From Neisseria canis (GTDB lineage: Bacteria > Pseudomonadota > Gammaproteobacteria > Burkholderiales > Neisseriaceae), in the NCBI RefSeq assembly GCF_900636765.1, contig NZ_LR134313.1, forward strand, positions 1,612,001-1,676,000: a stretch of DNA of 64,000 bases, read 5' to 3'. Shown piece by piece: positions 1 to 64,000 of the stretch. A model generated the notes under the pieces. It saw only the letters and a list, made by a program, of their open reading frames with translations, had not been told where the DNA came from and did not search any database. Both the position numbers and the translations under genes were made by a program. Numbering within the stretch: the first letter of the stretch is position 1; the number at the start of each line of letters is the position of its first letter.

Positions 1-43
1 TGTCTGAAAAACGGAATCCATTATTGGGAAAGGTTGCGGAACT

Positions 44-634
44 TTGAACGTCAATATGTGGCTGGTTCGGCGCAAGTATAAAATTGTGCGGGTTATGCTG
101 TGGGTGCTTCTCTTGAGTTGGCTGATGTTGGGTGTGAGCATGTATCAAACCGGCAAGGTCGATTGGCAGAGCGCAAAGCTTTATTCGGAGCAGGGCATGG
201 CGGTGTCGCTGGATGAAGAGGGCAAGGAGTTTACTGCTGAAAAAGACGGGCAGACGTTTACGTTTTTCTGCGGTAAGCATTATCCTTTCTGCCAAGCTTT
301 AAGCCGGTATGAAAACCGGCACAACGTGGCGGCCAATCCGCAGCAAAGGCTGCTGGCAGATTTGAAATATTTGGGCGTTAGCGAAGGCAATGTGTTGCTT
401 TCCGCTTCGTTTACCGATGAATTGACGCAGGAGCGCGTTGAACAGGTTTACCCGAAAGCTTTGGTAGACGGGCAGGTGGAGCTGCTGGAAAAGCGGGCGG
501 CCGGTTGGGCGAACGTGTTTTTATACTTGCGCCACATATTGTTTACAGTCTTTTTTCTATTGCTGTTTATCCGGCTTTATATTGCGGTTTTCGAGCGGAA
601 GATTTTGCGTAGAGTGGAAAAAGAGCAAGATTAG
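44..634 (+). CDS. Bitopic/two-TM membrane protein of unknown function
   Basis: Not recognised. The 196-residue product has a hydrophobic segment at about residues 15-33 after a basic N-terminus and a second at about 158-180, followed by a basic tail. The roughly 120 residues between should be periplasmic. This middle part holds two cysteines in CGKHYPFC that could form a disulfide. The start is TTG at 44, with AAGG about ten bases upstream; ATG at 56 is the alternative. A truncated DUS lies at the window edge just before the gene, so it probably starts a new unit. A lone DUS (about 655-667) separates it from glnB. Confidence 0.6.
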   Translation: MNVNMWLVRRKYKIVRVMLWVLLLSWLMLGVSMYQTGKVDWQSAKLYSEQGMAVSLDEEGKEFTAEKDGQTFTFFCGKHYPFCQALSRYENRHNVAANPQQRLLADLKYLGVSEGNVLLSASFTDELTQERVEQVYPKALVDGQVELLEKRAAGWANVFLYLRHILFTVFFLLLFIRLYIAVFERKILRRVEKEQD

Positions 635-645
635 CACGGCATTAG

Positions 646-1038
<393 letters not shown>

Positions 1039-1044
1039 CGGTTT

Positions 1045-1137
1045 TATAGTCAATCCACTTACATGAATAACGATACCGCCATACTCGGGTTAAGCCGTCG
1101 TATGACGGAAGTACTGTTTTAAAGTTGATTCACTATA
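1045..1137. repeat. Correia-like miniature inverted-repeat element, copy A
   Basis: The 93-bp element begins TATAGTCAATCCACTT and ends AAGTTGATTCACTATA, which are imperfect inverted repeats. The interior contains ATACTCGGGTTAAGCCGT. Its left half matches the reverse complement of copy B near 9930-9996 over about 45 bases. TATA ends suggest TA-target insertion, as in neisserial Correia elements, but the interior is different. Confidence 0.65.
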
Positions 1138-1156
1138 TAGCAGTTTGAAGATGAAG

Positions 1157-1191
1157 AATGCCTGTCTGAAAAGTTTTTCAGACAGGCATTT
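1157..1191. terminator. Inverted DUS pair, terminator of glnB
   Basis: Two TGCCTGTCTGAA copies face each other around a short loop, giving a stem of about 15 bp with T-rich flanks. It is the first complete example here of the DUS-pair terminators that close most operons in the window. Confidence 0.8.
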
Positions 1192-1239
1192 TAAATTCCG
1201 GCGGCGTTTTATTGGGCTTGCTTGATTTTCAAACAAACA

Positions 1240-1274
1240 AAAAAAGAAGCGCTTTCAAAACGAGGAAAGCGCCT
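1240..1274 (-). terminator. Rho-independent terminator of the TonB-C-like gene
   Basis: Read on the minus strand, GGCGCTTTC and GAAAGCGC form a stem around CTCGTTTT and are followed by TTCTTTTTTTG. It contains no DUS, unlike most terminators here. Confidence 0.75.
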
Positions 1275-1352
1275 AAACAGAGAGAATACACAATGATAAC
1301 AACAAAAGAACTTTATACCTGGTTCCAAAGGTTGGGGTTGCCCCCGAAAGCT

Positions 1353-1703
1353 TTACTTCATACCGAGCTGCATACCGGTATTTGAGAATTGGATTTCTTT
1401 AACCACGCTGAATGCTTGGTGTTCGCCGTTAATGGAAACGGGGCGCATGGTTTGTGTTTGCATCCAAGCCACGGCTTGACTGTCGATTGCCTGATTGCCG
1501 CTGCTGCGGGTAATGCGGATGTCTTTCAAAGAACCGTCTGTTTGGATGGTCATGCGCACTGCCAGCTTTCCATTGATTTGTGCGTTGGCGGCGGTGATTT
1601 CAGAATGTTTTTTGAAAAACTGGATTTCGGCGGCAGAAGCGCTTTGTGTACCAAATAATGCAGCGGCTACTAAAACAGTAGATAAAAATTTGCGGATAGA
1701 CAT
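1353..1703 (-). CDS. Secreted TonB C-terminal-like domain protein
   Basis: The 116-residue protein has a signal peptide (basic start, hydrophobic core, cleavage after SASA near residue 24). The rest resembles a lone TonB_C domain: GKLAVRMTIQTDGSLKDIRI, then SRQA-type helix residues and a final strand (KEIQF). In TonB proteins this fold contacts outer-membrane receptors. Here it lacks the N-terminal anchor and proline-rich spacer, so it would be a free periplasmic protein and not an energy transducer. It is followed by its own terminator and preceded by a long AT-rich noncoding region, so it is probably monocistronic and regulated. Function unknown; the domain call is by sequence feel. Confidence 0.6.
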   Translation of the reverse strand: MSIRKFLSTVLVAAALFGTQSASAAEIQFFKKHSEITAANAQINGKLAVRMTIQTDGSLKDIRITRSSGNQAIDSQAVAWMQTQTMRPVSINGEHQAFSVVKEIQFSNTGMQLGMK

Positions 1704-2187
1704 GATTTAAAACCCCGTAATTAATAATGTAATGTAAATAAGATTAAATTTATTAAAACCATTGTTCGCTTAGTGAACTTTTGGTTTTTTGTTTTGGTAG
1801 GTGTATTGTGCCTATAAATTTGAAATTTTGCAATTGGAAAAAAGTCAAAGAAATTTTACGGGGGCGGTGTGAAACGCGATAAACGGTATGTTGGATGTGG
1901 CGCAGATTGGCAGTAGGTGACAATTAATGTCATGTTGGTGTTTTTATTTAAAATAAAATTTAAATAATTTCATTAAAATCATATGATTAAAAATATATTA
2001 TTATTTCTTGGTGTAAGGAAAAACAGGTGTGTGACAGTTTTTGACACTTTTAAAGTGTCCGAATATCCTAAAATAATACCGAATATTTTTTAATTTAGTG
2101 TTGTTTTTATGATTAAAAGTGTGGTTTTTTTGTGAATAAAAAATTTGTATTGGGAAAAATACAGAATATTTTTTGAAGAGGAAGCAT
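1704..2187. other. AT-rich noncoding region with a dyad
   Basis: No convincing gene is seen in this roughly 480-base stretch between the divergently oriented end of leuS and the TonB-C-like gene. It is strongly AT-rich and carries a perfect dyad GACACTT-TTA-AAGTGTC at 2043-2059, preceded by the similar GTGTGACAG. It probably holds the promoter and upstream control sites of the minus-strand gene at 1353-1703. Confidence 0.5.
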
Positions 2188-2224
2188 AAAAATGCCTGTC
2201 TGAACAGTTTCAGACAGGCATTTT
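2188..2224. terminator. Inverted DUS pair, terminator of leuS
   Basis: AATGCCTGTCTGAA and TTCAGACAGGCATT form a stem 22 bases beyond the leuS stop codon (read on the minus strand). Confidence 0.75.
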
Positions 2225-2245
2225 ACATTGTAAAAATAGTTTGCT

Positions 2246-4927
<2,682 letters not shown>

Positions 4928-4985
4928 TTATTGAATGGTGTTGGGAAAAGCCATGCCTGTCTGAAAATGAATATTGAGTTTTCTC

Positions 4986-5006
4986 AATTAATAATAATTA
5001 TTAATT
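4986..5006. promoter_or_regulatory. Putative Fur box upstream of feoA
   Basis: A perfect 21-base AT palindrome with arms AATTAATAAT and ATTATTAATT around a central A. It lies about 150 bases before feoA. The AAT/ATT periodicity resembles Fur sites, and the downstream ferrous iron operon makes iron control likely. It is not a strong match to the GATAATGATAATCATTATC consensus. Confidence 0.4.
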
Positions 5007-5156
5007 ATATATTAATAATATAAAGAGTATACTTAAACTCAATTCGTGAGAATTGTTCAAGCGGTTGATTGAATGGTGCAAAATCGGTTTGATGCTGTTT
5101 GAAGCAATAATAAAACTTGATGGTTGTCGTATTTTTACATAAGAGAGGATAGGTTT

Positions 5157-5417
5157 ATGTCTGTTGTGGCTTTGTCGAACCTGGCTAAAGGCAGCCGGGT
5201 GCAGATTGATTCTATTGTGCCCAATAAGGCTTTCGGGGAGTTGGATCCTTTGGTTAGCCGCCGTTTGGCCGATTTGGGGTTTTCTTCCGGTATGGCGTTG
5301 GAAGTGATTGCCGTCGGCGGGTGGGGCAAAGGGCCTTATGCCGTGCGTTTGGGTAATCAGTCGCAATTTTCCTTGCGTAAGGCTGAAGCCAATAAAATTC
5401 TCTGTCGCGCTATATAA
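5157..5417 (+). CDS. feoA: Ferrous iron transport protein A
   Basis: Small cytoplasmic SH3-like protein (86 residues from this start) that works with the FeoB permease. Typical FeoA elements are visible: a leading LSNLAKGSRVQI strand, RRLADLGFSSGMALEV, the GPYAVRLGN turn, and FSLRKAEANKI at the end. ATG at 5157 is chosen because AAGAGAGGA lies seven to fifteen bases upstream; an in-frame TTG at 5124 has no such site. feoB follows after 64 bases that contain a hairpin, so the two are likely cotranscribed with possible tuning between them. Confidence 0.93.
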   Translation: MSVVALSNLAKGSRVQIDSIVPNKAFGELDPLVSRRLADLGFSSGMALEVIAVGGWGKGPYAVRLGNQSQFSLRKAEANKILCRAI

Positions 5418-5438
5418 CCAATAATATTTTCAGACAGG

Positions 5439-5459
5439 CATTCTTTATATTAAAGAATG
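5439..5459. other. Intercistronic hairpin between feoA and feoB
   Basis: CATTCTTTA-TAT-TAAAGAATG is a perfect nine-bp stem immediately after a lone DUS (5430-5441). No T-run follows, so partial termination or mRNA processing is more likely than full termination. Confidence 0.5.
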
Positions 5460-5481
5460 TTGAAATGAGAGGAATACACAA

Positions 5482-7344
5482 ATGGATTTAAGTTATTTTG
5501 CATTGGTCGGTGCGCCCAATTGCGGTAAAACCGTTTTGTTTAACGGTTTGACAGGCTCAAACGCTAAAGTGGCCAATTATCCGGGGGTAACGGTTGACAG
5601 GCGCGAAGGTGTGTTTGTGGATGACCAAACCATCCATATTATTGATTTGCCGGGCACTTACAGCCTGCGGACAACCAGTTTGGACGAAGCGGTGGCGCGC
5701 GATATGGTGTTGGGTAAGCTCGGCCAGAAAATGGACGGGATTATTGCGGTTGCCGATGCGACCAATTTGCGCATGACTTTGCGCATGATTTTGGAGTTGA
5801 AAACCTTAGGGTTGCCTATGGCGGTGTCGTTGAATATGAGCGACGTGGCGCGTGCGAGGGGCTTGAAAATCAATGCGGCTAAGTTGGGCGAGCTGCTGGG
5901 TGTGCCAGTGTTGGAAACGGTGGCGGTCAGCAGGGAAGGGATACGCGGTGTGCGCGAAGCCGTCCGCAAGCTGCCCCATTACGGCAAGCAGCTGGATGCC
6001 GATGCGGCATTGAAAGCGCTGGAAGCTTTAGACAGTAATCAATTATATGCCGAAGTGGAAAATATTCTCGAGCAGGTGGTGGAAACGAAAATGACCCTGC
6101 CTTCGTGGCACCGGAGTTTGGATAATCTGGTGCTGCATCCTGTTTGGGGCGTGATTCTGCTTTTGGTTATTTTATTGTTGGTGTTCCAAGCTGTTTATTC
6201 TTGGTCTGCGCCGATTATGGATTCGATTGAAGGTGCGTTCGGGGCGCTGGGGGAATGGGTGGCAACGGTGATGCCTGCCGGAGTGTTGCAGGATTTGCTG
6301 GTTAACGGTGTGATTGCCGGTGTGGGCAGCGTGTTGGTGTTTTTGCCGCAGATTACGATTTTGTTTGCCTTTATTCTGCTTTTGGAAGATTCGGGTTATC
6401 TGCCGCGCGCCGCTTTTTTGCTGGATAACATGTTGGCGAAAACGGGCTTGTCGGGCAGGGCGTTTATTCCTCTGCTTTCGAGCTTTGCGTGTGCGGTGCC
6501 TGCCGTGATGTCGGCAAGAACGATTCAAGACCCGCGCGAGCGTTTGGTAACGATTGCCATCGCGCCTATGCTTACTTGCTCTGCGCGTTTGCCCGTGTAT
6601 GCGCTGATTATTGCGGCATTGATTCCCGAAAAAACCGTGTGGAGTGTGTTTAACCTGCAAGGTTTGACCTTGTTCGGGCTGTATGTGGCCGGTATCGCGT
6701 CGGCGGGGTTGACTGCGTTTGTGATGAAATGGTTGGCACGCCGCAAAGGCGGTGTGCAGCAGTTTCCTTTGTTGATGGAGCTGCCGACCTACCGTATGCC
6801 TAATTTCAAGCACATTATGGTCAGTCTGTGGGACAGGGTGTGGGCGTTCTTAAAACGCGCCGGTACGATTATTTTCGCTTTGAGCGTGGTTTTGTGGGTT
6901 TTGGTAAGTTTTCCCGCGCCGCCGGAAGGTGCGACCGGTGCGCCGATCGATTACAGCTTTGCCGGCACCATCGGCCATTGGATCCAACCGATTTTTGCAC
7001 CTTTGGGTTTTACTTGGCAGATGTGTATCGCCATGATTCCGGGTATTGCCGCGCGTGAAGTGGTGGTGGCCGCTTTGGGTACGGTTTATGCCGTGGAAGC
7101 AAATGCATCAGAAGATGCTGTACAAAACGCCTTGATTCCGATTGTGAACGAAAGCTGGGGCTTGCCGACTGCATTTGCTTTCTTGGCTTGGTATGTTTAT
7201 GCGCCGATGTGTATGGCTACTTTGGCCGTGATTAAGCGCGAAACCAAATCGGCGAAACAAACTTGGATGATTACGGCCTATCTGTTTGTCCTAGCTTATG
7301 TGTTTGCTTTTATTGTGTATCAAATCAGCTCGAGGATGATGTGA
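5482..7344 (+). CDS. feoB: Ferrous iron transport GTPase/permease FeoB
   Basis: Inner-membrane Fe(II) importer with an N-terminal G domain. G1 is GAPNCGKT (residues 10-17), the G3 motif is DLPG (55-58), and G4 is NMSD (118-121). A helical spacer (about 165-210) precedes a multi-pass permease with two gate regions, the second containing FACAVPAVMSARTI. At 620 residues it is shorter than the roughly 770-residue enterobacterial protein, mainly in loops and C-terminus, as expected for neisserial FeoB. The last codons overlap the next gene (TGATG), indicating translational coupling. Confidence 0.97.
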   Translation: MDLSYFALVGAPNCGKTVLFNGLTGSNAKVANYPGVTVDRREGVFVDDQTIHIIDLPGTYSLRTTSLDEAVARDMVLGKLGQKMDGIIAVADATNLRMTLRMILELKTLGLPMAVSLNMSDVARARGLKINAAKLGELLGVPVLETVAVSREGIRGVREAVRKLPHYGKQLDADAALKALEALDSNQLYAEVENILEQVVETKMTLPSWHRSLDNLVLHPVWGVILLLVILLLVFQAVYSWSAPIMDSIEGAFGALGEWVATVMPAGVLQDLLVNGVIAGVGSVLVFLPQITILFAFILLLEDSGYLPRAAFLLDNMLAKTGLSGRAFIPLLSSFACAVPAVMSARTIQDPRERLVTIAIAPMLTCSARLPVYALIIAALIPEKTVWSVFNLQGLTLFGLYVAGIASAGLTAFVMKWLARRKGGVQQFPLLMELPTYRMPNFKHIMVSLWDRVWAFLKRAGTIIFALSVVLWVLVSFPAPPEGATGAPIDYSFAGTIGHWIQPIFAPLGFTWQMCIAMIPGIAAREVVVAALGTVYAVEANASEDAVQNALIPIVNESWGLPTAFAFLAWYVYAPMCMATLAVIKRETKSAKQTWMITAYLFVLAYVFAFIVYQISSRMM

Positions 7345-7490
7345 TGGAACAATATATTATTGTTGGCTTGATTGTCGGCGCATGCGCGGTGTATCTGTTG
7401 CGCAAGTTTGTATTTAAACCGAAGTCCGCCAAAAGCGCTGCGTGCGGCGGTTGCGACCGTTGCGGAGGCAAACAGGGCGGTTGCCATTAG
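7344..7490 (+). CDS. FeoB-associated Cys-rich membrane peptide
   Basis: A 48-residue protein whose ATG overlaps the feoB TGA by one base. One transmembrane helix (about residues 4-20) is followed by a basic stretch and a cytosolic tail CGGCDRCGGKQGGCH with four cysteines and a terminal histidine. This is the layout of the FeoB-associated Cys-rich family, which substitutes for the winged-helix FeoC in many bacteria. Binding of Fe(II), an Fe-S cluster or redox sensing is plausible, but that is inference. The third gene of the feo operon. Confidence 0.85.
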   Translation: MEQYIIVGLIVGACAVYLLRKFVFKPKSAKSAACGGCDRCGGKQGGCH

Positions 7491-7630
7491 CAGTTTGGAA
7501 GGGCCGGCGGAAAGCGGTAGGGAACGCATTTTCCGCCGCCCCAAGCAAGCGTTTTTATGGCATAATCCGCATGTATCGTTATGGAACCCGACTTCATATC
7601 CAGCATGAAATTTCGGTTTCACAACTGTAT

Positions 7631-7669
7631 TTTTCAGACAGGCATTTGTTTTGAATGCCTGTCTGAAAA
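7631..7669. terminator. Inverted DUS pair after the feo operon
   Basis: Sixteen-base perfect arms, TTTTCAGACAGGCATT and AATGCCTGTCTGAAAA, around a seven-base loop. The DUS copies point outward here. A third, lone DUS follows at about 7690-7702. The 140 bases between the Cys-rich gene and this hairpin contain only a weak GGCGGAAA/TTTCCGCC dyad. Confidence 0.7.
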
Positions 7670-7781
7670 TGTGTCCAACCCATGCCGCATGCCTGTCTGA
7701 AACCCTAACCATATGTTTTGCAATCCAGTATATATGGTTAGTGTTTTAGCGGCGGCGGCTTTAAGCAAATAAGGAAACCCT

Positions 7782-9911
7782 ATGTTTAACAAGCATGTTA
7801 AATCGTTTCAATACGGTAACCAAACCGTTACTTTGGAAACCGGCGAAGTAGCGCGCCAGGCCGCCGCCGCAGTAAAAGTGTCTATGGGCGATACTGTGGT
7901 GCTGGTAGCGGTAACAACCAATAAAGACGTTAAAGAAGGTCAAGACTTCTTTCCGCTGACCGTCGATTATTTAGAGCGCACTTATGCTGCCGGCAAAATT
8001 CCGGGCGGTTTTTTCAAACGCGAAGGCAAGCAAAGCGAGAAAGAAATTCTCACCAGCCGCTTGATCGACCGCCCGATCCGCCCGCTGTTCCCGGAAGGCT
8101 TTTACCACGACATCCAAATCGTAGCGATGGTGGTGTCTATCGACCCTGAAATCGATTCCGACATTCCCGCCATGATCGGCGCGTCTGCTGCGCTGGTGTT
8201 GAGCGGCGTACCGTTTGCCGGCCCGATTGGCGCGGCGCGAGTGGGCTATGCCGGCGGCCAATATCTGCTGAACCCGACCAAAACCGAGCTGGAAACTTCC
8301 CAAATGGATTTGGTGGTGGCCGGTACGGCCAAAGCCGTTTTGATGGTGGAATCAGAAGCGCAAGTACTGCCTGAAGACGTGATGTTGGGCGCAGTGGTTT
8401 ACGGCCATGAGCAAATGCAGGTGGTGATTGATGCCATCAACGAATTTGCCGATGAAGTGAACCCCGAAGTGTGGGATTGGAAAGCGCCGGAAACCGATAC
8501 CGAGCTGGTTGCCAAAATCCGCGGTATTGCCGGCGGCACCATCGGCGAGGCCTTCAAAATCCGTCAAAAACAAGCGCGCACGGCGAAGCTGGACGAAGCG
8601 TGGAGCGCGGTAAAAGAGTCTTTGATTACCGAAGAAACCGACACGCTCACCGCCAACCAAATCAAAGGCATTTTCAAACAATTGGAAGCCGATGTGGTGC
8701 GCGGCCAGATTTTGGACGGCCAACCGCGTATCGACGGCCGCGACACCCGCACCGTGCGCCCGATTAATATTCAGACAGGCGTATTGCCGCGCACGCACGG
8801 TTCCGCCCTGTTTACCCGCGGCGAAACCCAAGCGCTTGCCGTGGCCACTTTAGGCACCTCGCGCGACGAGCAAATCATCGACGCTTTGAGCGGCGAATAC
8901 ACCGACCGCTTTATGCTGCACTACAACTTCCCGCCATACTCTACCGGCGAAGTGGGTCGCATGGGCGCACCTAAACGCCGCGAAATCGGCCATGGCCGCT
9001 TGGCTAAGCGCGCTTTGGTTGCCGTGTTGCCTGAGCCTGAAGAGTTCAGCTACACCATGCGCGTGGTATCGGAGATTACCGAATCCAACGGTTCGTCTTC
9101 CATGGCTTCCGTGTGCGGCGGCTGTTTGAGCCTGCTGTCTGCCGGCGTGCCGCTGAAAGCACACGTTGCCGGCATCGCCATGGGCTTGATTTTGGAAAAT
9201 AATAAATTCGCCGTATTGACCGATATTCTGGGCGACGAAGACCACTTGGGCGATATGGACTTCAAAGTGGCCGGTACCACCGAGGGCGTAACCGCGCTGC
9301 AAATGGACATTAAGATTCAAGGCATTACCAAAGAAATCATGCAGATTGCCTTAGAGCAGGCCAAAGAAGCGCGTCTGCACATCTTGGCGCAAATGAAAGA
9401 AGCCGTAGACGGCCCGCAAGAGCTGTCGCAACACGCGCCGCGCCTGTTCACCATGAAAATCAACCCCGATAAAATCCGCGATGTTATCGGCAAAGGCGGC
9501 GAAACCATCCGCGCCATCACGGCCGAAACCGGCACCGAAATCAATATCGACGACGACGGCACCGTAACCATCGCAGCAGTTGCAGGCGAAGCGGGCGAAG
9601 CCGCCAAGCGCCGCATCGAAGAAATTACTGCGGAAGTGGAAGTGGGCAAAGTGTATGAAGGCACCGTGTTGAAAATTTTGGAAAACAACGTCGGCGCCAT
9701 CGTATCCGTAATGCCGGGCAAAGACGGCTTGGTGCATGTGAGCCAAATCGCACACGAGCGCGTGAACAATGTGGCCGATTATCTGAAAGTGGGCCAAACC
9801 GTGAATGTGAAAGCGCTGGAAGTGGACGACCGCGGCCGCGTACGCTTGTCGATCAAAGCGTTATTGGAAGCACCTGCCCGCGAACCGCGCGAGCAGCAAC
9901 CGAAAGACTAA
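7782..9911 (+). CDS. pnp: Polyribonucleotide nucleotidyltransferase
   Basis: Phosphorolytic 3'-5' exoribonuclease, trimeric and part of RNA decay. The 709 residues show two RNase PH domains: the first begins near residue 10 ([16 protein letters not shown]), the second from about residue 320 with the FTRGETQAL and [14 protein letters not shown] motifs. A KH domain ([16 protein letters not shown], about 562-577) and a C-terminal S1 domain (about 622-690, ending [11 protein letters not shown]) follow. In many bacteria pnp follows rpsO; here the upstream neighbour is the feo operon, so it has its own promoter. A roughly 100-base gap after the stop precedes the DUS terminator. Confidence 0.98.
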
Positions 9912-9925
9912 CCGGCTTTTAAGGG

Positions 9926-9996
9926 TTAGAGTTAATCAATTTAAAATAGCATGCCCGAGTATAACGGTATCGTTATTATGTAAGAGGATTGACTTA
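9926..9996. repeat. Correia-like miniature element, copy B
   Basis: Inverted relative to copy A. Its reverse complement contains CAATCCTCTTACATAATAAC and GATACCGTTATACTCGGG, closely matching copy A. The outer TATA is degraded on both sides, so it looks older. Confidence 0.55.
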
Positions 9997-9999
9997 AAT

Positions 10000-10036
10000 A
10001 AATGCCTGTCTCAAACGTTTCAGACAGGCATTTTTT
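10000..10036. terminator. DUS-pair terminator of pnp
   Basis: Arms AATGCCTGTCT and AGACAGGCATT with a T6 tract. The left copy reads TGTCTCAAA, so only the right copy is a perfect DUS. The next 200 bases up to mltB show no gene. Confidence 0.75.
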
Positions 10037-10255
10037 GCAGCCGGGTTTTTGCAATGTTCGGGTGAATCACAAGTATGCGGTGGCGTTGGTTTCGCTCCTA
10101 TTCATGCTTTTCTTTTGGTTATGCTGATAATTTGTTAAAATTTCCCTTTTCTTTAGTTAACTAAATTACATTCGCACAAGGCGCGGTAACGCACAGTAAA
10201 ATTTGGTCGATTGACTGCATTGTTGCAAACAGCCGGTATGTTTTAGGGAAAATGT

Positions 10256-11341
10256 ATGAAAAAAATTGCAGTATTGGTCTTGGCCGCATTAGTTTTAGCC
10301 GCGTGTAACGGCGAGAAAAAACCGCCTGCGGCACCGAAAAGCGATGCGGTCGGCAAGCCGGTGAAGCACGTGGCGAAAGACAGGCCGTTTTTCAACGAAA
10401 CAACGCACAGCCCTGAGGTAGTGGGGTTTAACGCGAATGCGAATGTGCAGAAATTCATTGAATACGAAGCGGCCAAGCAGCGTTTGAGCAGGGAAGAGTT
10501 GCAGGACTTTTTCAATGCTGTTGTGCATCGCGGCAACATCATCAATATCATGAACAGGCCGGGTACGTCGCGCCCGTGGTATGAATTTAAACAGAGTAAT
10601 TCCGGCGCTGCGAAAGTCAGCGGCGGGCAGCAGTTTTATGCGGCAAACCGCAGCGTAATCGATAAAATCGCGAGTGAATACGGCGTGCCTGCCGAGTTGA
10701 TTGTGGCGATTGTGGGTATTGAAACCAATTATGGCGCCAACAAGGGCAGTATCCGCGTGGCGGATGCTTTGGCAACCTTGGCGTTCGATTATCCGCGCCG
10801 CGGCGAGTTTTTTCAGCAAGAGCTGGCCGAATTTCTGGTGATGGCCAAAGAAGAGCAGCGTGATCCGTTGAGCTTTACCGGCAGCTTTGCCGGAGCGATG
10901 GGAATGCCGCAGTTTATGCCTTCCAGCTTCCGCAAATGGGCGGTGGATTATGATAAAGACGGTCGCCGCGATATTTGGTATAACGTGGCGGATGTGGCGG
11001 CATCGGTTGCCAATTATATGAAAGTACACGGCTGGAAGAGCGGCGGCAGAATGGTGGTGCCGGTTTCGCTGGAGATTAATCCGCAACTGCAAGCTGTGAT
11101 TGACGAGAAAACGTCGCTGAAATATACCGTGGGCGAGCTGAAGAAAATGGGGGTAACGCCGTTGGAGCCTGTGGCCGATTCGGAAAAAGCGGTGCTCTAC
11201 CGTTTGGAAATTTCGCCGGGTGTGTTTGATTATTATATCGGCTTAAACAATTTTTATGCGGTTTGGCAATATAACCACAGCCGAATGTATGTAACTTCCG
11301 TGCGCGATATTGCAAACGGATTGGGTGCCGGCGGTTTGTAA
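10256..11341 (+). CDS. mltB: Membrane-bound lytic murein transglycosylase B
   Basis: Lipoprotein that cleaves peptidoglycan between MurNAc and GlcNAc to give 1,6-anhydro ends. A lipobox LVLAAC puts the lipidated cysteine at residue 17, so it should sit in the outer membrane. The SLT_2 domain contains the catalytic glutamate at about residue 156 in VGIETNYG. MPQFMPSSFRKWAVDYDKDG (an EF-hand-like loop) and DVAASVANYMKVHGW follow, and it ends with YVTSVRDIANGL. At 361 residues it equals the E. coli length. Preceded by a roughly 220-base AT-rich upstream region and closed by a DUS terminator, so it is monocistronic. Confidence 0.95.
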   Translation: MKKIAVLVLAALVLAACNGEKKPPAAPKSDAVGKPVKHVAKDRPFFNETTHSPEVVGFNANANVQKFIEYEAAKQRLSREELQDFFNAVVHRGNIINIMNRPGTSRPWYEFKQSNSGAAKVSGGQQFYAANRSVIDKIASEYGVPAELIVAIVGIETNYGANKGSIRVADALATLAFDYPRRGEFFQQELAEFLVMAKEEQRDPLSFTGSFAGAMGMPQFMPSSFRKWAVDYDKDGRRDIWYNVADVAASVANYMKVHGWKSGGRMVVPVSLEINPQLQAVIDEKTSLKYTVGELKKMGVTPLEPVADSEKAVLYRLEISPGVFDYYIGLNNFYAVWQYNHSRMYVTSVRDIANGLGAGGL

Positions 11342-11357
11342 GCAAGGTTTATTATGA

Positions 11358-11396
11358 GAATGCCTGTCTGAAAAATAGCTTTTCAGACAGGCATTC
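11358..11396. terminator. DUS-pair terminator shared by mltB and the convergent kinase gene
   Basis: GAATGCCTGTCTGAAAA and TTTTCAGACAGGCATTC form 17-bp arms, with T-runs on both sides allowing bidirectional use. Confidence 0.8.
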
Positions 11397-11420
11397 GTTT
11401 TTTCAGCTTTGGGGCTACTG

Positions 11421-12734
11421 CTATGCGGTTTCAGCAGGTTGGCCGTGCTTGATGGGCAGGCGGATTTTTACCAGCAAACCGCTGGGGTTGATGGTGGAAT
11501 GGTGCAGGCTGATGTTGCCTCCTTGGCGTTCGACCAATGTTTTGGCGATGGATAAGCCGAGGCCGGAGCCTTCCGTGTCGCTGCCGAGAATGCGGTAAAA
11601 CGGGTCGAATACGCGATTGCGTTCGTCGGGGGAAATGCCGGGGCCGCTGTCTTCCACTTCAAAAATACATTCCTGATTTTTCGCCCGTATGCGCAAATCC
11701 GCGCGGCCTCCGGGCGGAGTGTAGTTGATGGCGTTGTCGGCAAAGGTTTTCAGCAGGGTGTAAAGTTCGGTTTCGTTGCAGGCAAGCATCACGTCTTGTT
11801 CGCCGTCGATACCGAAATCAATATCGCGCGCTTCGGCAAGCGGATAGAGGTCCTGCACGATACGTTCGCAGATTTTGCGGGCGGACAGGGTTTTGTTGAG
11901 TGCTTTGTGGTCGTCTTGCTGCGCTCTGGCCATGGCGAGCAGCTGCTCGAGCAAATGGCGGTTGCGGCGGATGCCTTCGCGCAGCGTGTTGATCTGCTCG
12001 ACGGTTTCGGGAGGTAAGTCGCGCTGGGACAACCTTTCGGCCTGAAGTGAAAGCGCGGTCATGGGTGAGCGCAGTTCGTGTGCGGCATCGGCGATAAACC
12101 TTTGCTGCCGCTGGATGTTTTCTTTGGTTCGGTCAAACAGGCGGTTGATGGCCTTGATAAAACCGGTAATTTCAATCGGAATGTTTTGATCGGGCAGGGG
12201 AGAGAGATCGTTATCGTTTCGCCAGGCAAGGCTTTCAGACAGGCTTTTAACCGGTTTCAGGCTGCTGCGAACGGCAATAAAAGTGAGCAGGGCCAAGATA
12301 GGAATCAGCAGCAGAATCGGCCAAATCACCAGGCTGGCGCTGGTAAGGGCGGTGTCTTTACGCAAATCGTCTTCCTGTAAAAGAGCCAGCCGTTGGCCGT
12401 TTTTGTGTTGGTGGATGTAAACGCGGTATTGCTCTTTGCGGTATTCGATATTATGGAAACCATCGCCCAAACCGCCAGGCATGGGGATGTCGCCTATGCG
12501 GGGCCGGTCTATGTTTTGGATGATGATTCTTACGTCGTCATCGATATGGTTGTTGATGGGGTAGTCGGATACGGCGGCAAAGGCGGCTGTTTGCTCCAGC
12601 AATTCGTCTTGCAGGTCGCCTGCTTCGTAATAGACGGCAATAAATGCGGTAATGCCAGCTGCAACGGCAGCCAGCACTACTGTGGCGGTAAGCCAGAAAA
12701 TCAGGCGCAGTTGCAGGGACGGGAATTGTTTCAT
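11421..12734 (-). CDS. Two-component sensor histidine kinase (QseC/PmrB-like)
   Basis: Inner-membrane sensor of 437 residues with TM helices at about 11-34 and 135-155 and a roughly 100-residue periplasmic domain between. A HAMP-like linker is followed by the H-box with the phospho-accepting histidine at 219 (DAAHELRSPM). The N-box (FADNAINYTPPGG), G1 (DSGPGISPDERNRVFDPF) and G2 (GSGLGLSIAK) are intact. It is the last gene of a minus-strand operon: YebE-like protein, response regulator, META lipoprotein, kinase. The paired regulator is at 13212-13883. The exact orthologue (QseC, PmrB or other) cannot be fixed from sequence alone. Confidence 0.88.
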   Translation of the reverse strand: MKQFPSLQLRLIFWLTATVVLAAVAAGITAFIAVYYEAGDLQDELLEQTAAFAAVSDYPINNHIDDDVRIIIQNIDRPRIGDIPMPGGLGDGFHNIEYRKEQYRVYIHQHKNGQRLALLQEDDLRKDTALTSASLVIWPILLLIPILALLTFIAVRSSLKPVKSLSESLAWRNDNDLSPLPDQNIPIEITGFIKAINRLFDRTKENIQRQQRFIADAAHELRSPMTALSLQAERLSQRDLPPETVEQINTLREGIRRNRHLLEQLLAMARAQQDDHKALNKTLSARKICERIVQDLYPLAEARDIDFGIDGEQDVMLACNETELYTLLKTFADNAINYTPPGGRADLRIRAKNQECIFEVEDSGPGISPDERNRVFDPFYRILGSDTEGSGLGLSIAKTLVERQGGNISLHHSTINPSGLLVKIRLPIKHGQPAETA

Positions 12735-12755
12735 GTTTGCGGAATGAAAGCGGGT

Positions 12756-13160
12756 TTAGGGTTGTGCCGCTTTAACGGCTTTGAGCAGAGTTTGCCCTTG
12801 GGCATTGCGGATTTCGAGCTGCTGTCCGTTGATTCGGTAGGATGCGGCGCCTTCGACAACGGCAGACAGACTACGGTCTAACGTCATCAGGGATTGTTCG
12901 CAGGCTTTCAAAGTCATCATCGGATCTGTAAACTGGATTTTGCCGTTATGTTCCCGGTATCGGCCGGAAATATTGTTGCAGCCGCCTTCGGTGTGAAATC
13001 TGTGTTCTCTTTGGTTGAACTCTATTGTAGTAGGGTATTCGGGGCGGATCTCTTCGACTTGTTGAATTTGCCAAACACCTGTTAGGGAGCTTTTCTGCAT
13101 GGGTGTGGCGCAGGCTGTGGTCAGGCAGATTGCGGTAAGGACTGCAAAGACTTTGTTCAT
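12756..13160 (-). CDS. META-domain (HslJ-like) lipoprotein
   Basis: The 134-residue protein has a lipobox LTTAC with the lipidated cysteine at residue 17. The remainder matches the META fold: LTGVWQIQQVE near the start, FHTEGGCNNISGRY in the middle, and PMMTLKACEQSLMTLD, all hallmarks of META/HslJ proteins. The two internal cysteines (GGCN and KACE) may pair. It lies between the response regulator (51 bases upstream) and the histidine kinase (21 bases downstream), an unusual insertion. It could be an accessory envelope sensor for the kinase; that is inference from position only. Confidence 0.75.
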   Translation of the reverse strand: MNKVFAVLTAICLTTACATPMQKSSLTGVWQIQQVEEIRPEYPTTIEFNQREHRFHTEGGCNNISGRYREHNGKIQFTDPMMTLKACEQSLMTLDRSLSAVVEGAASYRINGQQLEIRNAQGQTLLKAVKAAQP

Positions 13161-13211
13161 TTTTTTCCTCGATTTAAATTGGCGGGTTTCAGACAGGCAT
13201 GGAATAGGGCG

Positions 13212-13883
13212 TCAAGTGGGCGGTTTCGGCACCAGCCAACCTACGCCGCGCACGTTTTTGATGCTGTCGGCACCCAGTTTCTTGCGCAGCGCGTGAATCA
13301 GGTAATCAATGGCGTTGCTTTCCACCTCTTCGCCCCAGCCGTAGATTTTATCTTCCAGGCTGGTGCGCGACAATATCATGCCGGGATGTTGCATCAGTGC
13401 ATAGAAAATAGCGAATTCACGGTTGCTGAGGATAACGGTTTCTCCGCTTCCGAGATGGCGGGCCTGATAAGTGGCCGGATTGAGCGACCAAATACCGTTG
13501 TCAAGCTCAGTGCTGGCCGATCCGCTCTGCCGCCGCAGCACCGCACGCATCCGGGCGAGAAGCTCGCTCATGTCGAAAGGTTTGATAACATAGTCGTCAG
13601 CACCGCCGTCTAGGCCGCGTAAGCGGCTGTCGATGTCGTCGCGGGCAGTCAGAATGATAACCGGCACTTGGTTGTCGGAAGCACGCAGTTCGGCCAATAC
13701 ATCCAGGCCGTCTTTTTTGGGCAGACCCAAATCCAGCAGCACCAAATCGTATTTTTGGGCATTGAGCGAGCTTAATGCCAGTATGCCGTTTTTTGCCCAA
13801 TCTACCGTATAGCGTGCATCTTTCAGGCTGCCCGACACCGCTTCTCCGATCATGGTATCGTCTTCAACCAACAGGATGCGCAT
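13212..13883 (-). CDS. OmpR-family response regulator (QseB/PmrA-like)
   Basis: The 223-residue DNA-binding response regulator has the acidic pair EDD at residues 7-9, the phospho-accepting aspartate at 51 (LLDLGLPKKDG), the conserved T in ILTARDD and K in VIKPF. The C-terminal winged helix includes SNREFAIFYALMQHPG and AIDYLIHALRKKLG, and it ends RGVGWLVPKPPT. ATG at 13883 is chosen because the receiver domain starts there; it follows the TAA of the upstream gene by one base, so the two are translationally coupled. Partner kinase is at 11421-12734. Confidence 0.9.
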   Translation of the reverse strand: MRILLVEDDTMIGEAVSGSLKDARYTVDWAKNGILALSSLNAQKYDLVLLDLGLPKKDGLDVLAELRASDNQVPVIILTARDDIDSRLRGLDGGADDYVIKPFDMSELLARMRAVLRRQSGSASTELDNGIWSLNPATYQARHLGSGETVILSNREFAIFYALMQHPGMILSRTSLEDKIYGWGEEVESNAIDYLIHALRKKLGADSIKNVRGVGWLVPKPPT

Positions 13884-13884
13884 A

Positions 13885-14532
13885 TTAGAAGCCCGCTTGT
13901 TTTTCCAAGTGTTCAACCAAGCCTTCATCGAGATTTAATGCTTGTGAAAGCTGGGAAAGAAACACGATTTCTTTGCGTGCCAAATCGCCGCACACCATAC
14001 GGGCGGCCAAGTAGGCTTCGGCAGCCAGAGCCGGGTTGGTGCCGATGTCGCGTGCAATATCGGCGGGGCTGGCGGGGCGGGTAACTTCGCTGGCAATCCA
14101 TTGTTGGGTTTCGGCATCATCGCCTACTTCACTGTGAATCAGTTGGCGCTCTGCATCGTCGATTAGGCCGTCGGCGGCGGCGGCGGCAATCATGGTGCGC
14201 AAAATCACGCGGCTTGCATTTTCGGCGGCGATGCCGGCGGGCGCGAATTCGGTTTGCTCTAAGGCTGGTGCGGCGGCGCTTTGCGTGTTTTGATTGTTTT
14301 GCCAGCTTTGGTAGGCATGATAGGCCAAAGCGCCCAGTGCAGCCATCGAACCGGCCTGTACGAGGGTTTTGGTGTTTTTCTTTTTTAATAATGAGGAAAC
14401 TAAGCCGAGTGCGGCGGCGCTGCCTCCGATTTTGGCCAATGTTCCTTTGTTTCCTGAAAGGATATTGCCTGCCTGACCGGCGTTTTTTTGTACGGAACCT
14501 AAAACTTGATTGAGCAGATTGTTGAAATTCAT
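13885..14532 (-). CDS. YebE-like DUF533 inner-membrane protein
   Basis: The 215-residue protein begins MNFNNLLNQVLGSVQK, followed by a glycine/alanine segment and one probable transmembrane helix (about 50-75). A cytoplasmic TerB-like helical domain follows (RVILRTMIAAAAADGLIDDAERQLI, split by the reader as a long acidic helix). This is the DUF533 family typified by E. coli YebE. The start at 14532 has AAAAAGGAAACACG just upstream. It heads the operon that continues with the response regulator. E. coli yebE is, from memory, a Cpx envelope-stress target, which fits the operon partners. Biochemical role unknown. Confidence 0.8.
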   Translation of the reverse strand: MNFNNLLNQVLGSVQKNAGQAGNILSGNKGTLAKIGGSAAALGLVSSLLKKKNTKTLVQAGSMAALGALAYHAYQSWQNNQNTQSAAAPALEQTEFAPAGIAAENASRVILRTMIAAAAADGLIDDAERQLIHSEVGDDAETQQWIASEVTRPASPADIARDIGTNPALAAEAYLAARMVCGDLARKEIVFLSQLSQALNLDEGLVEHLEKQAGF

Positions 14533-14713
14533 CGTGTTTCCTTTTTGAAATTGGGCCAAATGTAGCTTGAATAATATAATGCCGATTGTTTGAATCACAA
14601 TACTTTATATAACGGTTTGGCAGGCTGCCGAAGAATAGACAAAGATGCCAAAAATTATAAAGGTGCAAAATTAGGGGTAACTTAGGAAAGCTTGGCCGTT
14701 GTTGTCGGTATGT

Positions 14714-14754
14714 AAACAATGCCTGTCTGAATGGTTTTCAGACAGGCATTGTTT
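14714..14754. terminator. DUS-pair terminator of the M24 peptidase gene
   Basis: AAACAATGCCTGTCTGA and TCAGACAGGCATTGTTT make 17-bp arms. The stem abuts the stop codon of the peptidase gene at 14753. Confidence 0.75.
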
Positions 14755-16543
14755 AAAGGGCTTGTGTGCGCTCAAGCAGCCATGCTTTCGCTTCGCCTTC
14801 GGTTAGCGGCTCGAGCTTCTCGCGCACGGTTGCGTGGTAGCGGTTTAGCCAGTCGGTTTCTTCGGTGGTGAGCAGGCCGGTGTCGATTAAGCGGGTGTCT
14901 ATCGGGCACAGGGTTACGGTTTCAAAGCAGAGGAAGGTGCCGAACTCGGTTTCCTGCGGTTGGACAACGGGGCGGTTGACGATTAAGTTTTCGATGCGGA
15001 TGCCCCATTTGCCCGGCCGGTACAGCCCCGGTTCGTTGGATGTGATCATGCCGGACTTCATGGCGGTTTCGGGCTGCGGCATGGCGCGGTAGGAAATCAT
15101 CTGCGGGCCTTCGTGTACATTGAGAAAATAGCCGACGCCGTGGCCGGTGCCGTGGCCGAACTCGCATTGCGCCTGCCACAAAGGCATACGGCACACCGCA
15201 TCAAGCAGGGGCGCGGGCAGGTTTTCGGGGAACACGGCACGGGCAAGGGCGATATGGGCTTTGAGCACTTGCGTGTAATCGCGTTTTTGCCGGCTGCTCG
15301 GCTTGCCGACGGGAACGACGCGGGTAATATCGGTGGTGCCGCCTTCATATTGTGCGCCCGAATCAATCAGCAAAAGGCCGTTGCCGCTGATTTGGCTGTG
15401 TGCTTCGGGCGTGGCGCTGTAATGCGGCAGGGCGCCGTTGGCGTTGAAGCCGGCAATGGTGCCGAAGCTGGGTGAAATATAGCCGGGGCGGAGGCTGCGG
15501 TGGGCGGTCAGTATATCGCTGATGTCCAGTTCGTTCACAGGTTCGCCGTTTGCCAGCTTGCGCTCGAACTCGGCAAAAAAGCCGCATAAGGCCGCACCGT
15601 CTTCTATCATGGCTTGGCGGATGTGTTCGATCTCGCTGTCGGATTTAACGGATTTGAATAAAGTGCTCGGGTTGGTGTGTTCAATCAGCTCCACGTTTTC
15701 AGACAGGCATGTCAAGCTGCTCACGGCTACTTTGGCCGGACTCAGCAGAAGGCTGCCTGAAAGTTGGGTTATGGTTTGCGGCAGATGATGATAATCGGCG
15801 GTGCGGATGCCTGCGGCTGCAAGGTGGGCGCGTTCGGGTTGGCCGAGTTTGGTTTCGTCAACAAACAATACGGCCTGCTGCGCGTCAATCAGCAGGTGGG
15901 CGAGAAACACGGGGTTGTAGGAAACGTCGTTGCCGCGCAGGTTGGTCAGCCAGGCGATGTCGTCTAAAGCGGAAATCAGATGGTGGCTGGCGCCTTTTTC
16001 CTGCATAAACGCCCGTACGCGTGCCAGCTTTTCTCGGGCGGTTTCTGCCGTGTAGCGGGCTTGATGGATGTAGATTTTTTCACGGGGCAGGGCAGGCCTG
16101 TCTGAATAGAAACTGTTGATGATGTCTTGCCCGTCGCGCAATGTGATGTTTTTTTTGGCAAAAGCCGCTTGCATGCGGCGCTTTTCCGCCAGCGAGAGCA
16201 TATCGGCTGCAATGCCGACGGTAGCGTCGGCAGGCAGCTTTTCGGCCAGCCAGTTGATGTGGTTGCCGTTTAACCCGAGCTTCTCAAGATGAATCCCGCT
16301 GCCGGCAAGCTGTGTTTCGGCTTGTTCCCAATAGCGGCTGTCGGCCCACAGCGCGGCATCATCGGCGGTAACGGCCAGCGTGCCGGCGGAGCCGGTGAAG
16401 CCGGAAAGCCAGGCGCGGGTTTGCCAGTGTTCGGGCAGGTATTCGGAAAGGTGCGGATCGGCGGTGGGGATAATCCAGGCATCAAAACCATTTTGTTTCA
16501 TAGCGTTACGCAGTTGGGCCAAACGGCGGGCGGGAGTGGTCAT
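14753..16543 (-). CDS. M24 family Xaa-Pro aminopeptidase (long form)
   Basis: Metallopeptidase predicted to remove N-terminal residues preceding proline. The 596-residue protein has the three-domain eukaryote-like aminopeptidase P layout: two creatinase-N-like domains (first starting RLAQLRNAMKQNGFDAWIIP) and a C-terminal catalytic domain. Metal ligands appear as LLIDSGAQYEGGTTDITR (two Asp), FGHGTGHGVGYFLNVHEGP (His), TSNEPGLY (Glu) and RIENL (Glu). ATG at 16543 is chosen because it begins the family N-terminus and has AAGGAAAC before it; a longer frame upstream runs through a DUS hairpin and is not coding. It contains a wadDUS (about 15697) and the different 12-mer AGGCTGCCTGAA (15750-15761). 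Confidence 0.93.
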   Translation of the reverse strand: MTTPARRLAQLRNAMKQNGFDAWIIPTADPHLSEYLPEHWQTRAWLSGFTGSAGTLAVTADDAALWADSRYWEQAETQLAGSGIHLEKLGLNGNHINWLAEKLPADATVGIAADMLSLAEKRRMQAAFAKKNITLRDGQDIINSFYSDRPALPREKIYIHQARYTAETAREKLARVRAFMQEKGASHHLISALDDIAWLTNLRGNDVSYNPVFLAHLLIDAQQAVLFVDETKLGQPERAHLAAAGIRTADYHHLPQTITQLSGSLLLSPAKVAVSSLTCLSENVELIEHTNPSTLFKSVKSDSEIEHIRQAMIEDGAALCGFFAEFERKLANGEPVNELDISDILTAHRSLRPGYISPSFGTIAGFNANGALPHYSATPEAHSQISGNGLLLIDSGAQYEGGTTDITRVVPVGKPSSRQKRDYTQVLKAHIALARAVFPENLPAPLLDAVCRMPLWQAQCEFGHGTGHGVGYFLNVHEGPQMISYRAMPQPETAMKSGMITSNEPGLYRPGKWGIRIENLIVNRPVVQPQETEFGTFLCFETVTLCPIDTRLIDTGLLTTEETDWLNRYHATVREKLEPLTEGEAKAWLLERTQAL

Positions 16544-16569
16544 AGAGTTTCCTTGTGTGAGGCAAGCGG

Positions 16570-16604
16570 TAATGTCTGTCTGAAAAGTGTTCAGACAGGC
16601 ATTA
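16570..16604. terminator. DUS-pair hairpin between rhodanese and M24 peptidase genes
   Basis: TAATGTCTGTCTGAA pairs with TTCAGACAGGCATTA. The left arm carries a C-to-T change (TGTCTGTCTGAA), giving a G-T wobble and leaving one perfect DUS. Confidence 0.7.
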
Positions 16605-16625
16605 TATTTAATTGAACCGGAAATC

Positions 16626-17021
16626 CTAATGGTTTTTTTCGATCGGTGCGCCGCTTTCTTTCCAAGCGCCGAAACCGCCTTCGATATGGGCGACATTGGT
16701 CATGCCCATGTCTTGCAGGGTTTTGGTTGCCAGCGCGCTGCGCCAGCCTGCGCCGCAAAACAGGATGAACTCGGTATTTTCGTTGGCAAAGATTGGTTTG
16801 TGGTAGGGCGAGTCGGGGTCGACCCAAAATTCGAGCATGCCGCGCGGGGCATGGAAAGCGCCGGGTACGCGGCCGCCTTGTTCAAGCTCGCGGATGTCGC
16901 GGATGTCGATTAAGGTGGCTTTGCCTGCCTCTGCGCGGTGGCGCGCTTCGTCAACGCTGTGGGTGGTGATTTGGCTCATGGCTTCTTCTACCAGCGCTTT
17001 GAATCCTTTGGTGATGGGCAT
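16626..17021 (-). CDS. Rhodanese-like domain protein
   Basis: Single-domain sulfurtransferase-type protein of 131 residues. The fold is visible as ATLIDIRDIRELEQGGRVPGAFHAPRG (split across the CDC25-like N-half) and the active-site loop with the persulfide cysteine in FCGAGWRSALA. It ends with HIEGGFGAWKESGAPI. Predicted soluble, with no signal peptide. The physiological sulfur acceptor is unknown. RBS GGAGAAAACC lies before the start. Monocistronic between two DUS-type hairpins. Confidence 0.88.
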   Translation of the reverse strand: MPITKGFKALVEEAMSQITTHSVDEARHRAEAGKATLIDIRDIRELEQGGRVPGAFHAPRGMLEFWVDPDSPYHKPIFANENTEFILFCGAGWRSALATKTLQDMGMTNVAHIEGGFGAWKESGAPIEKNH

Positions 17022-17045
17022 GGTTTTCTCCTTTGTTTTGATATG

Positions 17046-17080
17046 AATAAGGCTGTCTGAAAAGCTCAGACAGCCTTATT
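17046..17080. terminator. Terminator hairpin upstream of the rhodanese gene
   Basis: AATAAGGCTGTCTGA and TCAGACAGCCTTATT form 15-bp arms just past the fumarase stop. The 12-mer is AGGCTGTCTGAA, a blend of the wad and AG dialects. Confidence 0.7.
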
Positions 17081-17095
17081 TAAACAAATGCCGCT

Positions 17096-18619
17096 TTAAG
17101 ATTCAACCGGAATTATGCCGATTTTAATCTGCCATTGCTTCGGCGCGATAGCGTGCACGGATTGGCCGCTGCTGTCCACCGCCACAGTTACGGGCATGTC
17201 TTTCACTTCAAACTCGTAAATCGCTTCCATGCCCAAGTCTTCAAAGGCCACCACTTTGGCTTGCTTAATCGCTTTAGCCACCAAGTAGGCCGAACCGCCT
17301 ACCGCCATCAGGTAAACCGCTTTGTTGTCGGCGATGGCTTCGCAGGCCGCTGCGCCGCGTTCGGACTTGCCGATCATGCCGAGCAGGCCGGTTTGCTCCA
17401 GCATTTGGCGGGTGAATTTGTCCATGCGGGTGGCGGTGGTGGGGCCGGCGGGGCCGACTACTTCGTCGCGCACGGGGTCAACCGGGCCGACATAGTAAAT
17501 CAGTTTGTTGGTGAAATCGACCGGCAGTTTTTCACCTTTGTTGAGCATATCGACCATGCGTTTGTGGGCGGCATCGCGGCCGGTGTAGATTTTACCGTTC
17601 AAAAGCAACACATCACCCATTTTCCAAGTGGCCACTTCTTCTTTGGTGATATTGTTCACATCTACGCGCTTGCCGTTGTCGGGGCTGTATGTGATGTCCG
17701 GCCAATCATCGAGCGAAGGCGGGGTCAGCACGGCGGGGCCGGAGCCGTCCAATTCAAATTCCACATGGCGGGTGGCAGCACAGTTGGGAATCATGGCTAC
17801 GGGTTTGGACGCAGCGTGGGTCGGGTAATCCAAGATTTTTACGTCGAGAACGGTAGTCAGGCCGCCCAAGCCTTGCGCGCCGATGCCCAACGCGTTCACT
17901 TTTTCAAACAACTCCAAACGCAGGGATTCGGTGGTGGAGAGTTCCGCGCCTGAAGCGGCTTTTTCCTGCAATTCGTGAATATCGACGTGGCTCATCAGCG
18001 ATTCTTTGGCCAGCAAAGTAGCCTTTTCGGGTGTACCGCCGATGCCGATACCCAGGATGCCGGGCGGACACCAGCCCGCGCCCATGGTGGGGATGGTTTT
18101 CAGCACCCAATCGACAATCGAATCGGAAGGGTTAAGCATGGCGAGCTTGGATTTGTTTTCCGAACCGCCGCCTTTGGCGGCGCAGGTTACTTCCACTTTA
18201 TCGCCCGCTACGATTTCCATGTGGATCACCGCCGGGGTGTTGTCTTTGGTGTTTTGGCGTTTGCCCGCAGGGTCGGCCAAAACCGAGGCGCGTAAAGTGT
18301 TGTCGGGGTGGGTGTAGGCGCGGCGCACGCCTTCGTTAACCATATCGGCCACGCTCATTTGCGCATCCCATTGCACGTTCATGCCGATTTTCAGGAATAC
18401 GGTAGCAATGCCGGTATCTTGGCAGATGGGGCGGTGGCCTTCGGCACACATGCGGCTGTTGACCAGAATCTGCGTCATCGCGTCTTTAGCGGCGGGGTTT
18501 TCCTCTCTTTGCCACGCTTTATATAAGGCTTGAATGTAATCGACGGGGTGATAATAGCTGATGAATTGGAAAGCATCGGCAATGCTTTGAATGAAGTCTT
18601 CTTGTTTGATAACGGTCAT
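17096..18619 (-). CDS. fumA: Fumarate hydratase, class I (Fe-S)
   Basis: Interconverts fumarate and malate in the TCA cycle using an oxygen-sensitive 4Fe-4S cluster. The 507-residue single-chain protein carries the N-terminal alpha-type region (SRMCAEGHRPICQDTGIA, with candidate cluster cysteines) and the C-terminal beta-type region (GPAGPTTATRMDKFTRQML and GKSERG) fused as in FumA/FumB of E. coli. A further cluster-type motif GWCPPGILGIGIGG lies in the middle. The RBS is weak (GGACACAATC before the ATG). Monocistronic. The symbol follows the E. coli type; whether to call it fumA or fumB is arbitrary. Confidence 0.94.
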   Translation of the reverse strand: MTVIKQEDFIQSIADAFQFISYYHPVDYIQALYKAWQREENPAAKDAMTQILVNSRMCAEGHRPICQDTGIATVFLKIGMNVQWDAQMSVADMVNEGVRRAYTHPDNTLRASVLADPAGKRQNTKDNTPAVIHMEIVAGDKVEVTCAAKGGGSENKSKLAMLNPSDSIVDWVLKTIPTMGAGWCPPGILGIGIGGTPEKATLLAKESLMSHVDIHELQEKAASGAELSTTESLRLELFEKVNALGIGAQGLGGLTTVLDVKILDYPTHAASKPVAMIPNCAATRHVEFELDGSGPAVLTPPSLDDWPDITYSPDNGKRVDVNNITKEEVATWKMGDVLLLNGKIYTGRDAAHKRMVDMLNKGEKLPVDFTNKLIYYVGPVDPVRDEVVGPAGPTTATRMDKFTRQMLEQTGLLGMIGKSERGAAACEAIADNKAVYLMAVGGSAYLVAKAIKQAKVVAFEDLGMEAIYEFEVKDMPVTVAVDSSGQSVHAIAPKQWQIKIGIIPVES

Positions 18620-18810
18620 TGATTGTGTCCTTTGCGGTGGTTATTTGTTATTGCGGTTTCATGTTTCAGACAGGCATTGCTTGGTGCGGCAAAGCATGTT
18701 CGGTAGAGCGTTATATTACATCATATTTCAGGTGTTTGATAAGCCGATGCCTGTCTGAAAAGGATTAATATTTCATATCGGGGCATTGTTTGTTTGCTAT
18801 GGTATTTCCG

Positions 18811-18847
18811 TTTTGGTTTACAATAACGCTATTCGAGTAAACCAAAA
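18811..18847. promoter_or_regulatory. Inverted repeat overlapping the trkA promoter/leader
   Basis: Perfect 11-base arms TTTTGGTTTAC and GTAAACCAAAA are separated by 15 bases and end nine bases before the trkA GTG. A -10-like TACAAT lies in the left arm/loop. It could be an operator or an mRNA leader stem masking the ribosome site. Confidence 0.45.
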
Positions 18848-18856
18848 TAATCAAAC

Positions 18857-20251
18857 GTGAAAATTCTGATTCTCGGCAGCGGACAAGTCGGTTCGACCAT
18901 CGCCACCAATCTGGCTCAAGACAATGATGTAACCATCATTGATGTGGACGAGCAGGCTCTGAAAAAGATAGGCAGCAAGCTGGATGTGCAAACCATTGTG
19001 GGCAACGGCGCTTCGCCGGTGGTGCTGGAAACGGCGGGTGCGGCAGATGCGGATTTGCTGCTGGCGGTAACGCGCAGCGATGAAACCAATCTTTTGGCCT
19101 GCAAAATCGCGGCGGATGTGTTCAATATCCCCGACCGGATTGCCCGCGTGCGCCAAAGCGATTATATGGAATACGCTTTGGATAAAGACGGTTTGGAAAA
19201 CAGCCTGCAGATTTTCGGTGTAACCGATTCTATCCACCCGGAGGAGCTGGTAACCGAGCGGCTGGTTGCTTTGCTCAGTTATAACAATGCGCTGCAGGTG
19301 CTCACGTTTGCCGACGAGCGGGCGAAGATGGTGGTGGTGGAAGCGCATAACGGCGGTTTGCTGGTCAACAAGGAGATTTGTGAGATCAACAGCCACCTGC
19401 CGGAAGGCGTGGATTGCCAAATTTGCGCGATTTACCGTAACAAACGCCTAATCGTGCCTTCGGCCAAAACCATTATTATCGAGGGAGATGAGGTGTGTTT
19501 TGTGGCGGACAGCCGCTATGTGAAAACCATTTTGCGCGAATTGCGGCCGCTGGCGCAGCCCACGAAAAGGGTGATGATTGCCGGAGGCGGCAATATCGGC
19601 TACCGGTTGGCCAAGCACGTGGAAAATATTTACGACATCAAAATCATTGAAAACAGGGCAAAGCGCGCTGAATGGCTGGCTGAAAATCTGGATAACGCTT
19701 TGGTGCTGTCGGGTTCGGCTACTGATGAAAACCTGTTGGCGCACGAATATATCGACGAAATTGATGTGTTTTGCGCGTTAACCAACGATGATGAAAACAA
19801 TATTATGTCCAGCCTTTTGGCCAAAGATTTGGGCGCGAGAAGGGTGCTGACCATCATCAACCGCTCGCGCTATGTGGATTTGCTCGAAGGCAACCAAATC
19901 GATACCGTGGTGTCGCCGAATCTGATTACCATCGGCCATATTTTGGCGCATATCCGCCGCGGCGACGTGGTGGCGGTGTATCCTTTGCGGCGTGGTTCGG
20001 CCGAAGCGATTGAAGTGGTGGTGCACGGTACGCCGGAAACTTCGGCGCTGGTCGGCAGGCGCGTTTCCGAAGTGAAATGGCCCAACGGCTGCCACTTTGC
20101 TGCTTTGGTGCGCGGCGACGAAGTTACCATGGGACATAAAGAAGACGCGGTAATGGCAGATGGCGACCACATTATTTTCTTCGTATCCCGCCGCCGCGTG
20201 TTGCGCGAGCTGGAGAAGCTGATTCAGGTGAAAGTAGGCTTCTTCGGCTGA
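18857..20251 (+). CDS. trkA: Trk potassium uptake regulatory protein TrkA
   Basis: Peripheral NAD-binding subunit that gates the Trk K+ channel at the inner membrane. The 464 residues contain two RCK units. The first Rossmann motif is ILGSGQVGSTIA (residues 5-16) followed by VTIIDVDE; the second is MIAGGGNIGYRLA near residue 240 followed by VKIIENR-type residues. Two TrkA_C domains end the halves (second: GSAEAIEVVVHGTPETSALVG). The start is GTG at 18857; no in-frame ATG lies near the conserved N-terminus. trkH follows on the same strand after 89 bases containing DUS hairpins. Confidence 0.95.
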   Translation: MKILILGSGQVGSTIATNLAQDNDVTIIDVDEQALKKIGSKLDVQTIVGNGASPVVLETAGAADADLLLAVTRSDETNLLACKIAADVFNIPDRIARVRQSDYMEYALDKDGLENSLQIFGVTDSIHPEELVTERLVALLSYNNALQVLTFADERAKMVVVEAHNGGLLVNKEICEINSHLPEGVDCQICAIYRNKRLIVPSAKTIIIEGDEVCFVADSRYVKTILRELRPLAQPTKRVMIAGGGNIGYRLAKHVENIYDIKIIENRAKRAEWLAENLDNALVLSGSATDENLLAHEYIDEIDVFCALTNDDENNIMSSLLAKDLGARRVLTIINRSRYVDLLEGNQIDTVVSPNLITIGHILAHIRRGDVVAVYPLRRGSAEAIEVVVHGTPETSALVGRRVSEVKWPNGCHFAALVRGDEVTMGHKEDAVMADGDHIIFFVSRRRVLRELEKLIQVKVGFFG

Positions 20252-20293
20252 TGTGTCCGCGTTTTCAGGCAGGCATTGCACTCACATTATTCT

Positions 20294-20327
20294 TTCAGAC
20301 AGGCATTTAAAGCTATGCCTGTCTGAA
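20294..20327. terminator. DUS pair between trkA and trkH
   Basis: TTCAGACAGGCAT and ATGCCTGTCTGAA form 13-bp arms. An imperfect DUS (TTTTCAGGCAGGCATTG) lies just before, at about 20262. It may attenuate read-through from trkA into trkH. Confidence 0.6.
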
Positions 20328-20340
20328 CACACCAACCACC

Positions 20341-21804
20341 ATGCAAAACCGTAAAATTCTACCCATTATCCATGTGTTGTCGAAACTCGGCGTGTTTTAC
20401 TCGCTGATTTTGATGATACCTACGCTGTTTTCCTATTTTTATGTGGACGGCACTTTCTCCGCTTTCGCCAAAACCGCATTCGTTACGCTTATCGGTTCGG
20501 TGCTTGCCTGGATGGCAACGTTGAATTTCCAGCGTGAAATGCGCCCGCGCGACGGCTTCACATTGGTGGTGATGCTTTGGCTCGGATTTGCCGCCATTTC
20601 CGCCATTCCTTTTTATCTTTACCTGCCGGGCATGAGTTATAACGAAGCTTTTTTCGAAGCCATGTCCGGCCTCACCACCACCGGCGCAACCGTTATTTCC
20701 AGCTTGGATACGCTGGCGCCCACTTTGAATTTCTGGCGCCATATGCTCAATTGGCTGGGCGGGATGGGGATTATCGTGTTGGCCGTGGCGGTATTACCTA
20801 TGTTGGGCTTGGGGGGAACGCAGCTTTTTAAGGCCGAGATTCCGGGTATTGATAAAGACAATAAAATGGCGCCGCGTATTTCGCAAGTGGCGAAAAAATT
20901 GTGGATTTCCTATTCGGTGATTACCGTTTCCGCTTTTTTTGCATTGCGCTGGGCAGGTATGAGCTGGTTTGACGCGTTGTGCCATGCATTGTCTGCCACG
21001 TCGTTGGGCGGGTTTTCCACTCACGACAACAGCATCGGCTATTTTAATTCGGTCGCTATCGAAACCGTGTTGATCGTGGTAACGATTTTAGGCGGCATTA
21101 ATTTCGCCTGCCATTTTGCCATGGTGCGCGAGCGTTCGCTCAAGAGTTATTGGAATAACCAAGAAAGCCGCGTTATGTTGGTGTTGTTGGCAGGAAGCAT
21201 CGTCGCATCAAGCTTTTATTTGTGGTACAAAAATTATTATACGAGCTTTGAAGAAGCATTCCGTTTCGTTAGTTTTAACTTTGTTTCCATCGGCTTGGCC
21301 AACGGTTATGCCAATTATGATTTTGCCAAATGGCCGCTGATTGTATCGCTTTGGATGTTTTTCCTATCCAATATTCTGGCCAACACCGGCTCTATGGGCG
21401 GCGGCGTGAAGATGGCGCGCGTGGTTGCCTTGGCGAAATTCAGCCTGCGTGAAATGCTGCTGCTGCTGCATCCGAACGCCGTGCGCACGGTAAAAGTGAA
21501 CAAACGCCTGATTTCCGAGCGAACGGCGCTGGCGGTGATGGCGTTTATCTTTGTTTATTTTATGACGGTGATTTTTTTCACGTTTGCGCAAATGATTGCC
21601 GGATTGGACTTTATCACTGCTTTTACTGCAACCATTGCCTGCATTACCAACGCCGGCCCGGGTTTGGGCAGCGTGGGCCCCGCGCATAATTATGCGGATT
21701 TAACCGTGTTGCAGAAATGGCTGTGCTGTATTGTGATGCTGCTCGGGCGCTTGGAAATTTTTACCGTATTTATTCTGTTTACACCGGCTTACTGGAAAAA
21801 ATAA
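20341..21804 (+). CDS. trkH: Trk potassium channel subunit TrkH
   Basis: Polytopic inner-membrane K+ translocating subunit of 487 residues, the usual length. The four M1-P-M2-type repeats are recognisable by their selectivity-filter segments: SGLTTTGATV (first, about residue 110), SATSLGGFSTHD (second, about 220), ANTGSMGGGVK (third) and CITNAGPGLGSVGP (fourth). It partners TrkA encoded directly upstream. No RBS of good quality is seen before the ATG (CACACCAACCACC), so expression may be low. Confidence 0.95.
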   Translation: MQNRKILPIIHVLSKLGVFYSLILMIPTLFSYFYVDGTFSAFAKTAFVTLIGSVLAWMATLNFQREMRPRDGFTLVVMLWLGFAAISAIPFYLYLPGMSYNEAFFEAMSGLTTTGATVISSLDTLAPTLNFWRHMLNWLGGMGIIVLAVAVLPMLGLGGTQLFKAEIPGIDKDNKMAPRISQVAKKLWISYSVITVSAFFALRWAGMSWFDALCHALSATSLGGFSTHDNSIGYFNSVAIETVLIVVTILGGINFACHFAMVRERSLKSYWNNQESRVMLVLLAGSIVASSFYLWYKNYYTSFEEAFRFVSFNFVSIGLANGYANYDFAKWPLIVSLWMFFLSNILANTGSMGGGVKMARVVALAKFSLREMLLLLHPNAVRTVKVNKRLISERTALAVMAFIFVYFMTVIFFTFAQMIAGLDFITAFTATIACITNAGPGLGSVGPAHNYADLTVLQKWLCCIVMLLGRLEIFTVFILFTPAYWKK

Positions 21805-21844
21805 ATCAATATAATTATAACAATAAAAGTATTAAATGAAAATT

Positions 21845-21910
21845 TAGTTTCTAAAGTTACTCTTACTTTTGTAATATATGAAAATGTATTACAAAGTTAG
21901 TTCGAAACTA
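21845..21910 (+). promoter_or_regulatory. Long structured leader before a small secreted-protein gene
   Basis: Nested inverted repeats: outer TAGTTTC with GAAACTA, and inner TTTGTAATA with TATTACAAA around TATGAAAATG. The structure ends eleven bases before the start codon and just before its AGGAGA site, so folding could control translation or supply a terminator-like stem. Confidence 0.5.
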
Positions 21911-21920
21911 GGAGAAAATT

Positions 21921-22130
21921 ATGAAGAAGTTTTTATTAGCAACTTTAGCTTTGGGTTGTTTTACAAGTGCTTTAGCCAATTCTTCTTTAGGATTTGGGTT
22001 TGAACAAATTGATGTTCTAACTCAGACAAATCTATCGGGTATCAACACATTCTTGGGAGGACTTTGGGATTTTATCCGCGATCTTTTCCGAAGCACTTGT
22101 CATTTGACTGATACTTGCGGAAGTATTTAA
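21921..22130 (+). CDS. Small secreted protein of unknown function
   Basis: The 69-residue protein is not recognised. A clear signal peptide (MKKFLLATLALGCFTSALA, cleavage after residue 19) leaves a 50-residue mature chain with an amphipathic, glycine-rich segment (GINTFLGGLWDFIRDLF) and two cysteines near the end (STCHLTDTCGSI) that could form a small disulfide loop. A strong AGGAGAAAA ribosome site precedes the ATG. It is AT-richer than trkH and flanked by hairpins on both sides. A secreted peptide, bacteriocin-like or surface-active, is possible but unproven. Confidence 0.65.
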   Translation: MKKFLLATLALGCFTSALANSSLGFGFEQIDVLTQTNLSGINTFLGGLWDFIRDLFRSTCHLTDTCGSI

Positions 22131-22159
22131 GGAAAAATTTGTTCTCTTTGTTTATATAT

Positions 22160-22178
22160 AATAACTTTTTAAGTTATT
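22160..22178 (+). other. Hairpin downstream of the small secreted-protein gene
   Basis: AATAACTT-TTT-AAGTTATT is a perfect eight-bp stem thirty bases past the stop codon. AT-only pairs and only TTGATTT after it make it a weak terminator. Confidence 0.4.
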
Positions 22179-22198
22179 TGATTTATAGATAATCTGAC

Positions 22199-22243
22199 TG
22201 CAGTAGAGGCCTGTCTGAAATTTTCAGACAGGCCTCTACTGCA
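22199..22243. terminator. Long perfect DUS-pair hairpin
   Basis: Twenty-two-base perfect arms (TGCAGTAGAGGCCTGTCTGA plus AA, and the complement) around one T. It is the longest DUS hairpin in the window, placed between the secreted-protein gene and the convergent marC. DUS reads GGCCTGTCTGAA, missing the leading T. Confidence 0.8.
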
Positions 22244-22288
22244 TGTCTTGTGATACATGTAAATAAAGATTTTTTCGAATCCTAAATC

Positions 22289-22948
22289 TTATCCGGCAAG
22301 TTGGGGAAACAAGCCTTTCAAGCCTGCCACCACAATTTCCACAGACACAGCGGCCAGCAGCATGCCCATGATGCGGTTGAGGATGGTCAAACCGGTTTCT
22401 CCCAGCAGATTGCTGATTTTGCTGGCGGCCAGCAGGGTAATGAAACAGATGCTGCTGATAATCGCGCCGGCCGCAACAATAAACAAGGTATCGTTCAGGC
22501 TTTTTGCTGCCGAAGCGTAAATAACCACGGTAGAGATGCCGCCGGGGCCGATCATCATGGGGATGGCCAGCGGCACCACGGCAACCGAGGCGGCGCTTTG
22601 GGTAGGATGCTTGGGTTTAACGGTAATTTCATTACTTTCTTCTACACCGATTTCCGGTTTCGCCGGATTGCTGCCGGCGCTCATCATAGATATGGCGATT
22701 AAAAAAACCAAAAGCCCGCCGCCCACTTGGAAGGCTCCTGTACTGATGCCGAAAAGACGCAGAATCCAGTTGCCTGAAAAAGCGAACACCGCAATCACGA
22801 TAAACACGCTCAGTGAGGCAATTTGCGCCACTTTTTTCCGTTCGCGCGTGTTGTTGTTGCGGGTGAGGTCGAGAAAAATCGCCAGTGCGCTGAACGGGTT
22901 AATCAAAACCATAAAGGCGAGTATGAGTTTGCCGATTTCCATGCCCAT
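22289..22948 (-). CDS. MarC family inner-membrane protein
   Basis: A 219-residue polytopic protein of about six helices. It begins MGMEIGKLILAFMVLINPFSALAIFLDLT, in which the NPF motif is typical of the MarC/YhgN family. A repeat of the motif type appears as PLAIPMMIGPGGISTVVIYA. The substrate is unknown; the old link to multiple antibiotic resistance has not held up. Its start lies two bases past the rodA stop, so it is the distal gene of the mreB-rodA operon. Confidence 0.88.
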   Translation of the reverse strand: MGMEIGKLILAFMVLINPFSALAIFLDLTRNNNTRERKKVAQIASLSVFIVIAVFAFSGNWILRLFGISTGAFQVGGGLLVFLIAISMMSAGSNPAKPEIGVEESNEITVKPKHPTQSAASVAVVPLAIPMMIGPGGISTVVIYASAAKSLNDTLFIVAAGAIISSICFITLLAASKISNLLGETGLTILNRIMGMLLAAVSVEIVVAGLKGLFPQLAG

Positions 22949-22950
22949 TT

Positions 22951-24132
22951 TTAATGTTTCCTAAATAAATCCTTGTTGGGTTCTGTTTGGGTTTGAGCCT
23001 GATCTTTGCGTTCTTTTGAAATGCCCATCAGAATCGCAAGGATCACCATAACGGAGAGTGTGGCGGTGCCGCCGTAGCTTACCAGCGGCAAGGGTACGCC
23101 CACTACGGGCAGAATGCCGCTGACCATGCCCATGTTGACAAAGGCATAGCAGAAAAAAGTCATGGTTAATGCGGCTGCCAGGGTGCGGCTGTAAAGCGAA
23201 TCTGCCTGCGCGGCAATATACAGCCCGCGGCCGAGTATCAAAAGATAAACCAAAAGCAGCAGCAGATTGCCTATCAGGCCGAATTCTTCACCGTAGGCGG
23301 CGAAAATAAAGTCGGTGGTGGCTTCGGGGATATAGTCCAAATGGGTTTGCGAACCGTTGAGCCAGCCTTTGCCCCAAATGCCGCCTGAGCCTATGGCAAT
23401 CATAGACTGCAAAATGTGGTAGCCAGCACCGAGCGGATCTTTGGTGGGATCGAGCAGCGTGAGGATGCGGGTTCGCTGGTAATCGTGCAAGCCGTAATTC
23501 CAGATAAGGGGCAAGGAGGCGGCGAAGCCGATTATGGCGATTAAGATGATTTTCCACGGCAGGCCGGCAAAGAAAATCACAAACAGCCCCGATGCCATGA
23601 TTAATACGGCGGTGCCTAAGTCCGGCTGTTTGAGAATCAGCACAACGGGCACGGCGGTGATTACGGTAGCTATCACATAATGAAACCATTGCAGTTTGTT
23701 TTCATAGCGCTGTAAAAACCATGCAATAGTCATAGGTAGGCCGATTTTCATGATTTCCGAGGGCTGTATGCGGGTAAAACCTAAATCCAGCCAACGGGTG
23801 GAGCCGTTTACGGTTACGCCGAACAATTCTACTCCGACCAACATCAACACCCCCGCTATATAAACCGGCAAAGCGAGCTTAGACAGGGTTTTGGGTTGCT
23901 GCCAGGCAATGAACCAAAGCAGAATAAACCCGATTACGGTATGCAATGTTTTGTTTTCAAGCTGGCCGAAAGTTTGCCCGTCAGCAGAATAAAGCAAAAA
24001 CATGCTCATAATATAAATGGCCAACATGGCATAGAGCAGCCAGCTGTCGAGCGGCTGCCAAACGATGTGTAAAACTTTTTGCAGCTTGGTTTGCCATTTT
24101 TCGGGAGGATGGGTTTTGTTCGGTGTGTTCAT
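22951..24132 (-). CDS. rodA: Rod-shape SEDS glycosyltransferase RodA
   Basis: Peptidoglycan polymerase of the SEDS family that works with PBP2 in the elongasome. From ATG 24132 it has 393 residues and about ten TM helices. Signature parts are WLDLGFTRIQPSEIMKIGL, the conserved aspartate-bearing loop LKQPDLGTAV, and the C-terminal GILPVVGVPLPLVSYGGTA. The longer frame upstream overlaps mrdA and is not coding; ATG at 24132 overlaps the mrdA stop by four bases. In cocci such as Neisseria these genes are often lost, so their presence suggests a rod-shaped or rod-derived cell. Confidence 0.96.
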   Translation of the reverse strand: MNTPNKTHPPEKWQTKLQKVLHIVWQPLDSWLLYAMLAIYIMSMFLLYSADGQTFGQLENKTLHTVIGFILLWFIAWQQPKTLSKLALPVYIAGVLMLVGVELFGVTVNGSTRWLDLGFTRIQPSEIMKIGLPMTIAWFLQRYENKLQWFHYVIATVITAVPVVLILKQPDLGTAVLIMASGLFVIFFAGLPWKIILIAIIGFAASLPLIWNYGLHDYQRTRILTLLDPTKDPLGAGYHILQSMIAIGSGGIWGKGWLNGSQTHLDYIPEATTDFIFAAYGEEFGLIGNLLLLLVYLLILGRGLYIAAQADSLYSRTLAAALTMTFFCYAFVNMGMVSGILPVVGVPLPLVSYGGTATLSVMVILAILMGISKERKDQAQTQTEPNKDLFRKH

Positions 24133-26168
24133 GGTAACGGTGCTCCCGAATGGTTTCGCGGCGGAATGCCTGTCTGAAAGCCGGGCAGGGGGGCGAGTGG
24201 TGCGGTTGCTGTTCGGCCGTTTGGTGCCGATGCGGTTATTGCCGGCGGCGGAGTTTGATTTGCCGCTGCCTGACCGGTTGGGTTGCCCAGCCCGTTGAGG
24301 TTCAACAGGTAATAATCCATTATCTGGCGCACCAACGGTGCGGCGTATGCGCCCCAGCCGCCGTTTTCCAGAATCAGAGCGACAGCGATTTTTGGGTCGT
24401 CCACCGGTGCAAACCCGATAAACCAAGCATGGTCGCGGTGTTGTTCGCGCAAGGCCGCCGCATTGTAGCGCGCCCCTTGTTTGATCTGTACAACTTGCGC
24501 CGTACCGGTTTTACCTGCGAGCGGATAAGGCGCGCCGCCGATACGCCAAGCCGTGCCGCCCGGGCGTGTTACTTTTTGCATGGCGTGTTTTACATATTCG
24601 AAATTTTCCTGCTTAAACGGAATTTCCCTGCTGGCTTCAGGCTCGATCACAATTTTTTCTTTTTTGCCGTAATCCAGAATTTCTTTAACCAAATGGGGGC
24701 GGAATACTTTGCCTTTGTTCGCTAAAGAGGCGGTTGCGTGCGCCAATTGCAGCGGCGTGTACGCGTTGTAGCCTTGTCCGATGCTGACCGACACCATTTC
24801 TCCGGGCTTCCATTTGCGCTCGGCGGCAGGCAGCTTGGCAAAGCGTTTTTCTTTCCATTCGGGAGAGGGGAGGATGCCGCGGTATTCGTTTGGGATGTCG
24901 ATGCCGGTTTGCTGGCCGAAACCGAATTCTGCCAAGTATTTGCCTAATTTTTCAATGCCCGCTTCATAACCCAGTCGGTAGAAAAAAGTGTCGGATGAAA
25001 CTTGGATGGCCTTGCTTAGATTGGCAGAACCATGCCCTCTGCGCACGGAATCGCGGAACACATGGCGGCTGCCCGGAATACTCCACGCTCCGGGCGCGGG
25101 GATGACGGTTGTTTGCGTGATTTTTCCGCTTTCAAGCAAAGCCATGCCCATAAAGGGCTTGAAGGTCGAACCCGGGGGATAGAGGCCTTGTGTAACCCGG
25201 TTTAGCAGCGGGCGTTGCCAGTCTTCATTCAATGCTTTCCATGTGGTTGAATCGATGCCGTCGATAAACAGGTTGGGATCGAAAGAAGGTTTGGATACGA
25301 AAGCCAACACGCCGCCGGTTTGCGGGTCGATGGCAACGGCAGCGCCACGCCTGTCTGAAAAAATGCGGTCAACTTCTTGCTGCAAGCGGATATCCATGGC
25401 CAGTTTGAGGGTGAGGCCGTTTTTAGGTTCCTCATTGTTTAAAACGCGCATGATATTGCCGTGGGCATCTTTTTCTACACGTTGGTAACCGGGCGCACCG
25501 TGAAGCTGGTTTTCATAATAATTTTCCAGGCCTGTTTTGCCGATGTGCGTGCTGCCTCGATAAAGTGCGCGGCGGTTGTTTTCATTGAGCTTTTCCTGGT
25601 CGCGGTCGCTGATGCGGCCGATGTAGCCCAAGAAATGGGCGGTGAGCGCGCCGTAAGGATATTCGCGGAATGTACGGGTATTGATTTCCACTCCTTGAAA
25701 CTGTGAAAGGTGTGGGGCCAGGCGCGAAGCTTCATCTACGGATAATCTAAGCTTGAGCGGCACTTTTTCATACGAACGGAATTCGGAGCGGAATTTCTTG
25801 AAGCGGGTTAAATCGGCTTCGGTAATATCAACATAGGATTTCAGCGCTTCGATAGTGGCATCAATGTGTTTGTTGCCAATGGTTTTGGGACTGAGTTCCA
25901 GAGAAAATACAGGATAATTGCGTGCCAAAACCACACCGTTGGCATCGACGATTTCGCCGCGTACGGGCGGTGTGGGAATCAGGGAAATACGGTTTGAAGC
26001 CGCTTGAACGGAATATTCCGCATATTTGAATACCTGAAGGTAAACGAAATTGGCCGCCAGTATGCAAAATGAAAGAACAATAACGCAGAAAGCAACCACC
26101 AGGCGGCGGTTGAAATCTTTGTTGGGCGCGCGTGTTTCAGCCGCTTTTGAAGTATCTGTTTCTTTCAT
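24129..26168 (-). CDS. mrdA: Penicillin-binding protein 2 (class B transpeptidase)
   Basis: Elongasome transpeptidase of 679 residues: one TM helix (about 24-46), a pedestal domain (TPPVRGEIVDANG at about 66-78), and the transpeptidase domain with the catalytic serine at 334 (SxxK as STFK), SSD at 391-393 and KTG at 553-555. The C-terminus is a proline/alanine-rich tail of about 60 residues. It overlaps mreD by four bases upstream and rodA by four downstream, so the cluster is translationally linked. A wadDUS lies inside the gene near 25343. Beta-lactam target by family. Confidence 0.96.
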   Translation of the reverse strand: MKETDTSKAAETRAPNKDFNRRLVVAFCVIVLSFCILAANFVYLQVFKYAEYSVQAASNRISLIPTPPVRGEIVDANGVVLARNYPVFSLELSPKTIGNKHIDATIEALKSYVDITEADLTRFKKFRSEFRSYEKVPLKLRLSVDEASRLAPHLSQFQGVEINTRTFREYPYGALTAHFLGYIGRISDRDQEKLNENNRRALYRGSTHIGKTGLENYYENQLHGAPGYQRVEKDAHGNIMRVLNNEEPKNGLTLKLAMDIRLQQEVDRIFSDRRGAAVAIDPQTGGVLAFVSKPSFDPNLFIDGIDSTTWKALNEDWQRPLLNRVTQGLYPPGSTFKPFMGMALLESGKITQTTVIPAPGAWSIPGSRHVFRDSVRRGHGSANLSKAIQVSSDTFFYRLGYEAGIEKLGKYLAEFGFGQQTGIDIPNEYRGILPSPEWKEKRFAKLPAAERKWKPGEMVSVSIGQGYNAYTPLQLAHATASLANKGKVFRPHLVKEILDYGKKEKIVIEPEASREIPFKQENFEYVKHAMQKVTRPGGTAWRIGGAPYPLAGKTGTAQVVQIKQGARYNAAALREQHRDHAWFIGFAPVDDPKIAVALILENGGWGAYAAPLVRQIMDYYLLNLNGLGNPTGQAAANQTPPPAITASAPNGRTATAPLAPLPGFQTGIPPRNHSGAPLP

Positions 26169-26662
26169 TTCATGAAGCGGTTAAAGAAATATTTCAAAAC
26201 TTTGTCTATTAAAGGCCAAAGCAGCATGCCGCTCAATGGCGCAAGCATGCTTTCAAGATGAACCAATTGCCGCTGGCCCACCGCGTGGATAAACAATAAT
26301 ACGGCTTGGATAAGCAGCAAAATGACCAACACGCCGATAAGCTGGCGTGCCGGTGTTTTGAGCCTGCTTATAAAGCCGGGCAGTTGAAGCAAAAAAATGC
26401 CTGTAACATAAGCCAGAGCGTGTTGTCCCAATGGTGTTGCGGTGCCCGCATCAACGGCCAGCCCTACCAAAAAGGCGGTAATTAATCCGAATGTTTGGGG
26501 GCGGTAAAAAGCAAGAAAAATCAACACTAAAGCGCTGAATTTCGGCAACCAGAAAAAAGTATCGGCCGGAAGCGGTATGAAATCCAGCAGTAATGCGCCT
26601 GCAAGTGCTACGGCAACAGGGATTGCGGGCAGGTGGGAGGGAGACTGGCTGAAATTTTTCAT
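26165..26662 (-). CDS. mreD: Rod-shape-determining protein MreD
   Basis: Hydrophobic 165-residue inner-membrane protein with about five helices. MreD sequences are poorly conserved, but this one has the conserved early leucine/proline segment (LLDFIPLPADTFFWLPKFSAL) and GLAVDAGTATPLGQHALAY in the middle. It sits in the standard mreB-C-D order, overlapping mreC by four bases and mrdA by four. It links MreC to the rest of the elongasome. Confidence 0.9.
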   Translation of the reverse strand: MKNFSQSPSHLPAIPVAVALAGALLLDFIPLPADTFFWLPKFSALVLIFLAFYRPQTFGLITAFLVGLAVDAGTATPLGQHALAYVTGIFLLQLPGFISRLKTPARQLIGVLVILLLIQAVLLFIHAVGQRQLVHLESMLAPLSGMLLWPLIDKVLKYFFNRFMK

Positions 26663-27525
26663 GGCTGGTCGGTTACGGCGGAAGAAGCGGCAGCAGATGT
26701 CGGTTTTTGGGATAACACCAAAAGATATTTGCTGGATTGCAAAGCAGAAGATGTTTCGAGCTTGGTTTGGTAGTAAGGCGTCCCGGAAGCTTTGGACGCT
26801 TCTTTTACACGGGCTACCGGAATGCCGCCCGGATAAACGCTGTCGATGCCCGAAGTGAGTAAAACATCGCCAACCTGTAAATCGGCATCGGTAGGAAAAT
26901 AGCGCAGCGATACATGGTTGCCGTTGCCAAAAGTCAGACTGCGAACACCTGTGCGCGCCACAGCTACCGGTACAATCAGTTCATTCGCGGATATCAAACG
27001 TAAATCTGCGCTGTAACGGCGCGCTTGCGTGATTTGCCCAACCAAACCGTTGCGGTCTATCACGGCATCGCCTACGCGGATGCCGCTTTCGCTGCCTTTG
27101 TCGATGACCAGTAAATCGGAAAACGGATTGCTGCCGTTTGACACTACTTCGGCAGCAACCGAGTCGGTAAAATTCAGCTGCTTCAAATGTAAAACGTTTT
27201 TTAATTCGTTTAATTCTTTTTCTAAGGCCTGATTTTTGTGGGAAGCTGCCTGCAATTTGATATTTTCTGTTTGCAAAGCCTGATTTTGGCTTTTTAATTC
27301 GGTTTGGGAGCGGGCAAGAAGGCTGATGTGTTCATATAGTTCAACCGGTTTGGCGGCAATCCATTGTAAAGGGAAAGTGAAAGATGCGGCAATGCTGCGC
27401 ACATGCTGCACTGCTTCAAACTTTTGATCCAGCATTAAAAGCGCGATGCTGGTCAGGCAGAGCGTGAAAAACTTGCCTATGGGCACGCGCTTGGGGCGGT
27501 CGAAGCTGAAAGACGGTTTAACCAT
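26659..27525 (-). CDS. mreC: Rod-shape-determining protein MreC
   Basis: Bitopic scaffold of the elongasome: short cytosolic tail, TM helix at about 20-38, a coiled coil (about 70-115, ELKSQNQALQTENIKLQAAS), and the two beta domains with SNPFSDLLVIDKGSESGIRVGD-type sequence. ATG 27525 gives 288 residues beginning MVKPSFSFDRPKR. An upstream TTG at 27549 would add eight residues; neither has a clear ribosome site. It follows mreB after 30 to 33 bases. Confidence 0.92.
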   Translation of the reverse strand: MVKPSFSFDRPKRVPIGKFFTLCLTSIALLMLDQKFEAVQHVRSIAASFTFPLQWIAAKPVELYEHISLLARSQTELKSQNQALQTENIKLQAASHKNQALEKELNELKNVLHLKQLNFTDSVAAEVVSNGSNPFSDLLVIDKGSESGIRVGDAVIDRNGLVGQITQARRYSADLRLISANELIVPVAVARTGVRSLTFGNGNHVSLRYFPTDADLQVGDVLLTSGIDSVYPGGIPVARVKEASKASGTPYYQTKLETSSALQSSKYLLVLSQKPTSAAASSAVTDQP

Positions 27526-27558
27526 GATATACAGCAGAGTTGGAATCAAAAATTTTTA

Positions 27559-28587
27559 TTAATTCGTTTGCGACAAAATCGGGTGTTGGGTTCCGATTAA
27601 ATCCAATGCGTAGCCGGTTCCCCGTGCCACGCAGCATAAGGGGTTTTCCGCAATAATTACCGGCAGGCCGGTGGCTTCCGACAATAAACGGTCCATATTG
27701 CCTAAAAGTGCGCCGCCGCCGGCCAGCACCAACCCGCGGCCGATAATATCCGACGCAAGTTCCGGCGGGGTAAGCTCCAAAGAGGTAATAATGGCTTGAA
27801 TGATTCTGTTGAGCGGATCTTTGAGCGCTTCAAATACTTCATTGGAATTGATTGAAAATGTGCGTGGCGTGCCTTTGGAAATGCTGCGCCCGGTAATAAT
27901 CATGCTTTCCACATTTTCAACAGGATAGGCGGTTCCGATGGTTTGTTTGATGTTTTCCGCAGTGGCATCGCCGATAATGACTCCGAATTCGCGGCGGGCA
28001 TAGAGAATGATGGCTTCGTCAAAAGCGTTGCCGGCAGTACGGATTGAATTGGCGTAAACCACTTCGTTCATAGCCAAAATGCCGATTTCGGTTGTGCCGC
28101 CGCCGATATCGACAATCATGCAGCCGGCTGCTTCGTTTACAGGCAGGCCTGCGCCCAAAGCAGCGGCCATTGGTTCTTCAATCAGGAAAACATCCGATGC
28201 GCCGGCGGCTTTGGCTGACTCGGCGATGGTTTTGCGTTCTACTTGTGTGGCTCCGTAAGGTACGCAAATGATAACGCGGGAAGGGCGGCCTTCCGTGGCT
28301 TTGCGGATGAAGTGTTTAAGCATTTTGCCGGTAAGCTCGAAGTCGGCAATCACGCCGTCTTTCATCGGGCGTACCACGCGGATAGAAGCGGGCGTGCGGC
28401 CCAGCATTTTCTTTGCTTCGGTGCCGATGGCAATAGTAGATTCTTGGTGATGCTCGTCTTCCTGAACCGCGATAATGGAAGGTTCGTTGAGTATCACACC
28501 TTTGTTTTTGGCGTAGATAAGCGTATTGGCCGTACCCAGATCGATAGCCAGGTCATGGGACAAAAAACGGTTGAAAAAGCCAAACAT
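27559..28587 (-). CDS. mreB: Actin-like rod-shape protein MreB
   Basis: Bacterial actin that organises cell-wall elongation beneath the inner membrane. The 342-residue product starts [22 protein letters not shown], in which the first helix is the membrane-binding amphipathic segment and DLGTANT the phosphate-1 loop. Phosphate-2 ([11 protein letters not shown]) and the adenosine motif (VLAGGGALL) are intact. First gene of the operon mreB-mreC-mreD-mrdA-rodA-marC; the promoter must lie in the 28588-28828 gap shared with gatC. Confidence 0.97.
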
Positions 28588-28828
28588 GAAAAGCCTTTTT
28601 ACTGTCTTGGTTATATGTTGGTAACATGATAAGGCATGGCGTTTTTGCAGGTTTTATCGTGTAATGCCTGTCTGAAAAACACCATGCCGGGCAACTGGTT
28701 TTCGTTTATAATTTGCAATTCGCGCGCCTGACTGATTCAGAACACCGCGGTTAAGCGTATTATTTATGCTGAATAATACCTTACTGAAGATAATTTTGCT
28801 AATTATTATTTTTAAGGATTTACTTTAA
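28588..28828. promoter_or_regulatory. Divergent promoter region mreB / gatC
   Basis: A 241-base gap with a lone wadDUS (about 28663-28675), a -10-like TATAAT in TTCGTTTATAATTTGC pointing toward gatC, and a dyad GTATTATT-N7-AATAATAC at 28757-28779. AAGGA seven to eleven bases before gatC is its ribosome site. Confidence 0.5.
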
Positions 28829-29119
28829 ATGGCCTTGACATTAGCTGATGTGGAAAAAATAGCCAAACTTTCACGCCTAAGCCTCACAGAAGAAGAAAAA
28901 GCGCAAAATCTGCAAGAATTAAACGATATTTTTGCCATGGTTGAAAAAATGCAAACTGTTGACACTGAAGGCGTAGAACCAATGGCTCATCCTCACGAAG
29001 TGGCTTTGCGCCTGCGCGAAGATGCGGTTACCGAAACTGATCACGCAGCAGAGTATCAGGCCGTTGCCCCGGAAGTGCGCAACCGCTTGTATATCGTGCC
29101 GCAAGTGATTGAAGAATAA
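28829..29119 (+). CDS. gatC: Asp/Glu-tRNA amidotransferase subunit C
   Basis: Ninety-six-residue linker subunit wrapping between GatA and GatB in the enzyme that converts misacylated Glu-tRNA-Gln and Asp-tRNA-Asn. It shows VEKIAKLSRLSLTEEEK at the start and the VEPMAHPHEVALRLREDAV motif in the middle. gatA follows after 94 bases, most of which is a DUS hairpin, so the two may be partly uncoupled. Confidence 0.96.
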   Translation: MALTLADVEKIAKLSRLSLTEEEKAQNLQELNDIFAMVEKMQTVDTEGVEPMAHPHEVALRLREDAVTETDHAAEYQAVAPEVRNRLYIVPQVIEE

Positions 29120-29133
29120 AACGGATTCAATAT

Positions 29134-29176
29134 TTTTCAGACAGGCATATTCTATTTAAGAATGCCTGTCTGAAAA
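29134..29176. terminator. DUS pair between gatC and gatA
   Basis: TTTTCAGACAGGCAT and ATGCCTGTCTGAAAA with a loop that itself pairs (ATTCT/AGAAT). The DUS copies point outward. Possible attenuation inside the gat operon. Confidence 0.65.
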
Positions 29177-29213
29177 GATTAAGCAACATCTGACACAAGA
29201 CAAGCAGATACCC

Positions 29214-30668
29214 ATGACCCAATACACCTTAAAACAAGCCAGCGAATTGCTGCAAACCAAAAAAATTTCCGCCACCGAGCTGGCGCAAGAATACCTCAAC
29301 GCCATCGACGCCCGAAACCCCGCCATCAACGGCTACACCACCCTGAATAAAGAATTAACGCTTGCCGAAGCCAAGGCCGCCGACGAACGCTTGGCCGCCG
29401 GAAACGCAGGCATCCTCACCGGCGTACCCATTGCCTTTAAAGACATCTTCTGCCAACAAGGTTGGAGAAGCGCGTGTTCCAGCAAAATGCTCGACAACTT
29501 TGTTTCCCCCTACACCTCCACCGTCGTGCAAAACCTGCTCAACGAAGGCATGGTAACGCTCGGCCGCACCAATATGGACGAATTCGCGATGGGTTCGACC
29601 AACGAAACCTCGTTTGACGGCGCCACTAAAAATCCGTGGAATTTAGAAAACGTACCCGGCGGCTCTTCCGGCGGTTCCGCAGCCGTTATCGCCGCCCGTT
29701 TGGCACCGGCGGCATTAGGCTCCGACACCGGCGGCTCCATCCGCCAACCCGCTTCGCATTGCGGCATTACCGGCATCAAACCAACCTACGGCATCGTATC
29801 CCGTTTCGGCATGGTGGCTTACGCATCCAGCTTCGACCAAGCCGGCCCGATGGCGCAAACCGCCGAAGACTGCGCCATTCTGCTGAATGCCATGGCAAGC
29901 TTCGACGAACGCGATTCCACCAGCTTGGAACGCGCCAAAGAAGACTACACCCGCAACTTAAACCAACCCCTCAAAGGCTTGAAAGTCGGCCTGCCCAAAG
30001 AATACTTCGGCGAAGGCATGAGCGCAGACGTACAAAAAGCCATTCAAGCGGCCATCGACCTGCTTAAAGTACAAGGCGCAGAAATGGTAGAAGTGAGCCT
30101 GCCGCAAACCGAGCTTTCCATCCCCGCATATTATGTTTTGACCTCGGCCGAAGCCAGCACCAACCTATCCCGCTACGACGGCGTACGCTACGGCCACCGC
30201 GCCGCCCGATTCGGCGACTTGGAAGAAATGTACAGCAACACCCGCGCCGAAGGCTTCGGCAGCGAAGTCAAACGCCGCATCATGATCGGCACCTACGTTT
30301 TGAGCCACGGCTATTACGACGCCTACTACCTCAAAGCCCAAAAACTGCGCCGTTTGGTAACCAACGATTTTCAGACGGCCTTACAGCAATGCGACATCAT
30401 CCTCGCACCTACCGCACCCACCGCCGCGCCCAAACTGAACAGCAACATTAACGACCCCGTGCAGATGTACCTTTCCGACATCTACACCATCGCCGTCAAC
30501 CTCGCCGGCCTTCCCGCCATGACCCTGCCCGCAGGCTTCTCTTCAGACGGCCTGCCGATTGGCGTACAGTTGATTGGCAATTATTTCGCCGAAGCGAAAT
30601 TGCTGGGCGTGGCGCATCAGATGCAGTTGGAAAGTGATTGGCACAATAAAATGCCTGCCGGTGTTTAA
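29214..30668 (+). CDS. gatA: Asp/Glu-tRNA amidotransferase subunit A
   Basis: Glutamine amidase subunit that supplies ammonia. The amidase-signature Ser-cisSer-Lys triad is visible: Lys76 in IAFKDIF, Ser151 in GGSSGGSAA, and the nucleophile at about Ser175 in GSDTGGSIR. At 484 residues it is normal. It contains AGGCCGTCTGAA-type DUS near 30368 and 30545 (reverse strand), unlike the operon-end dialect. gatB lies 1.6 kb further on, separated by a three-gene cassette. Confidence 0.97.
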
Positions 30669-30703
30669 AAAGGGCTACCTGAATAATTAAGGCCGTCTGA
30701 AAA

Positions 30704-31492
30704 ATGAATTTGCGATTCAATACCCGGTTAGCAGAAGGTTACAAAAGTGCATCTCAAATTGCCCGTGTGTTGACGGAAAATTGGATGGCTGAAAATATTT
30801 ATTGTCCGAATTGTGGCTGCAAACCAATTAAAAAGGTAAGAAATAACCGACCTGTACAGGATTTTCTTTGCCATCAATGCGAAGAACAATTTGAACTGAA
30901 AAGCAAGAACGGTAAATCAGTAGGTAAAAAAATCAATGATGGCGCATACAAAACCATGATTGAGCGTATTCAGGCTGATGACAATCCGAACTTCTTTTTT
31001 CTGTCGTATAGAAAATCAGATTATTCCGTACAGCAATTAATGCTTATTCCCAAGCATTTTATTACTGCCGATATGATTATCCGCCGCAAACCTTTACCTG
31101 AAACTGCCAAACGAGCAGGATGGGTAGGTTGCACAATTGATATCGGCAAACTACCTGAAAGCGGCAAGATACTGTTGATTCACAAGCAGCAAATCATTGA
31201 GCCTGAAAAAGTACACGAGCAATGGCAGGCTAATTTGTTTTTAAGGCAGCATCAATCTAAAAGTAAGGGCTGGCTCTTGGCAATAATGAGATGTATTGAA
31301 AACCTGCCTGAGCAATTTGAGTTAAAACAGGTGTATGCGTTTGAGCAGCAATTGTCTATTCAATTTCCTGAAAACAACCACATTAAAGACAAAATCCGCC
31401 AGCAGCTGCAAATTTTGCGTGATCAAAATGTGATTGAATTTTCTGCCCGAGGACGGTATAGGAAAGTAATGTCAAATAATCCTGATTGGTAA
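30704..31492 (+). CDS. drg: DpnI-like methyl-directed endonuclease (Dam-replacing protein)
   Basis: Predicted type IIM restriction enzyme that cuts G(m6A)TC. At 262 residues it fits the family. The catalytic PD-(D/E)XK residues fall at D53, E64 and K66, the same numbers I recall for DpnI, and a Zn-type cluster uses C34, C37, C56 and C59. The C-terminal part (about 185-255) looks like the winged helix that reads the methylated adenine. The neisserial form is called the Dam-replacing gene product because it occupies strains lacking Dam. No methyltransferase is next to it, as expected. The ATG directly follows an AGGCCGTCTGAA uptake sequence, so the ribosome site is poor. Confidence 0.9.
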   Translation: MNLRFNTRLAEGYKSASQIARVLTENWMAENIYCPNCGCKPIKKVRNNRPVQDFLCHQCEEQFELKSKNGKSVGKKINDGAYKTMIERIQADDNPNFFFLSYRKSDYSVQQLMLIPKHFITADMIIRRKPLPETAKRAGWVGCTIDIGKLPESGKILLIHKQQIIEPEKVHEQWQANLFLRQHQSKSKGWLLAIMRCIENLPEQFELKQVYAFEQQLSIQFPENNHIKDKIRQQLQILRDQNVIEFSARGRYRKVMSNNPDW

Positions 31493-31508
31493 TAAAAAGG
31501 AGTTTCTA

Positions 31509-31682
31509 ATGACTAAGCGCGAAGAACTTTTAGAAAAACAACGCCAGCTTCATGTTGTGTTCAACGCATGGATGTCAGATAAAAAACAGCGTGAAGTTGT
31601 CGTGTATCGGCGTGAGAATGGCGATCTCATCCGTCATTACCCTGACGGCAAAGAAAAAGTTATTAAATATGCCGTCAAATAA
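31509..31682 (+). CDS. Small basic protein, putative antitoxin
   Basis: A 57-residue, charged protein beginning MTKREELLEKQRQLHVVF and ending [10 protein letters not shown]; family not recognised. It overlaps the following zeta-like gene by 14 bases, the usual geometry of a toxin-antitoxin pair with the antitoxin first. Ribosome site AAAAAGGAG lies eight to sixteen bases upstream. A repeated GDLIRHYPDGKEK turn is typical of small DNA- or toxin-binding proteins, but no helix-turn-helix is evident. It does not resemble the classical epsilon antitoxin. It is too short to have been picked up by simple ORF length cutoffs. Confidence 0.6.
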   Translation: MTKREELLEKQRQLHVVFNAWMSDKKQREVVVYRRENGDLIRHYPDGKEKVIKYAVK

Positions 31683-32274
31683 TTTAGCTGTTTTCTACTG
31701 TGGCACGAATGGAGCCGGTAAATCCACATTGCGTTCGTTTAATCAGGATGCTGTTCAAATCATCATTGATTCGGATCATATTGCAGCACAAATTCATCCA
31801 GTCGCACCCCGTTCAGTAGATTTTGAAGCGGGAAAAGAAGCACTCAAACTGTTTAAATTTGCTTTAGAGAAGCGTATTTCTTTTTCAATGGAATCCACTT
31901 TATCGGGGTATTCCATTGTACAGCGAATTAAAAAAGCCAAACAATGCGGGTTTTATGTGCGGCTAAATTATGTAGGTGTAGCAGATGTGGAGTTGAATGT
32001 AGAGCGTGTAGCAGCCCGTGTAGCGGCAGGCGGGCACTTTATTGACGAACAAACAATACGGCATCGTTATAAAATCAGTCGGACAAATCTGCCTTTAGTT
32101 TTGCCGTTTTGTGACGAGGTCTTCATTTACGATAATTCGGATGACAAGCCTAAAATTATTTTTTGGTTACACAATAAAAATCTGATGCAAATGGAAACCA
32201 AACTGCCTAAGTGGTGCGCAATGTTGAAACAAGAATTACTGGATATGGGTTTCATACCCGACCAATCTACCTAA
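31669..32274 (+). CDS. Zeta-type toxin-like P-loop kinase
   Basis: The 201-residue protein starts at ATG 31669 and carries a Walker A motif GTNGAGKST (residues 12-20) followed by an IIDSDHIA acidic segment (about 31-39), as in zeta toxins and related kinases. A later basic helix ([22 protein letters not shown], read as separate motifs) contains arginines of the lid type. Zeta toxins phosphorylate UDP-N-acetylglucosamine and poison wall synthesis; whether this one does is inference. The 57-residue upstream protein is its likely partner. Together with the endonuclease it forms a cassette inserted between gatA and gatB. Confidence 0.75.
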
Positions 32275-32309
32275 ATTTTAAAATATTCCTTGATTTTGAA
32301 AGATTTTTT

Positions 32310-33737
32310 ATGACCTGGGAAACCGTAATCGGACTGGAAATCCACGTCCAATTAAATACCAAATCCAAAATTTTCAGCGGTGCTTCCACCGCTTTCGGTG
32401 CCGAGCCGAATGCACATGCCAGCGTGGTGGAATGTGCTTTGCCGGGCGTGTTGCCGGTGATGAACCGCGAGGTGGTGGAAAAGGCTATCAAGCTCGGTTT
32501 GGCTTTGGATGCGAAAATCAACCAAAAAAACGTGTTCGACCGTAAAAACTACTTCTACCCCGATTTGCCGAAAGGCTATCAAATCAGCCAATTGGATTTG
32601 CCGATTGTGGAACACGGCAAGTTGGAGATTGTGGTGGGCGACGAAGTCAAAACCATCAATGTTACGCGTGCGCACATGGAAGAAGATGCGGGCAAATCGG
32701 TGCATGAAGGCTTGAGCGGTGCAACGGGCATCGACCTCAACCGCGCCGGTACGCCTCTGCTGGAAGTGGTTTCCGAACCGGAAATGCGTTCCGCCGCCGA
32801 GGCTGTGGCTTATGCTAAAGCTTTGCACGGCTTGGTAACGTGGCTGGATATTTGCGACGGCAATATGGCGGAAGGCTCGTTCCGTATCGATGCCAACGTA
32901 TCGGTGCGCCCGAAAGGCCAGCAGGAATTCGGTACTCGTCGTGAAATCAAAAACTTAAACTCTTTCCGCTTCTTGGAACAGGCGATTAATTATGAAGTGG
33001 AAAGCCAAATTGAGATTTTGGAAGACGGCGGCAAAGTGCAGCAAGCGACAATGCTGTTTGACCCCGATAAAGGCGAAACCCGCGTGATGCGCCTGAAAGA
33101 AGACGCGCACGACTACCGCTATTTCCCCGACCCCGATTTATTGCCGGTGATGATTTCAGACGGCCAGTTACAAAAAGCGAAAGACGAAATGCCTGAGCTG
33201 CCGTCTGAAATGGCACAGCGTTTCGTAGCCGATTTCGGCGTGAGCGACTACGATGCCCGTTTGTTAACCGCCAGCCGCTCTCAAGCCGCTTTCTTTGAAA
33301 CCGCCGCCCAAGCCAGCGGACAAGGTAAATTGGTAGCGAACTGGATGAACGGCGAATTGGCCGCTACATTGAACAAAGAAGGTTTGAGCCTGTCTGAAAG
33401 CCCGATTCAGGCCGACCGCCTGGCCGGATTGGTGGCGAAAATCGCCGATGGCACATTAAGTAACAAACTCGGCAAACAGGTGTTTGAAGCGATGTGGGGC
33501 AGCGATTTGGATGCCGAAGCCATCATCGAACGCGACGGTTTGAAACAGATGACCGACACCGGCGCGATTGAAAAAATTATCGACGAAGTGTTGGCAAATA
33601 ACGCCAAATCGGTGGAAGAATTCAAAGCCGGTAAGGAAAAAGCCTTCAATGCGCTGGTGGGCCAAGTGATGAAAGCCAGCAAAGGCAAAGCCAATCCGCA
33701 GCAGGTGCAGGAATTGCTGAAAGCGAAACTGGCTTGA
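32310..33737 (+). CDS. gatB: Asp/Glu-tRNA amidotransferase subunit B
   Basis: Kinase/amidotransferase subunit that activates the mischarged tRNA. It begins [21 protein letters not shown], the conserved GatB opening, so ATG 32310 is used instead of the longer frame from 32211 (475 residues). Further signatures are [10 protein letters not shown] and the [14 protein letters not shown] segment, and a C-terminal YqeY-like tail (from about residue 330) ends [11 protein letters not shown] wadDUS lies near 33388 and AG-type DUS cores near 33160 and 33200. The separation from gatA by a defence cassette means it is probably still transcribed by read-through or a promoter near 32280. Confidence 0.97.
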
Positions 33738-33753
33738 TAATGCCGCTTGCTAG

Positions 33754-33794
33754 CACAATGCCTGTCTAAAAACTTTTTTCAGACAGGCATTGTG
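33754..33794. terminator. DUS-pair terminator of gatB
   Basis: CACAATGCCTGTCT and AGACAGGCATTGTG arms. The left copy reads TGTCTAAAA and is a degraded DUS. Confidence 0.7.
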
Positions 33795-33870
33795 TTATTT
33801 CTTTCTTGTATTGTTTTCAACAACATGGTTATCATCAACACTTAAACAAGTTAACAGCAGGCTGTTTGAA

Positions 33871-33970
33871 ATGATGAAACGAGCGTTTATTCTGAGTGAT
33901 TGCGAACCACCCGAGTGCGAGGAAAAGCCTTATGCCTTACTTACGGCCAATGTTACCAAAGGGCATCATT
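33871..33970 (+). pseudogene. 5' fragment of an IS-interrupted gene
   Basis: Starts ATGATGAAACGAGC and reads MMKRAFILSDCEPPECEEK, then LLTANVTKGHH, up to the left end of the IS element. Not recognised. The 3' part would be 34847-35639. Excising the element exactly leaves the frame off by one, so either a target duplication or later indel must be assumed. The longer frame starting at 33790 begins inside the gatB terminator and is rejected. Confidence 0.4.
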
Positions 33971-33996
33971 TGTAAGAAATCCTCGCGTTGTTTACA
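33971..33996 (+). repeat. IS481 left terminal inverted repeat
   Basis: Begins TGT, as IS481 ends usually do; pairs with 34821-34846. Confidence 0.85.
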
Positions 33997-34798
33997 CAAC
34001 AGATTGAGAAAAATAAGCCTGTAAAACCTCAAAAGGCGTATCGCCCTTCAAGCCCTTATGCGGCTTAACCGTATTATAAAAATTCACAAAACGGCACAAT
34101 TCCTTCTGCCTGTGTTCCGAATCCATAAACGGAACTTTGTCATGCCACATTTCCATCAGGGTGCGGATTACCCGTTCTGCCTTACCGTTGGTCTGCGGTC
34201 GGGCAATACGGGTAAACTTCTGGTTGATGTTGTTCTGCACACAGGCAACCGCAAACGGATGCGACGCATTGCCACGGTATTCCATGCCGTTGTCCGAATA
34301 GGCGCATTCGATGGTATAAGGACAACAGTCAATCACATCACGCAAAAGGAACTTGGCCGCACTAGCCGCTGTACGGTCGGGCAAAATGGCCGCATACAGT
34401 TCGCGGGAATAGTCGTCAATGGCGACAAACAGGTAATCTCTTGAGGCGGTTGCTTTTTGGTTTTGCAACAAAGGCAGTCGTTTGGTGTCGAAATGCACCA
34501 TTTCGCCGGGATAGGATTTGTTGTAGCGTTTGGCCTGTTTCTTGAGCTTTTCTTCGATGTGTTTTTCCACTTTTGCCAAACGCTTCATTCCGTATTTGGC
34601 CTGTTTGAAACGGTTGTTGGTGCTGTTTTGTGGTGCGAGCAGCTGCAGCCGTGCGGCCTTTAGGATGCGGTAAATGGTAACCCTGCTGACTTGGTATTGC
34701 CGGGCCAGTGAGGTAACGGTGATTTTATCCTGCGTATAGGCGCGCCAAACGGCTTGGCGTTGGTGCGGGGTAAGGCGGGTGTTTTTATGGATGTTCAT
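33992..34798 (-). CDS. IS481-family transposase
   Basis: DDE recombinase of 268 residues from ATG 34798 (a TTG at 34816 would add six). The N-terminal helix-turn-helix is LTPHQRQAVWRAYTQD with VTSLARQYQVSRVTIYRIL. The rve core shows the first Asp in MVHFDTKRLP, the second in AYSDNGMEYRG and the Glu in RPQTNGKAERVIRTL. It ends with KPHKGLKGDTPFEVL, common to IS481. No frameshift or stop, so it may be active. Its insertion apparently split the gene whose parts flank it. Confidence 0.92.
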   Translation of the reverse strand: MNIHKNTRLTPHQRQAVWRAYTQDKITVTSLARQYQVSRVTIYRILKAARLQLLAPQNSTNNRFKQAKYGMKRLAKVEKHIEEKLKKQAKRYNKSYPGEMVHFDTKRLPLLQNQKATASRDYLFVAIDDYSRELYAAILPDRTAASAAKFLLRDVIDCCPYTIECAYSDNGMEYRGNASHPFAVACVQNNINQKFTRIARPQTNGKAERVIRTLMEMWHDKVPFMDSEHRQKELCRFVNFYNTVKPHKGLKGDTPFEVLQAYFSQSVV

Positions 34799-34820
34799 GG
34801 CAGTATTGTCTTTCAAATAC

Positions 34821-34846
34821 TGTAAACAACGCTAGAGTTTCTTACA
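34821..34846 (-). repeat. IS481 right terminal inverted repeat
   Basis: TGTAAACAACGC then TAGAGTTTCTTACA on the plus strand; mismatches its partner at three positions. Confidence 0.85.
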
Positions 34847-35639
34847 CAATTTGGAAGTAAACAATTTATATACATTGTCGTTCGTGGGCGGCAGCGGAGG
34901 CAGCCAATACAATTTGGAAAGCTGGTTCAGCCGCCATGAAAGCGGCTATGAAGAAGCATGCCATGCTTTGCGGTTGGTGAGCAGCGGCAGACAAAAAGTG
35001 CCGAAGGCTTTATGGCGCATTTTGCAGCTGAAACTGCTCGGCATTTTTAGAAATCCCAATAATCACAATATTTTATTTGTACACAGCTTGCATCAGGCCG
35101 TGTTGTCGCAGCTGCCTGAAGTGAGCGCGGAGTTTGTAAAGCTGATTGAGCAAAGGCCGCAGCCGCGTTTGGCACGCATCTTGAATACCTTTGCCTTTTC
35201 TCCCGAAGGCTATACGCGTTGGCTGGCTAATCTTTACGGCATGCTTAGCGACGGGGTAATGCAGCCTTCTTTGTTTGAACGCATGTTTGCAGGCTTGTTT
35301 GCCGAGCCGGATGCGGTAAAAATCGAAGTGTTCCGCTATACGGACGAATCTGACTGCTGCCTTTTTGCCGACACCGGCTTTTGTTTGCAGGCATCTCAGC
35401 AACAATTGAGCGTGGGCGTGAGCATTTCCGCCGATATGTTTGCCATAGTGCATCTCCGGCGCGAGCGGTGGGAAAACTTGAAAAACCATTTTGCCGAACA
35501 AGTGCCGCATCCGCCTAATATGGATATGAAAGTGTTTGATAACAACCACCAGCAACGCGCCACTTACAACCGCCTGTGTATCAGAGAGGCGAGAGAAGCG
35601 GTATTCGGCAGAAGCAGGCGGCGGGAAGATTATTTTTGA
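34847..35639 (+). pseudogene. 3' part of an IS-interrupted gene of unknown function
   Basis: About 263 codons remain, open from the IS end. The sequence NNLYTLSFVGGSGGSQYNLE is followed by a basic helical region (RHESGYEEACHALRLVSSGR), a block of alternating helices and EVFRYTDESDCCLFADTG, ending SRRREDYF. No domain recognised; no signal peptide or TM segment. There is no good start codon with a ribosome site after the IS (TTG 34851 is what an ORF finder gives), and the flanking 33-residue piece before the IS fits as its N-terminus. It could still be expressed from an IS promoter. Confidence 0.5.
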
Positions 35640-35680
35640 TTTGGCTATAACGCAGTATTTTCAGGTTTAAACGAGCGAAC

Positions 35681-35712
35681 ATGCCTGTCTGAAAAGTTTT
35701 TCAGACAGGCAT
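35681..35712. terminator. DUS-pair terminator after the interrupted gene
   Basis: ATGCCTGTCTGAAAA and TTTTCAGACAGGCAT around GTT/T; both DUS are perfect. Confidence 0.75.
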
Positions 35713-35720
35713 TGTGACTA

Positions 35721-35748
35721 GTAGGGCGGGCAGGGATGGCCGCCCTAC
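35721..35748. repeat. REP-like palindrome next to the RAYT gene
   Basis: GTAGGGCGG and CCGCCCTAC form nine-bp arms around GCAGGGATGG. It lies four bases from the 3' end of the RAYT gene. Confidence 0.6.
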
Positions 35749-35751
35749 GGT

Positions 35752-36287
35752 TTAATCGTTATATAAATTTTGAATTTCAGACGGCATGCTGCTGCCCCAA
35801 ACCGCATTGAATAAACCCGAAGCCACATCCTGATGAAACGAAGAATAGGGCCAATCACACACTTGCTCGGCATGGCCGTGCTTAACGGGATTGTAATAAA
35901 TGTAATGAATATGGTTTTCCAAATCCCGCTCGTTTCGGATGGCATGTTCCCAGAAACGGCTTTGCCAAATGCCGCTTTCCCGCTTATTGGATTGGGTCGT
36001 ATTGGGTGAGCGGATTCCTTCGGGCAACCGTTTGCTGAAGTTGATTTTCAGATTTTGAATGCGCCGTGAAAAATCACGGTCATGTTCGGGCAAGCGCATA
36101 ATGCAATGGAAGTGGTCGGGCAAAATGCAGATGGCCACGGTTTCAAACGGCAAATGCCACAGCGTTTCACGGTAGGCCACCCGAAATTCGCCGATATAGC
36201 GGGTGAGGTAATTCTTTGAACAGTTGTTCAGATTTGCCGTGAAAAATACATACCGCCCGGCACATAATGGCAGCGGAAATTGGGCAT
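35752..36287 (-). pseudogene. REP-associated tyrosine transposase (RAYT), frameshifted
   Basis: Y1-HUH transposase of the IS200-like TnpA_REP family that mobilises or maintains REP palindromes. The HUH motif is HFHCIM (in LPDHFHCIM), the tyrosine lies in IHYIYYNPVKHG, and the tail is WPYSSFHQ. From ATG 36287 the frame reads MPNFRCHYVPGGMYF, then stops; shifting by one base continues FTANLNNCSKNYLTRYIGEF into the main frame. The break falls in a run of five T (36242-36246, minus strand) where six would restore the frame. Palindromes at both sides fit the family. Confidence 0.8.
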
Positions 36288-36337
36288 GACGTTTTTCTTT
36301 TTTTGTGTTTTATCCGCAGATCTCAAAACCATCAATT

Positions 36338-36360
36338 GTAGGGCGGGCATTCTTGCCCGC
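36338..36360. repeat. REP-like palindrome upstream of the RAYT gene
   Basis: GTAGGGCGGGCATTCTTGCC plus CGC: inner arms GCGGGC and GCCCGC, same leading GTAGGGCGG as the copy at 35721. It also adjoins the stop of the protease pseudogene. Confidence 0.6.
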
Positions 36361-37215
36361 TTAGTTATCGTCATCAATTAATTTTAGATTATGAGCATGA
36401 TTTAATATGGTGCAAGCCATATGAATAGGTTCAAAGCTAATGCCAATAGTCGAACCAGACGGTACTTTTAATGTAGGGGCATCTTTTTGAGATACTGAAG
36501 TTATTGCTCTTTTCGTTAAGATACCTATTATTTCTCCATCTTTATTCATAATAGGTCCTCCGCTTGCTCAAGAATGCATAGATGTGTCTATCATAAAAAC
36601 ATTAAATGATAATTCTATATTATATTGAGGTTTATCTATAAGGATAGATCCTGAAGATTGTATTTGTCTTATATTAGAAATATATCCACGTTTAATGATG
36701 GGACCTGTCATATCAGATAGATAACCAAATTTCATTGCATCATAGAATAAATCTACATTTTCTATATTTGGTTTTAAATTCTTTTCAATTTGAAAAGGAA
36801 TTTCTAATTCATCTGAATATCCTGCACACAAAACCTCTTCTCCTAGTTTTATTTCACCATATATGGTTTTCAGTATTGGATAATCAAAATCCAGAGTGTT
36901 AATAGGTTTTATGATAGCTTGATCAATTTGAATAAGATTTTTAAAGGCTGGAAATAATATATGAACCCCACAGATTAATATACGGCACTCTAATAAGGAC
37001 TTACCAGGAAACTTGGCAAAAATTTTGATAGCTGAATCATTATAATCTTCATGCTTTAATGGCATCCTTCCTGTTATCACATGACCAGCAGTCATAATTT
37101 GGCCATCCTGAGTAAAGGCAAATCCGGTTCCCTCACTAATTAATTCATCATTCAAAAATACAGTAATGTAACAACACGCTTGTGAAATTTGATTATAAAA
37201 TTCTTGATTCATCAT
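36361..37215 (-). pseudogene. Trypsin-like serine protease with in-frame TGA
   Basis: About 284 codons, AT-rich and unlike its neighbours. The chymotrypsin-fold triad is readable: His45 in TAGHVI, Asp98 in IQIDQAIIKP, and Ser218 in ASGGP. The codon before ASGGP is TGA at 36568-36570 where GGA (Gly) would give the standard GASGGP. The frame continues for 67 further codons (MNKDGEIIGILTK...). Thus one substitution kills the gene, yielding a 215-residue product without its serine. No signal peptide is seen, suggesting a cytoplasmic, perhaps defence-associated, trypsin-like effector. A sequencing error or read-through is the alternative. Confidence 0.75.
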
Positions 37216-37243
37216 TTATAAAACCTAAATTTATAAATACAGA

Positions 37244-37270
37244 TAGCGGGCAGGGATGTCCGACCTACGG
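37244..37270. repeat. Degenerate REP-like palindrome
   Basis: TAGCGGGCAGGGATGTCCGA then CCTACGG resembles the copy at 35721 with several mismatches. It closes the 5' side of the protease pseudogene. Confidence 0.45.
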
Positions 37271-37272
37271 TT

Positions 37273-37304
37273 ATGCCTGTCTGAAAAGTTTTTCAGACAG
37301 GCAT
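37273..37304. terminator. DUS-pair terminator of mfd
   Basis: ATGCCTGTCTGAAAA with TTTTCAGACAGGCAT, four bases past the mfd stop codon on the minus strand. Confidence 0.75.
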
Positions 37305-37307
37305 TGT

Positions 37308-40300
37308 TCACTTCTCCCCCAATTTCTTCAAAACCGCTTTCACCGTCTGAATCCGTGTTTCCACATCTTCCATCACTGCGCTTACGCCTAATTTGTCCGC
37401 ACCGGCCATGCGGTAGTTTTTGTTGCTTTGCATCAGCAGGATAATCTGCGCGGGGTCGATGTTGTGGTGTTTGCCGAAGGTGAGGGTAACGGCGTCGCTG
37501 GTGGCATCGATCGCGTCTATGCCCATTTCTTTGGCAATCAGGCGGATGCGGTGGCTTTCGATTAGGGTTTTCACAGGTTGTTCGGGCAGGCCGAAGCGGT
37601 CGACGAGTTCTTCGTGCACGCTGTTGATTTGGCCTTCGGTTTCGCAGGTGGCGAGGCGTTTATAGAGCACGAGCCGTTCGTGGATGTCGGGGCAATAGCT
37701 TTCGGGCAAAAGCGCGGGGCTGTGCAGTTTGATTTCGGTGGTTACGCCCAGCGGTGCGTCGAGGTCGGGTTGGCGGCCTTTTTTGAGGTCGCGCACGGCT
37801 TGTTTGAGCATTTCGGTGTAGAGGGTGAAGCCGACCTGCATCATTTCGCCGCTTTGCCCTTCGCCGAGGATTTCGCCGGCACCGCGGATTTCCAAATCCT
37901 GCATGGCAAGGGTAAAACCTGCGCCGAGTTCGTCGGCGGCGGAAATGGCATCGAGGCGTTTTTCGGCATCTTTGGTGATGTATTCGGGTGTGAGCAGGTA
38001 GGCGTAGGCTTGGTGGTGGCTGCGGCCGACGCGCCCGCGCAGTTGGTGCAGTTGGGCAAGGCCGAATTTGTCGGCGCGGTTGATGATGATGGTGTTGGCG
38101 TTGGGGATGTCGATGCCGGTTTCGATGATGGTGGAACACAGCAGCAGGTTGAACCGCTGTTGCAGGAAGTCGCGCATCACTTGTTCGAGTTCGCGCTCGC
38201 GCAATTGACCGTGGGCAACGCCGATGCGTGCTTCGGGCAGCAACTCTTGCAGGCGTTCGCGCATGTTTTCGATGGTTTCGACTTCGTTGTGTAAAAAGAA
38301 TACTTGCCCGCCGCGTTTGAGTTCGCGCAACACGGCTTCGCGCACGCTGGCTTCGCTGAAAGGTTTGACGAAGGTTTTAACGGCCAAACGGCGGCTGGGC
38401 GCGGTGGTGATGAGCGAGAAATCGCGCAAGCCTTCGAGCGCCATGCTGAGGGTGCGCGGAATGGGGGTGGCGGTAAGGGTGAGGATATCGACGTTGGCGC
38501 GCAGGCGTTTGAGCTGCTCTTTTTGGCGCACGCCGAAGCGGTGTTCTTCGTCGATAATCACCAAACCCAAGTTTTTGAATCGGATGTCGTCTTGCACAAG
38601 TTTGTGCGTACCGATAACGATATCGACTGTGCCGTCGGCCATGCCGGCGAGCGTGGCTTTGGTTTCTTTGCTGCTGTTGAAGCGGGAAAGCTGGGCGACT
38701 TTAACGGGAAAATCGGCGAAGCGGTCGCTGAAATTTTGTGCGTGTTGTTCCACCAGCAGCGTGGTGGGGGCGAGCACGGCCACTTGTTTGCCGCCCATTA
38801 CGGCCACGAAGGCGGCGCGCAGGGCGACTTCGGTTTTGCCGAAGCCGACATCGCCGCACACGAGCCTGTCCATCGGTTTGCCTTGGGTGAGGTCTTTGAG
38901 TACGGCGGCGATGGCGGCGGCTTGGTCTTCGGTTTCTTCGTAGCCGAAGCCGTCTGAAAAGGCTTGGTAGTCCAATTCGTTAAACTGGAATTTAAAGCCT
39001 TCTTGTGCGGCACGTTGGGCGTAGAGATTGAGTAGTTCGGCGGCGGTGTCGCGGGCTTTTTCGGCGGCTTTGCGTTTGGCTTTGTTCCACGCAGCAGTGC
39101 CCAAACGGTGCAGTTGCACGTTTTCATAGGCATGGCCGGAATAGCGGCTGATCAGGTGCAGCTGCGACACGGGCACATAAAGCTGGGCTTCGTTGGCGTA
39201 TTCGAGCAGCATCATTTCGGTGCTGCCTTCGCCCAAATCCATGCTGACCAAGCCCATATAGCGGCCTATGCCGTGCTCTTCGTGTACCACGGGATCGCCG
39301 ATGTTGATTTCGGCCAAATCGCGCAAAAGGCCGTCTGAAACTTGGGCGTGTTTCTTACGGCGTGCGGTGCGGCTGCGGGCGACGTATTGGTAGAGGTCGG
39401 ATTCGGTGATAACGGCGAGGCCGTCTGAAAAATAGGGCAAGTCTGTGCTGTCGGCCTGTTCAGACGGCAACTGAAACCCATAAGCCAACTGCGTTACGGT
39501 AATGCACAACGGCGCATCGCTGTCTAAAAACGACTGCCAGCCATCCACACTTTGCGCTTTCAAGCCGTGCTGCTGCATAAAGCCGAGCATGGTTTCGCGG
39601 CGGCCTGCACTTTCGGCACACAGCAACACTTTACCGTTAAAGGCCGTCTGAAAACTTTGCAGTGCGGCGAGCGGGGTTTCGGATTGGCGGTTCACGGCCA
39701 CATCGGGCAGCGCGTGTTGTTTGCCGTGGAAGTCGGGCAGGATTTGCCCGTAAGGTTTCAGACGGCCTGCAAACTGGTCTTCGCTGAGATACAAATGCTG
39801 TGGATGCAAAGGCGGGTAAGCATCATCGCCCTGCGCCATCGCATAACGGGTTTTCACGTCCGCCCAAAAGCGCGCAGCTTCGGCGTGTACGTCGCCGAGG
39901 CACACGACAACGGCTTCTTCGCCGATATAGTCGAACAATGTGGCGCATTCGTTTTCAAAAAACAGCGGCAGATAATATTCCACGCCCGCACCGAAATGGC
40001 CGTTGCTCACGGCTTTGTACACGGCGGCGGCGTTATAGTCGCCCTCGATTTCTTCGCGGAAACGGCTGCGGAAGATTTTTTGCGCGTCGTCATCGGTGGG
40101 GAACTCGTGCGCGGGCAGCAGGCGGATTTCGCTTACCGGAGCAAGCGTGCGCTGGGTGTCGGGGTCGAAAGTTTTGATGCTGTCGATTTCATCGTCGAAC
40201 ATATCGAGGCGGTACGGCAACTCCGCGCCCATCGGAAAAATATCCAAAATACCGCCGCGCACTGCAAATTCGCCGGCGGCAATCACGTTGGAAACATGGC

Positions 40301-40736
40301 TGTAACCCGCTTCAATCAAGTTTTCCCGCAGCGCGTCGATATCCAAAGTCTGGCCGGTTTTCAGCCAAAACGTGCGCCCGAGCAGAAACGACACCGGAGC
40401 GAGCTTCTGCATAGCGGTGGCCACCGGCACCACCAACACGTCGGCCTGCCCGTTTTTCAGCTGCCACAAGGCAGAAAGCCGCTCCGAAACCAAATCCTGA
40501 TGCGGCGAAAAACGTTCGTAGGGCAGCGTTTCCCAATCGGGCAGAAACACCGCATTATCCTGCGGGCGGAAAAACTGCCACGCGGTTTGCAGCCGCAAAG
40601 CCTGCTCCACATCTTGCGTGAGAATGATTTTTACAGGTTGTTCAGGCAGGCATTCGGTAAGCATCAAAGGCAGGCTGCCGCGCGAAAGGCCGAGCCAGCG
40701 GGATTTTTGGGCGGGGGCGGGGATGGGATAATTCAT
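37308..40736 (-). CDS. mfd: Transcription-repair coupling factor
   Basis: DNA translocase that removes stalled RNA polymerase and recruits UvrA. The 1142 residues match the family. A UvrB-like N-terminal region (residues 1 to about 340) contains VFLPDWETLPYE and FAVRGGILDIFP. The RNAP-interaction domain follows (about 480-550, IGDPVVHEEHGIGRYMGL). The RecG-like motor shows Walker A GDVGFGKTEVALRAA, DEEH box VIIDEEHRFGV, TATPIPRTL and QLRGRVGRS. The TRCF C-terminal domain ends the protein. Several AGGCCGTCTGAA uptake sequences lie within the gene (near 39328, 39418, 39645, 39765), none of the wad dialect. Confidence 0.98.
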   Translation of the reverse strand: MNYPIPAPAQKSRWLGLSRGSLPLMLTECLPEQPVKIILTQDVEQALRLQTAWQFFRPQDNAVFLPDWETLPYERFSPHQDLVSERLSALWQLKNGQADVLVVPVATAMQKLAPVSFLLGRTFWLKTGQTLDIDALRENLIEAGYSHVSNVIAAGEFAVRGGILDIFPMGAELPYRLDMFDDEIDSIKTFDPDTQRTLAPVSEIRLLPAHEFPTDDDAQKIFRSRFREEIEGDYNAAAVYKAVSNGHFGAGVEYYLPLFFENECATLFDYIGEEAVVVCLGDVHAEAARFWADVKTRYAMAQGDDAYPPLHPQHLYLSEDQFAGRLKPYGQILPDFHGKQHALPDVAVNRQSETPLAALQSFQTAFNGKVLLCAESAGRRETMLGFMQQHGLKAQSVDGWQSFLDSDAPLCITVTQLAYGFQLPSEQADSTDLPYFSDGLAVITESDLYQYVARSRTARRKKHAQVSDGLLRDLAEINIGDPVVHEEHGIGRYMGLVSMDLGEGSTEMMLLEYANEAQLYVPVSQLHLISRYSGHAYENVQLHRLGTAAWNKAKRKAAEKARDTAAELLNLYAQRAAQEGFKFQFNELDYQAFSDGFGYEETEDQAAAIAAVLKDLTQGKPMDRLVCGDVGFGKTEVALRAAFVAVMGGKQVAVLAPTTLLVEQHAQNFSDRFADFPVKVAQLSRFNSSKETKATLAGMADGTVDIVIGTHKLVQDDIRFKNLGLVIIDEEHRFGVRQKEQLKRLRANVDILTLTATPIPRTLSMALEGLRDFSLITTAPSRRLAVKTFVKPFSEASVREAVLRELKRGGQVFFLHNEVETIENMRERLQELLPEARIGVAHGQLRERELEQVMRDFLQQRFNLLLCSTIIETGIDIPNANTIIINRADKFGLAQLHQLRGRVGRSHHQAYAYLLTPEYITKDAEKRLDAISAADELGAGFTLAMQDLEIRGAGEILGEGQSGEMMQVGFTLYTEMLKQAVRDLKKGRQPDLDAPLGVTTEIKLHSPALLPESYCPDIHERLVLYKRLATCETEGQINSVHEELVDRFGLPEQPVKTLIESHRIRLIAKEMGIDAIDATSDAVTLTFGKHHNIDPAQIILLMQSNKNYRMAGADKLGVSAVMEDVETRIQTVKAVLKKLGEK

Positions 40737-40753
40737 GATGTATAAATGGTTTT

Positions 40754-40776
40754 AGCTGCCGGAAAAGTTCAGGCAG
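40754..40776. other. Hairpin upstream of mfd
   Basis: AGCTGCCGGAA and TTCAGGCAGCT, a DUS-like stem of a different sequence (simDUS-like core GGCTGCCTGAA with one mismatch). Confidence 0.35.
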
Positions 40777-40836
40777 CTTGGGTTGTCGGAATAGGGCGTT
40801 ATTTTAGCAGCAAAAGGGATTTGATAAGCTGTTGTT

Positions 40837-40900
40837 AAGTTGATTAACTATATATTTAAGATGCTCGGGTCAAGCCCGAGCATGACGGGTATTTTGGTTG
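40837..40900. repeat. Correia-like element, copy C (partial)
   Basis: AAGTTGATTAACTATATA (one terminus) followed by a hairpin with arms ATGCTCGGG and CCCGAGCAT at 40861-40883 and CATGACGGG. The other terminus is not recognisable. Confidence 0.5.
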
Positions 40901-40915
40901 TTCGGTTATATACCG

Positions 40916-40950
40916 CAATGCCTGTCTGAAACACTTTCAGACAGGCATTG
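40916..40950. terminator. DUS-pair terminator of the AsmA-family gene
   Basis: CAATGCCTGTCTGAAA and TTTCAGACAGGCATTG, sixteen-base arms around CAC. Confidence 0.75.
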
Positions 40951-40965
40951 TGATGTGCCGGTGTT

Positions 40966-43062
40966 TTAGGGTTGGCTGAATAGGTTGAATTGTTCGCGCA
41001 AGGTGTCGGCGAGGGCTTTTTGTTTTTCTTGGGGGGTGTTCAGGCCGCGGGTCAGGCCGCTGTAATTGAGGGTTACGGAAGGGTTGTCGACCGGGCCGCT
41101 GATGTTGAGCGGGATTTGCGCGGCTTCGCCGTTGGTGGTGCTGATGAGCATGTTTTCATTCATCAGCAGTTTGCTTAAGTCGAGGCTGCCGCTGCTGAGG
41201 ATGTAGAAGCGGTCAGTGACCAGCTCGGCGTTTTGGTGGCTGCCGACGCCGTTTTGTATCAGGCTGTTGAGGGTGAAGCTGTTGAAAGGCGTGCTTTTGT
41301 TTTCGCTTTCGGTTTGGTCGAACGCGGCTTGTTTGAGGATGTTGTTGATGTCGATGCCGATCCAAGCGCCTTTTTGCAGCTTGAGGTTGAGCTTGCCGTT
41401 GAGATTTTGGGTAAGCTCGCGGCGGTTTTTGCCTTTGGTGGTGAAGTCGAACGATACGTCGCCGGTGCCTGCCAGGCTGTTGTAGCGCAATAGGTCGCGC
41501 ATCAGCGGCAGCACTTGGATGCCTTTGGTTTGCTGTTGGAGATGGTAGGACAGGGTGTCTTTGTTTTCGATATGGAGGCTGCCCGTGGTGGTGCCGCCGT
41601 AAAGCTCTGCGCTGAAATCGGATAAGGTGATATTGCTGTTGTCGGCCTGCAGGCGCGTTTTGATGCGGTTCACTTCCAAATTGGGCAGCTGAAGGTTATC
41701 CAGCAGCAGCAGGGCGTTGATCTGTATGCGGTCGGAGCCGGTGAGAAACCGCGGGTAGCTGAAGCGGCTTTCGTTTTGCAGCTCTTTGAGATAGGGGGCG
41801 AAAGCCAGTTTGTTGAGGCCGGCTTCTGCTTGCAGTGTGCGGTTTTCCCGGGTGTAGGCGGCTTTCAGGCTGGCGCGTTGCCGGTCGAACAGGCCGCTCA
41901 GGAAAAGTTGCCAGTTGCCTTCGGGGCTGCCGCTCAGGTTGCCGGAAAGTGTGCTGATAAACCGCGGCCCGCCGTCGGTTTGGGCTTGGTCTTGGCGGGT
42001 GGTGATTTTTAAATCGGGCAGTTGCCAGCCTTGTGCGGCTTGCCATGAAACGGGCGAACTGATGTTGAGGGTGGCGGTTTTGCCGTGGGTGGTGCCGCCT
42101 GCGCTTAAGGTGGCCCGGCCTGCGTCGATTTGCGAAGGCGAGAGTTGTAAATTGTTGATGTTGAATGCGCCGCTCCACTCGGTTTCGTAGCGGCGGGCGT
42201 TGATGATGCTGTCGATGGCGCCGGCATGAAAGAGACCGTTTTTCCACTCGGCGGCGGGTATGGATGCGCTGATGTGGGTTTGGTAAAGCGGGCTGTGCAG
42301 ATTGGCGGTGATTTTGTTGAGGCTGAGGGCGCGGTCGTGCCATTGTGCGCCTCCTGCGGCGGTGAGATTGACGGGGTTACCGCGGTATTCGGCAAAGGCA
42401 GCAATGCGCAAATCAGGCAGCCGCCAACCGTTCGGCGCGGCAAGGGCGGTGCCGCTGCCTTCCCAGCGGAGGTTTTTCAGATGGGCATTGTCGGCTTTGC
42501 CATTGATGGTAAAGCTGTGGCTTTGGCTGCCGTTGCTGGTGAACTTGAGATTGATTTCAGAGAGGTGGTGCTGTCTGGCCGGGGTAAGGATGTGCAGGCG
42601 CGCGTTTTCGACAATCAGGCGGTTGACACTAATCCCGGATTTTTTCCGGTTTTGCCAAAGCTCTTGCAGATTCCATTTGCCTTCGCTGTTTTGCTCCAAT
42701 GTGATGTCGGCGCCGTTGATAACCCATTTTTCGATGCTGGGGTTGCCCAGCAGTGAAGACCAGGCCAGCCCGATGCGCATTTGGCCCAAGTGTACGTTTT
42801 GTGTGTGGCCGGTGCCGGAAAGGGTAACGTTGTTGAGGGTAACGGTGGGGCGGGGAAACCAGGTGCGGCCGATGTTTTTGTCGAAGCGCAGGGTTCTGCC
42901 GGTGCCGGCCAATGCGCTTGCTCCCGCTTGATGCAAACGCTCGGGGCTGAATACCGCTTGATGGAGCGCGATATACAGACCTGCCACGGTGACGGATAAG
43001 GCCATGCTGCCGAATGCGAGCAGTTTGAGCCAGAATTTGCCTGATTTTAGGCGGGAAACCAT
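40966..43062 (-). CDS. AsmA-family outer-membrane biogenesis protein
   Basis: The 698-residue protein has an N-terminal anchor (TM at about 13-34) and a long periplasmic beta-rich domain. AsmA-type traits are LTVTLNNVTL-like strands near residue 75, repeated short amphipathic strands and the conserved C-terminal AsmA block (about 510-660) with GTGDVSFDFTTKGKNRRELT and NGKLNLKLQKGAWIGIDINN. AsmA-family proteins are thought to move phospholipid between membranes. It starts divergently from the DAHPS-like gene at 43176. Exact paralogue (AsmA, YhjG or other) not assigned. Confidence 0.85.
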   Translation of the reverse strand: MVSRLKSGKFWLKLLAFGSMALSVTVAGLYIALHQAVFSPERLHQAGASALAGTGRTLRFDKNIGRTWFPRPTVTLNNVTLSGTGHTQNVHLGQMRIGLAWSSLLGNPSIEKWVINGADITLEQNSEGKWNLQELWQNRKKSGISVNRLIVENARLHILTPARQHHLSEINLKFTSNGSQSHSFTINGKADNAHLKNLRWEGSGTALAAPNGWRLPDLRIAAFAEYRGNPVNLTAAGGAQWHDRALSLNKITANLHSPLYQTHISASIPAAEWKNGLFHAGAIDSIINARRYETEWSGAFNINNLQLSPSQIDAGRATLSAGGTTHGKTATLNISSPVSWQAAQGWQLPDLKITTRQDQAQTDGGPRFISTLSGNLSGSPEGNWQLFLSGLFDRQRASLKAAYTRENRTLQAEAGLNKLAFAPYLKELQNESRFSYPRFLTGSDRIQINALLLLDNLQLPNLEVNRIKTRLQADNSNITLSDFSAELYGGTTTGSLHIENKDTLSYHLQQQTKGIQVLPLMRDLLRYNSLAGTGDVSFDFTTKGKNRRELTQNLNGKLNLKLQKGAWIGIDINNILKQAAFDQTESENKSTPFNSFTLNSLIQNGVGSHQNAELVTDRFYILSSGSLDLSKLLMNENMLISTTNGEAAQIPLNISGPVDNPSVTLNYSGLTRGLNTPQEKQKALADTLREQFNLFSQP

Positions 43063-43175
43063 TGAATTTAGGATGAGGTGACGAAGCGGTAAGTATATAA
43101 CAAATGCCTGTCTGAAAAATGGCGGATTATTTAAAAAATTGCTAACATGCGGCCAAGTGCTTTCGGAGAAGATTT

Positions 43176-44051
43176 ATGATTATTGTGATGCAGAAACATG
43201 CTTTGCCGCAATCGGTGGCGGAAGTGGTGGCGTTTATCCGCTCGCGCGGGCTGGCGGAGCATGTGTCGGAAGGCGAGGAGCGCACGATTATTGGTGCGGT
43301 GGGAGACGAGCGGGTGTTTCAGCCGAACGAATTGGAGCGGTTGCCGCAGGTGGAACGTGCCATCAGGGTGCTGAACGACTGGCGCATCATCAGCCGTGAA
43401 ACGCAGGCGCAAGACAGCGTGATTTCGGTGCGCGGCGTGGCGTTCGGCGCGGAGAAAGTGCTCAATATCACAACGGAACCCAATGCGCGCCCAACTGCGG
43501 ATGCCGCGTATATCGACCCGTTTTCCGTGCCCGACACGCCGTATGCGGATACCGTTCGGTTTAATGAAAAAGAGCAGATTGCACAAATGCGCGAAGCGCT
43601 GCAAAGCTGCCACGGCAGGGGGCAGCCCGTGTTGGTGCGTATCCGTGATGTGCGCCAGATTGAGGCGGCTTTGGTGCATGAGGCCGATATTCTTTATCTG
43701 GGCGGCGAGCTGATGGCCAACCGCATGTTGCAGGATGAAGTGGGCAGGCTGAACACGCCTTTGGTGCTCTGCAAAGACAAACACCATCTTTACAATGAAT
43801 GGCTGGTTGCCGCCGAACGGGTGGCGCTGAAGGGCAACCACCAGATTATTTTGGGCGAAGCGGGCACACTTAGTTTTGAGCCGGATTATCCGCACCGCTT
43901 GGATGTGGATGCGGTGGCGCGCGTGCGCGGTTTGAGCCACCTGCCTGTGTTGGCCAATATCTCGGGGCTGTGGCACAACGGCATGCCGCAGGAGGTTTTA
44001 TACCGGCTGGCGGTGGCGGCCGGGGCGAATGCGGTAATCAGTTCGCTTTGA
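43176..44051 (+). CDS. DAHP-synthase-like protein lacking catalytic motifs
   Basis: The 291-residue protein resembles class I-beta DAHP synthases of the Thermotoga type. The N-terminal ferredoxin-like regulatory domain (MIIVMQKHALPQSVAEVVAF, then SEGEERTIIGAVGDERV and VERAIRVLNDWRIISRE) is well kept. The barrel part is recognisable only from about residue 165 (ADILYLGGELMANRMLQDEV) through AVAAGANAVISSL. The catalytic GPCSVE and KPRTSPYSFQG motifs and the metal-binding histidine block are absent. It is therefore unlikely to make DAHP; a regulatory or ligand-binding role is inferred. RBS GGAGAAG lies 8 bases upstream. Followed by its own DUS terminator. Confidence 0.75.
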   Translation: MIIVMQKHALPQSVAEVVAFIRSRGLAEHVSEGEERTIIGAVGDERVFQPNELERLPQVERAIRVLNDWRIISRETQAQDSVISVRGVAFGAEKVLNITTEPNARPTADAAYIDPFSVPDTPYADTVRFNEKEQIAQMREALQSCHGRGQPVLVRIRDVRQIEAALVHEADILYLGGELMANRMLQDEVGRLNTPLVLCKDKHHLYNEWLVAAERVALKGNHQIILGEAGTLSFEPDYPHRLDVDAVARVRGLSHLPVLANISGLWHNGMPQEVLYRLAVAAGANAVISSL

Positions 44052-44064
44052 TTTGGAAAAGTGA

Positions 44065-44098
44065 AATGCCTGTCTGAAAAAGTTTTCAGACAGGCATT
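44065..44098. terminator. DUS-pair terminator between convergent genes
   Basis: AATGCCTGTCTGAAAA and TTTTCAGACAGGCATT; serves the DAHPS-like gene on plus and the hotdog gene on minus. Confidence 0.75.
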
Positions 44099-44101
44099 GT
44101 T

Positions 44102-44605
44102 TTATGCGGGGGGTTGTGATTCCGCTTTAGGGCGGAAACTCGGTTTCAGCCGGATATACAGGGTGCGTTTGGCGATGGCAACGGTGTCGCCGTTTTTATC
44201 GAAAATGCGCACTTCATACTCAGGCAGATATTTTTCACCGTTTTTGGTGTGTTCGTACACATCGGCCAGCATTTCATCGGTTATGGTGCAGTCGATATAC
44301 ACTTCGCCGCGGCCGGGTTTGATGAAATCAATGTGCGCGGATTTGTCCCACACAAAATATTTGTTGCCGATCAGCCCGTTGAACATTACGGCATACACGG
44401 CATCGGTGAGCGCAAACAGGCTGCCGCCGAACTGTGCGCCGTGCAGGTTGCGCGTGCTCGGCCAATCACGCAGGCGGCTTTTGATGTGGCGGAAATCTTC
44501 CGACAATTCAGTGATGTGGATGCCGCTGAACAAAAGCGGCGGCCACAAATTGAGGATTTTCCGCGTAGTGGCGGCAGATTTGAACCGCCTTCTTATCTGT
44601 ATCAT
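44102..44605 (-). CDS. DUF4442 hotdog-fold thioesterase-like protein
   Basis: Soluble protein of 167 residues. The hotdog pattern is visible: an N-terminal amphipathic helix, NLHGAQFGGSLFALTDAVYAVMF (the HGG-containing central helix; quoted parts are HGAQFGGS and DAVYAVMF), then strands VWDKSAHIDFIKPGRGEVY and TVAIAKRTLYIRLKP. This matches the DUF4442 (YiiD C-terminal) family of putative acyl-CoA/ACP thioesterases. Substrate unknown. ygfZ lies 31 bases upstream on the same strand, so they may share a transcript. Confidence 0.75.
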   Translation of the reverse strand: MIQIRRRFKSAATTRKILNLWPPLLFSGIHITELSEDFRHIKSRLRDWPSTRNLHGAQFGGSLFALTDAVYAVMFNGLIGNKYFVWDKSAHIDFIKPGRGEVYIDCTITDEMLADVYEHTKNGEKYLPEYEVRIFDKNGDTVAIAKRTLYIRLKPSFRPKAESQPPA

Positions 44606-44636
44606 AGTATGTTTTTAACAGGATTTGATGTCGGGT

Positions 44637-45491
44637 TTAATCTGTTGCCGCTTCAAAAAACTGGCGGGTTTGCTGTAAAACATTGTTGGCGGCATCAACC
44701 AGCGTTTTGCCCGCCGCACTGTGTTTGATAACGGCCAGATTCAGGCTGCCTTGCCCGGTTTTCGCAGTGTTGATGATGATGCCCGCATCTTCGCCTTCCA
44801 GCAGCACACCGATGCCGGCGGTTTCCTGTACGTCGGCTGCTAAAACGGCCAAACCGCGCTTCACTTGGCCGCGGTATTGCGCGCGTGCAATGATTTCCTG
44901 ACCCGGATAACAGCCTTTTTTGAAGTGGACGCCGCCGATAATGTGCTGGTTGAGCATTTGCGCCACACAGGTTTCGGTGGTGGCTTCGCTGATCCACGGG
45001 TAGCCGCTTTGAATTTCATGCAGATTCCAAGCGTTTTCGGCTGCCGCATCGTAAACGGGCAATAAATCTGCTTGGCCGACCAACATCGCGCCGCCGTGCG
45101 GCAGGTTGATGCGGCTGATGCCGTTTTCGGCAGGCGCGGCAAAGGTAAGCTGCGGTTCCGAAGCGGGCTGTGGTGTGCTGTCGGCAAGTTCGGCAGCCAC
45201 GGCAAAATCGGGCAGGGTTTCAAACACGACTTTGGCGCGCAACACAAACATCCGCAGGCGCTTGACGGTTTTTTCTACCAGATCGGCAGCCATCAGCAAT
45301 AAGATGTCTTCACCGCGGTTGACAACCAGCATATTGGCAATCACGCGGCCTTTGGGCGTGTTGTAGGTGGCATAACAGGCTTGGTTTTCAGACAGGCCTT
45401 CAATATGGTTGGAGAGCTGGTTGTGAAGGAAAACGGCGCGGTCTTCACCGCTGACGCGGACAACGCCGAAAAAAGGGAGTGTACTTTGCAT
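44637..45491 (-). CDS. ygfZ: Folate-binding protein YgfZ
   Basis: Tetrahydrofolate-dependent protein needed for assembly or repair of certain Fe-S enzymes such as MiaB. The 284-residue chain has the GCV_T-like fold and the hallmark KGCYPGQEIIARAQYRG (quoted in full; cysteine in KGCYPGQE). Start ATG at 45491 has AAGGAAT upstream. A wad-type DUS lies within near 45390. Adjacent genes are unrelated in function. Confidence 0.92.
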   Translation of the reverse strand: MQSTLPFFGVVRVSGEDRAVFLHNQLSNHIEGLSENQACYATYNTPKGRVIANMLVVNRGEDILLLMAADLVEKTVKRLRMFVLRAKVVFETLPDFAVAAELADSTPQPASEPQLTFAAPAENGISRINLPHGGAMLVGQADLLPVYDAAAENAWNLHEIQSGYPWISEATTETCVAQMLNQHIIGGVHFKKGCYPGQEIIARAQYRGQVKRGLAVLAADVQETAGIGVLLEGEDAGIIINTAKTGQGSLNLAVIKHSAAGKTLVDAANNVLQQTRQFFEAATD

Positions 45492-45578
45492 GAGGATTCC
45501 TTATTGATGCAGGGTATGTATTGTAGCGCTATATATTGTTGCTGCAACACTTAAAATCCAGAGATTTTATGAATAATT

Positions 45579-45610
45579 ATGCCTGTCTGAAAAAGCTTTC
45601 AGACAGGCAT
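45579..45610. terminator. DUS-pair terminator of rep
   Basis: ATGCCTGTCTGAAAA and TTTCAGACAGGCAT, 43 bases past the rep stop codon on the minus strand. Confidence 0.7.
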
Positions 45611-45653
45611 TGTTTGATCCGTTTTGCCAGGCATGTTTCGATTTTGTTACCTG

Positions 45654-47660
45654 TTACTTCCGGTTCTGCGATTTCTCTGTCAGCATTGCACGCAAACCGG
45701 CCAGATTGCTCTTGCCTTCCTCTTTACTCACAATCGGTTCGCCGCCTTTTCTGCCGAGGATTTTCAAATCTTCCTGCGGCATTTCGTCGATAAAGCGGCT
45801 GGGGTCGGGAAACTGCCATGTGCCTTGCCGTTTGCGCTTCACACAGTGGGTGAGCGTGAGCTGGCGTTTGGCACGGGTGATGCCTACATACATCAAGCGC
45901 CGCTCTTCCTCGACGTTGCTCTCTTCGATACTGTCGGCGTGGGGCAGCATCCCTTCTTCGCAGCCTACGAGAAACACATACGGATATTCCAGACCTTTGG
46001 AGGCGTGCAGGGTGGAAAGTTTGACCGCATCTGTTTCTTCTTCGTTTTTGCCTTCGAGCAAAGTCATCAGGGCGATGGTTTGGGCGATTTCGATGATGTT
46101 TTTGCCGTCTTGCCCGCCTTTGCGCGCCAGCCAGTCGGTGAGGTCGGTAACGTTGCGCCATTTGATTTCGCCGGCTTTGCCTTCTTCGCTGCCGAGCAGA
46201 TGGGCTTCGTAGGCGATGTCGGCCAGCAGGTTGTTGATGAGTTCGCCCGCGTCGTCGTGTTCGGCACGGGCGCGGTAATCTTCCATCAAGGCCATGAATT
46301 GTTGCAGGTGCTCGCGGTTTTGTGCGTTTAAGACGGCCTGTGCTTCGGGGTTTAACGCCGCTTCATACAGGCTGCATTCATGGCTGTGGGCATAGGCGTT
46401 GAGTTTGCCGAGCGTGGCTTCGCCGATGCCGCGTTTGGGCGTGGTAACGGCGCGTAAAAAGGCGGGGTCGTCGTTGGGGTTGGCGAGCAGGCGGATGTAG
46501 GACAATACGTCTTTGATTTCGGCCTTATCAAAAAAACTCTGGCCGCCTGAAAGCTGGTAAGGCACGCGTGCGCTGCGCAAGGCTTCTTCAAACACCCGCG
46601 CCTGATGGTTGCCGCGGTAGAGGACGGCGAAATCAGCGTATCGGGTTTTGTCGCCGCCCACCAGTTTTTGTTTCACGATTTGGCTCACCACCCATTCGGC
46701 TTCGTGCTGCTCGTGCTGGCAGGCGACGATTTTGATGTGTTCGCCCATGCCGAACTGCGACCACAGGGTTTTTTTAAACAGCTTGGGGTTGTTTTCAATC
46801 ACCTTATTGGCCACTTTTAATATCCGCGCGGTGGAGCGGTAGTTTTGCTCCAGCTTGATTACCTTCATTTGCGGATAATCTTCCTGCATTTGGCGCAGGT
46901 TTTCCATGTTCGCGCCGCGCCATGCGTAGATGGATTGGTCGTCGTCGCCCACGGCAGTAAACATGCCTTCCGCGCCGGTGAGCAGCTTCATCAAGGTGTA
47001 TTGGCAGGCGTTGGTGTCTTGGCATTCGTCTACCAGCAAATAGCGCAGGCGGTTTTGCCATTTGTGGCGCACTTCGCTGTTTTGCTGCAACAGCACGGCG
47101 GGCAGGCGGATTAAGTCGTCGAAATCGACGGCCTGATAGCTTTCCAGCGTGGCCTGATAGCCGGCATACACTTTCGCCATTTGGCTTTCCCACTCGTTGG
47201 AGGCCGTCTGAAGAATCTCTTCGGGCGTTTTCAAATCGTTTTTCCACAGGGAAATTTGGTGCTGGGCTTTAAACACCGCCTCTTTGCCGGTGCTGCCGAG
47301 CAGCTCGTTGATGATTTTGGCACTGTCGGTGCCGTCGAGAATGGAAAAGTTTTTCTTGTAGCCGATGTTGGCGGCTTCTTCACGCAAAATGCGCATACCG
47401 AGCGAGTGGAAAGTACAGATGGTCAGGCCGCGCGTTTGGCTTTTCGGCAGCATTTTGCCCACACGCTCCTGCATTTCTTTGGCGGCTTTGTTGGTAAACG
47501 TGATGGCGGCGATGTGGTGGGCGGGATAATTTACTTGGATAATCAGGTATTTGATTTTCTGGGTAATCACACCGGTTTTACCGCTGCCTGCACCTGCCAA
47601 AACGAGCAGCGGGCCGCCGAGATATTGCACGGCTTGTTGTTGCTGGGGGTTGAGTTTCAT
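45654..47660 (-). CDS. rep: ATP-dependent DNA helicase Rep
   Basis: SF1A 3'-5' helicase that clears proteins ahead of replication forks. The 668-residue chain from ATG 47660 begins MKLNPQQQQAVQYLGGPLLV (Q motif), with Walker A AGAGSGKT, DEE-type box VDECQDTN, QNYRS motif III/IV, and VTTPKRGIGEATL typical of Rep rather than UvrD. Motif VI is YVGITRAKRQL. Upstream frame to 47708 has no start signal and passes through a DUS region. It contains one AG-type DUS near 47202. Divergent from folA. Confidence 0.95.
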   Translation of the reverse strand: MKLNPQQQQAVQYLGGPLLVLAGAGSGKTGVITQKIKYLIIQVNYPAHHIAAITFTNKAAKEMQERVGKMLPKSQTRGLTICTFHSLGMRILREEAANIGYKKNFSILDGTDSAKIINELLGSTGKEAVFKAQHQISLWKNDLKTPEEILQTASNEWESQMAKVYAGYQATLESYQAVDFDDLIRLPAVLLQQNSEVRHKWQNRLRYLLVDECQDTNACQYTLMKLLTGAEGMFTAVGDDDQSIYAWRGANMENLRQMQEDYPQMKVIKLEQNYRSTARILKVANKVIENNPKLFKKTLWSQFGMGEHIKIVACQHEQHEAEWVVSQIVKQKLVGGDKTRYADFAVLYRGNHQARVFEEALRSARVPYQLSGGQSFFDKAEIKDVLSYIRLLANPNDDPAFLRAVTTPKRGIGEATLGKLNAYAHSHECSLYEAALNPEAQAVLNAQNREHLQQFMALMEDYRARAEHDDAGELINNLLADIAYEAHLLGSEEGKAGEIKWRNVTDLTDWLARKGGQDGKNIIEIAQTIALMTLLEGKNEEETDAVKLSTLHASKGLEYPYVFLVGCEEGMLPHADSIEESNVEEERRLMYVGITRAKRQLTLTHCVKRKRQGTWQFPDPSRFIDEMPQEDLKILGRKGGEPIVSKEEGKSNLAGLRAMLTEKSQNRK

Positions 47661-47710
47661 AGAGCGGTCATCAGGAAGAAATGCGGCGGAAATTATATCA
47701 TTGTGCATTC

Positions 47711-47743
47711 ATGCCTGTCTGAAATGCGGTTTCAGACAGGCAT
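47711..47743. other. DUS pair between rep and folA
   Basis: ATGCCTGTCTGAAA and TTTCAGACAGGCAT lie between two divergent gene starts, so this pair is not a terminator for either; it may serve uptake alone. Confidence 0.65.
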
Positions 47744-47795
47744 TTTATTGATTACAATATCCAGATATCCGTTTGAAAAAAGAAAGCGTCCAATT

Positions 47796-48281
47796 ATGCA
47801 GAAAATCACTTTGGTTGCAGCCTGCGCCGAAAACGGCTGCATCGGTATCGACAACACCATGCCGTGGCACATTCCCGAAGACTTTGCTTTTTTTAAAGCC
47901 TACACTTCGGGCAAACCTGTGGTTATGGGGCGGAAAACTTGGGAGTCGCTGCCGAAAAAACCGCTGCCCGACCGCCGCAATATCGTGATTACGCGGCAGA
48001 CGGATTATGCCGCCGAAGGTGCGGAAACAGCCGCTTCTTTGCAGGAAGCGCTTACAGCCTGCGCCGGTACGGAAGAAATCATCATTATGGGCGGCGCGCA
48101 GATTTATGCCGAATCCATGCCGCTTGCCACCGATTTGCGCATTACCGAAGTGAAGCTCAATGTGGCGGGCGACGCGTTTTTTCCGCCGATTGATCAAACC
48201 GTTTGGCAGGAAGCTGCGCGGGAAGAGCATGAAAGCAGCAAAGGCATAGCCTATGCTTTCGTGCACTACCGCCGAGCATGA
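47796..48281 (+). CDS. folA: Dihydrofolate reductase
   Basis: NADPH-dependent reduction of dihydrofolate; 161 residues, close to E. coli FolA. Signatures: NGCIGIDNTMPWHIPEDFAFFK (quoted as NGCIGID, PWHIPEDFAFFK with the catalytic Asp at about residue 28), VVMGRKTWESLPKKPLPDRRNIV, and IIIMGGAQIYAE. ATG 47796 starts MQKITLVAACAENGCIG; the much longer frame opening at 47181 is antisense to rep and is not coding. Target of trimethoprim by family. Confidence 0.97.
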   Translation: MQKITLVAACAENGCIGIDNTMPWHIPEDFAFFKAYTSGKPVVMGRKTWESLPKKPLPDRRNIVITRQTDYAAEGAETAASLQEALTACAGTEEIIIMGGAQIYAESMPLATDLRITEVKLNVAGDAFFPPIDQTVWQEAAREEHESSKGIAYAFVHYRRA

Positions 48282-48326
48282 ATGCCTGTCTGAAAAATTG
48301 TTTACATTATGCAAAAGGATTTTAGG

Positions 48327-48857
48327 ATGACACAACGATTCTTGTGCGCCGCCTTATTGGCCGCATCGCTCGCCGCTTGCAACGCAACCCAAAACAAAGA
48401 AGACGCGCAAACCCTGCACGCCCGGCTTGCCGAAGCAGAAACCGCCGCGCGGCTTTCCGCAGAAAATACCAAGCGTGTCGAAGGCATGTATTCCGATATT
48501 TACTTTGAACTCAACAGCTTGACCGTTGAAAATTTCGAAGCCAAAGTAAAGCGAGGCGACACGTTTTATGCCTATATCGGCCGCCCCAACTGCGGCGACT
48601 GCAACGCTTTCGAGCCGCTGCTCAAACGCTATGTCAGGCAGCATAAGCTGCAAAACAAGCTTTATTTTGTCAACGTGTACCGGCTGCACCAAGACAAAAC
48701 CGCATGGGCTGCGTTTAAGCAGACTTACGGTTTGAGCGGCACGCCCGTGCTGGCGAAATACAGCAAAGGCAGGCAGGTGAACAAACTGGACTACGAAGAC
48801 AACGGCGGCATTTCGGGCGACAACCTAGCGTCATGGCTCAAGCAGAACAAGCTCTAA
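48327..48857 (+). CDS. Thioredoxin-fold lipoprotein
   Basis: Start ATG 48327 has AAAGGA seven bases upstream; an ATG at 48309 would add six residues before the lipobox. The lipoprotein signal ends LAASLAAC (Cys at 18). The mature 158-residue chain has a short coiled segment (TLHARLAEAETAARLSAEN, quoted within limits), then a thioredoxin-like active site CGDC in GRPNCGDCNAF and cis-Pro at SGTPVLAKY. It resembles the bacteriocin-accessory/thioredoxin-like group. A periplasmic thiol-exchange role is inferred. It follows folA after 45 bases, including a lone DUS (48284-48296). Confidence 0.75.
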   Translation: MTQRFLCAALLAASLAACNATQNKEDAQTLHARLAEAETAARLSAENTKRVEGMYSDIYFELNSLTVENFEAKVKRGDTFYAYIGRPNCGDCNAFEPLLKRYVRQHKLQNKLYFVNVYRLHQDKTAWAAFKQTYGLSGTPVLAKYSKGRQVNKLDYEDNGGISGDNLASWLKQNKL

Positions 48858-48863
48858 TCAGAA

Positions 48864-48894
48864 ATGCCTGTCTGAAAAGGTTTCAGACAGGCAT
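48864..48894. terminator. DUS-pair terminator of the thioredoxin-fold gene
   Basis: ATGCCTGTCTGAAA and TTTCAGACAGGCAT around AGG; only seven bases after the stop codon. Confidence 0.75.
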
Positions 48895-48929
48895 CAACCA
48901 TCAAACCAAACAACTCATAAGGAGAAACC

Positions 48930-49256
48930 ATGAGCGTTATCTTACAGTTCGATTTCGAACTGCCGCCCGAAGTGCTGGGCGACGCACTCACGGCCAGCGC
49001 GCAGGATTTGGCAAAATCCATCACGCAGGAGCCGGGTTTTATCGCAAAAATCTGGACGGAAAACCTGCAAACCGGCGATGCCGGCGGCCTGTATTTGTTT
49101 GAAGACGAAGCCAGCGCCTTAAAATATGCCGAAATGCACAGCGTCCGTGCCGTGCAGATGGGCGGCGTTAACCCGCGTTTTAAAATTTATACGGTCAACA
49201 AAACGCTCAGCGGCATCACTTCGGGCGACAAGTTTACCCGTATTTTGGCGGAATAA
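48930..49256 (+). CDS. YdhR-type antibiotic-monooxygenase-fold protein
   Basis: A 108-residue dimeric ferredoxin-like protein. It fits the YdhR (putative monooxygenase) family: VILQFDFELPPEVLGDALT at the start, EPGFIAKIWTENLQTGDAGG in the core, and SALKYAEMHSVRAVQMGG near the end. Strong site AAGGAGAAACC precedes the ATG. Natural substrate unknown; some relatives degrade aromatic compounds. Single gene between two hairpins. Confidence 0.85.
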   Translation: MSVILQFDFELPPEVLGDALTASAQDLAKSITQEPGFIAKIWTENLQTGDAGGLYLFEDEASALKYAEMHSVRAVQMGGVNPRFKIYTVNKTLSGITSGDKFTRILAE

Positions 49257-49330
49257 CGGACAGGGTTGCCCATTGTTTATTATGAGCCTGCTGCTTATTG
49301 ATTTGTTTTAAGTAATTGATTTAAAAAATA

Positions 49331-49370
49331 ACAAATGTCTGTCTGAAAACTCTTTCAGACAGACATTTGT
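49331..49370. terminator. Variant DUS-pair terminator
   Basis: ACAAATGTCTGTCTGAAA and TTTCAGACAGACATTTGT. Both arms carry the matching change (TGTCTGTCTGAA), so base pairing is kept but neither half is a perfect DUS. Confidence 0.7.
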
Positions 49371-49483
49371 TGGCTTTACTGTGGCAAAAAATTATTTCTT
49401 ATTATGGTTTCATCATGCCAGGTCTGGCTCCGGGGTCTCCTCACAAGTAACCGGAATTCGAGTTATTCCAATCAATCCCTATG

Positions 49484-49624
49484 TATAGTTAAAAAACTTA
49501 ATTTTAGTAGCATTTCCGTCATACTCGGGCTTGACCCGAGTATCTCCTAAAGTTAGCGGAACTCAAGATACTCGGGTCAAGCCCGAGTATGACGAACGTA
49601 CTATTTTTAAGTTGATCCACTATA
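49484..49624. repeat. Correia-like element, copy D (most complete)
   Basis: A 141-bp element starting TATAGTTAAAAAACTTA and ending AAGTTGATCCACTATA. Inside, arms at 49518-49545 and 49566-49593 (starting GTCATACTCGGGCTTGACCC and its complement) form a perfect 28-bp inverted repeat, each arm itself a palindrome (ACTCGGGCTTGACCCGAGT). It sits in the fetA upstream region. Confidence 0.65.
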
Positions 49625-49684
49625 GCGCAATGTTGTTTCAATTTTATTGGTTGCGGATGTTTTTGAGCATCAAGACCGATTTTA

Positions 49685-49838
49685 AAAATGATAATAGTTT
49701 TTGTAAAAACGAAAAATTATGTTAGTATTGATATAAATCAATAATGATTTTTAATACTATATAAATTAAAAAATATAGTAAGAAATTGTAAGTTAGATTC
49801 ATAGCTCAAATTCTGTAATTTTTATTTGATAATCAATC
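49685..49838 (+). promoter_or_regulatory. Putative Fur-controlled promoter region of fetA
   Basis: Three AT-rich Fur-like sites: AAATGATAATAGTTTTT at about 49686-49702, ATCAATAATGATTTTTAAT near 49738-49756, and TTTGATAATCAATCC near 49825-49839. The receptor downstream and the tandem placement suggest Fe-dependent repression by Fur. Promoter boxes were not assigned. Confidence 0.55.
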
Positions 49839-49853
49839 CGAATGGAGACAAAT

Positions 49854-51944
49854 ATGAAATTCAAGCAACTGCCTTTAGTTGCGGCAGTGTTAGGTGCTCT
49901 ATATCCTGCGTCGGCATTGGCTGACACTGTTCAAGCCCAAGAAGCCCCTGAAGTTGAGGTAAACAGCGTACAGGTTACCGGCGACCGTCAAGGTGCGAAA
50001 GTGAAAACCAATGTGGTTACTACCCGTTCGAAAGACGAAAGCACGGAAACCGATTTGCGCGGCCTGTTTAAAGACGAGCCTGCTATCGGTATCGGCGGGG
50101 GCAACGGTACTTCGCAATATCTGTATATCCGCAATATGGGTCAAAATTCGGTGGATGTAAAAGTCGACAATGCCTATTCCGACAGCCAAATCCACTACCA
50201 CCAAGGCCGGCATATGCTTGATCCTGCTTTGGTAAAAATCGTATCCGTGCAAAAAGGTGCGGGCAGCGCATCGGCCGGTATCGGCCAAACCAACGGTGCG
50301 GTGATTGCGAAAACCTTAGACGCTCAAGATTTGCTGAAAAACAGTACAAACCCTAATTTCGGCTTCAAAGTAAACAGCGGTTACAACACCAACGACGGAC
50401 ACAACTACGGCCTGACGCTGTTCGGCAAACCCGGAGCGGTCGATTTCGTGCTTTCCGGTAACCGTGTTAAAGAAAGCAACTACAAAGGCGGTTCGGGTTA
50501 CCGCAACGGCTTGGACGGCGGCAAGCGTGTGCCGTTTAGCGCATTGGACAAAACCGGCTATTTGGCCAAAATCGGTATCGATGCAGGCGAAGACCACCGT
50601 TTTGTATTGAGCCATCTGAACAACGAGCATAAAGGTGACCGTGTAGTACGTGAAGAATTTGCCATAGGCGGAGAAAGGCTCACATTGGCACGCCAAGCGC
50701 CTGCCAAACGTAAAATGAGCATCAACCAAACCAACCTCGAGTGGATGGGCAAAAATATGGGTTTTGCCCAATCGGCATCTGCCAATATCTACCGCTTGGA
50801 AAAAGGCCGCTGGTCTGTTGACGACAGCAGGAACGGTTATGCTGGCGGCGACAGTAACACGGAACCCACCAAAACCAAAATCGAAACGGTTGGCGGTAAT
50901 GTTAATTTCGATTCGCATCTCAATGACCGCATTCTGCTGAAATACGGTGTCAATTACCGCACCCAGGAAGTGAAACCCGACCAGATTTTCCGTGCGGGCG
51001 TAACCAGGCAGAAGAAACAGGATGTCGGCGTTTATGCTGAAATGATTACCGATGTTGTTGAAGATTTAACGCTAACCACCGGTCTGCGCTACGACCACTT
51101 TAATTTCAAAGCGATGGACGGCAAAAAAGTCAGTGATGGCTCTGTCAGCCCGAGTTTGGGTGTGATATGGCAGGTTATCCCTGATTTGAGCCTCAGCGCG
51201 AGCCACAACTATGCCACCCGCAGCCCGCGTATGCACGACGGCATTATGGCGCACGGCAAACGCGGTGTGGTTTCCATTGCCGACAACACTAAAGCGGAGA
51301 GAGCCAGAAATACCGAAATCGGCTTCAACTACGACAACGGCACATTCGGCGCGGACGGCAGCTATTTTTGGCAAAATATCGGCAACGCATTGGGTACGAG
51401 CACAGGCCGCAACAACCACTTGTGCGATGCGCCGACACCGCGAAATCCTAACGAATGCTATTCTGAAATCATTAATGCCGGCAAAGTTAAAAACTCCGGT
51501 TATGAGTTGGGTGCATCGTTCCGCAAAGGGGGCTGGACGGCACGCTTGGGCGTGGCCTACAGTAAGCCGAAATTCTACGGCGAGCGTTTGAGTGCAAATC
51601 CCGAATACGCCATGCGTATAGGCCGCACTTGGACAGGTTCGCTTGCCTACCGTTTCGACAACCCCGACTTGGAAATCGGCGTACACCACCGCCAAGTTGA
51701 AGGTGTGAAGAAAGAAGACAACTATATCTTGGTCAATCGAGAGGTTACACCTGCCGACACCGGCAAAAAAGCTTACGGCGTAACCGATATTTCCGCCAAC
51801 TGGAAACCGCTCAAAAACGACAAGATGAATGTAAACTTCGCCGTGAACAATGTCTTCAACAAAAATTATATTCCGCACGCCCAACGAAGCGATTTGCCCG
51901 GTGCAGGGCGCGAATACCGCGTAGGTTTGAATTACACCTTCTGA
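49854..51944 (+). CDS. fetA: TonB-dependent ferric-siderophore receptor FetA (FrpB)
   Basis: Outer-membrane beta-barrel that takes up ferric enterobactin-type catecholates using TonB. Sequence follows the meningococcal FetA I recall nearly throughout: VTGDRQGAKVKTNVVTTRSKDESTETDL plug segment (quoted in pieces VTGDRQGAKVKTN and KDESTETDL), GGGNGTSQYLYIRNMGQNSVDVKVDN, YHQGRHMLDPALVKIVSVQKGAGSASAGIG and barrel strands to GREYRVGLNYTF. 696 residues from ATG 49854 (GGAGA five bases upstream; an ATG at 49842 is alternative) with a 23-residue signal peptide. The variable surface loop near residues 371-392 is some 30 residues shorter than in N. meningitidis, and a two-cysteine loop (about 523-536) is present instead. 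Confidence 0.92.
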   Translation: MKFKQLPLVAAVLGALYPASALADTVQAQEAPEVEVNSVQVTGDRQGAKVKTNVVTTRSKDESTETDLRGLFKDEPAIGIGGGNGTSQYLYIRNMGQNSVDVKVDNAYSDSQIHYHQGRHMLDPALVKIVSVQKGAGSASAGIGQTNGAVIAKTLDAQDLLKNSTNPNFGFKVNSGYNTNDGHNYGLTLFGKPGAVDFVLSGNRVKESNYKGGSGYRNGLDGGKRVPFSALDKTGYLAKIGIDAGEDHRFVLSHLNNEHKGDRVVREEFAIGGERLTLARQAPAKRKMSINQTNLEWMGKNMGFAQSASANIYRLEKGRWSVDDSRNGYAGGDSNTEPTKTKIETVGGNVNFDSHLNDRILLKYGVNYRTQEVKPDQIFRAGVTRQKKQDVGVYAEMITDVVEDLTLTTGLRYDHFNFKAMDGKKVSDGSVSPSLGVIWQVIPDLSLSASHNYATRSPRMHDGIMAHGKRGVVSIADNTKAERARNTEIGFNYDNGTFGADGSYFWQNIGNALGTSTGRNNHLCDAPTPRNPNECYSEIINAGKVKNSGYELGASFRKGGWTARLGVAYSKPKFYGERLSANPEYAMRIGRTWTGSLAYRFDNPDLEIGVHHRQVEGVKKEDNYILVNREVTPADTGKKAYGVTDISANWKPLKNDKMNVNFAVNNVFNKNYIPHAQRSDLPGAGREYRVGLNYTF

Positions 51945-51992
51945 TGAGTTTGCCAAACCGTCAAGAAACATTGGATTTGGCATATGGAGAAG

Positions 51993-52125
51993 CAACTTAA
52001 AATAGCACATTTGTCATACTCGGGCCTGCACCAAGTAGCTTGAGTTACAGTAACTTTAGAAGATATTCGGGTCAGACCGGAGCATGACGGTGTTGTTATT
52101 ATTTTAAGTCGATTCATTATAGAGG
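51993..52125. repeat. Correia-like element, copy E
   Basis: Begins near CAACTTAAAATAGCAC and ends AAGTCGATTCATTATAG, with GTCATACTCGGGCCTG and GGTCAGACCGGAGCATGAC inside. Similar to copy D but with several mismatches; about 130 bp. It follows fetA directly, so copies D and E bracket the receptor gene. Confidence 0.5.
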
Positions 52126-52130
52126 CTGCT

Positions 52131-52156
52131 CGAAAAACATTTTCAGGCGGCCTCTT
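52131..52156. terminator. Imperfect hairpin after fetA
   Basis: GAGGCTGCTCGAAAA and TTTTCAGGCGGCCTC pair with a few mismatches; looks like a degraded DUS-type terminator for fetA. Confidence 0.4.
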
Positions 52157-52174
52157 CATATTATTTGTGATAAA

Positions 52175-52210
52175 AAATGCCTGTCTGAAAACGGTTTCAG
52201 ACAGGCATTT
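52175..52210. terminator. DUS-pair terminator of fadD
   Basis: AAATGCCTGTCTGAAA and TTTCAGACAGGCATTT; sixteen bases past the fadD stop (minus). Confidence 0.75.
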
Positions 52211-52225
52211 CGACAATCCATTACG

Positions 52226-53905
52226 CTATTGGGTGTGTTTGCCTTCGGCCTTATCGCGTAACACACGGCGCAGGATTTTGCCCACGTTGGACTTGGGCAG
52301 CTCTTCCCAAAATTCAATATCGCGCGGCACTTTGTAGGGCGTGAGCAGGCTGCGGCAATAGGCGATAAGCTCTTCTTTATTCAGCGATTCGTCTTTTTTC
52401 ACCACAAACAGCTTCAATGCCTCGCCCGTTTTCTCGCTGCTCACGCCGATGCAGGCGGCTTCGGTTACTTTCGGATGGCCGGTTACCACATCTTCCACTT
52501 CGTTCGGGTACACATTAAATCCCGACACCACAATCAAATCTTTTTTGCGGTCTACGATTTTCAGCCAGCCTTTTTCATCCATCACGGCAATGTCGCCGGT
52601 TTCCAGAAAACCGCGCGTATCAATCACTTTGGCGGTTTCTTCGGGGCTGTTCCAATAGCCTTGCATAACTTGCGGCCCGCGTATCCATAATTCTCCGGCT
52701 TCGCCTTGGGCCACTTCGCTGCCGTCGGCGGCGCGCAATTCAACTTCCGTGCTGGGCAAAGGCAGCCCGATGGTGCCGGTGTATTCTTTGATATTCAAAG
52801 GGTTGCAACACACGCCCGGGCTGGCTTCGGTGAGGCCGTAGGCTTCGACAATCGGCGTGCCGGTGATGTTTTTCCATTTTTCGGCCACGGGTTTTTGGGT
52901 GGCCATGCCGCCGGCGAGAGTGAGCTTGAGGGCGGAAAAGTCGATTTCGGCCAGTTCGGGGCGGTTGACCATGGCGTTAAACAAGGTGTTTACGCCGATG
53001 AATACGCTGATTTTTTCTTTTTTCAATTCGCCCATGAAGCCTTTCATGTCGCGCGGATTGGTAATCAGCAGGATTTTGGCACCGGCTTGGGTGAAGATCA
53101 TCAAATTAATGGTTAAGGCCAAGATGTGATACAGCGGCAGCGCGGCAATCACGATTTCTTTGCCGGGTTCCAACAGGTTTTTAATCCACTCGGCGGCCTG
53201 CTGCATATTGGCGCAGATGTTGCCGTGGGTGAGGATGGCACCTTTGGCCACGCCGGTGGTGCCGCCGGTGTATTGCAGAAAGGCGGTGTCGTCGCGGGTA
53301 AGGGTAATCGGCGTGAACGGATGCGCCGCGCCTTGTTTTAAGGCCGTCTGAAAAGGAATGATGTTGGCGATGCGGTATTCGGGCACCATTTTTTTGACTT
53401 TGCGTACCACAAAGTTCATCAATTTGCCTTTCAGCCCGAACATGTCGCCGACGGTGGCGACAATCACGTTTTTCACTTTGGTGCGCGGCAAAACCAGTTC
53501 CAGCGTGTTGGCGAAATTTTCCAGCACCACGATGGTGGTCGCGCCGCTGTCGTTGAGTTGGTGTTCAAGCTCGCGCGGGGTGTAAAGCGGATTGGTGTTG
53601 ACCACAATCATGCCTGCTTTCAAGGCACCGAAAAGGGCGATGGGGTATTGCAGCAGGTTGGGCATCATGATGGCAACGCGTTCGCCGCGCGGCAGTTTGA
53701 GGGTGTTTTGCAGAAACGAAGCAAAATCGGTAATCAGCTTGGACGTTTCGCCGTAAGTGAGGGTTTTGCCCATGTTTTGAAAAGCGGGCAGATGGCTGTG
53801 TTTGCCGGCGCTTTCTTGAAACACTTCGATAATCGAGTTGTAGCGTTCGATGTCGATTTCGGCATGGATGCCTTGTTCGTAACTTTGGAGCCAGATCTTT
53901 TCCAT
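52226..53905 (-). CDS. fadD: Long-chain fatty-acid CoA ligase
   Basis: Cytoplasmic or membrane-associated acyl-CoA synthetase of 559 residues. ATP/AMP signature LQYTGGTTGVAKGAILTHGN, the YGLTEASPGVCCNP segment, and GELWIRGPQVMQGYWNSPEETA followed by FLETGDIAVMDEKGWL (FACS motif), ending KSNVGKILRRVLRDKAEG with the catalytic Lys. It lies alone with the DUS terminator behind it; an AGGCCGTCTGAA uptake sequence is at about 53342. Closest to long-chain (FadD) ligases; exact chain preference unknown. Confidence 0.93.
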   Translation of the reverse strand: MEKIWLQSYEQGIHAEIDIERYNSIIEVFQESAGKHSHLPAFQNMGKTLTYGETSKLITDFASFLQNTLKLPRGERVAIMMPNLLQYPIALFGALKAGMIVVNTNPLYTPRELEHQLNDSGATTIVVLENFANTLELVLPRTKVKNVIVATVGDMFGLKGKLMNFVVRKVKKMVPEYRIANIIPFQTALKQGAAHPFTPITLTRDDTAFLQYTGGTTGVAKGAILTHGNICANMQQAAEWIKNLLEPGKEIVIAALPLYHILALTINLMIFTQAGAKILLITNPRDMKGFMGELKKEKISVFIGVNTLFNAMVNRPELAEIDFSALKLTLAGGMATQKPVAEKWKNITGTPIVEAYGLTEASPGVCCNPLNIKEYTGTIGLPLPSTEVELRAADGSEVAQGEAGELWIRGPQVMQGYWNSPEETAKVIDTRGFLETGDIAVMDEKGWLKIVDRKKDLIVVSGFNVYPNEVEDVVTGHPKVTEAACIGVSSEKTGEALKLFVVKKDESLNKEELIAYCRSLLTPYKVPRDIEFWEELPKSNVGKILRRVLRDKAEGKHTQ

Positions 53906-53922
53906 AAAGTGAGTTTCCTTGT

Positions 53923-53963
53923 TGTGAGGCCGTCTGAAAATCAGGTTGGCTTTTCAGACGGCC
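53923..53963. repeat. 41-bp AG-dialect DUS hairpin, left direct repeat
   Basis: TGTGAGGCCGTCTGAAAA, then loop TCAGGTTGGC, then TTTTCAGACGGCC. Identical to 54663-54703 and in the same orientation. It forms a hairpin with two AGGCCGTCTGAA copies, and serves as the lysE terminator. Confidence 0.85.
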
Positions 53964-53977
53964 CTGTAAAATTATTT

Positions 53978-54628
53978 CTATTCGGCAGCATTTTTCAGCA
54001 ATGTCCAGCCCATGATACCCAGCAGTACACCAGCCGCTTTATCCACATAAAAGGCCAGCTTGGCAAACCATTGGCGTACGTTTTGTTGCGAGAGTACAAA
54101 AATAATCATGGCATCCCAAGCAAACACGAGAACGGTCATCCATACGCCCAAGCCGAGTTTCAAGGCCGTACTGGTTTCAGGGGTAAGTACCACGGAAAAC
54201 AGGCTGAGATAAAAGACGATGTTTTTAGGGTTAGATAAACCTGAAGCCATGCCGAGCAGAAATTCTTTGAAAAAAGAAGGAGTATTTTTGTCTGAGCCGG
54301 CTTGTTGTCCGGGACGATTGAGAAAAGCATAATCGCTGCGACGGGCTTTTAAGGCGTGAAAGGCAATATACATCAGAAACAGGCCGCCGATGACTTTCAG
54401 CGTGGTCATCAGCCACAAAGAGTGGGCCAGCATGGAGGCGACACCGATAATGCACAAAGTAATATACAGCCCGTTGGCAAGAGCAATGCCTAATGCTACG
54501 CCAAGTGCGCGACGGCGGCTGTTGCGGAATGCGCTGCGGACCACCAATAGAAAATCAGGGCCGGGGCTGATTAAAGCCAAAAAGTGAGCGACAACAACCG
54601 TTAAGATAGTGGGTATCAGAGTCTCCAT
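53978..54628 (-). CDS. LysE/RhtB family amino-acid exporter
   Basis: The 216-residue inner-membrane protein begins with the family N-terminus VVAHFLALISPGPDFLLVVR (quoted at the limit; GPDFLLV is the hallmark) and has six predicted helices. RRRALGVALGIALAN (helix 2 region) and LSNPKNIVFYLSLFS match LysE/RhtB. It exports an amino acid or derivative, substrate unknown (threonine/homoserine/lysine types exist). RBS AAAGGAGAAACGG precedes the ATG. Bracketed by identical AG-dialect DUS repeats, unlike the flanks, so recent acquisition is likely. Confidence 0.88.
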   Translation of the reverse strand: METLIPTILTVVVAHFLALISPGPDFLLVVRSAFRNSRRRALGVALGIALANGLYITLCIIGVASMLAHSLWLMTTLKVIGGLFLMYIAFHALKARRSDYAFLNRPGQQAGSDKNTPSFFKEFLLGMASGLSNPKNIVFYLSLFSVVLTPETSTALKLGLGVWMTVLVFAWDAMIIFVLSQQNVRQWFAKLAFYVDKAAGVLLGIMGWTLLKNAAE

Positions 54629-54662
54629 AACCGTTTCTCCTTTAAATAAACACCTTGCAAAG

Positions 54663-54703
54663 TGTGAGGCCGTCTGAAAATCAGGTTGGCTTTTCAGACG
54701 GCC
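54663..54703. repeat. 41-bp AG-dialect DUS hairpin, right direct repeat
   Basis: Identical to the left repeat. Here it stands between mnmA and lysE and could end mnmA transcription (the mnmA stop is seven bases further). Confidence 0.85.
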
Positions 54704-54709
54704 TGACTG

Positions 54710-55813
54710 TTATTGTGTAATGATAACGGGTTTGTCGGTAGCCGTAATGATGCCGCCGCCCAAGCATACGTCGCCGTCGTAGAGTACGGCGGATTGGCCG
54801 GGGGTAACGGCCCATTGCGGTTCGTCGAACAGCAGCTCGGCCGTTTCGTTGTCGATGTAGCGCAGTTCGCACGGCGCATCGGCCATGCGGTAGCGGGTTT
54901 TGCAGGTATACCTGCCGGGTTTGGGGCGCTCGGGCAGAGTGAAGCTCAAATCGTTCATCGTCAGGCTTTGGGTGTAGAGCAGGGGATGGTCATGGCCTTG
55001 CACCACGATTAATTCGTTGCTGGTCAAATCTTTGCCGGCCACAAACCACGGCTCGCCCGCGCCGCCGATGCCCAAGCCTTTGCGCTGGCCTATGGTGTAA
55101 AACATCAGGCCGACGTGTTCGCCCACTTTTTTGCCTTCGGGCGTAACCATGTTGCCGTTATTGGTGGGCAGGTATTTTTGCAGAAACTCGCGAAACGGGC
55201 GCTCGCCGATAAAGCAGATGCCTGTGCTGTCTTTTTTGGCGGCGGTCGGCAGCTTGGCTTCGGCAGCCAAGCGGCGAACTTCGGGCTTTTCCAAATCGCC
55301 CAGCGGGAAAATGGCGCGTGCCAGCTGGTGCGGTTGCAGGCGGTAGAGGAAATAGCTTTGGTCTTTGTTGACATCTAATCCTTTGAGCAGGTAATGCACG
55401 CCGTTGCGCACTTCTTTGCGCGCATAATGGCCGGTGGCAATCACGTCTGCGCCTTGTTTGATGGCGTAGTCGAGAAAGCATTTGAATTTGATTTCGGCAT
55501 TGCACAATACATCAGGGTTCGGCGTGCGGCCTGCTTGGTATTCCTGCAGGAAATAGGCGAATACTTTGTCTTTGTATTGGGCGGCGAAATTCACGATGTC
55601 GATGTCGATGCCCACGATGTCGGCCACGGCGATGGCGTCGAACGAATCCTGCTTGATGCTGCAATATTCGTCGCTGTCGTCGTCTTCCCAGTTTTGCATA
55701 AACACGCCGCGCACCTGATGACCCTGCTGCTTGAGCAGGTAGGCGGTTACGGAAGAATCAACGCCGCCGGATAAACCGACGATGATATTTTGCGGAGCGT
55801 GGGAAATGTTCAT
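54710..55813 (-). CDS. mnmA: tRNA 2-thiouridylase
   Basis: Thiolates U34 in tRNA-Lys, Glu and Gln. From ATG 55813 it has 367 residues. The PP-loop [18 protein letters not shown] is near residue 12, the nucleophile Cys in [12 protein letters not shown], and the persulfide Cys in [11 protein letters not shown]; the C-terminal barrel shows [13 protein letters not shown] and [11 protein letters not shown] longer in-frame start at 55834 has no ribosome site. Convergent/tail-to-head with lysE. Essential for decoding in most bacteria. Confidence 0.96.
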
Positions 55814-55889
55814 TGTGAAAATATGGGGAATCATGCTGAATTGGAAAGAGGCGTAACTTTAACATATTTTTCAGACAGGCATGGCCGGA

Positions 55890-55925
55890 TAAAAAACCGG
55901 CGTTTTGCTTAAGCCAACGCCGGTT
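55890..55925 (-). terminator. Rho-independent terminator of the amino-acid ABC operon
   Basis: On the minus strand AACCGGCGTT and AACGCCGGTT form a 10-bp GC-rich stem followed by TTTTTT. No DUS in the stem; a lone DUS lies 15 bases beyond. Confidence 0.85.
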
Positions 55926-55929
55926 CGTT

Positions 55930-56685
55930 TTAAGAAGCTTCCGCCCGAATCTGTTTTAAAAAGCGGCGGGTGCGCTCGTGTTGCGGGTGCTCGAACAAAT
56001 CTTTCGGTTTGCCTTGTTCGACAATCACGCCGCCGTCCATTACCACCACGATGTCGGCCACTTCCATAGCAAACTTGATTTCGTGTGTAACCACCACCAT
56101 CGTCCAGCCTTCGCGCGCCAGCTCTTTCATGGTGTTTAACACTTCCTGAACAAGCTCGGGGTCAAGTGCGGAGGTCGGCTCGTCAAACAGCATTAATTCG
56201 GGGCGGATGGCCAAAGCGCGGGCAATGCCTACGCGCTGCTGCTGGCCGCCGGAAAGCTGGAAAGGATAAAGCTCGGTTTTGTCGCCCAAGCCCACTTTTT
56301 CCAAAAGCTTCACTGCTTCCCCGCGCGCTTGGTCTGCCGATTTGCCTTGCACGGCCACCGGCCCTTCCATCACATTTTCCAGCGCGGTTTTGTGGGGGAA
56401 AAGATTGTATTGCTGAAACACCATGCCGGATTTCCGGCGCAGCGCGAGGATGTCTTTTTTGCCCGGTTTTTTGCCGAAATCGATATTGAGCGGTGTTTCA
56501 TTATCGAATTTCACCGTGCCGGCTTCCGGCATTTCCAGCGCATTGAGGCAGCGCAGAAATGTGGTTTTCCCGGAGCCGGAAGGCCCGAGAATCACCACAA
56601 CTTGGCCTTTGGCAATGTTTAAATCAATGCCGCGCAAAATGGTGTTTTGGCCGAATGTTTTTTGAATATTGCGGATTTCTATCAT
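55930..56685 (-). CDS. Polar amino-acid ABC transporter ATPase
   Basis: The 251-residue ATPase couples hydrolysis to import. Walker [13 protein letters not shown] (about residue 34), signature [15 protein letters not shown], Walker [14 protein letters not shown], and H-loop [11 protein letters not shown]. It is of the GlnQ/TcyN type that serves polar amino acids. The gene is third in the operon, nine bases after the permease stop, then the strong terminator. Substrate inferred from the binding protein. Confidence 0.94.
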
Positions 56686-56694
56686 AGCGGCTCC

Positions 56695-57411
56695 TTATTT
56701 CGCCACATAGCGGTCGAGGCGTTTTTCCATTTTGCCCTGCATGTGCGTGAGCACGGTGCAGATTACCCAATAAATCAAACCGGCTTCGGTGTAGATCAGG
56801 ATGAATTCGTAATTGCGCGCCACAATTACTTGCGAGGCTTTCATCAATTCGGGAATCAGCACCAGTGAAGCCAGCGAGGTTTCTTTTACCAAGCCGACAA
56901 AGGTGTTCGACAAAGGCGGCACGGCCACGCGCAAAGCCTGCGGCAGCACGATGCGGCGGAAGGTCTGCATATAGGTCATGCCGATGGAAAAACCGGCTTC
57001 CCATTGCCCTTTGGGAATCGACAAAATGGCAGAGCGCACGGTTTCGGAAGCATAGGCGCCGATATTGAGCGAAAACGCGATAATGGCTGTGGGCACGGGA
57101 TCGAGCTTGAGGCCGATTTCAGGCAGGCCGTAGAAAATGATAAAAAGCTGAAGCAGCAGCGGCGTGCCGCGGATAACCGACACATAAAAACGGGCCACAC
57201 CGTAGAAAAACCTGTGCACCATGCCTTCCTGCGGCACCACACGGATCAGCGCCACAGCCAATGCAATCAGCAAACCTATGATAAATGAAACGATAGAAAG
57301 CGGAATGGTATAAACCAAAGCCGCTTTCAATAAAGGCCAAAATGCGTTGATAACGATTTGGGCCTTCGCCTCATTCATAAACGGCAGAGCCGCCAGAATA
57401 TTATTTAACAC
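56695..57411 (-). CDS. Polar amino-acid ABC transporter permease
   Basis: The 238-residue membrane component has about five helices and the HEAA-family EAA loop (YASETVRSAILSIPKGQWEAG quoted in parts: SETVRSAI and SIPKGQWEAGFSIG). It matches His/Glu/Gln/cystine permeases. The start overlaps the end of the binding-protein gene by 11 bases, so translation is coupled. Confidence 0.93.
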   Translation of the reverse strand: MLNNILAALPFMNEAKAQIVINAFWPLLKAALVYTIPLSIVSFIIGLLIALAVALIRVVPQEGMVHRFFYGVARFYVSVIRGTPLLLQLFIIFYGLPEIGLKLDPVPTAIIAFSLNIGAYASETVRSAILSIPKGQWEAGFSIGMTYMQTFRRIVLPQALRVAVPPLSNTFVGLVKETSLASLVLIPELMKASQVIVARNYEFILIYTEAGLIYWVICTVLTHMQGKMEKRLDRYVAK

Positions 57412-58222
57412 TTATGTCTTCACCAAAAAATTGTTCGCTCAGCTTTTTCAACGTGCCGTCTTTTTGCAGCTCAACCATCGCTTCGTTCACTTTGGCTACC
57501 GCAGCATCTTCGCCTTTGCGGAAAATCAGGCCGGAACCGCGCAATTCTCCGGCATCGGCAACCAGTTTGATTTCCAAGCCGCTGTCGGTATGTTTTTTCA
57601 GATAGTCTAACATGGCCAGATGGTCGTTTAAGGTTAAATCGACGCGTTTTTGTTTGACCAGCTCAATCGCTTGCGCCATGCCGTCTACACCGGTGATTTT
57701 TGCACCGTATTTCTCGGCCATTTCGCGGTAGTTGCTGGTTAACGATTGGGCGGCATCCAAGCCTTTGATGTCGGCCCACGATTTAACGCGCGCATCGTCT
57801 TTACGCGCCAATGCGGCCGGGCCGCTCCAGCTGTACGGCTCGGATTTGTCGTATTTGGCCTGACGCTCGGGGGTGGTAAGGCTCACTTGGTTGGCGACTA
57901 TATCGAAACGTTTGGCATCCAAACCGGCCAGCATGGCATCCCATTGGGTTTCTTTGAAATCCACTTTTACACCCAGTTTTTCGGCCACCGCGCGGGTAAC
58001 TTCCACATCGTAGCCGGTGAGCTTGCCGCTTTCATCGTGGTAGGTAAAAGGTGCGTAAGTGCCTTCGGTGCCCACAGTGATGGTGCCTTTGCCGTTGATG
58101 CGGTCGATTAAAGGCGCATCCGCGCCCACTTGGGTGCCTGAAGCGGCCCGGTTGGTGTCGCTTTTACCGCAGGCGCCCAATGCCAAGGCAACAGTTGCTG
58201 CCAGTGCGAATTGTTTTAACAT
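57401..58222 (-). CDS. Amino-acid ABC transporter substrate-binding lipoprotein
   Basis: Periplasmic binding protein (273 residues from ATG 58222) anchored by lipobox LALGAC. SBP_bac_3 fold: GTITVGTEGTYAPFTYHDESGKLTGYDVEV near residue 50, FKETQWDAMLAGLDAKRFDIVANQVS, then YDKSEPYSW. This layout matches cystine/cysteine-type binding proteins of Neisseria as I recall them; other polar amino acids are possible. First gene of the three-gene operon. Upstream ORF extension to 58300 lacks a ribosome site. Confidence 0.92.
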   Translation of the reverse strand: MLKQFALAATVALALGACGKSDTNRAASGTQVGADAPLIDRINGKGTITVGTEGTYAPFTYHDESGKLTGYDVEVTRAVAEKLGVKVDFKETQWDAMLAGLDAKRFDIVANQVSLTTPERQAKYDKSEPYSWSGPAALARKDDARVKSWADIKGLDAAQSLTSNYREMAEKYGAKITGVDGMAQAIELVKQKRVDLTLNDHLAMLDYLKKHTDSGLEIKLVADAGELRGSGLIFRKGEDAAVAKVNEAMVELQKDGTLKKLSEQFFGEDISVK

Positions 58223-58332
58223 GTGTATTCTCCAGTTTCGGTAAGACGGTTTCGTCGATAAACGTAATTTTACGCTAAGCGGTTTGCGGCTACAAAGCAC
58301 GCTTGGTTCTATGGCATAGAACCATTAATTCT

Positions 58333-58375
58333 AATGCCTGTCTGAAAATGTTTTGCGGATTTTCAGACAGGCATT
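58333..58375. terminator. DUS-pair terminator of pyrC
   Basis: AATGCCTGTCTGAAAAT and ATTTTCAGACAGGCATT, loop GTTTTGCGG. It sits between the ABC operon start and pyrC end. Confidence 0.75.
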
Positions 58376-58431
58376 GGCATATTCAAACAAACGGCAGATT
58401 ATTTGCGCTTTTTTAACGTTTTGATGCGCAA

Positions 58432-59466
58432 TCAATATTCAACGCGCCATTCCACTTCGCCGCCCGCGCGCATGGGCACAAGTTCGCCGTCACCGAAAGG
58501 AACGCTTTCGGGCACACGGCCAGGCTGTTTGACCAGGGTAATCGTGCGCGGATTTTCAGACAGGCCGTAGAAACGGGCGCCGTTTTTCGAAGCAAAGGCT
58601 TCCAGCTTGTCGAGTGCGCCGGCTTTTTCAAACACTTCCGCATAAAACTCAATCGCATTGATGGCGCTGAACATGCCTGCGCAGCCGCAAGCGTTTTCTT
58701 TGGCGTGTTTCGGATGCGGCGCGGAATCGGTGCCGAGGAAAAATTTGTGCGATTGGTCGCCGGTAACGGCGGCAACCAAAGCGGCGCGGTGGGTTTCGCG
58801 TTTCAATACCGGCAGGCAGTAATGGTGCGGGCGCACGCCGCCCACCAATAAATCGTTGCGGTTGAGCAGTAAATGCTGCGGCGTAACGGTGGCGGCCACG
58901 TTGTCGCCCGCTTCGCACACCAACTTGGCCGCATCGGCGGTGGTGATGTGTTCAAACACTACCTTCAGCCCCGGCACTTTCGCCAACACGGGCTTCATCA
59001 CGCGCTCGATAAACACCGCTTCGCGGTCGAAAATGTCGATATCGGGATCGGTTACTTCGCCGTGTACCAAAAACAGGATGCCTTCTTCCGCCATTGCTTC
59101 CAACACGGGAATCAGCTTGAATAAATCGGTTACGCCGGAATCGGAGTTGGTGGTTGCGCCGGCAGGGTAGAGTTTGAACGCCACAATGCCTGCCGCTTTG
59201 GCTTCGCGCACGGTTTCCGGTGTGGTGTTGTCGGTGAGGTAAAGCGACATTAGAGGCTCGAACGGCAAACCTTCCGGCACGGCATCGAGAATCTGCTGTT
59301 TGTAGGCCAGCGCCTGCGCCACGGTGGTAACCGGCGGCTTGAGGTTGGGCATAATCAGCGCACGCCCCATTTGGCGGGCGGTGTAGGGCACTACGGATTT
59401 CAACGCGGCGCCGTCGCGCACATGCAGGTGGAAATCGTCGGGCTGGATAATGGTGAGGGTTTGCAT
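58432..59466 (-). CDS. pyrC: Dihydroorotase
   Basis: Third step of de novo pyrimidine synthesis; zinc amidohydrolase of 344 residues (class II, E. coli PyrC-like). HxH ligands in [11 protein letters not shown] near residue 15, [10 protein letters not shown], the FLVHGEV and [10 protein letters not shown] histidines, and [13 protein letters not shown] with the catalytic Asp. A wad-type DUS is near 58555. tusA-like gene lies 55 bases upstream on the same strand. Confidence 0.96.
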
Positions 59467-59490
59467 GGTGTTCCTTTGCTTGAATGGAGG

Positions 59491-59518
59491 TTTCAGACAG
59501 GCATATGCCTGTCTGAAA
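59491..59518. terminator. Perfect palindromic DUS pair
   Basis: TTTCAGACAGGCAT fused directly to ATGCCTGTCTGAAA, a 28-base perfect palindrome with zero loop; two DUS head to head. It lies between tusA-like and pyrC genes. Confidence 0.8.
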
Positions 59519-59521
59519 AAG

Positions 59522-59749
59522 TTATTTGTGTTTCAAAACCAGCTTGAACACGCCGCCGTCTAAGGTTTCAGAGGCCAAAAGCGTGTGGCCGGTTTGTTTG
59601 CAGAAGGCAGCAAAATCATCGGGTGCGCCGGCATCGGTGGCCAATATAGTGAGTTCGTCGCCTGTTTCCAAAGCCGCCAGCGCTTTTTTGGCTCTCAAAA
59701 TCGGCAGCGGGCATTTCATGCCGGTTACGTCCAGGGTTTGTTGGGTCAT
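59522..59749 (-). CDS. TusA/SirA-like sulfur-carrier protein
   Basis: A 75-residue protein with the CPxP motif: [17 protein letters not shown], active cysteine at residue 13. This fold carries persulfide sulfur to acceptors (TusA for tRNA 2-thiolation). mnmA in the same window is a final user, but E. coli-type TusBCD genes are not seen here. Ends with LVLKHK. RBS AAGGAAGCTTACC precedes the ATG. Confidence 0.85.
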
Positions 59750-59854
59750 GGTAAGCTTCCTTTTCTCTTATCCTGACATTATAGCTTGTTTCGCCGCGGC
59801 GTTTAAGAATGCTACAATGCCGCTTTCTGTTTGATTTCCCGCAAGGAAAACGAT

Positions 59855-60442
59855 ATGCAACGCTGGATTCTTTTGTTGGCTTTGGCCGCACCCGCTGTTT
59901 TTGCACAGTCGCGTACCGAAAAAGATACGCTGGTTAACACGCGCTATGTCGAGCGCAATCCGCACGAAGCCGACACGCAGTTTCAGGAAGCGGAGCTGGC
60001 ATTGCCGCCCATGCCGGGCAAAGACGCGCAATGGTTTGATCTTTATATCAAGCCCGATTTTCCGCAGCAGCCGCAAATCGATTTAAACAGCATCATGCTG
60101 GCGCCGGATAATACCGTGCGCTATGTGTTGAATATCCGTTCGGCGCGCGGGCATGATAATTTGAGCGCAGAAGCGCTTTATTGCTCCGAGTCTGCTTTCA
60201 GTGCCAAGAAAAAATCGTCTTATAAAGTGTACGGCTACGGCGATCCGGTGAATAACCGCTGGATACGGCCGCGCAATGCCCAATGGAAGGAAATCGGTGC
60301 CATTCTCAACACTGCCGATCCGATACGCGGTGTGTTGTACCGCGCTTTCTGTGAAGACGGCCTGCCGGGCAGCAAAGAAAAACTGGTACAGCGCCTGAAA
60401 GAACGCTCGGGTACGCAATCCAAATTCCATTGGACCAAATAA
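59855..60442 (+). CDS. CNP1-like secreted protein
   Basis: The 195-residue protein starts MQRWILLLALAAPAVFAQ, a signal peptide cleaved near residue 18. The remainder fits the CNP1-like uncharacterised family (neisserial CNP1): EADTQFQEAELALPPMP, LYIKPDFPQQPQIDLNSIML and RYVLNIRSARGHDNLSAEAL. RBS AAGGAAAA precedes ATG 59855. Role unknown. TSUP gene follows after 12 bases, so they form an operon. Confidence 0.8.
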   Translation: MQRWILLLALAAPAVFAQSRTEKDTLVNTRYVERNPHEADTQFQEAELALPPMPGKDAQWFDLYIKPDFPQQPQIDLNSIMLAPDNTVRYVLNIRSARGHDNLSAEALYCSESAFSAKKKSSYKVYGYGDPVNNRWIRPRNAQWKEIGAILNTADPIRGVLYRAFCEDGLPGSKEKLVQRLKERSGTQSKFHWTK

Positions 60443-60454
60443 ACCCTGCTTTTG

Positions 60455-61234
60455 ATGGACGCCCATTTTCTTTTTCTGCTGCTTATCGGCTTTTTGGCCG
60501 GTTTGATGGATGCGGCGGTAGGCGGCGGCGGGCTGCTTCAGATTCCCGCGCTGTTTAACACGTTTCCAGCCGCCGCTCCGGCTTCGGTTTTGGGCGTGAA
60601 CAAATTTGCTTCCGTTTGCGGCACGTTCACCGCAGGTGTGCAATTCGTTCGCAAAATCCGCGTTCCGTGGCAAATGCTGTTGCCGGCCGCTTTGCTGGCT
60701 TATATTTTTTCCTATATCGGGGCAGGGTTGACCAGCCATATTCCCGTGCATTATATGAAGCCCGCCATGCTGGTGGTGATGGCGGTAATGTTTGTGTACA
60801 CATTTTTCAAAAAAAGCCTGGGGCAGGTTGTGCGCAGCAGCTCTCTTACCCGAAAAGAATATGCACTCGGCCTGTTTTTCGGTGCGCTTATCGGTTTTTA
60901 CGACGGTATTTTCGGCCCCGGCACGGGCAGCTTGTTGGCTTTTGTATTTGTGCGCTTTTTCTCGTTCGACTTCATCACGGCCACCGCTTCTTCCAAAGTT
61001 ATCAACATCACCACCAATCTTGCAGCGCTGAGTTTTTTTATTCCGAACGGCCACATGGTTTGGGCATGGGCGCTGCCGTTGGCCATGGCTAATTTGTGCG
61101 GCAGTATTTTCGGAACACACTTGGCTATTAAAGGCGGAACACGGTTTTTACGTTATGGTTTTATGATGTTACTGTTGCTTTTAATTGGAAAGTTCGGTTG
61201 GGATGTAATGAGGGTTTATCTGACTGTGGTATAA
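60455..61234 (+). CDS. TSUP (TauE/SafE) family permease
   Basis: The 259-residue inner-membrane protein has about eight helices. Family marks: DAAVGGGGLLQIPALFNTFP at the start, ASVLGVNKFASVCGTFTAG, and the second repeat GALIGFYDGIFGPGTGSLLAF with ATASSKVINITTNLAALS. TSUP proteins transport sulfite, sulfonates, or related anions. Substrate unknown. Start ATG 60455 is used; TTG at 60452 is the preceding codon. RBS not clear. Confidence 0.9.
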   Translation: MDAHFLFLLLIGFLAGLMDAAVGGGGLLQIPALFNTFPAAAPASVLGVNKFASVCGTFTAGVQFVRKIRVPWQMLLPAALLAYIFSYIGAGLTSHIPVHYMKPAMLVVMAVMFVYTFFKKSLGQVVRSSSLTRKEYALGLFFGALIGFYDGIFGPGTGSLLAFVFVRFFSFDFITATASSKVINITTNLAALSFFIPNGHMVWAWALPLAMANLCGSIFGTHLAIKGGTRFLRYGFMMLLLLLIGKFGWDVMRVYLTVV

Positions 61235-61239
61235 GGAAA

Positions 61240-61266
61240 GCCTGTCTGAAATCATTTCAGACAGGC
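61240..61266. terminator. DUS-pair terminator of the TSUP gene
   Basis: GCCTGTCTGAAAT and ATTTCAGACAGGC, 13-bp; six bases past the stop. DUS lack the leading T. Confidence 0.7.
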
Positions 61267-61629
61267 CTCAATCTTTATTAACGCTTCATAATTAATTCCT
61301 GTAAAAAATTTGCTTATGTAGTAAATCAGCTTAAAAACTTAAAAAAGTAGTACGCTTTTCATACTCGGGCTTGATCTGATTATCTTGGTTTCCTGTATCT
61401 TTAAAAAGATAATATTGTTTTTGATTTGATGTCTTACATCGATGTAATTTTATTAATTATTATGTTGCATTTTTTTGTATTGATTTCCTAATCTTTCGTT
61501 TTATTATTTACTATAGGTTGATAATCAATTTATCATCCGTGTCTTTTTCCCGACAAAATTTATCCCTATAATTCACTCCATCGCAAATCGTTATATTAAC
61601 AATAGTAATTAATTTAAAGGAAAGATAAA
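61267..61629. promoter_or_regulatory. AT-rich upstream region of the pirin cluster, with element copy F and a GATAA-TTATC dyad
   Basis: Contains a decayed copy of the miniature element (CATACTCGGGCTTGATC around 61360) and a dyad GATAA-TCAAT-TTATC at 61520-61534, resembling the site before fetA. AAAGGAAAG precedes the pirin ATG. No gene seen in this roughly 360-base stretch. Confidence 0.45.
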
Positions 61630-62367
61630 ATGCAAACTGTATACCATCCGGCTAATTCACGCGGCTTTGCCAATCACGGTTGGCTGAAAAGCGCACACAC
61701 TTTCAGCTTCGCCAACTATTACGACCCTGAGCGCATGGGCTTCGGTGTGCTGCGTGTGATTAATGATGATTTTGTAGAAGGCGGCCAAGGCTTCGGCACC
61801 CACCCGCACCGCGACATGGAAATCATTTCCGTGCCTTTAAGCGGCGACTTGGCTCATCGCGACAGCATGGGTAACGGCAGCATCATCAAAAACGGTGATG
61901 TACAGGTTATGTCGGCCGGCACCGGTGTTACCCACAGCGAAATGAACGCCAACCGAGACCAAGCTGTGAAATTCCTGCAAATTTGGGTGTTGCCCCGCAA
62001 AAACAACGTAGCGCCCCGCTATCAGCAAATCACAATCGCCAATGAAGCCAAACCCAACGACTTCCAGCAAATCCTGTCTCCCAATGCTGATGACGCAGGC
62101 GTGTGGATTCACCAAAACGCTTGGTTCTCGCTGGCACGTTTTTCAGACGGCACCCAAAAACGTTACGACGTAAAACGCGAAGGCAACGGCGTGTATGTGT
62201 TTGTGATTAAAGGTAAAGCCAAAGTAGGCGGTATCGAATTGGGCGAGCGCGACGGCTTGGGCTTGTGGGAAACCGACGGCTTTGACGTAGAGGCTTTGGG
62301 CGATGCGGAAATCCTGTTGATGGACGTACCGATGGACGTAGAAGCCAATATCAACCAGTTACACTAA
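61630..62367 (+). CDS. Pirin family bicupin protein
   Basis: The 245-residue cytoplasmic protein has the N-terminal cupin metal site GTHPHRDMEIIS with a later HSEMNA motif, the four ligand pattern (H,H,H,E) of YhhW/YhaK-type pirins; some show quercetin 2,3-dioxygenase activity. It opens with HPANSRGFANHGWLKSAHTFSFANYYDPERMGFG-type sequence. Short for pirins (about 290), as typical for YhaK types. First of a three-gene cluster. RBS AAAGGAAAG is good. Confidence 0.9.
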   Translation: MQTVYHPANSRGFANHGWLKSAHTFSFANYYDPERMGFGVLRVINDDFVEGGQGFGTHPHRDMEIISVPLSGDLAHRDSMGNGSIIKNGDVQVMSAGTGVTHSEMNANRDQAVKFLQIWVLPRKNNVAPRYQQITIANEAKPNDFQQILSPNADDAGVWIHQNAWFSLARFSDGTQKRYDVKREGNGVYVFVIKGKAKVGGIELGERDGLGLWETDGFDVEALGDAEILLMDVPMDVEANINQLH

Positions 62368-62401
62368 CGGAAATCGGAGTAAAATGTTATCCAAACTTTT
62401 T

Positions 62402-62432
62402 AGCTGCCTGAAAAATCTCGGGCAGCCATCTA
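62402..62432. other. Hairpin in the pirin to nitroreductase spacer
   Basis: GCTGCCTGAA-N7-GGGCAGC, six- to seven-bp arms. The sequence resembles the GGCTGCCTGAA core of another DUS dialect. Confidence 0.35.
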
Positions 62433-62458
62433 GCCAACCTGAAATAAAGGAAACCACA

Positions 62459-63067
62459 ATGTCTGTTGTACAAACTTTGCAGCAAGCTGCTGAGAACCGC
62501 CGTTCTGTTTACGCGCTGAACAAAAATCTGCCCGTAAACAAAGAAGAAGTAGTAAAAATCGTTGAGCACGCTGTAAAACACACACCGTCTGCGTTCAACT
62601 CGCAATCAACCCGTTTCGTTGTACTGTTCGGTGCCGAGCATGAAAAACTGTGGGACATCACCATTGCCGAACTGCGCAAAATTGTTCCTGCCGAAAACTT
62701 CCAAGCTACCGAAGACAAACTGAACATGTTCAAAGCGGCTGCCGGCAGCGTGTTGTTCTTTGAAGATGAAAATGTTGTTAAAGGCCTGCAAGAGCAGTTC
62801 CCTGCTTATGCCGCCGGTTTCCCGGTATGGGCAGGTCACAGCGATGCCATGAGCCAATACGCTATTTGGACTGCCCTGGCTGCGGTAAACGTAGGTGCCA
62901 ACCTGCAACACTACACCCCGATCATTGATGCCGAGGTGGCTAAAACTTGGAATCTGCCGGCCAACTGGAAAATGAGCGCCCAGCTCGTATTCGGCGGCAT
63001 CACCGAGCCTGCAGGCGATAAATCTTTTGCTCCCGTAGAAGACCGCCTGAAAGTTTACGGCCTGTAA
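62459..63067 (+). CDS. Nitroreductase-family protein (Frm2/HNR-like)
   Basis: FMN-dependent oxidoreductase of 202 residues from ATG 62459 (AAAGGAAACC upstream). FMN-site residues RRSVYALN at about 14-21 and TPSAFNSQSTRFVVLFG follow the short Frm2-type nitroreductases, and the C-terminal GGITEPAGDK matches. NAD(P)H reduction of nitro or quinone compounds is inferred. Located 91 bases after the pirin gene; the two are probably cotranscribed. Confidence 0.88.
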   Translation: MSVVQTLQQAAENRRSVYALNKNLPVNKEEVVKIVEHAVKHTPSAFNSQSTRFVVLFGAEHEKLWDITIAELRKIVPAENFQATEDKLNMFKAAAGSVLFFEDENVVKGLQEQFPAYAAGFPVWAGHSDAMSQYAIWTALAAVNVGANLQHYTPIIDAEVAKTWNLPANWKMSAQLVFGGITEPAGDKSFAPVEDRLKVYGL

Positions 63068-63111
63068 TTATTTTCAGGCTGAACCACAGCCTGAATACAC
63101 CGTGCAATAAC

Positions 63112-63157
63112 GCGGCAAATTCAGATAGGCCCCAAGCCTGGAATCTGCCGCTTTTTT
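63112..63157 (+). terminator. Rho-independent terminator after the nitroreductase gene
   Basis: GCGGCAAATTC and GAATCTGCCGC (10 of 11 pairs) with inner AGGCC/AAGCCT pairing, then TTTTTT. A second small stem TTCAGGCTG/CAGCCTGAA lies at 63073-63095. Confidence 0.8.
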
Positions 63158-63197
63158 ATTGCCTGAAAATCCTATTAACGATACATGGAGAATCGTC

Positions 63198-63881
63198 ATG
63201 TCAAACAAATTTTTAGACTTGTTAACCCCTGAAAACAGCCAGCTGATTTTCATCGACCACCAGCCGCAAATGGCCTTCGGCGTACAATCTATCGACCGCC
63301 AAACCCTGAAAAACAATGTGGTTGCATTGGCCAAATCAGCCAAAGTATTCAACATTCCTACCATCATCACCACTGTTGAAACCGAAGGTTTTTCCGGCCA
63401 CACTTACCCTGAATTGTTGAGTGTATTCCCCGAGAACAAAATTCTCGAACGCACTTCAATGAACTCTTGGGACGATCAAAACGTGCGTGATGCTTTGGCT
63501 GCAAACGGCCGTAAAAAAGTTATCGTAGCAGGCTTGTGGACAGAAGTATGTAACTTAGGCTTTGCTCTGGCTGCCGCTGCCGAAGGAAACTATGATATCT
63601 ACATGGTGGCAGATGCATCAGGCGGCACAACGGTAGAAGCGCACGAATACGCTATGCAACGCATGATTCAAGCGGGCATTATTCCGGTAACTTGGCAACA
63701 AGTTTTGCTCGAATGGCAACGTGACTGGGCCCGTAAAGAAACCTACGATGCCGTATTGGATATCGTAAAAGAACATTCCGGCGCCTACGGCATGGGTGTG
63801 GATTACGCCTACACTATGGTTCACAAAGCGCCCGAGCGCGTGCAACACGGCGAACGCATCGGCCCTAACCCTGCCAAGTAA
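63198..63881 (+). CDS. Isochorismatase-fold hydrolase (YcaC-like)
   Basis: Cysteine hydrolase-like protein of 227 residues from ATG 63198 (TGGAG upstream). Acid in FIDHQPQMAF at about residue 20, and the nucleophilic Cys in VAGLWTEVCNLGFA near residue 119. YcaC-type features include the EHSGAYGMGVDYAYTMVHKA C-terminus. Substrate unknown; often found with pirins and nitroreductases in redox or quinone-response clusters. It stands after a terminator, so it may have an independent promoter. Confidence 0.9.
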   Translation: MSNKFLDLLTPENSQLIFIDHQPQMAFGVQSIDRQTLKNNVVALAKSAKVFNIPTIITTVETEGFSGHTYPELLSVFPENKILERTSMNSWDDQNVRDALAANGRKKVIVAGLWTEVCNLGFALAAAAEGNYDIYMVADASGGTTVEAHEYAMQRMIQAGIIPVTWQQVLLEWQRDWARKETYDAVLDIVKEHSGAYGMGVDYAYTMVHKAPERVQHGERIGPNPAK

Positions 63882-63906
63882 ACCCTGATTTACTGTTGTT
63901 AATGCG

Positions 63907-63936
63907 AAGGTGTGGTTTGCATCAAAATCACACCTT
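63907..63936. terminator. Weak hairpin after the YcaC-like gene
   Basis: AAGGTGTG and CACACCTT around a 14-base loop; no long T-run after it. Confidence 0.4.
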
Positions 63937-63967
63937 TGCTGTTTAATCTGCCCATTAAGAGATATTT

Positions 63968-64000
63968 ATGAAGTTGTATGTGTTTTCTTTCGGAGCCGGA
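63968..64000 (+). CDS. Start of a further gene, cut by the window edge
   Basis: ATG 63968 with AAGAGATATTT before it opens MKLYVFSFGAG, and the frame is open to the last base. Only eleven codons are visible, too few to identify it. Confidence 0.4.
   Translation, partial: MKLYVFSFGAG

What the first reader, a model, noticed from the sequence alone, without database searches (positions are those of the whole stretch)
30704..32274. Restriction plus toxin-antitoxin cassette inserted between gatA and gatB
A DpnI-like G(m6A)TC endonuclease, a 57-residue protein and a zeta-like kinase occupy the space between two essential amidotransferase genes. Placing defence genes inside an essential operon could make them hard to lose, and could guard against Dam-methylated DNA. 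Combination of the Dam-replacing gene with a zeta-type pair is not one I recall.
Basis: partly seen in the sequence, partly recalled or inferred. Interest (0 to 1): 0.75.

Follow-up and report, generated by a model that had tools for sequence, protein, structure and literature searches.

The report
Swappable defence cassette between two genes
Between two essential Neisseria genes lies a slot whose contents differ from species to species; here it holds an enzyme predicted to cut DNA methylated at GATC, plus a small gene paired with a kinase gene that together look like a toxin-antitoxin pair.

Summary
The three genes are real and lie between gatA and gatB as reported. (1) 30704-31492 encodes a full-length DpnI-family (Drg/NmeBII-type) nuclease. 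(2) 31509-31682 encodes a 57-aa protein. (3) The kinase is best started at 31669, overlapping gene 2 by 14 nt. The triad is not a unit: in 46 Neisseria genomes drg is in this interval in 7, the small-kinase pair in 4, both in 2. The gap runs from 51 to 3463 bp in the 43 genomes with gatA in reach, and other cargo includes Dam-type methylase systems (6 of 46). So it is an exchange slot of the "minimal mobile element" sort, the opposite of "hard to lose". The pair itself is tight: 33 of 33 loci from one genome scan (Neisseria, Pasteurellaceae) have the small gene upstream; 0 of 23 intact kinases lack an intact small gene, while 9 of 10 broken kinases keep one. In Pasteurellaceae it lies between holC and valS in 23 of 29. 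Best reading: a DpnI-type restriction gene plus an autonomous, divergent zeta-type kinase with a non-epsilon candidate antitoxin. Toxicity, neutralisation and methyl-dependent cutting by this copy are inferred. Structure prediction never ran.

The parts
29214..30668 (+). gatA, upstream edge of the slot
   Evidence: Pfam Amidase 4.1e-150
30690..30701 (+). AGGCCGTCTGAA, a neisserial DNA uptake sequence variant (name AG-DUS recalled), 2 nt before the drg start
   Evidence: 14 copies in the window, both strands; G025, G027, G040 and G041 also have it just after gatA, G040 and G041 with other cargo behind it
30704..31492 (+). drg: DpnI-family endonuclease, 262 aa
   Evidence: D53, E64, K66 and Cys 34, 37, 56, 59 in register with DpnI; their roles are recalled
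31509..31682 (+). 57-aa protein with an HYPDG motif, candidate antitoxin
   Evidence: no antitoxin family found; dN/dS 0.06
31669..32274 (+). zeta-toxin-family P-loop kinase, 201 aa, candidate toxin
   Evidence: Pfam Zeta_toxin 4.1e-08; PezT 2p5t_B E 0.002 with profile A5; K18, D36, E75, T77 invariant in 22 of 22 rows
32310..33737 (+). gatB, downstream edge of the slot
   Evidence: Pfam GatB_N 2.7e-117 and GatB_Yqey 4.1e-53

Best explanation
The gatA-gatB interval is a minimal-mobile-element slot: cargo is replaced by homologous recombination in the conserved flanks after natural transformation, probably helped by an uptake sequence at the left edge. Here the slot holds two independent defence-type modules. 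Module 1, drg, encodes a DpnI-type enzyme expected to cut GATC only when its adenine is methylated, restricting DNA from Dam-plus cells and phages grown in them; the host must lack GATC methylation. Module 2 is a two-gene unit: a 57-aa protein and, overlapping it, a zeta-family kinase that would phosphorylate a UDP-sugar or similar metabolite and stop growth when not held by the 57-aa protein. Shown here: gene content, homology, slot turnover, tight pairing, drg/Dam exclusion. Inferred: methyl-dependent cutting by this copy, kinase toxicity and substrate, neutralisation by the 57-aa protein, and recombination as the route of exchange.
For: Slot: gatB in 46 of 46 Neisseria genomes; gatA within the fetched stretch in 43; gap 51-3463 bp. 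Directly upstream of gatB: drg in 7, Dam-like plus DpnA-like methylases in 6, many other cargoes. G000, G045 and G002, with gatB 99% identical, hold three different cargoes. In 20 fetched genomes of other Neisseriaceae genera: 8 near-empty (42-102 bp), 7 with cargo, 5 without gatA in reach. Drg: full-length DpnI match; the gonococcal homologue cut only methylated DNA (PMC4269198, passages). Exclusion: Dam at 270 bits or more in 0 of 19 genomes with a long drg match and 14 of 27 others, Fisher p 1.6e-4; at the curated cut-off 2 of 19 and 17 of 27, p 6e-4. Pair: small gene upstream in 10 of 10 Neisseria loci and 33 of 33 scan loci, 4 loci shared by both sets; kinase intact in 23 of 33, small gene in 32 of 33, no intact kinase without an intact small gene; in G322 an intact 57-aa gene stands before gatB with no kinase match. 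Active site: K18, D36 and T77 align with PezT K45, D66 and T117; D66 is PezT's catalytic base and the zeta Thr118 contacts UNAG (PMC3062530, passages).
Against: Neither toxicity nor cutting was tested. The kinase is far from characterised zeta toxins: Pfam 33 bits, PezT E 0.002 with A5, and no zeta or PezT chain among hits with P0002 (E up to 1) or A3 (E up to 10). In the wider family a small ORF directly upstream is no commoner than at control loci, 9 of 28 against 9 of 25, and in 274 same-class genomes the kinase profile hits 41 but the small-protein profile only 4, two of them marginal: the pairing is a trait of this clade, not of the family. The commonest weak match of the small proteins is to Tcp10_C (10 of 21 members, best 0.0003), which does not suggest an antitoxin. 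Breakage mainly of the kinase partly reflects its greater length. The exclusion p values ignore relatedness. The genome has a D12-class adenine methylase of unknown specificity elsewhere (55 bits, under the Dam cut-off); if it methylated GATC the restriction reading would fail. No recombination event was observed.
Confidence: 0.65

Rival explanations
1. A functional three-gene defence system: Drg restricts, and the zeta-like kinase is a linked abortive-infection arm that fires when restriction fails.
For: Both modules lie together in G000 and G027. Other restriction-type genes sit beside the pair elsewhere: Dam-like and DpnA-like methylases in G007, a C5 methylase and a HinP1I-type nuclease in Avibacterium paragallinarum L153, inside holC-valS.
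Against: The partner differs each time; 5 of 7 slot drg genes have no pair and 2 of 4 slot pairs have no drg. How often a restriction gene neighbours the pair in Pasteurellaceae was not measured: one search scanned ten proteins from nine of the 29 loci.
Confidence: 0.1
2. The kinase is a metabolic small-molecule kinase and the 57-aa protein an accessory subunit; not a toxin-antitoxin pair.
For: Only weak similarity to zeta toxins; low dN/dS; no consistent upstream partner in the wider family.
Against: Patchy distribution (9 of 46 Neisseria genomes), several chromosomal slots, frequent breakage (10 of 33) with the small gene kept, and relatives on 423 plasmid records are unlike a housekeeping gene.
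Confidence: 0.2
3. The pair works chiefly as an addiction module that holds the cassette in place.
For: 0 of 23 intact kinases lack the small gene, and small genes persist after kinase loss.
Against: Near relatives by gatB hold other cargo in the slot, and kinases are often lost.
Confidence: 0.25

Closest known systems
Drg / NmeBII of pathogenic Neisseria and DpnI of Streptococcus pneumoniae
   Same: DpnI catalytic and C-terminal HTH domains over the full length; strong Dam absent where drg is present.
   Different: At gatA-gatB. A 2014 study found 21 drg hits in wholly sequenced neisserial genomes, in all cases beside leuS (PMC4269198, passages).
Minimal mobile elements of Neisseria (Saunders and Snyder 2002; Snyder 2007; known here only through PMC4269198; originals not read)
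   Same: Cargo between conserved flanking genes, often restriction genes, with near-empty and alternative states.
   Different: gatA-gatB as such a site did not turn up: phrase plus gatB, 0 papers; 20 of 824 papers listed, none with both the phrase and gatA; 2 papers listed, not opened. The library is open-access only and the 2007 catalogue was not available.
Pneumococcal DpnI / DpnII alternative cassettes (recalled)
   Same: One locus holds either a DpnI-type nuclease or a Dam-like plus DpnA-like methylase system: 7 and 6 of 46.
   Different: Other flanking genes; the nucleases with the methylases are MutH-like in G002 (9.7e-06) and G041 (1.3e-11), in G016 and G040 by clustering with G002, and DpnII-like in two pieces in G015.
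epsilon/zeta, PezAT and gonococcal ng_epsilon1/ng_zeta1
   Same: P-loop kinase with Lys, Asp and Thr positions matching PezT; small gene first.
   Different: Very low similarity; the 57-aa partner matches no epsilon or PezA family. ng_zeta1 is itself described as a separate subfamily (PMC5923241, passages).
Zeta-family genes annotated in Pasteurellaceae, such as H. influenzae HI1395
   Same: HI1395 is listed as zeta toxin family after HI1394, an ASCH gene (PMC3877243, passage), like L158 here; pezT genes are listed in H. parasuis (PMC6211672, passages).
   Different: Annotation only in what I saw; sequence identity of those genes with the present family was not checked. That HindIII genes adjoin HI1394 is recalled.

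Membership tests
DpnI / Drg endonucleases | DpnI catalytic domain plus DpnI_C HTH domain | tested here: met
   Pfam 5.8e-81 and 1e-31; PDB 4esj 303 bits over residues 1-255
DpnI / Drg endonucleases | Catalytic Asp, Glu, Lys and zinc cysteines | tested here: met
   D53, E64, K66 and Cys 34, 37, 56, 59 aligned with DpnI; roles recalled
DpnI / Drg endonucleases | Cuts GATC only when adenine-methylated | not testable with these tools
   Reported for the gonococcal homologue (PMC4269198, passages)
DpnI / Drg endonucleases | Host lacks GATC methylation | tested here: inconclusive
   No match over the Dam cut-off in the own genome; one D12 methylase at 55 bits of unknown specificity
Minimal mobile element | Different cargo between the same conserved flanks in relatives | tested here: met
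   46 Neisseria genomes; gap 51-3463 bp in the 43 with gatA in reach
Minimal mobile element | No mobility gene of its own or flanking repeats | tested here: inconclusive
   The three genes are not mobility genes; repeats were not searched. Short gatB 5' duplicates lie upstream in G016 and G018
zeta toxins (PF06414) | Curated Pfam score | tested here: met
   33.4 bits against cut-off 22.3
zeta toxins (PF06414) | Walker A Lys, catalytic Asp, sugar-contact Thr | tested here: met
   K18, D36, T77 by profile alignment to PezT (E 0.002), invariant in 22 of 22 rows
zeta toxins (PF06414) | UDP-sugar kinase activity and toxicity | not testable with these tools
   none
epsilon/zeta or PezAT toxin-antitoxin system | Epsilon or PezA antitoxin family partner | tested here: not met
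   No such Pfam hit for P0003 or for any of 21 members scanned; so not filed as epsilon/zeta

The most novel reading that the evidence does not exclude
The 57-aa HYPDG proteins are a new antitoxin family that neutralises a divergent zeta-type sugar kinase, carried as a swappable cassette at housekeeping-gene slots in two bacterial families known for natural competence; and gatA-gatB is a population switch between DpnI-type and Dam/DpnII-type GATC systems, a neisserial parallel to the pneumococcal Dpn locus.
Probability: 0.42. Interest if true: 0.6.

Novelty: new variant of a known kind. Interest (0 to 1): 0.45.

Why it matters
If right, one neisserial locus alternates between opposite GATC strategies (destroy methylated GATC, or methylate GATC and destroy the unmethylated), which bears on which species can exchange DNA and phages. 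The tightly conserved small gene plus kinase pair is a concrete, easily tested candidate for a new antitoxin family across Neisseria and Pasteurellaceae, and shows how pairs annotated only as 'hypothetical plus zeta toxin family' travel between slots, sometimes beside restriction genes.

Tried and rejected
Triad as a conserved unit: rejected (2 of 46). Essential-operon anchoring: rejected, the slot varies and can be near-empty. Kinase start at 31552: rejected from conservation. Promoters or terminators of the cassette: scans found no more than shuffles. Phage or plasmid origin: relatives on 423 plasmid and 4 phage records, all under 60% identity; no direct source. A small partner for the whole kinase family: rejected (9 of 28 against 9 of 25 D12-methylase control loci); two of the nine upstream ORFs look Phd/YefM-like by eye only. 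Enrichment of the pair with restriction genes: not claimed; few and related cases. Direction of transfer: the kinase tree puts the gatA-gatB kinases with Pasteurellaceae ones and apart from N. elongata and N. dentiae, but key forks are weak and long branches meet. drg tree: the 7 gatA-gatB copies fall in one supported group with two copies at other sites (beside tyrS and mutS); 2 changes needed. Structure of kinase and small protein: never run, server full; so no fold search.

Rows dropped or limits: one of 29 class-level loci had its upstream off the contig. A3 holds 21 of the 33 scan loci, leaving out 10 broken and 2 near-duplicate ones. Only 20 of the 37 other-genus Neisseriaceae genomes were fetched. 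The 14 genomes with Dam at 270 bits or more include G007, whose gene carries a stop, and G031, an incomplete genome that also has a short drg fragment with a stop; this fragment is not counted among the 19 drg genomes. Of those 19, G005 is partial and G034 carries a stop. The 270-bit line was chosen after seeing the gap between 277 and 186 bits; the result at the curated cut-off is given beside it. The genome scan used two peptide patterns from A1, so its 33 loci are a biased sample. Family names of the 29 non-Neisseria loci come from the tree output for those in it and from the genus name for the rest. Neighbour genes other than those were named by eye, leuS among them.

Full report
What is there. 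On the + strand between gatA (29214-30668) and gatB (32310-33737) lie three open frames: 30704-31492 (262 aa), 31509-31682 (57 aa) and a kinase frame ending at 32274. Conservation places the kinase start at 31669, so the last 14 nt of the 57-aa gene overlap it. GC is 39.0, 41.4 and 40.4% against 56.2% for gatA and 52.2% for gatB. One pair of genomes underlies these values.

The nuclease. Protein 1 matches both DpnI domains (5.8e-81, 1e-31), the PADLOC methyl-directed type II enzyme (4.2e-121) and DpnI itself in the PDB (1.7e-89 over residues 1-255), with D53, E64, K66 and Cys 34, 37, 56 and 59 in register (roles recalled). The gonococcal homologue was reported to cut only methylated DNA, like DpnI (PMC4269198, passages read). 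That paper found 21 drg hits in wholly sequenced neisserial genomes, in all cases beside leuS; here it is at gatA-gatB.

The slot. gatB was found in 46 of 46 Neisseria genomes. I fetched up to 5 kb upstream in the 45 others and measured the gap. gatA was within reach in 43 (not in G004, G010, G016); the gap runs from 51 bp (G031) and 202 bp (G003) to 3463 bp (the 619 bp printed for G018 is to a gatB fragment, not to gatB). drg is in the interval in 7 (G000, G011, G020, G025, G027, G029, G044), the small-kinase pair in 4 (G000, G001, G007, G027), both in 2; G010 has a decayed small gene there. Six have a Dam-like methylase and a DpnA-like N6_N4 methylase upstream of gatB (G002, G007, G015, G016, G040, G041), four of these with a MutH-like nuclease and one with a DpnII-like nuclease in two pieces (G016 and G040 by clustering). 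Other cargo includes DUF535, Gly_transporter and Vsr genes. Genomes with gatB 99% identical to the window's (G045, G002) carry different cargo. Left of the cargo, G000, G025, G027, G040 and G041 share the gatA tail with AGGCCGTCTGAA; behind it G000, G025 and G027 have drg, G040 and G041 something else. Of 20 genomes fetched from other Neisseriaceae genera, 8 have a 42-102 bp gap, 7 have cargo, 5 have no gatA within the stretch. This is the pattern called a minimal mobile element. Three paper searches did not turn up this site (listings only), but the library is open-access only and the 2007 catalogue was not in it.

Two strategies for GATC. Among 46 genomes a long drg match occurs in 19 and Dam at 270 bits or more in 14, with no overlap (p 1.6e-4); at the curated cut-off the overlap is 2 of 19 (p 6e-4). 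These p values ignore kinship and the 270-bit line was set after seeing the data. In G014 and G019 a dam 3' remnant overlaps the end of drg, matching the known dam replacement. The own genome has no Dam over the cut-off, but one D12 methylase at 55 bits whose specificity I could not tell. That one slot holds DpnI-type or Dam-type systems resembles the pneumococcal Dpn locus (recalled).

The pair. Kinase relatives occur in 9 of 46 Neisseria genomes, 10 loci, each with the small gene upstream. A scan of a collection of 84,980 species genomes with A1 gave 33 loci, 4 Neisseria and 29 Pasteurellaceae. All 33 have the small gene upstream, in L167 run together with the kinase by a frameshift. The kinase is intact in 23 and broken or truncated in 10; the small gene is intact in 32; no intact kinase lacks it and 9 of 10 broken kinases keep it. 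Length alone would favour kinase breakage, so this is support, not proof. In G322, of another genus, an intact 57-aa gene (86% identical) stands before gatB, behind Dam-like, DpnA-like and MutH-like genes (the last three by eye against G002), with no kinase match. In Pasteurellaceae the pair lies between holC and valS in 23 of 29 loci; in L153 a C5 methylase and a HinP1I-type nuclease fill the rest of that slot. In other Neisseria it lies between an Obg GTPase and a cysteinyl-tRNA synthetase (L161) or a pfkB-family kinase and an epimerase (L163). So the pair is found as a unit in several slots.

How it may work. With a broadened profile the kinase matches PezT at E 0.002; K18, D36 and T77 fall on PezT K45, D66 and T117. 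D66 is PezT's catalytic base and the zeta Thr118 touches the sugar nucleotide (PMC3062530, passages). All three are invariant in 22 of 22 close rows. I infer a metabolite kinase that stops growth, held by the 57-aa protein. The 57-aa protein matches no antitoxin family, so this is not filed as epsilon/zeta; its relatives' commonest weak match is Tcp10_C (10 of 21, best 0.0003), perhaps through the YPDG motif. Against a general rule: in 28 more distant same-class kinases an upstream small ORF is no commoner than in controls (9 of 28, 9 of 25), and in 274 same-class genomes the kinase profile hits 41 while the small-protein profile hits 4: the own genome, one strong (1.5e-22) and two marginal. 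Five of five plasmid relatives inspected, of 423 records, had a small ORF directly upstream; in a search of just these five one resembled the family clearly (1e-7) and one weakly (0.003).

Verdict. Real observation; the interpretation needs turning round: the site is a place of exchange, not of shelter. The parts are of known kinds; what I did not find described is the gatA-gatB site for drg, the alternation of GATC systems there, and the conserved non-epsilon partner of a zeta-like kinase.

Noticed in passing
L185 (G322), 3125-3298: Solitary intact 57-aa gene directly before gatB with no kinase match, behind a Dam-type methylase system.
   Followed up: partly
L153:3829-6305: Small-kinase pair followed by a C5 methylase and a HinP1I-type nuclease between holC and valS in Avibacterium paragallinarum.
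   Followed up: partly
L143:3944-5182: Kinase frame continues into about 200 extra residues with no Pfam match (Muribacter muris).
   Followed up: no
G016:C1:315841-315972 and G018:C1:1559459-1559575: Short duplicated gatB 5' fragments upstream of the slot cargo, perhaps traces of how cargo entered.
   Followed up: no
window:27559-28587 (-): Intact mreB (MreB_Mbl 3.2e-130) next to the gat genes; may bear on the cell shape of this Neisseria.
   Followed up: no
window:33992-34816 (-): Integrase-core (rve_3, 4.9e-15) transposase-like gene just downstream of gatB.
   Followed up: no
window 31509-31682 and relatives in A4: 10 of 21 small proteins match Pfam Tcp10_C weakly (best 0.0003), perhaps a shared YPDG beta-repeat.
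   Followed up: no
L216:1143-1487 and L220:1180-1494 (L220 reversed): Distant zeta-family kinases preceded by ORFs that look Phd/YefM-like by eye.
   Followed up: no
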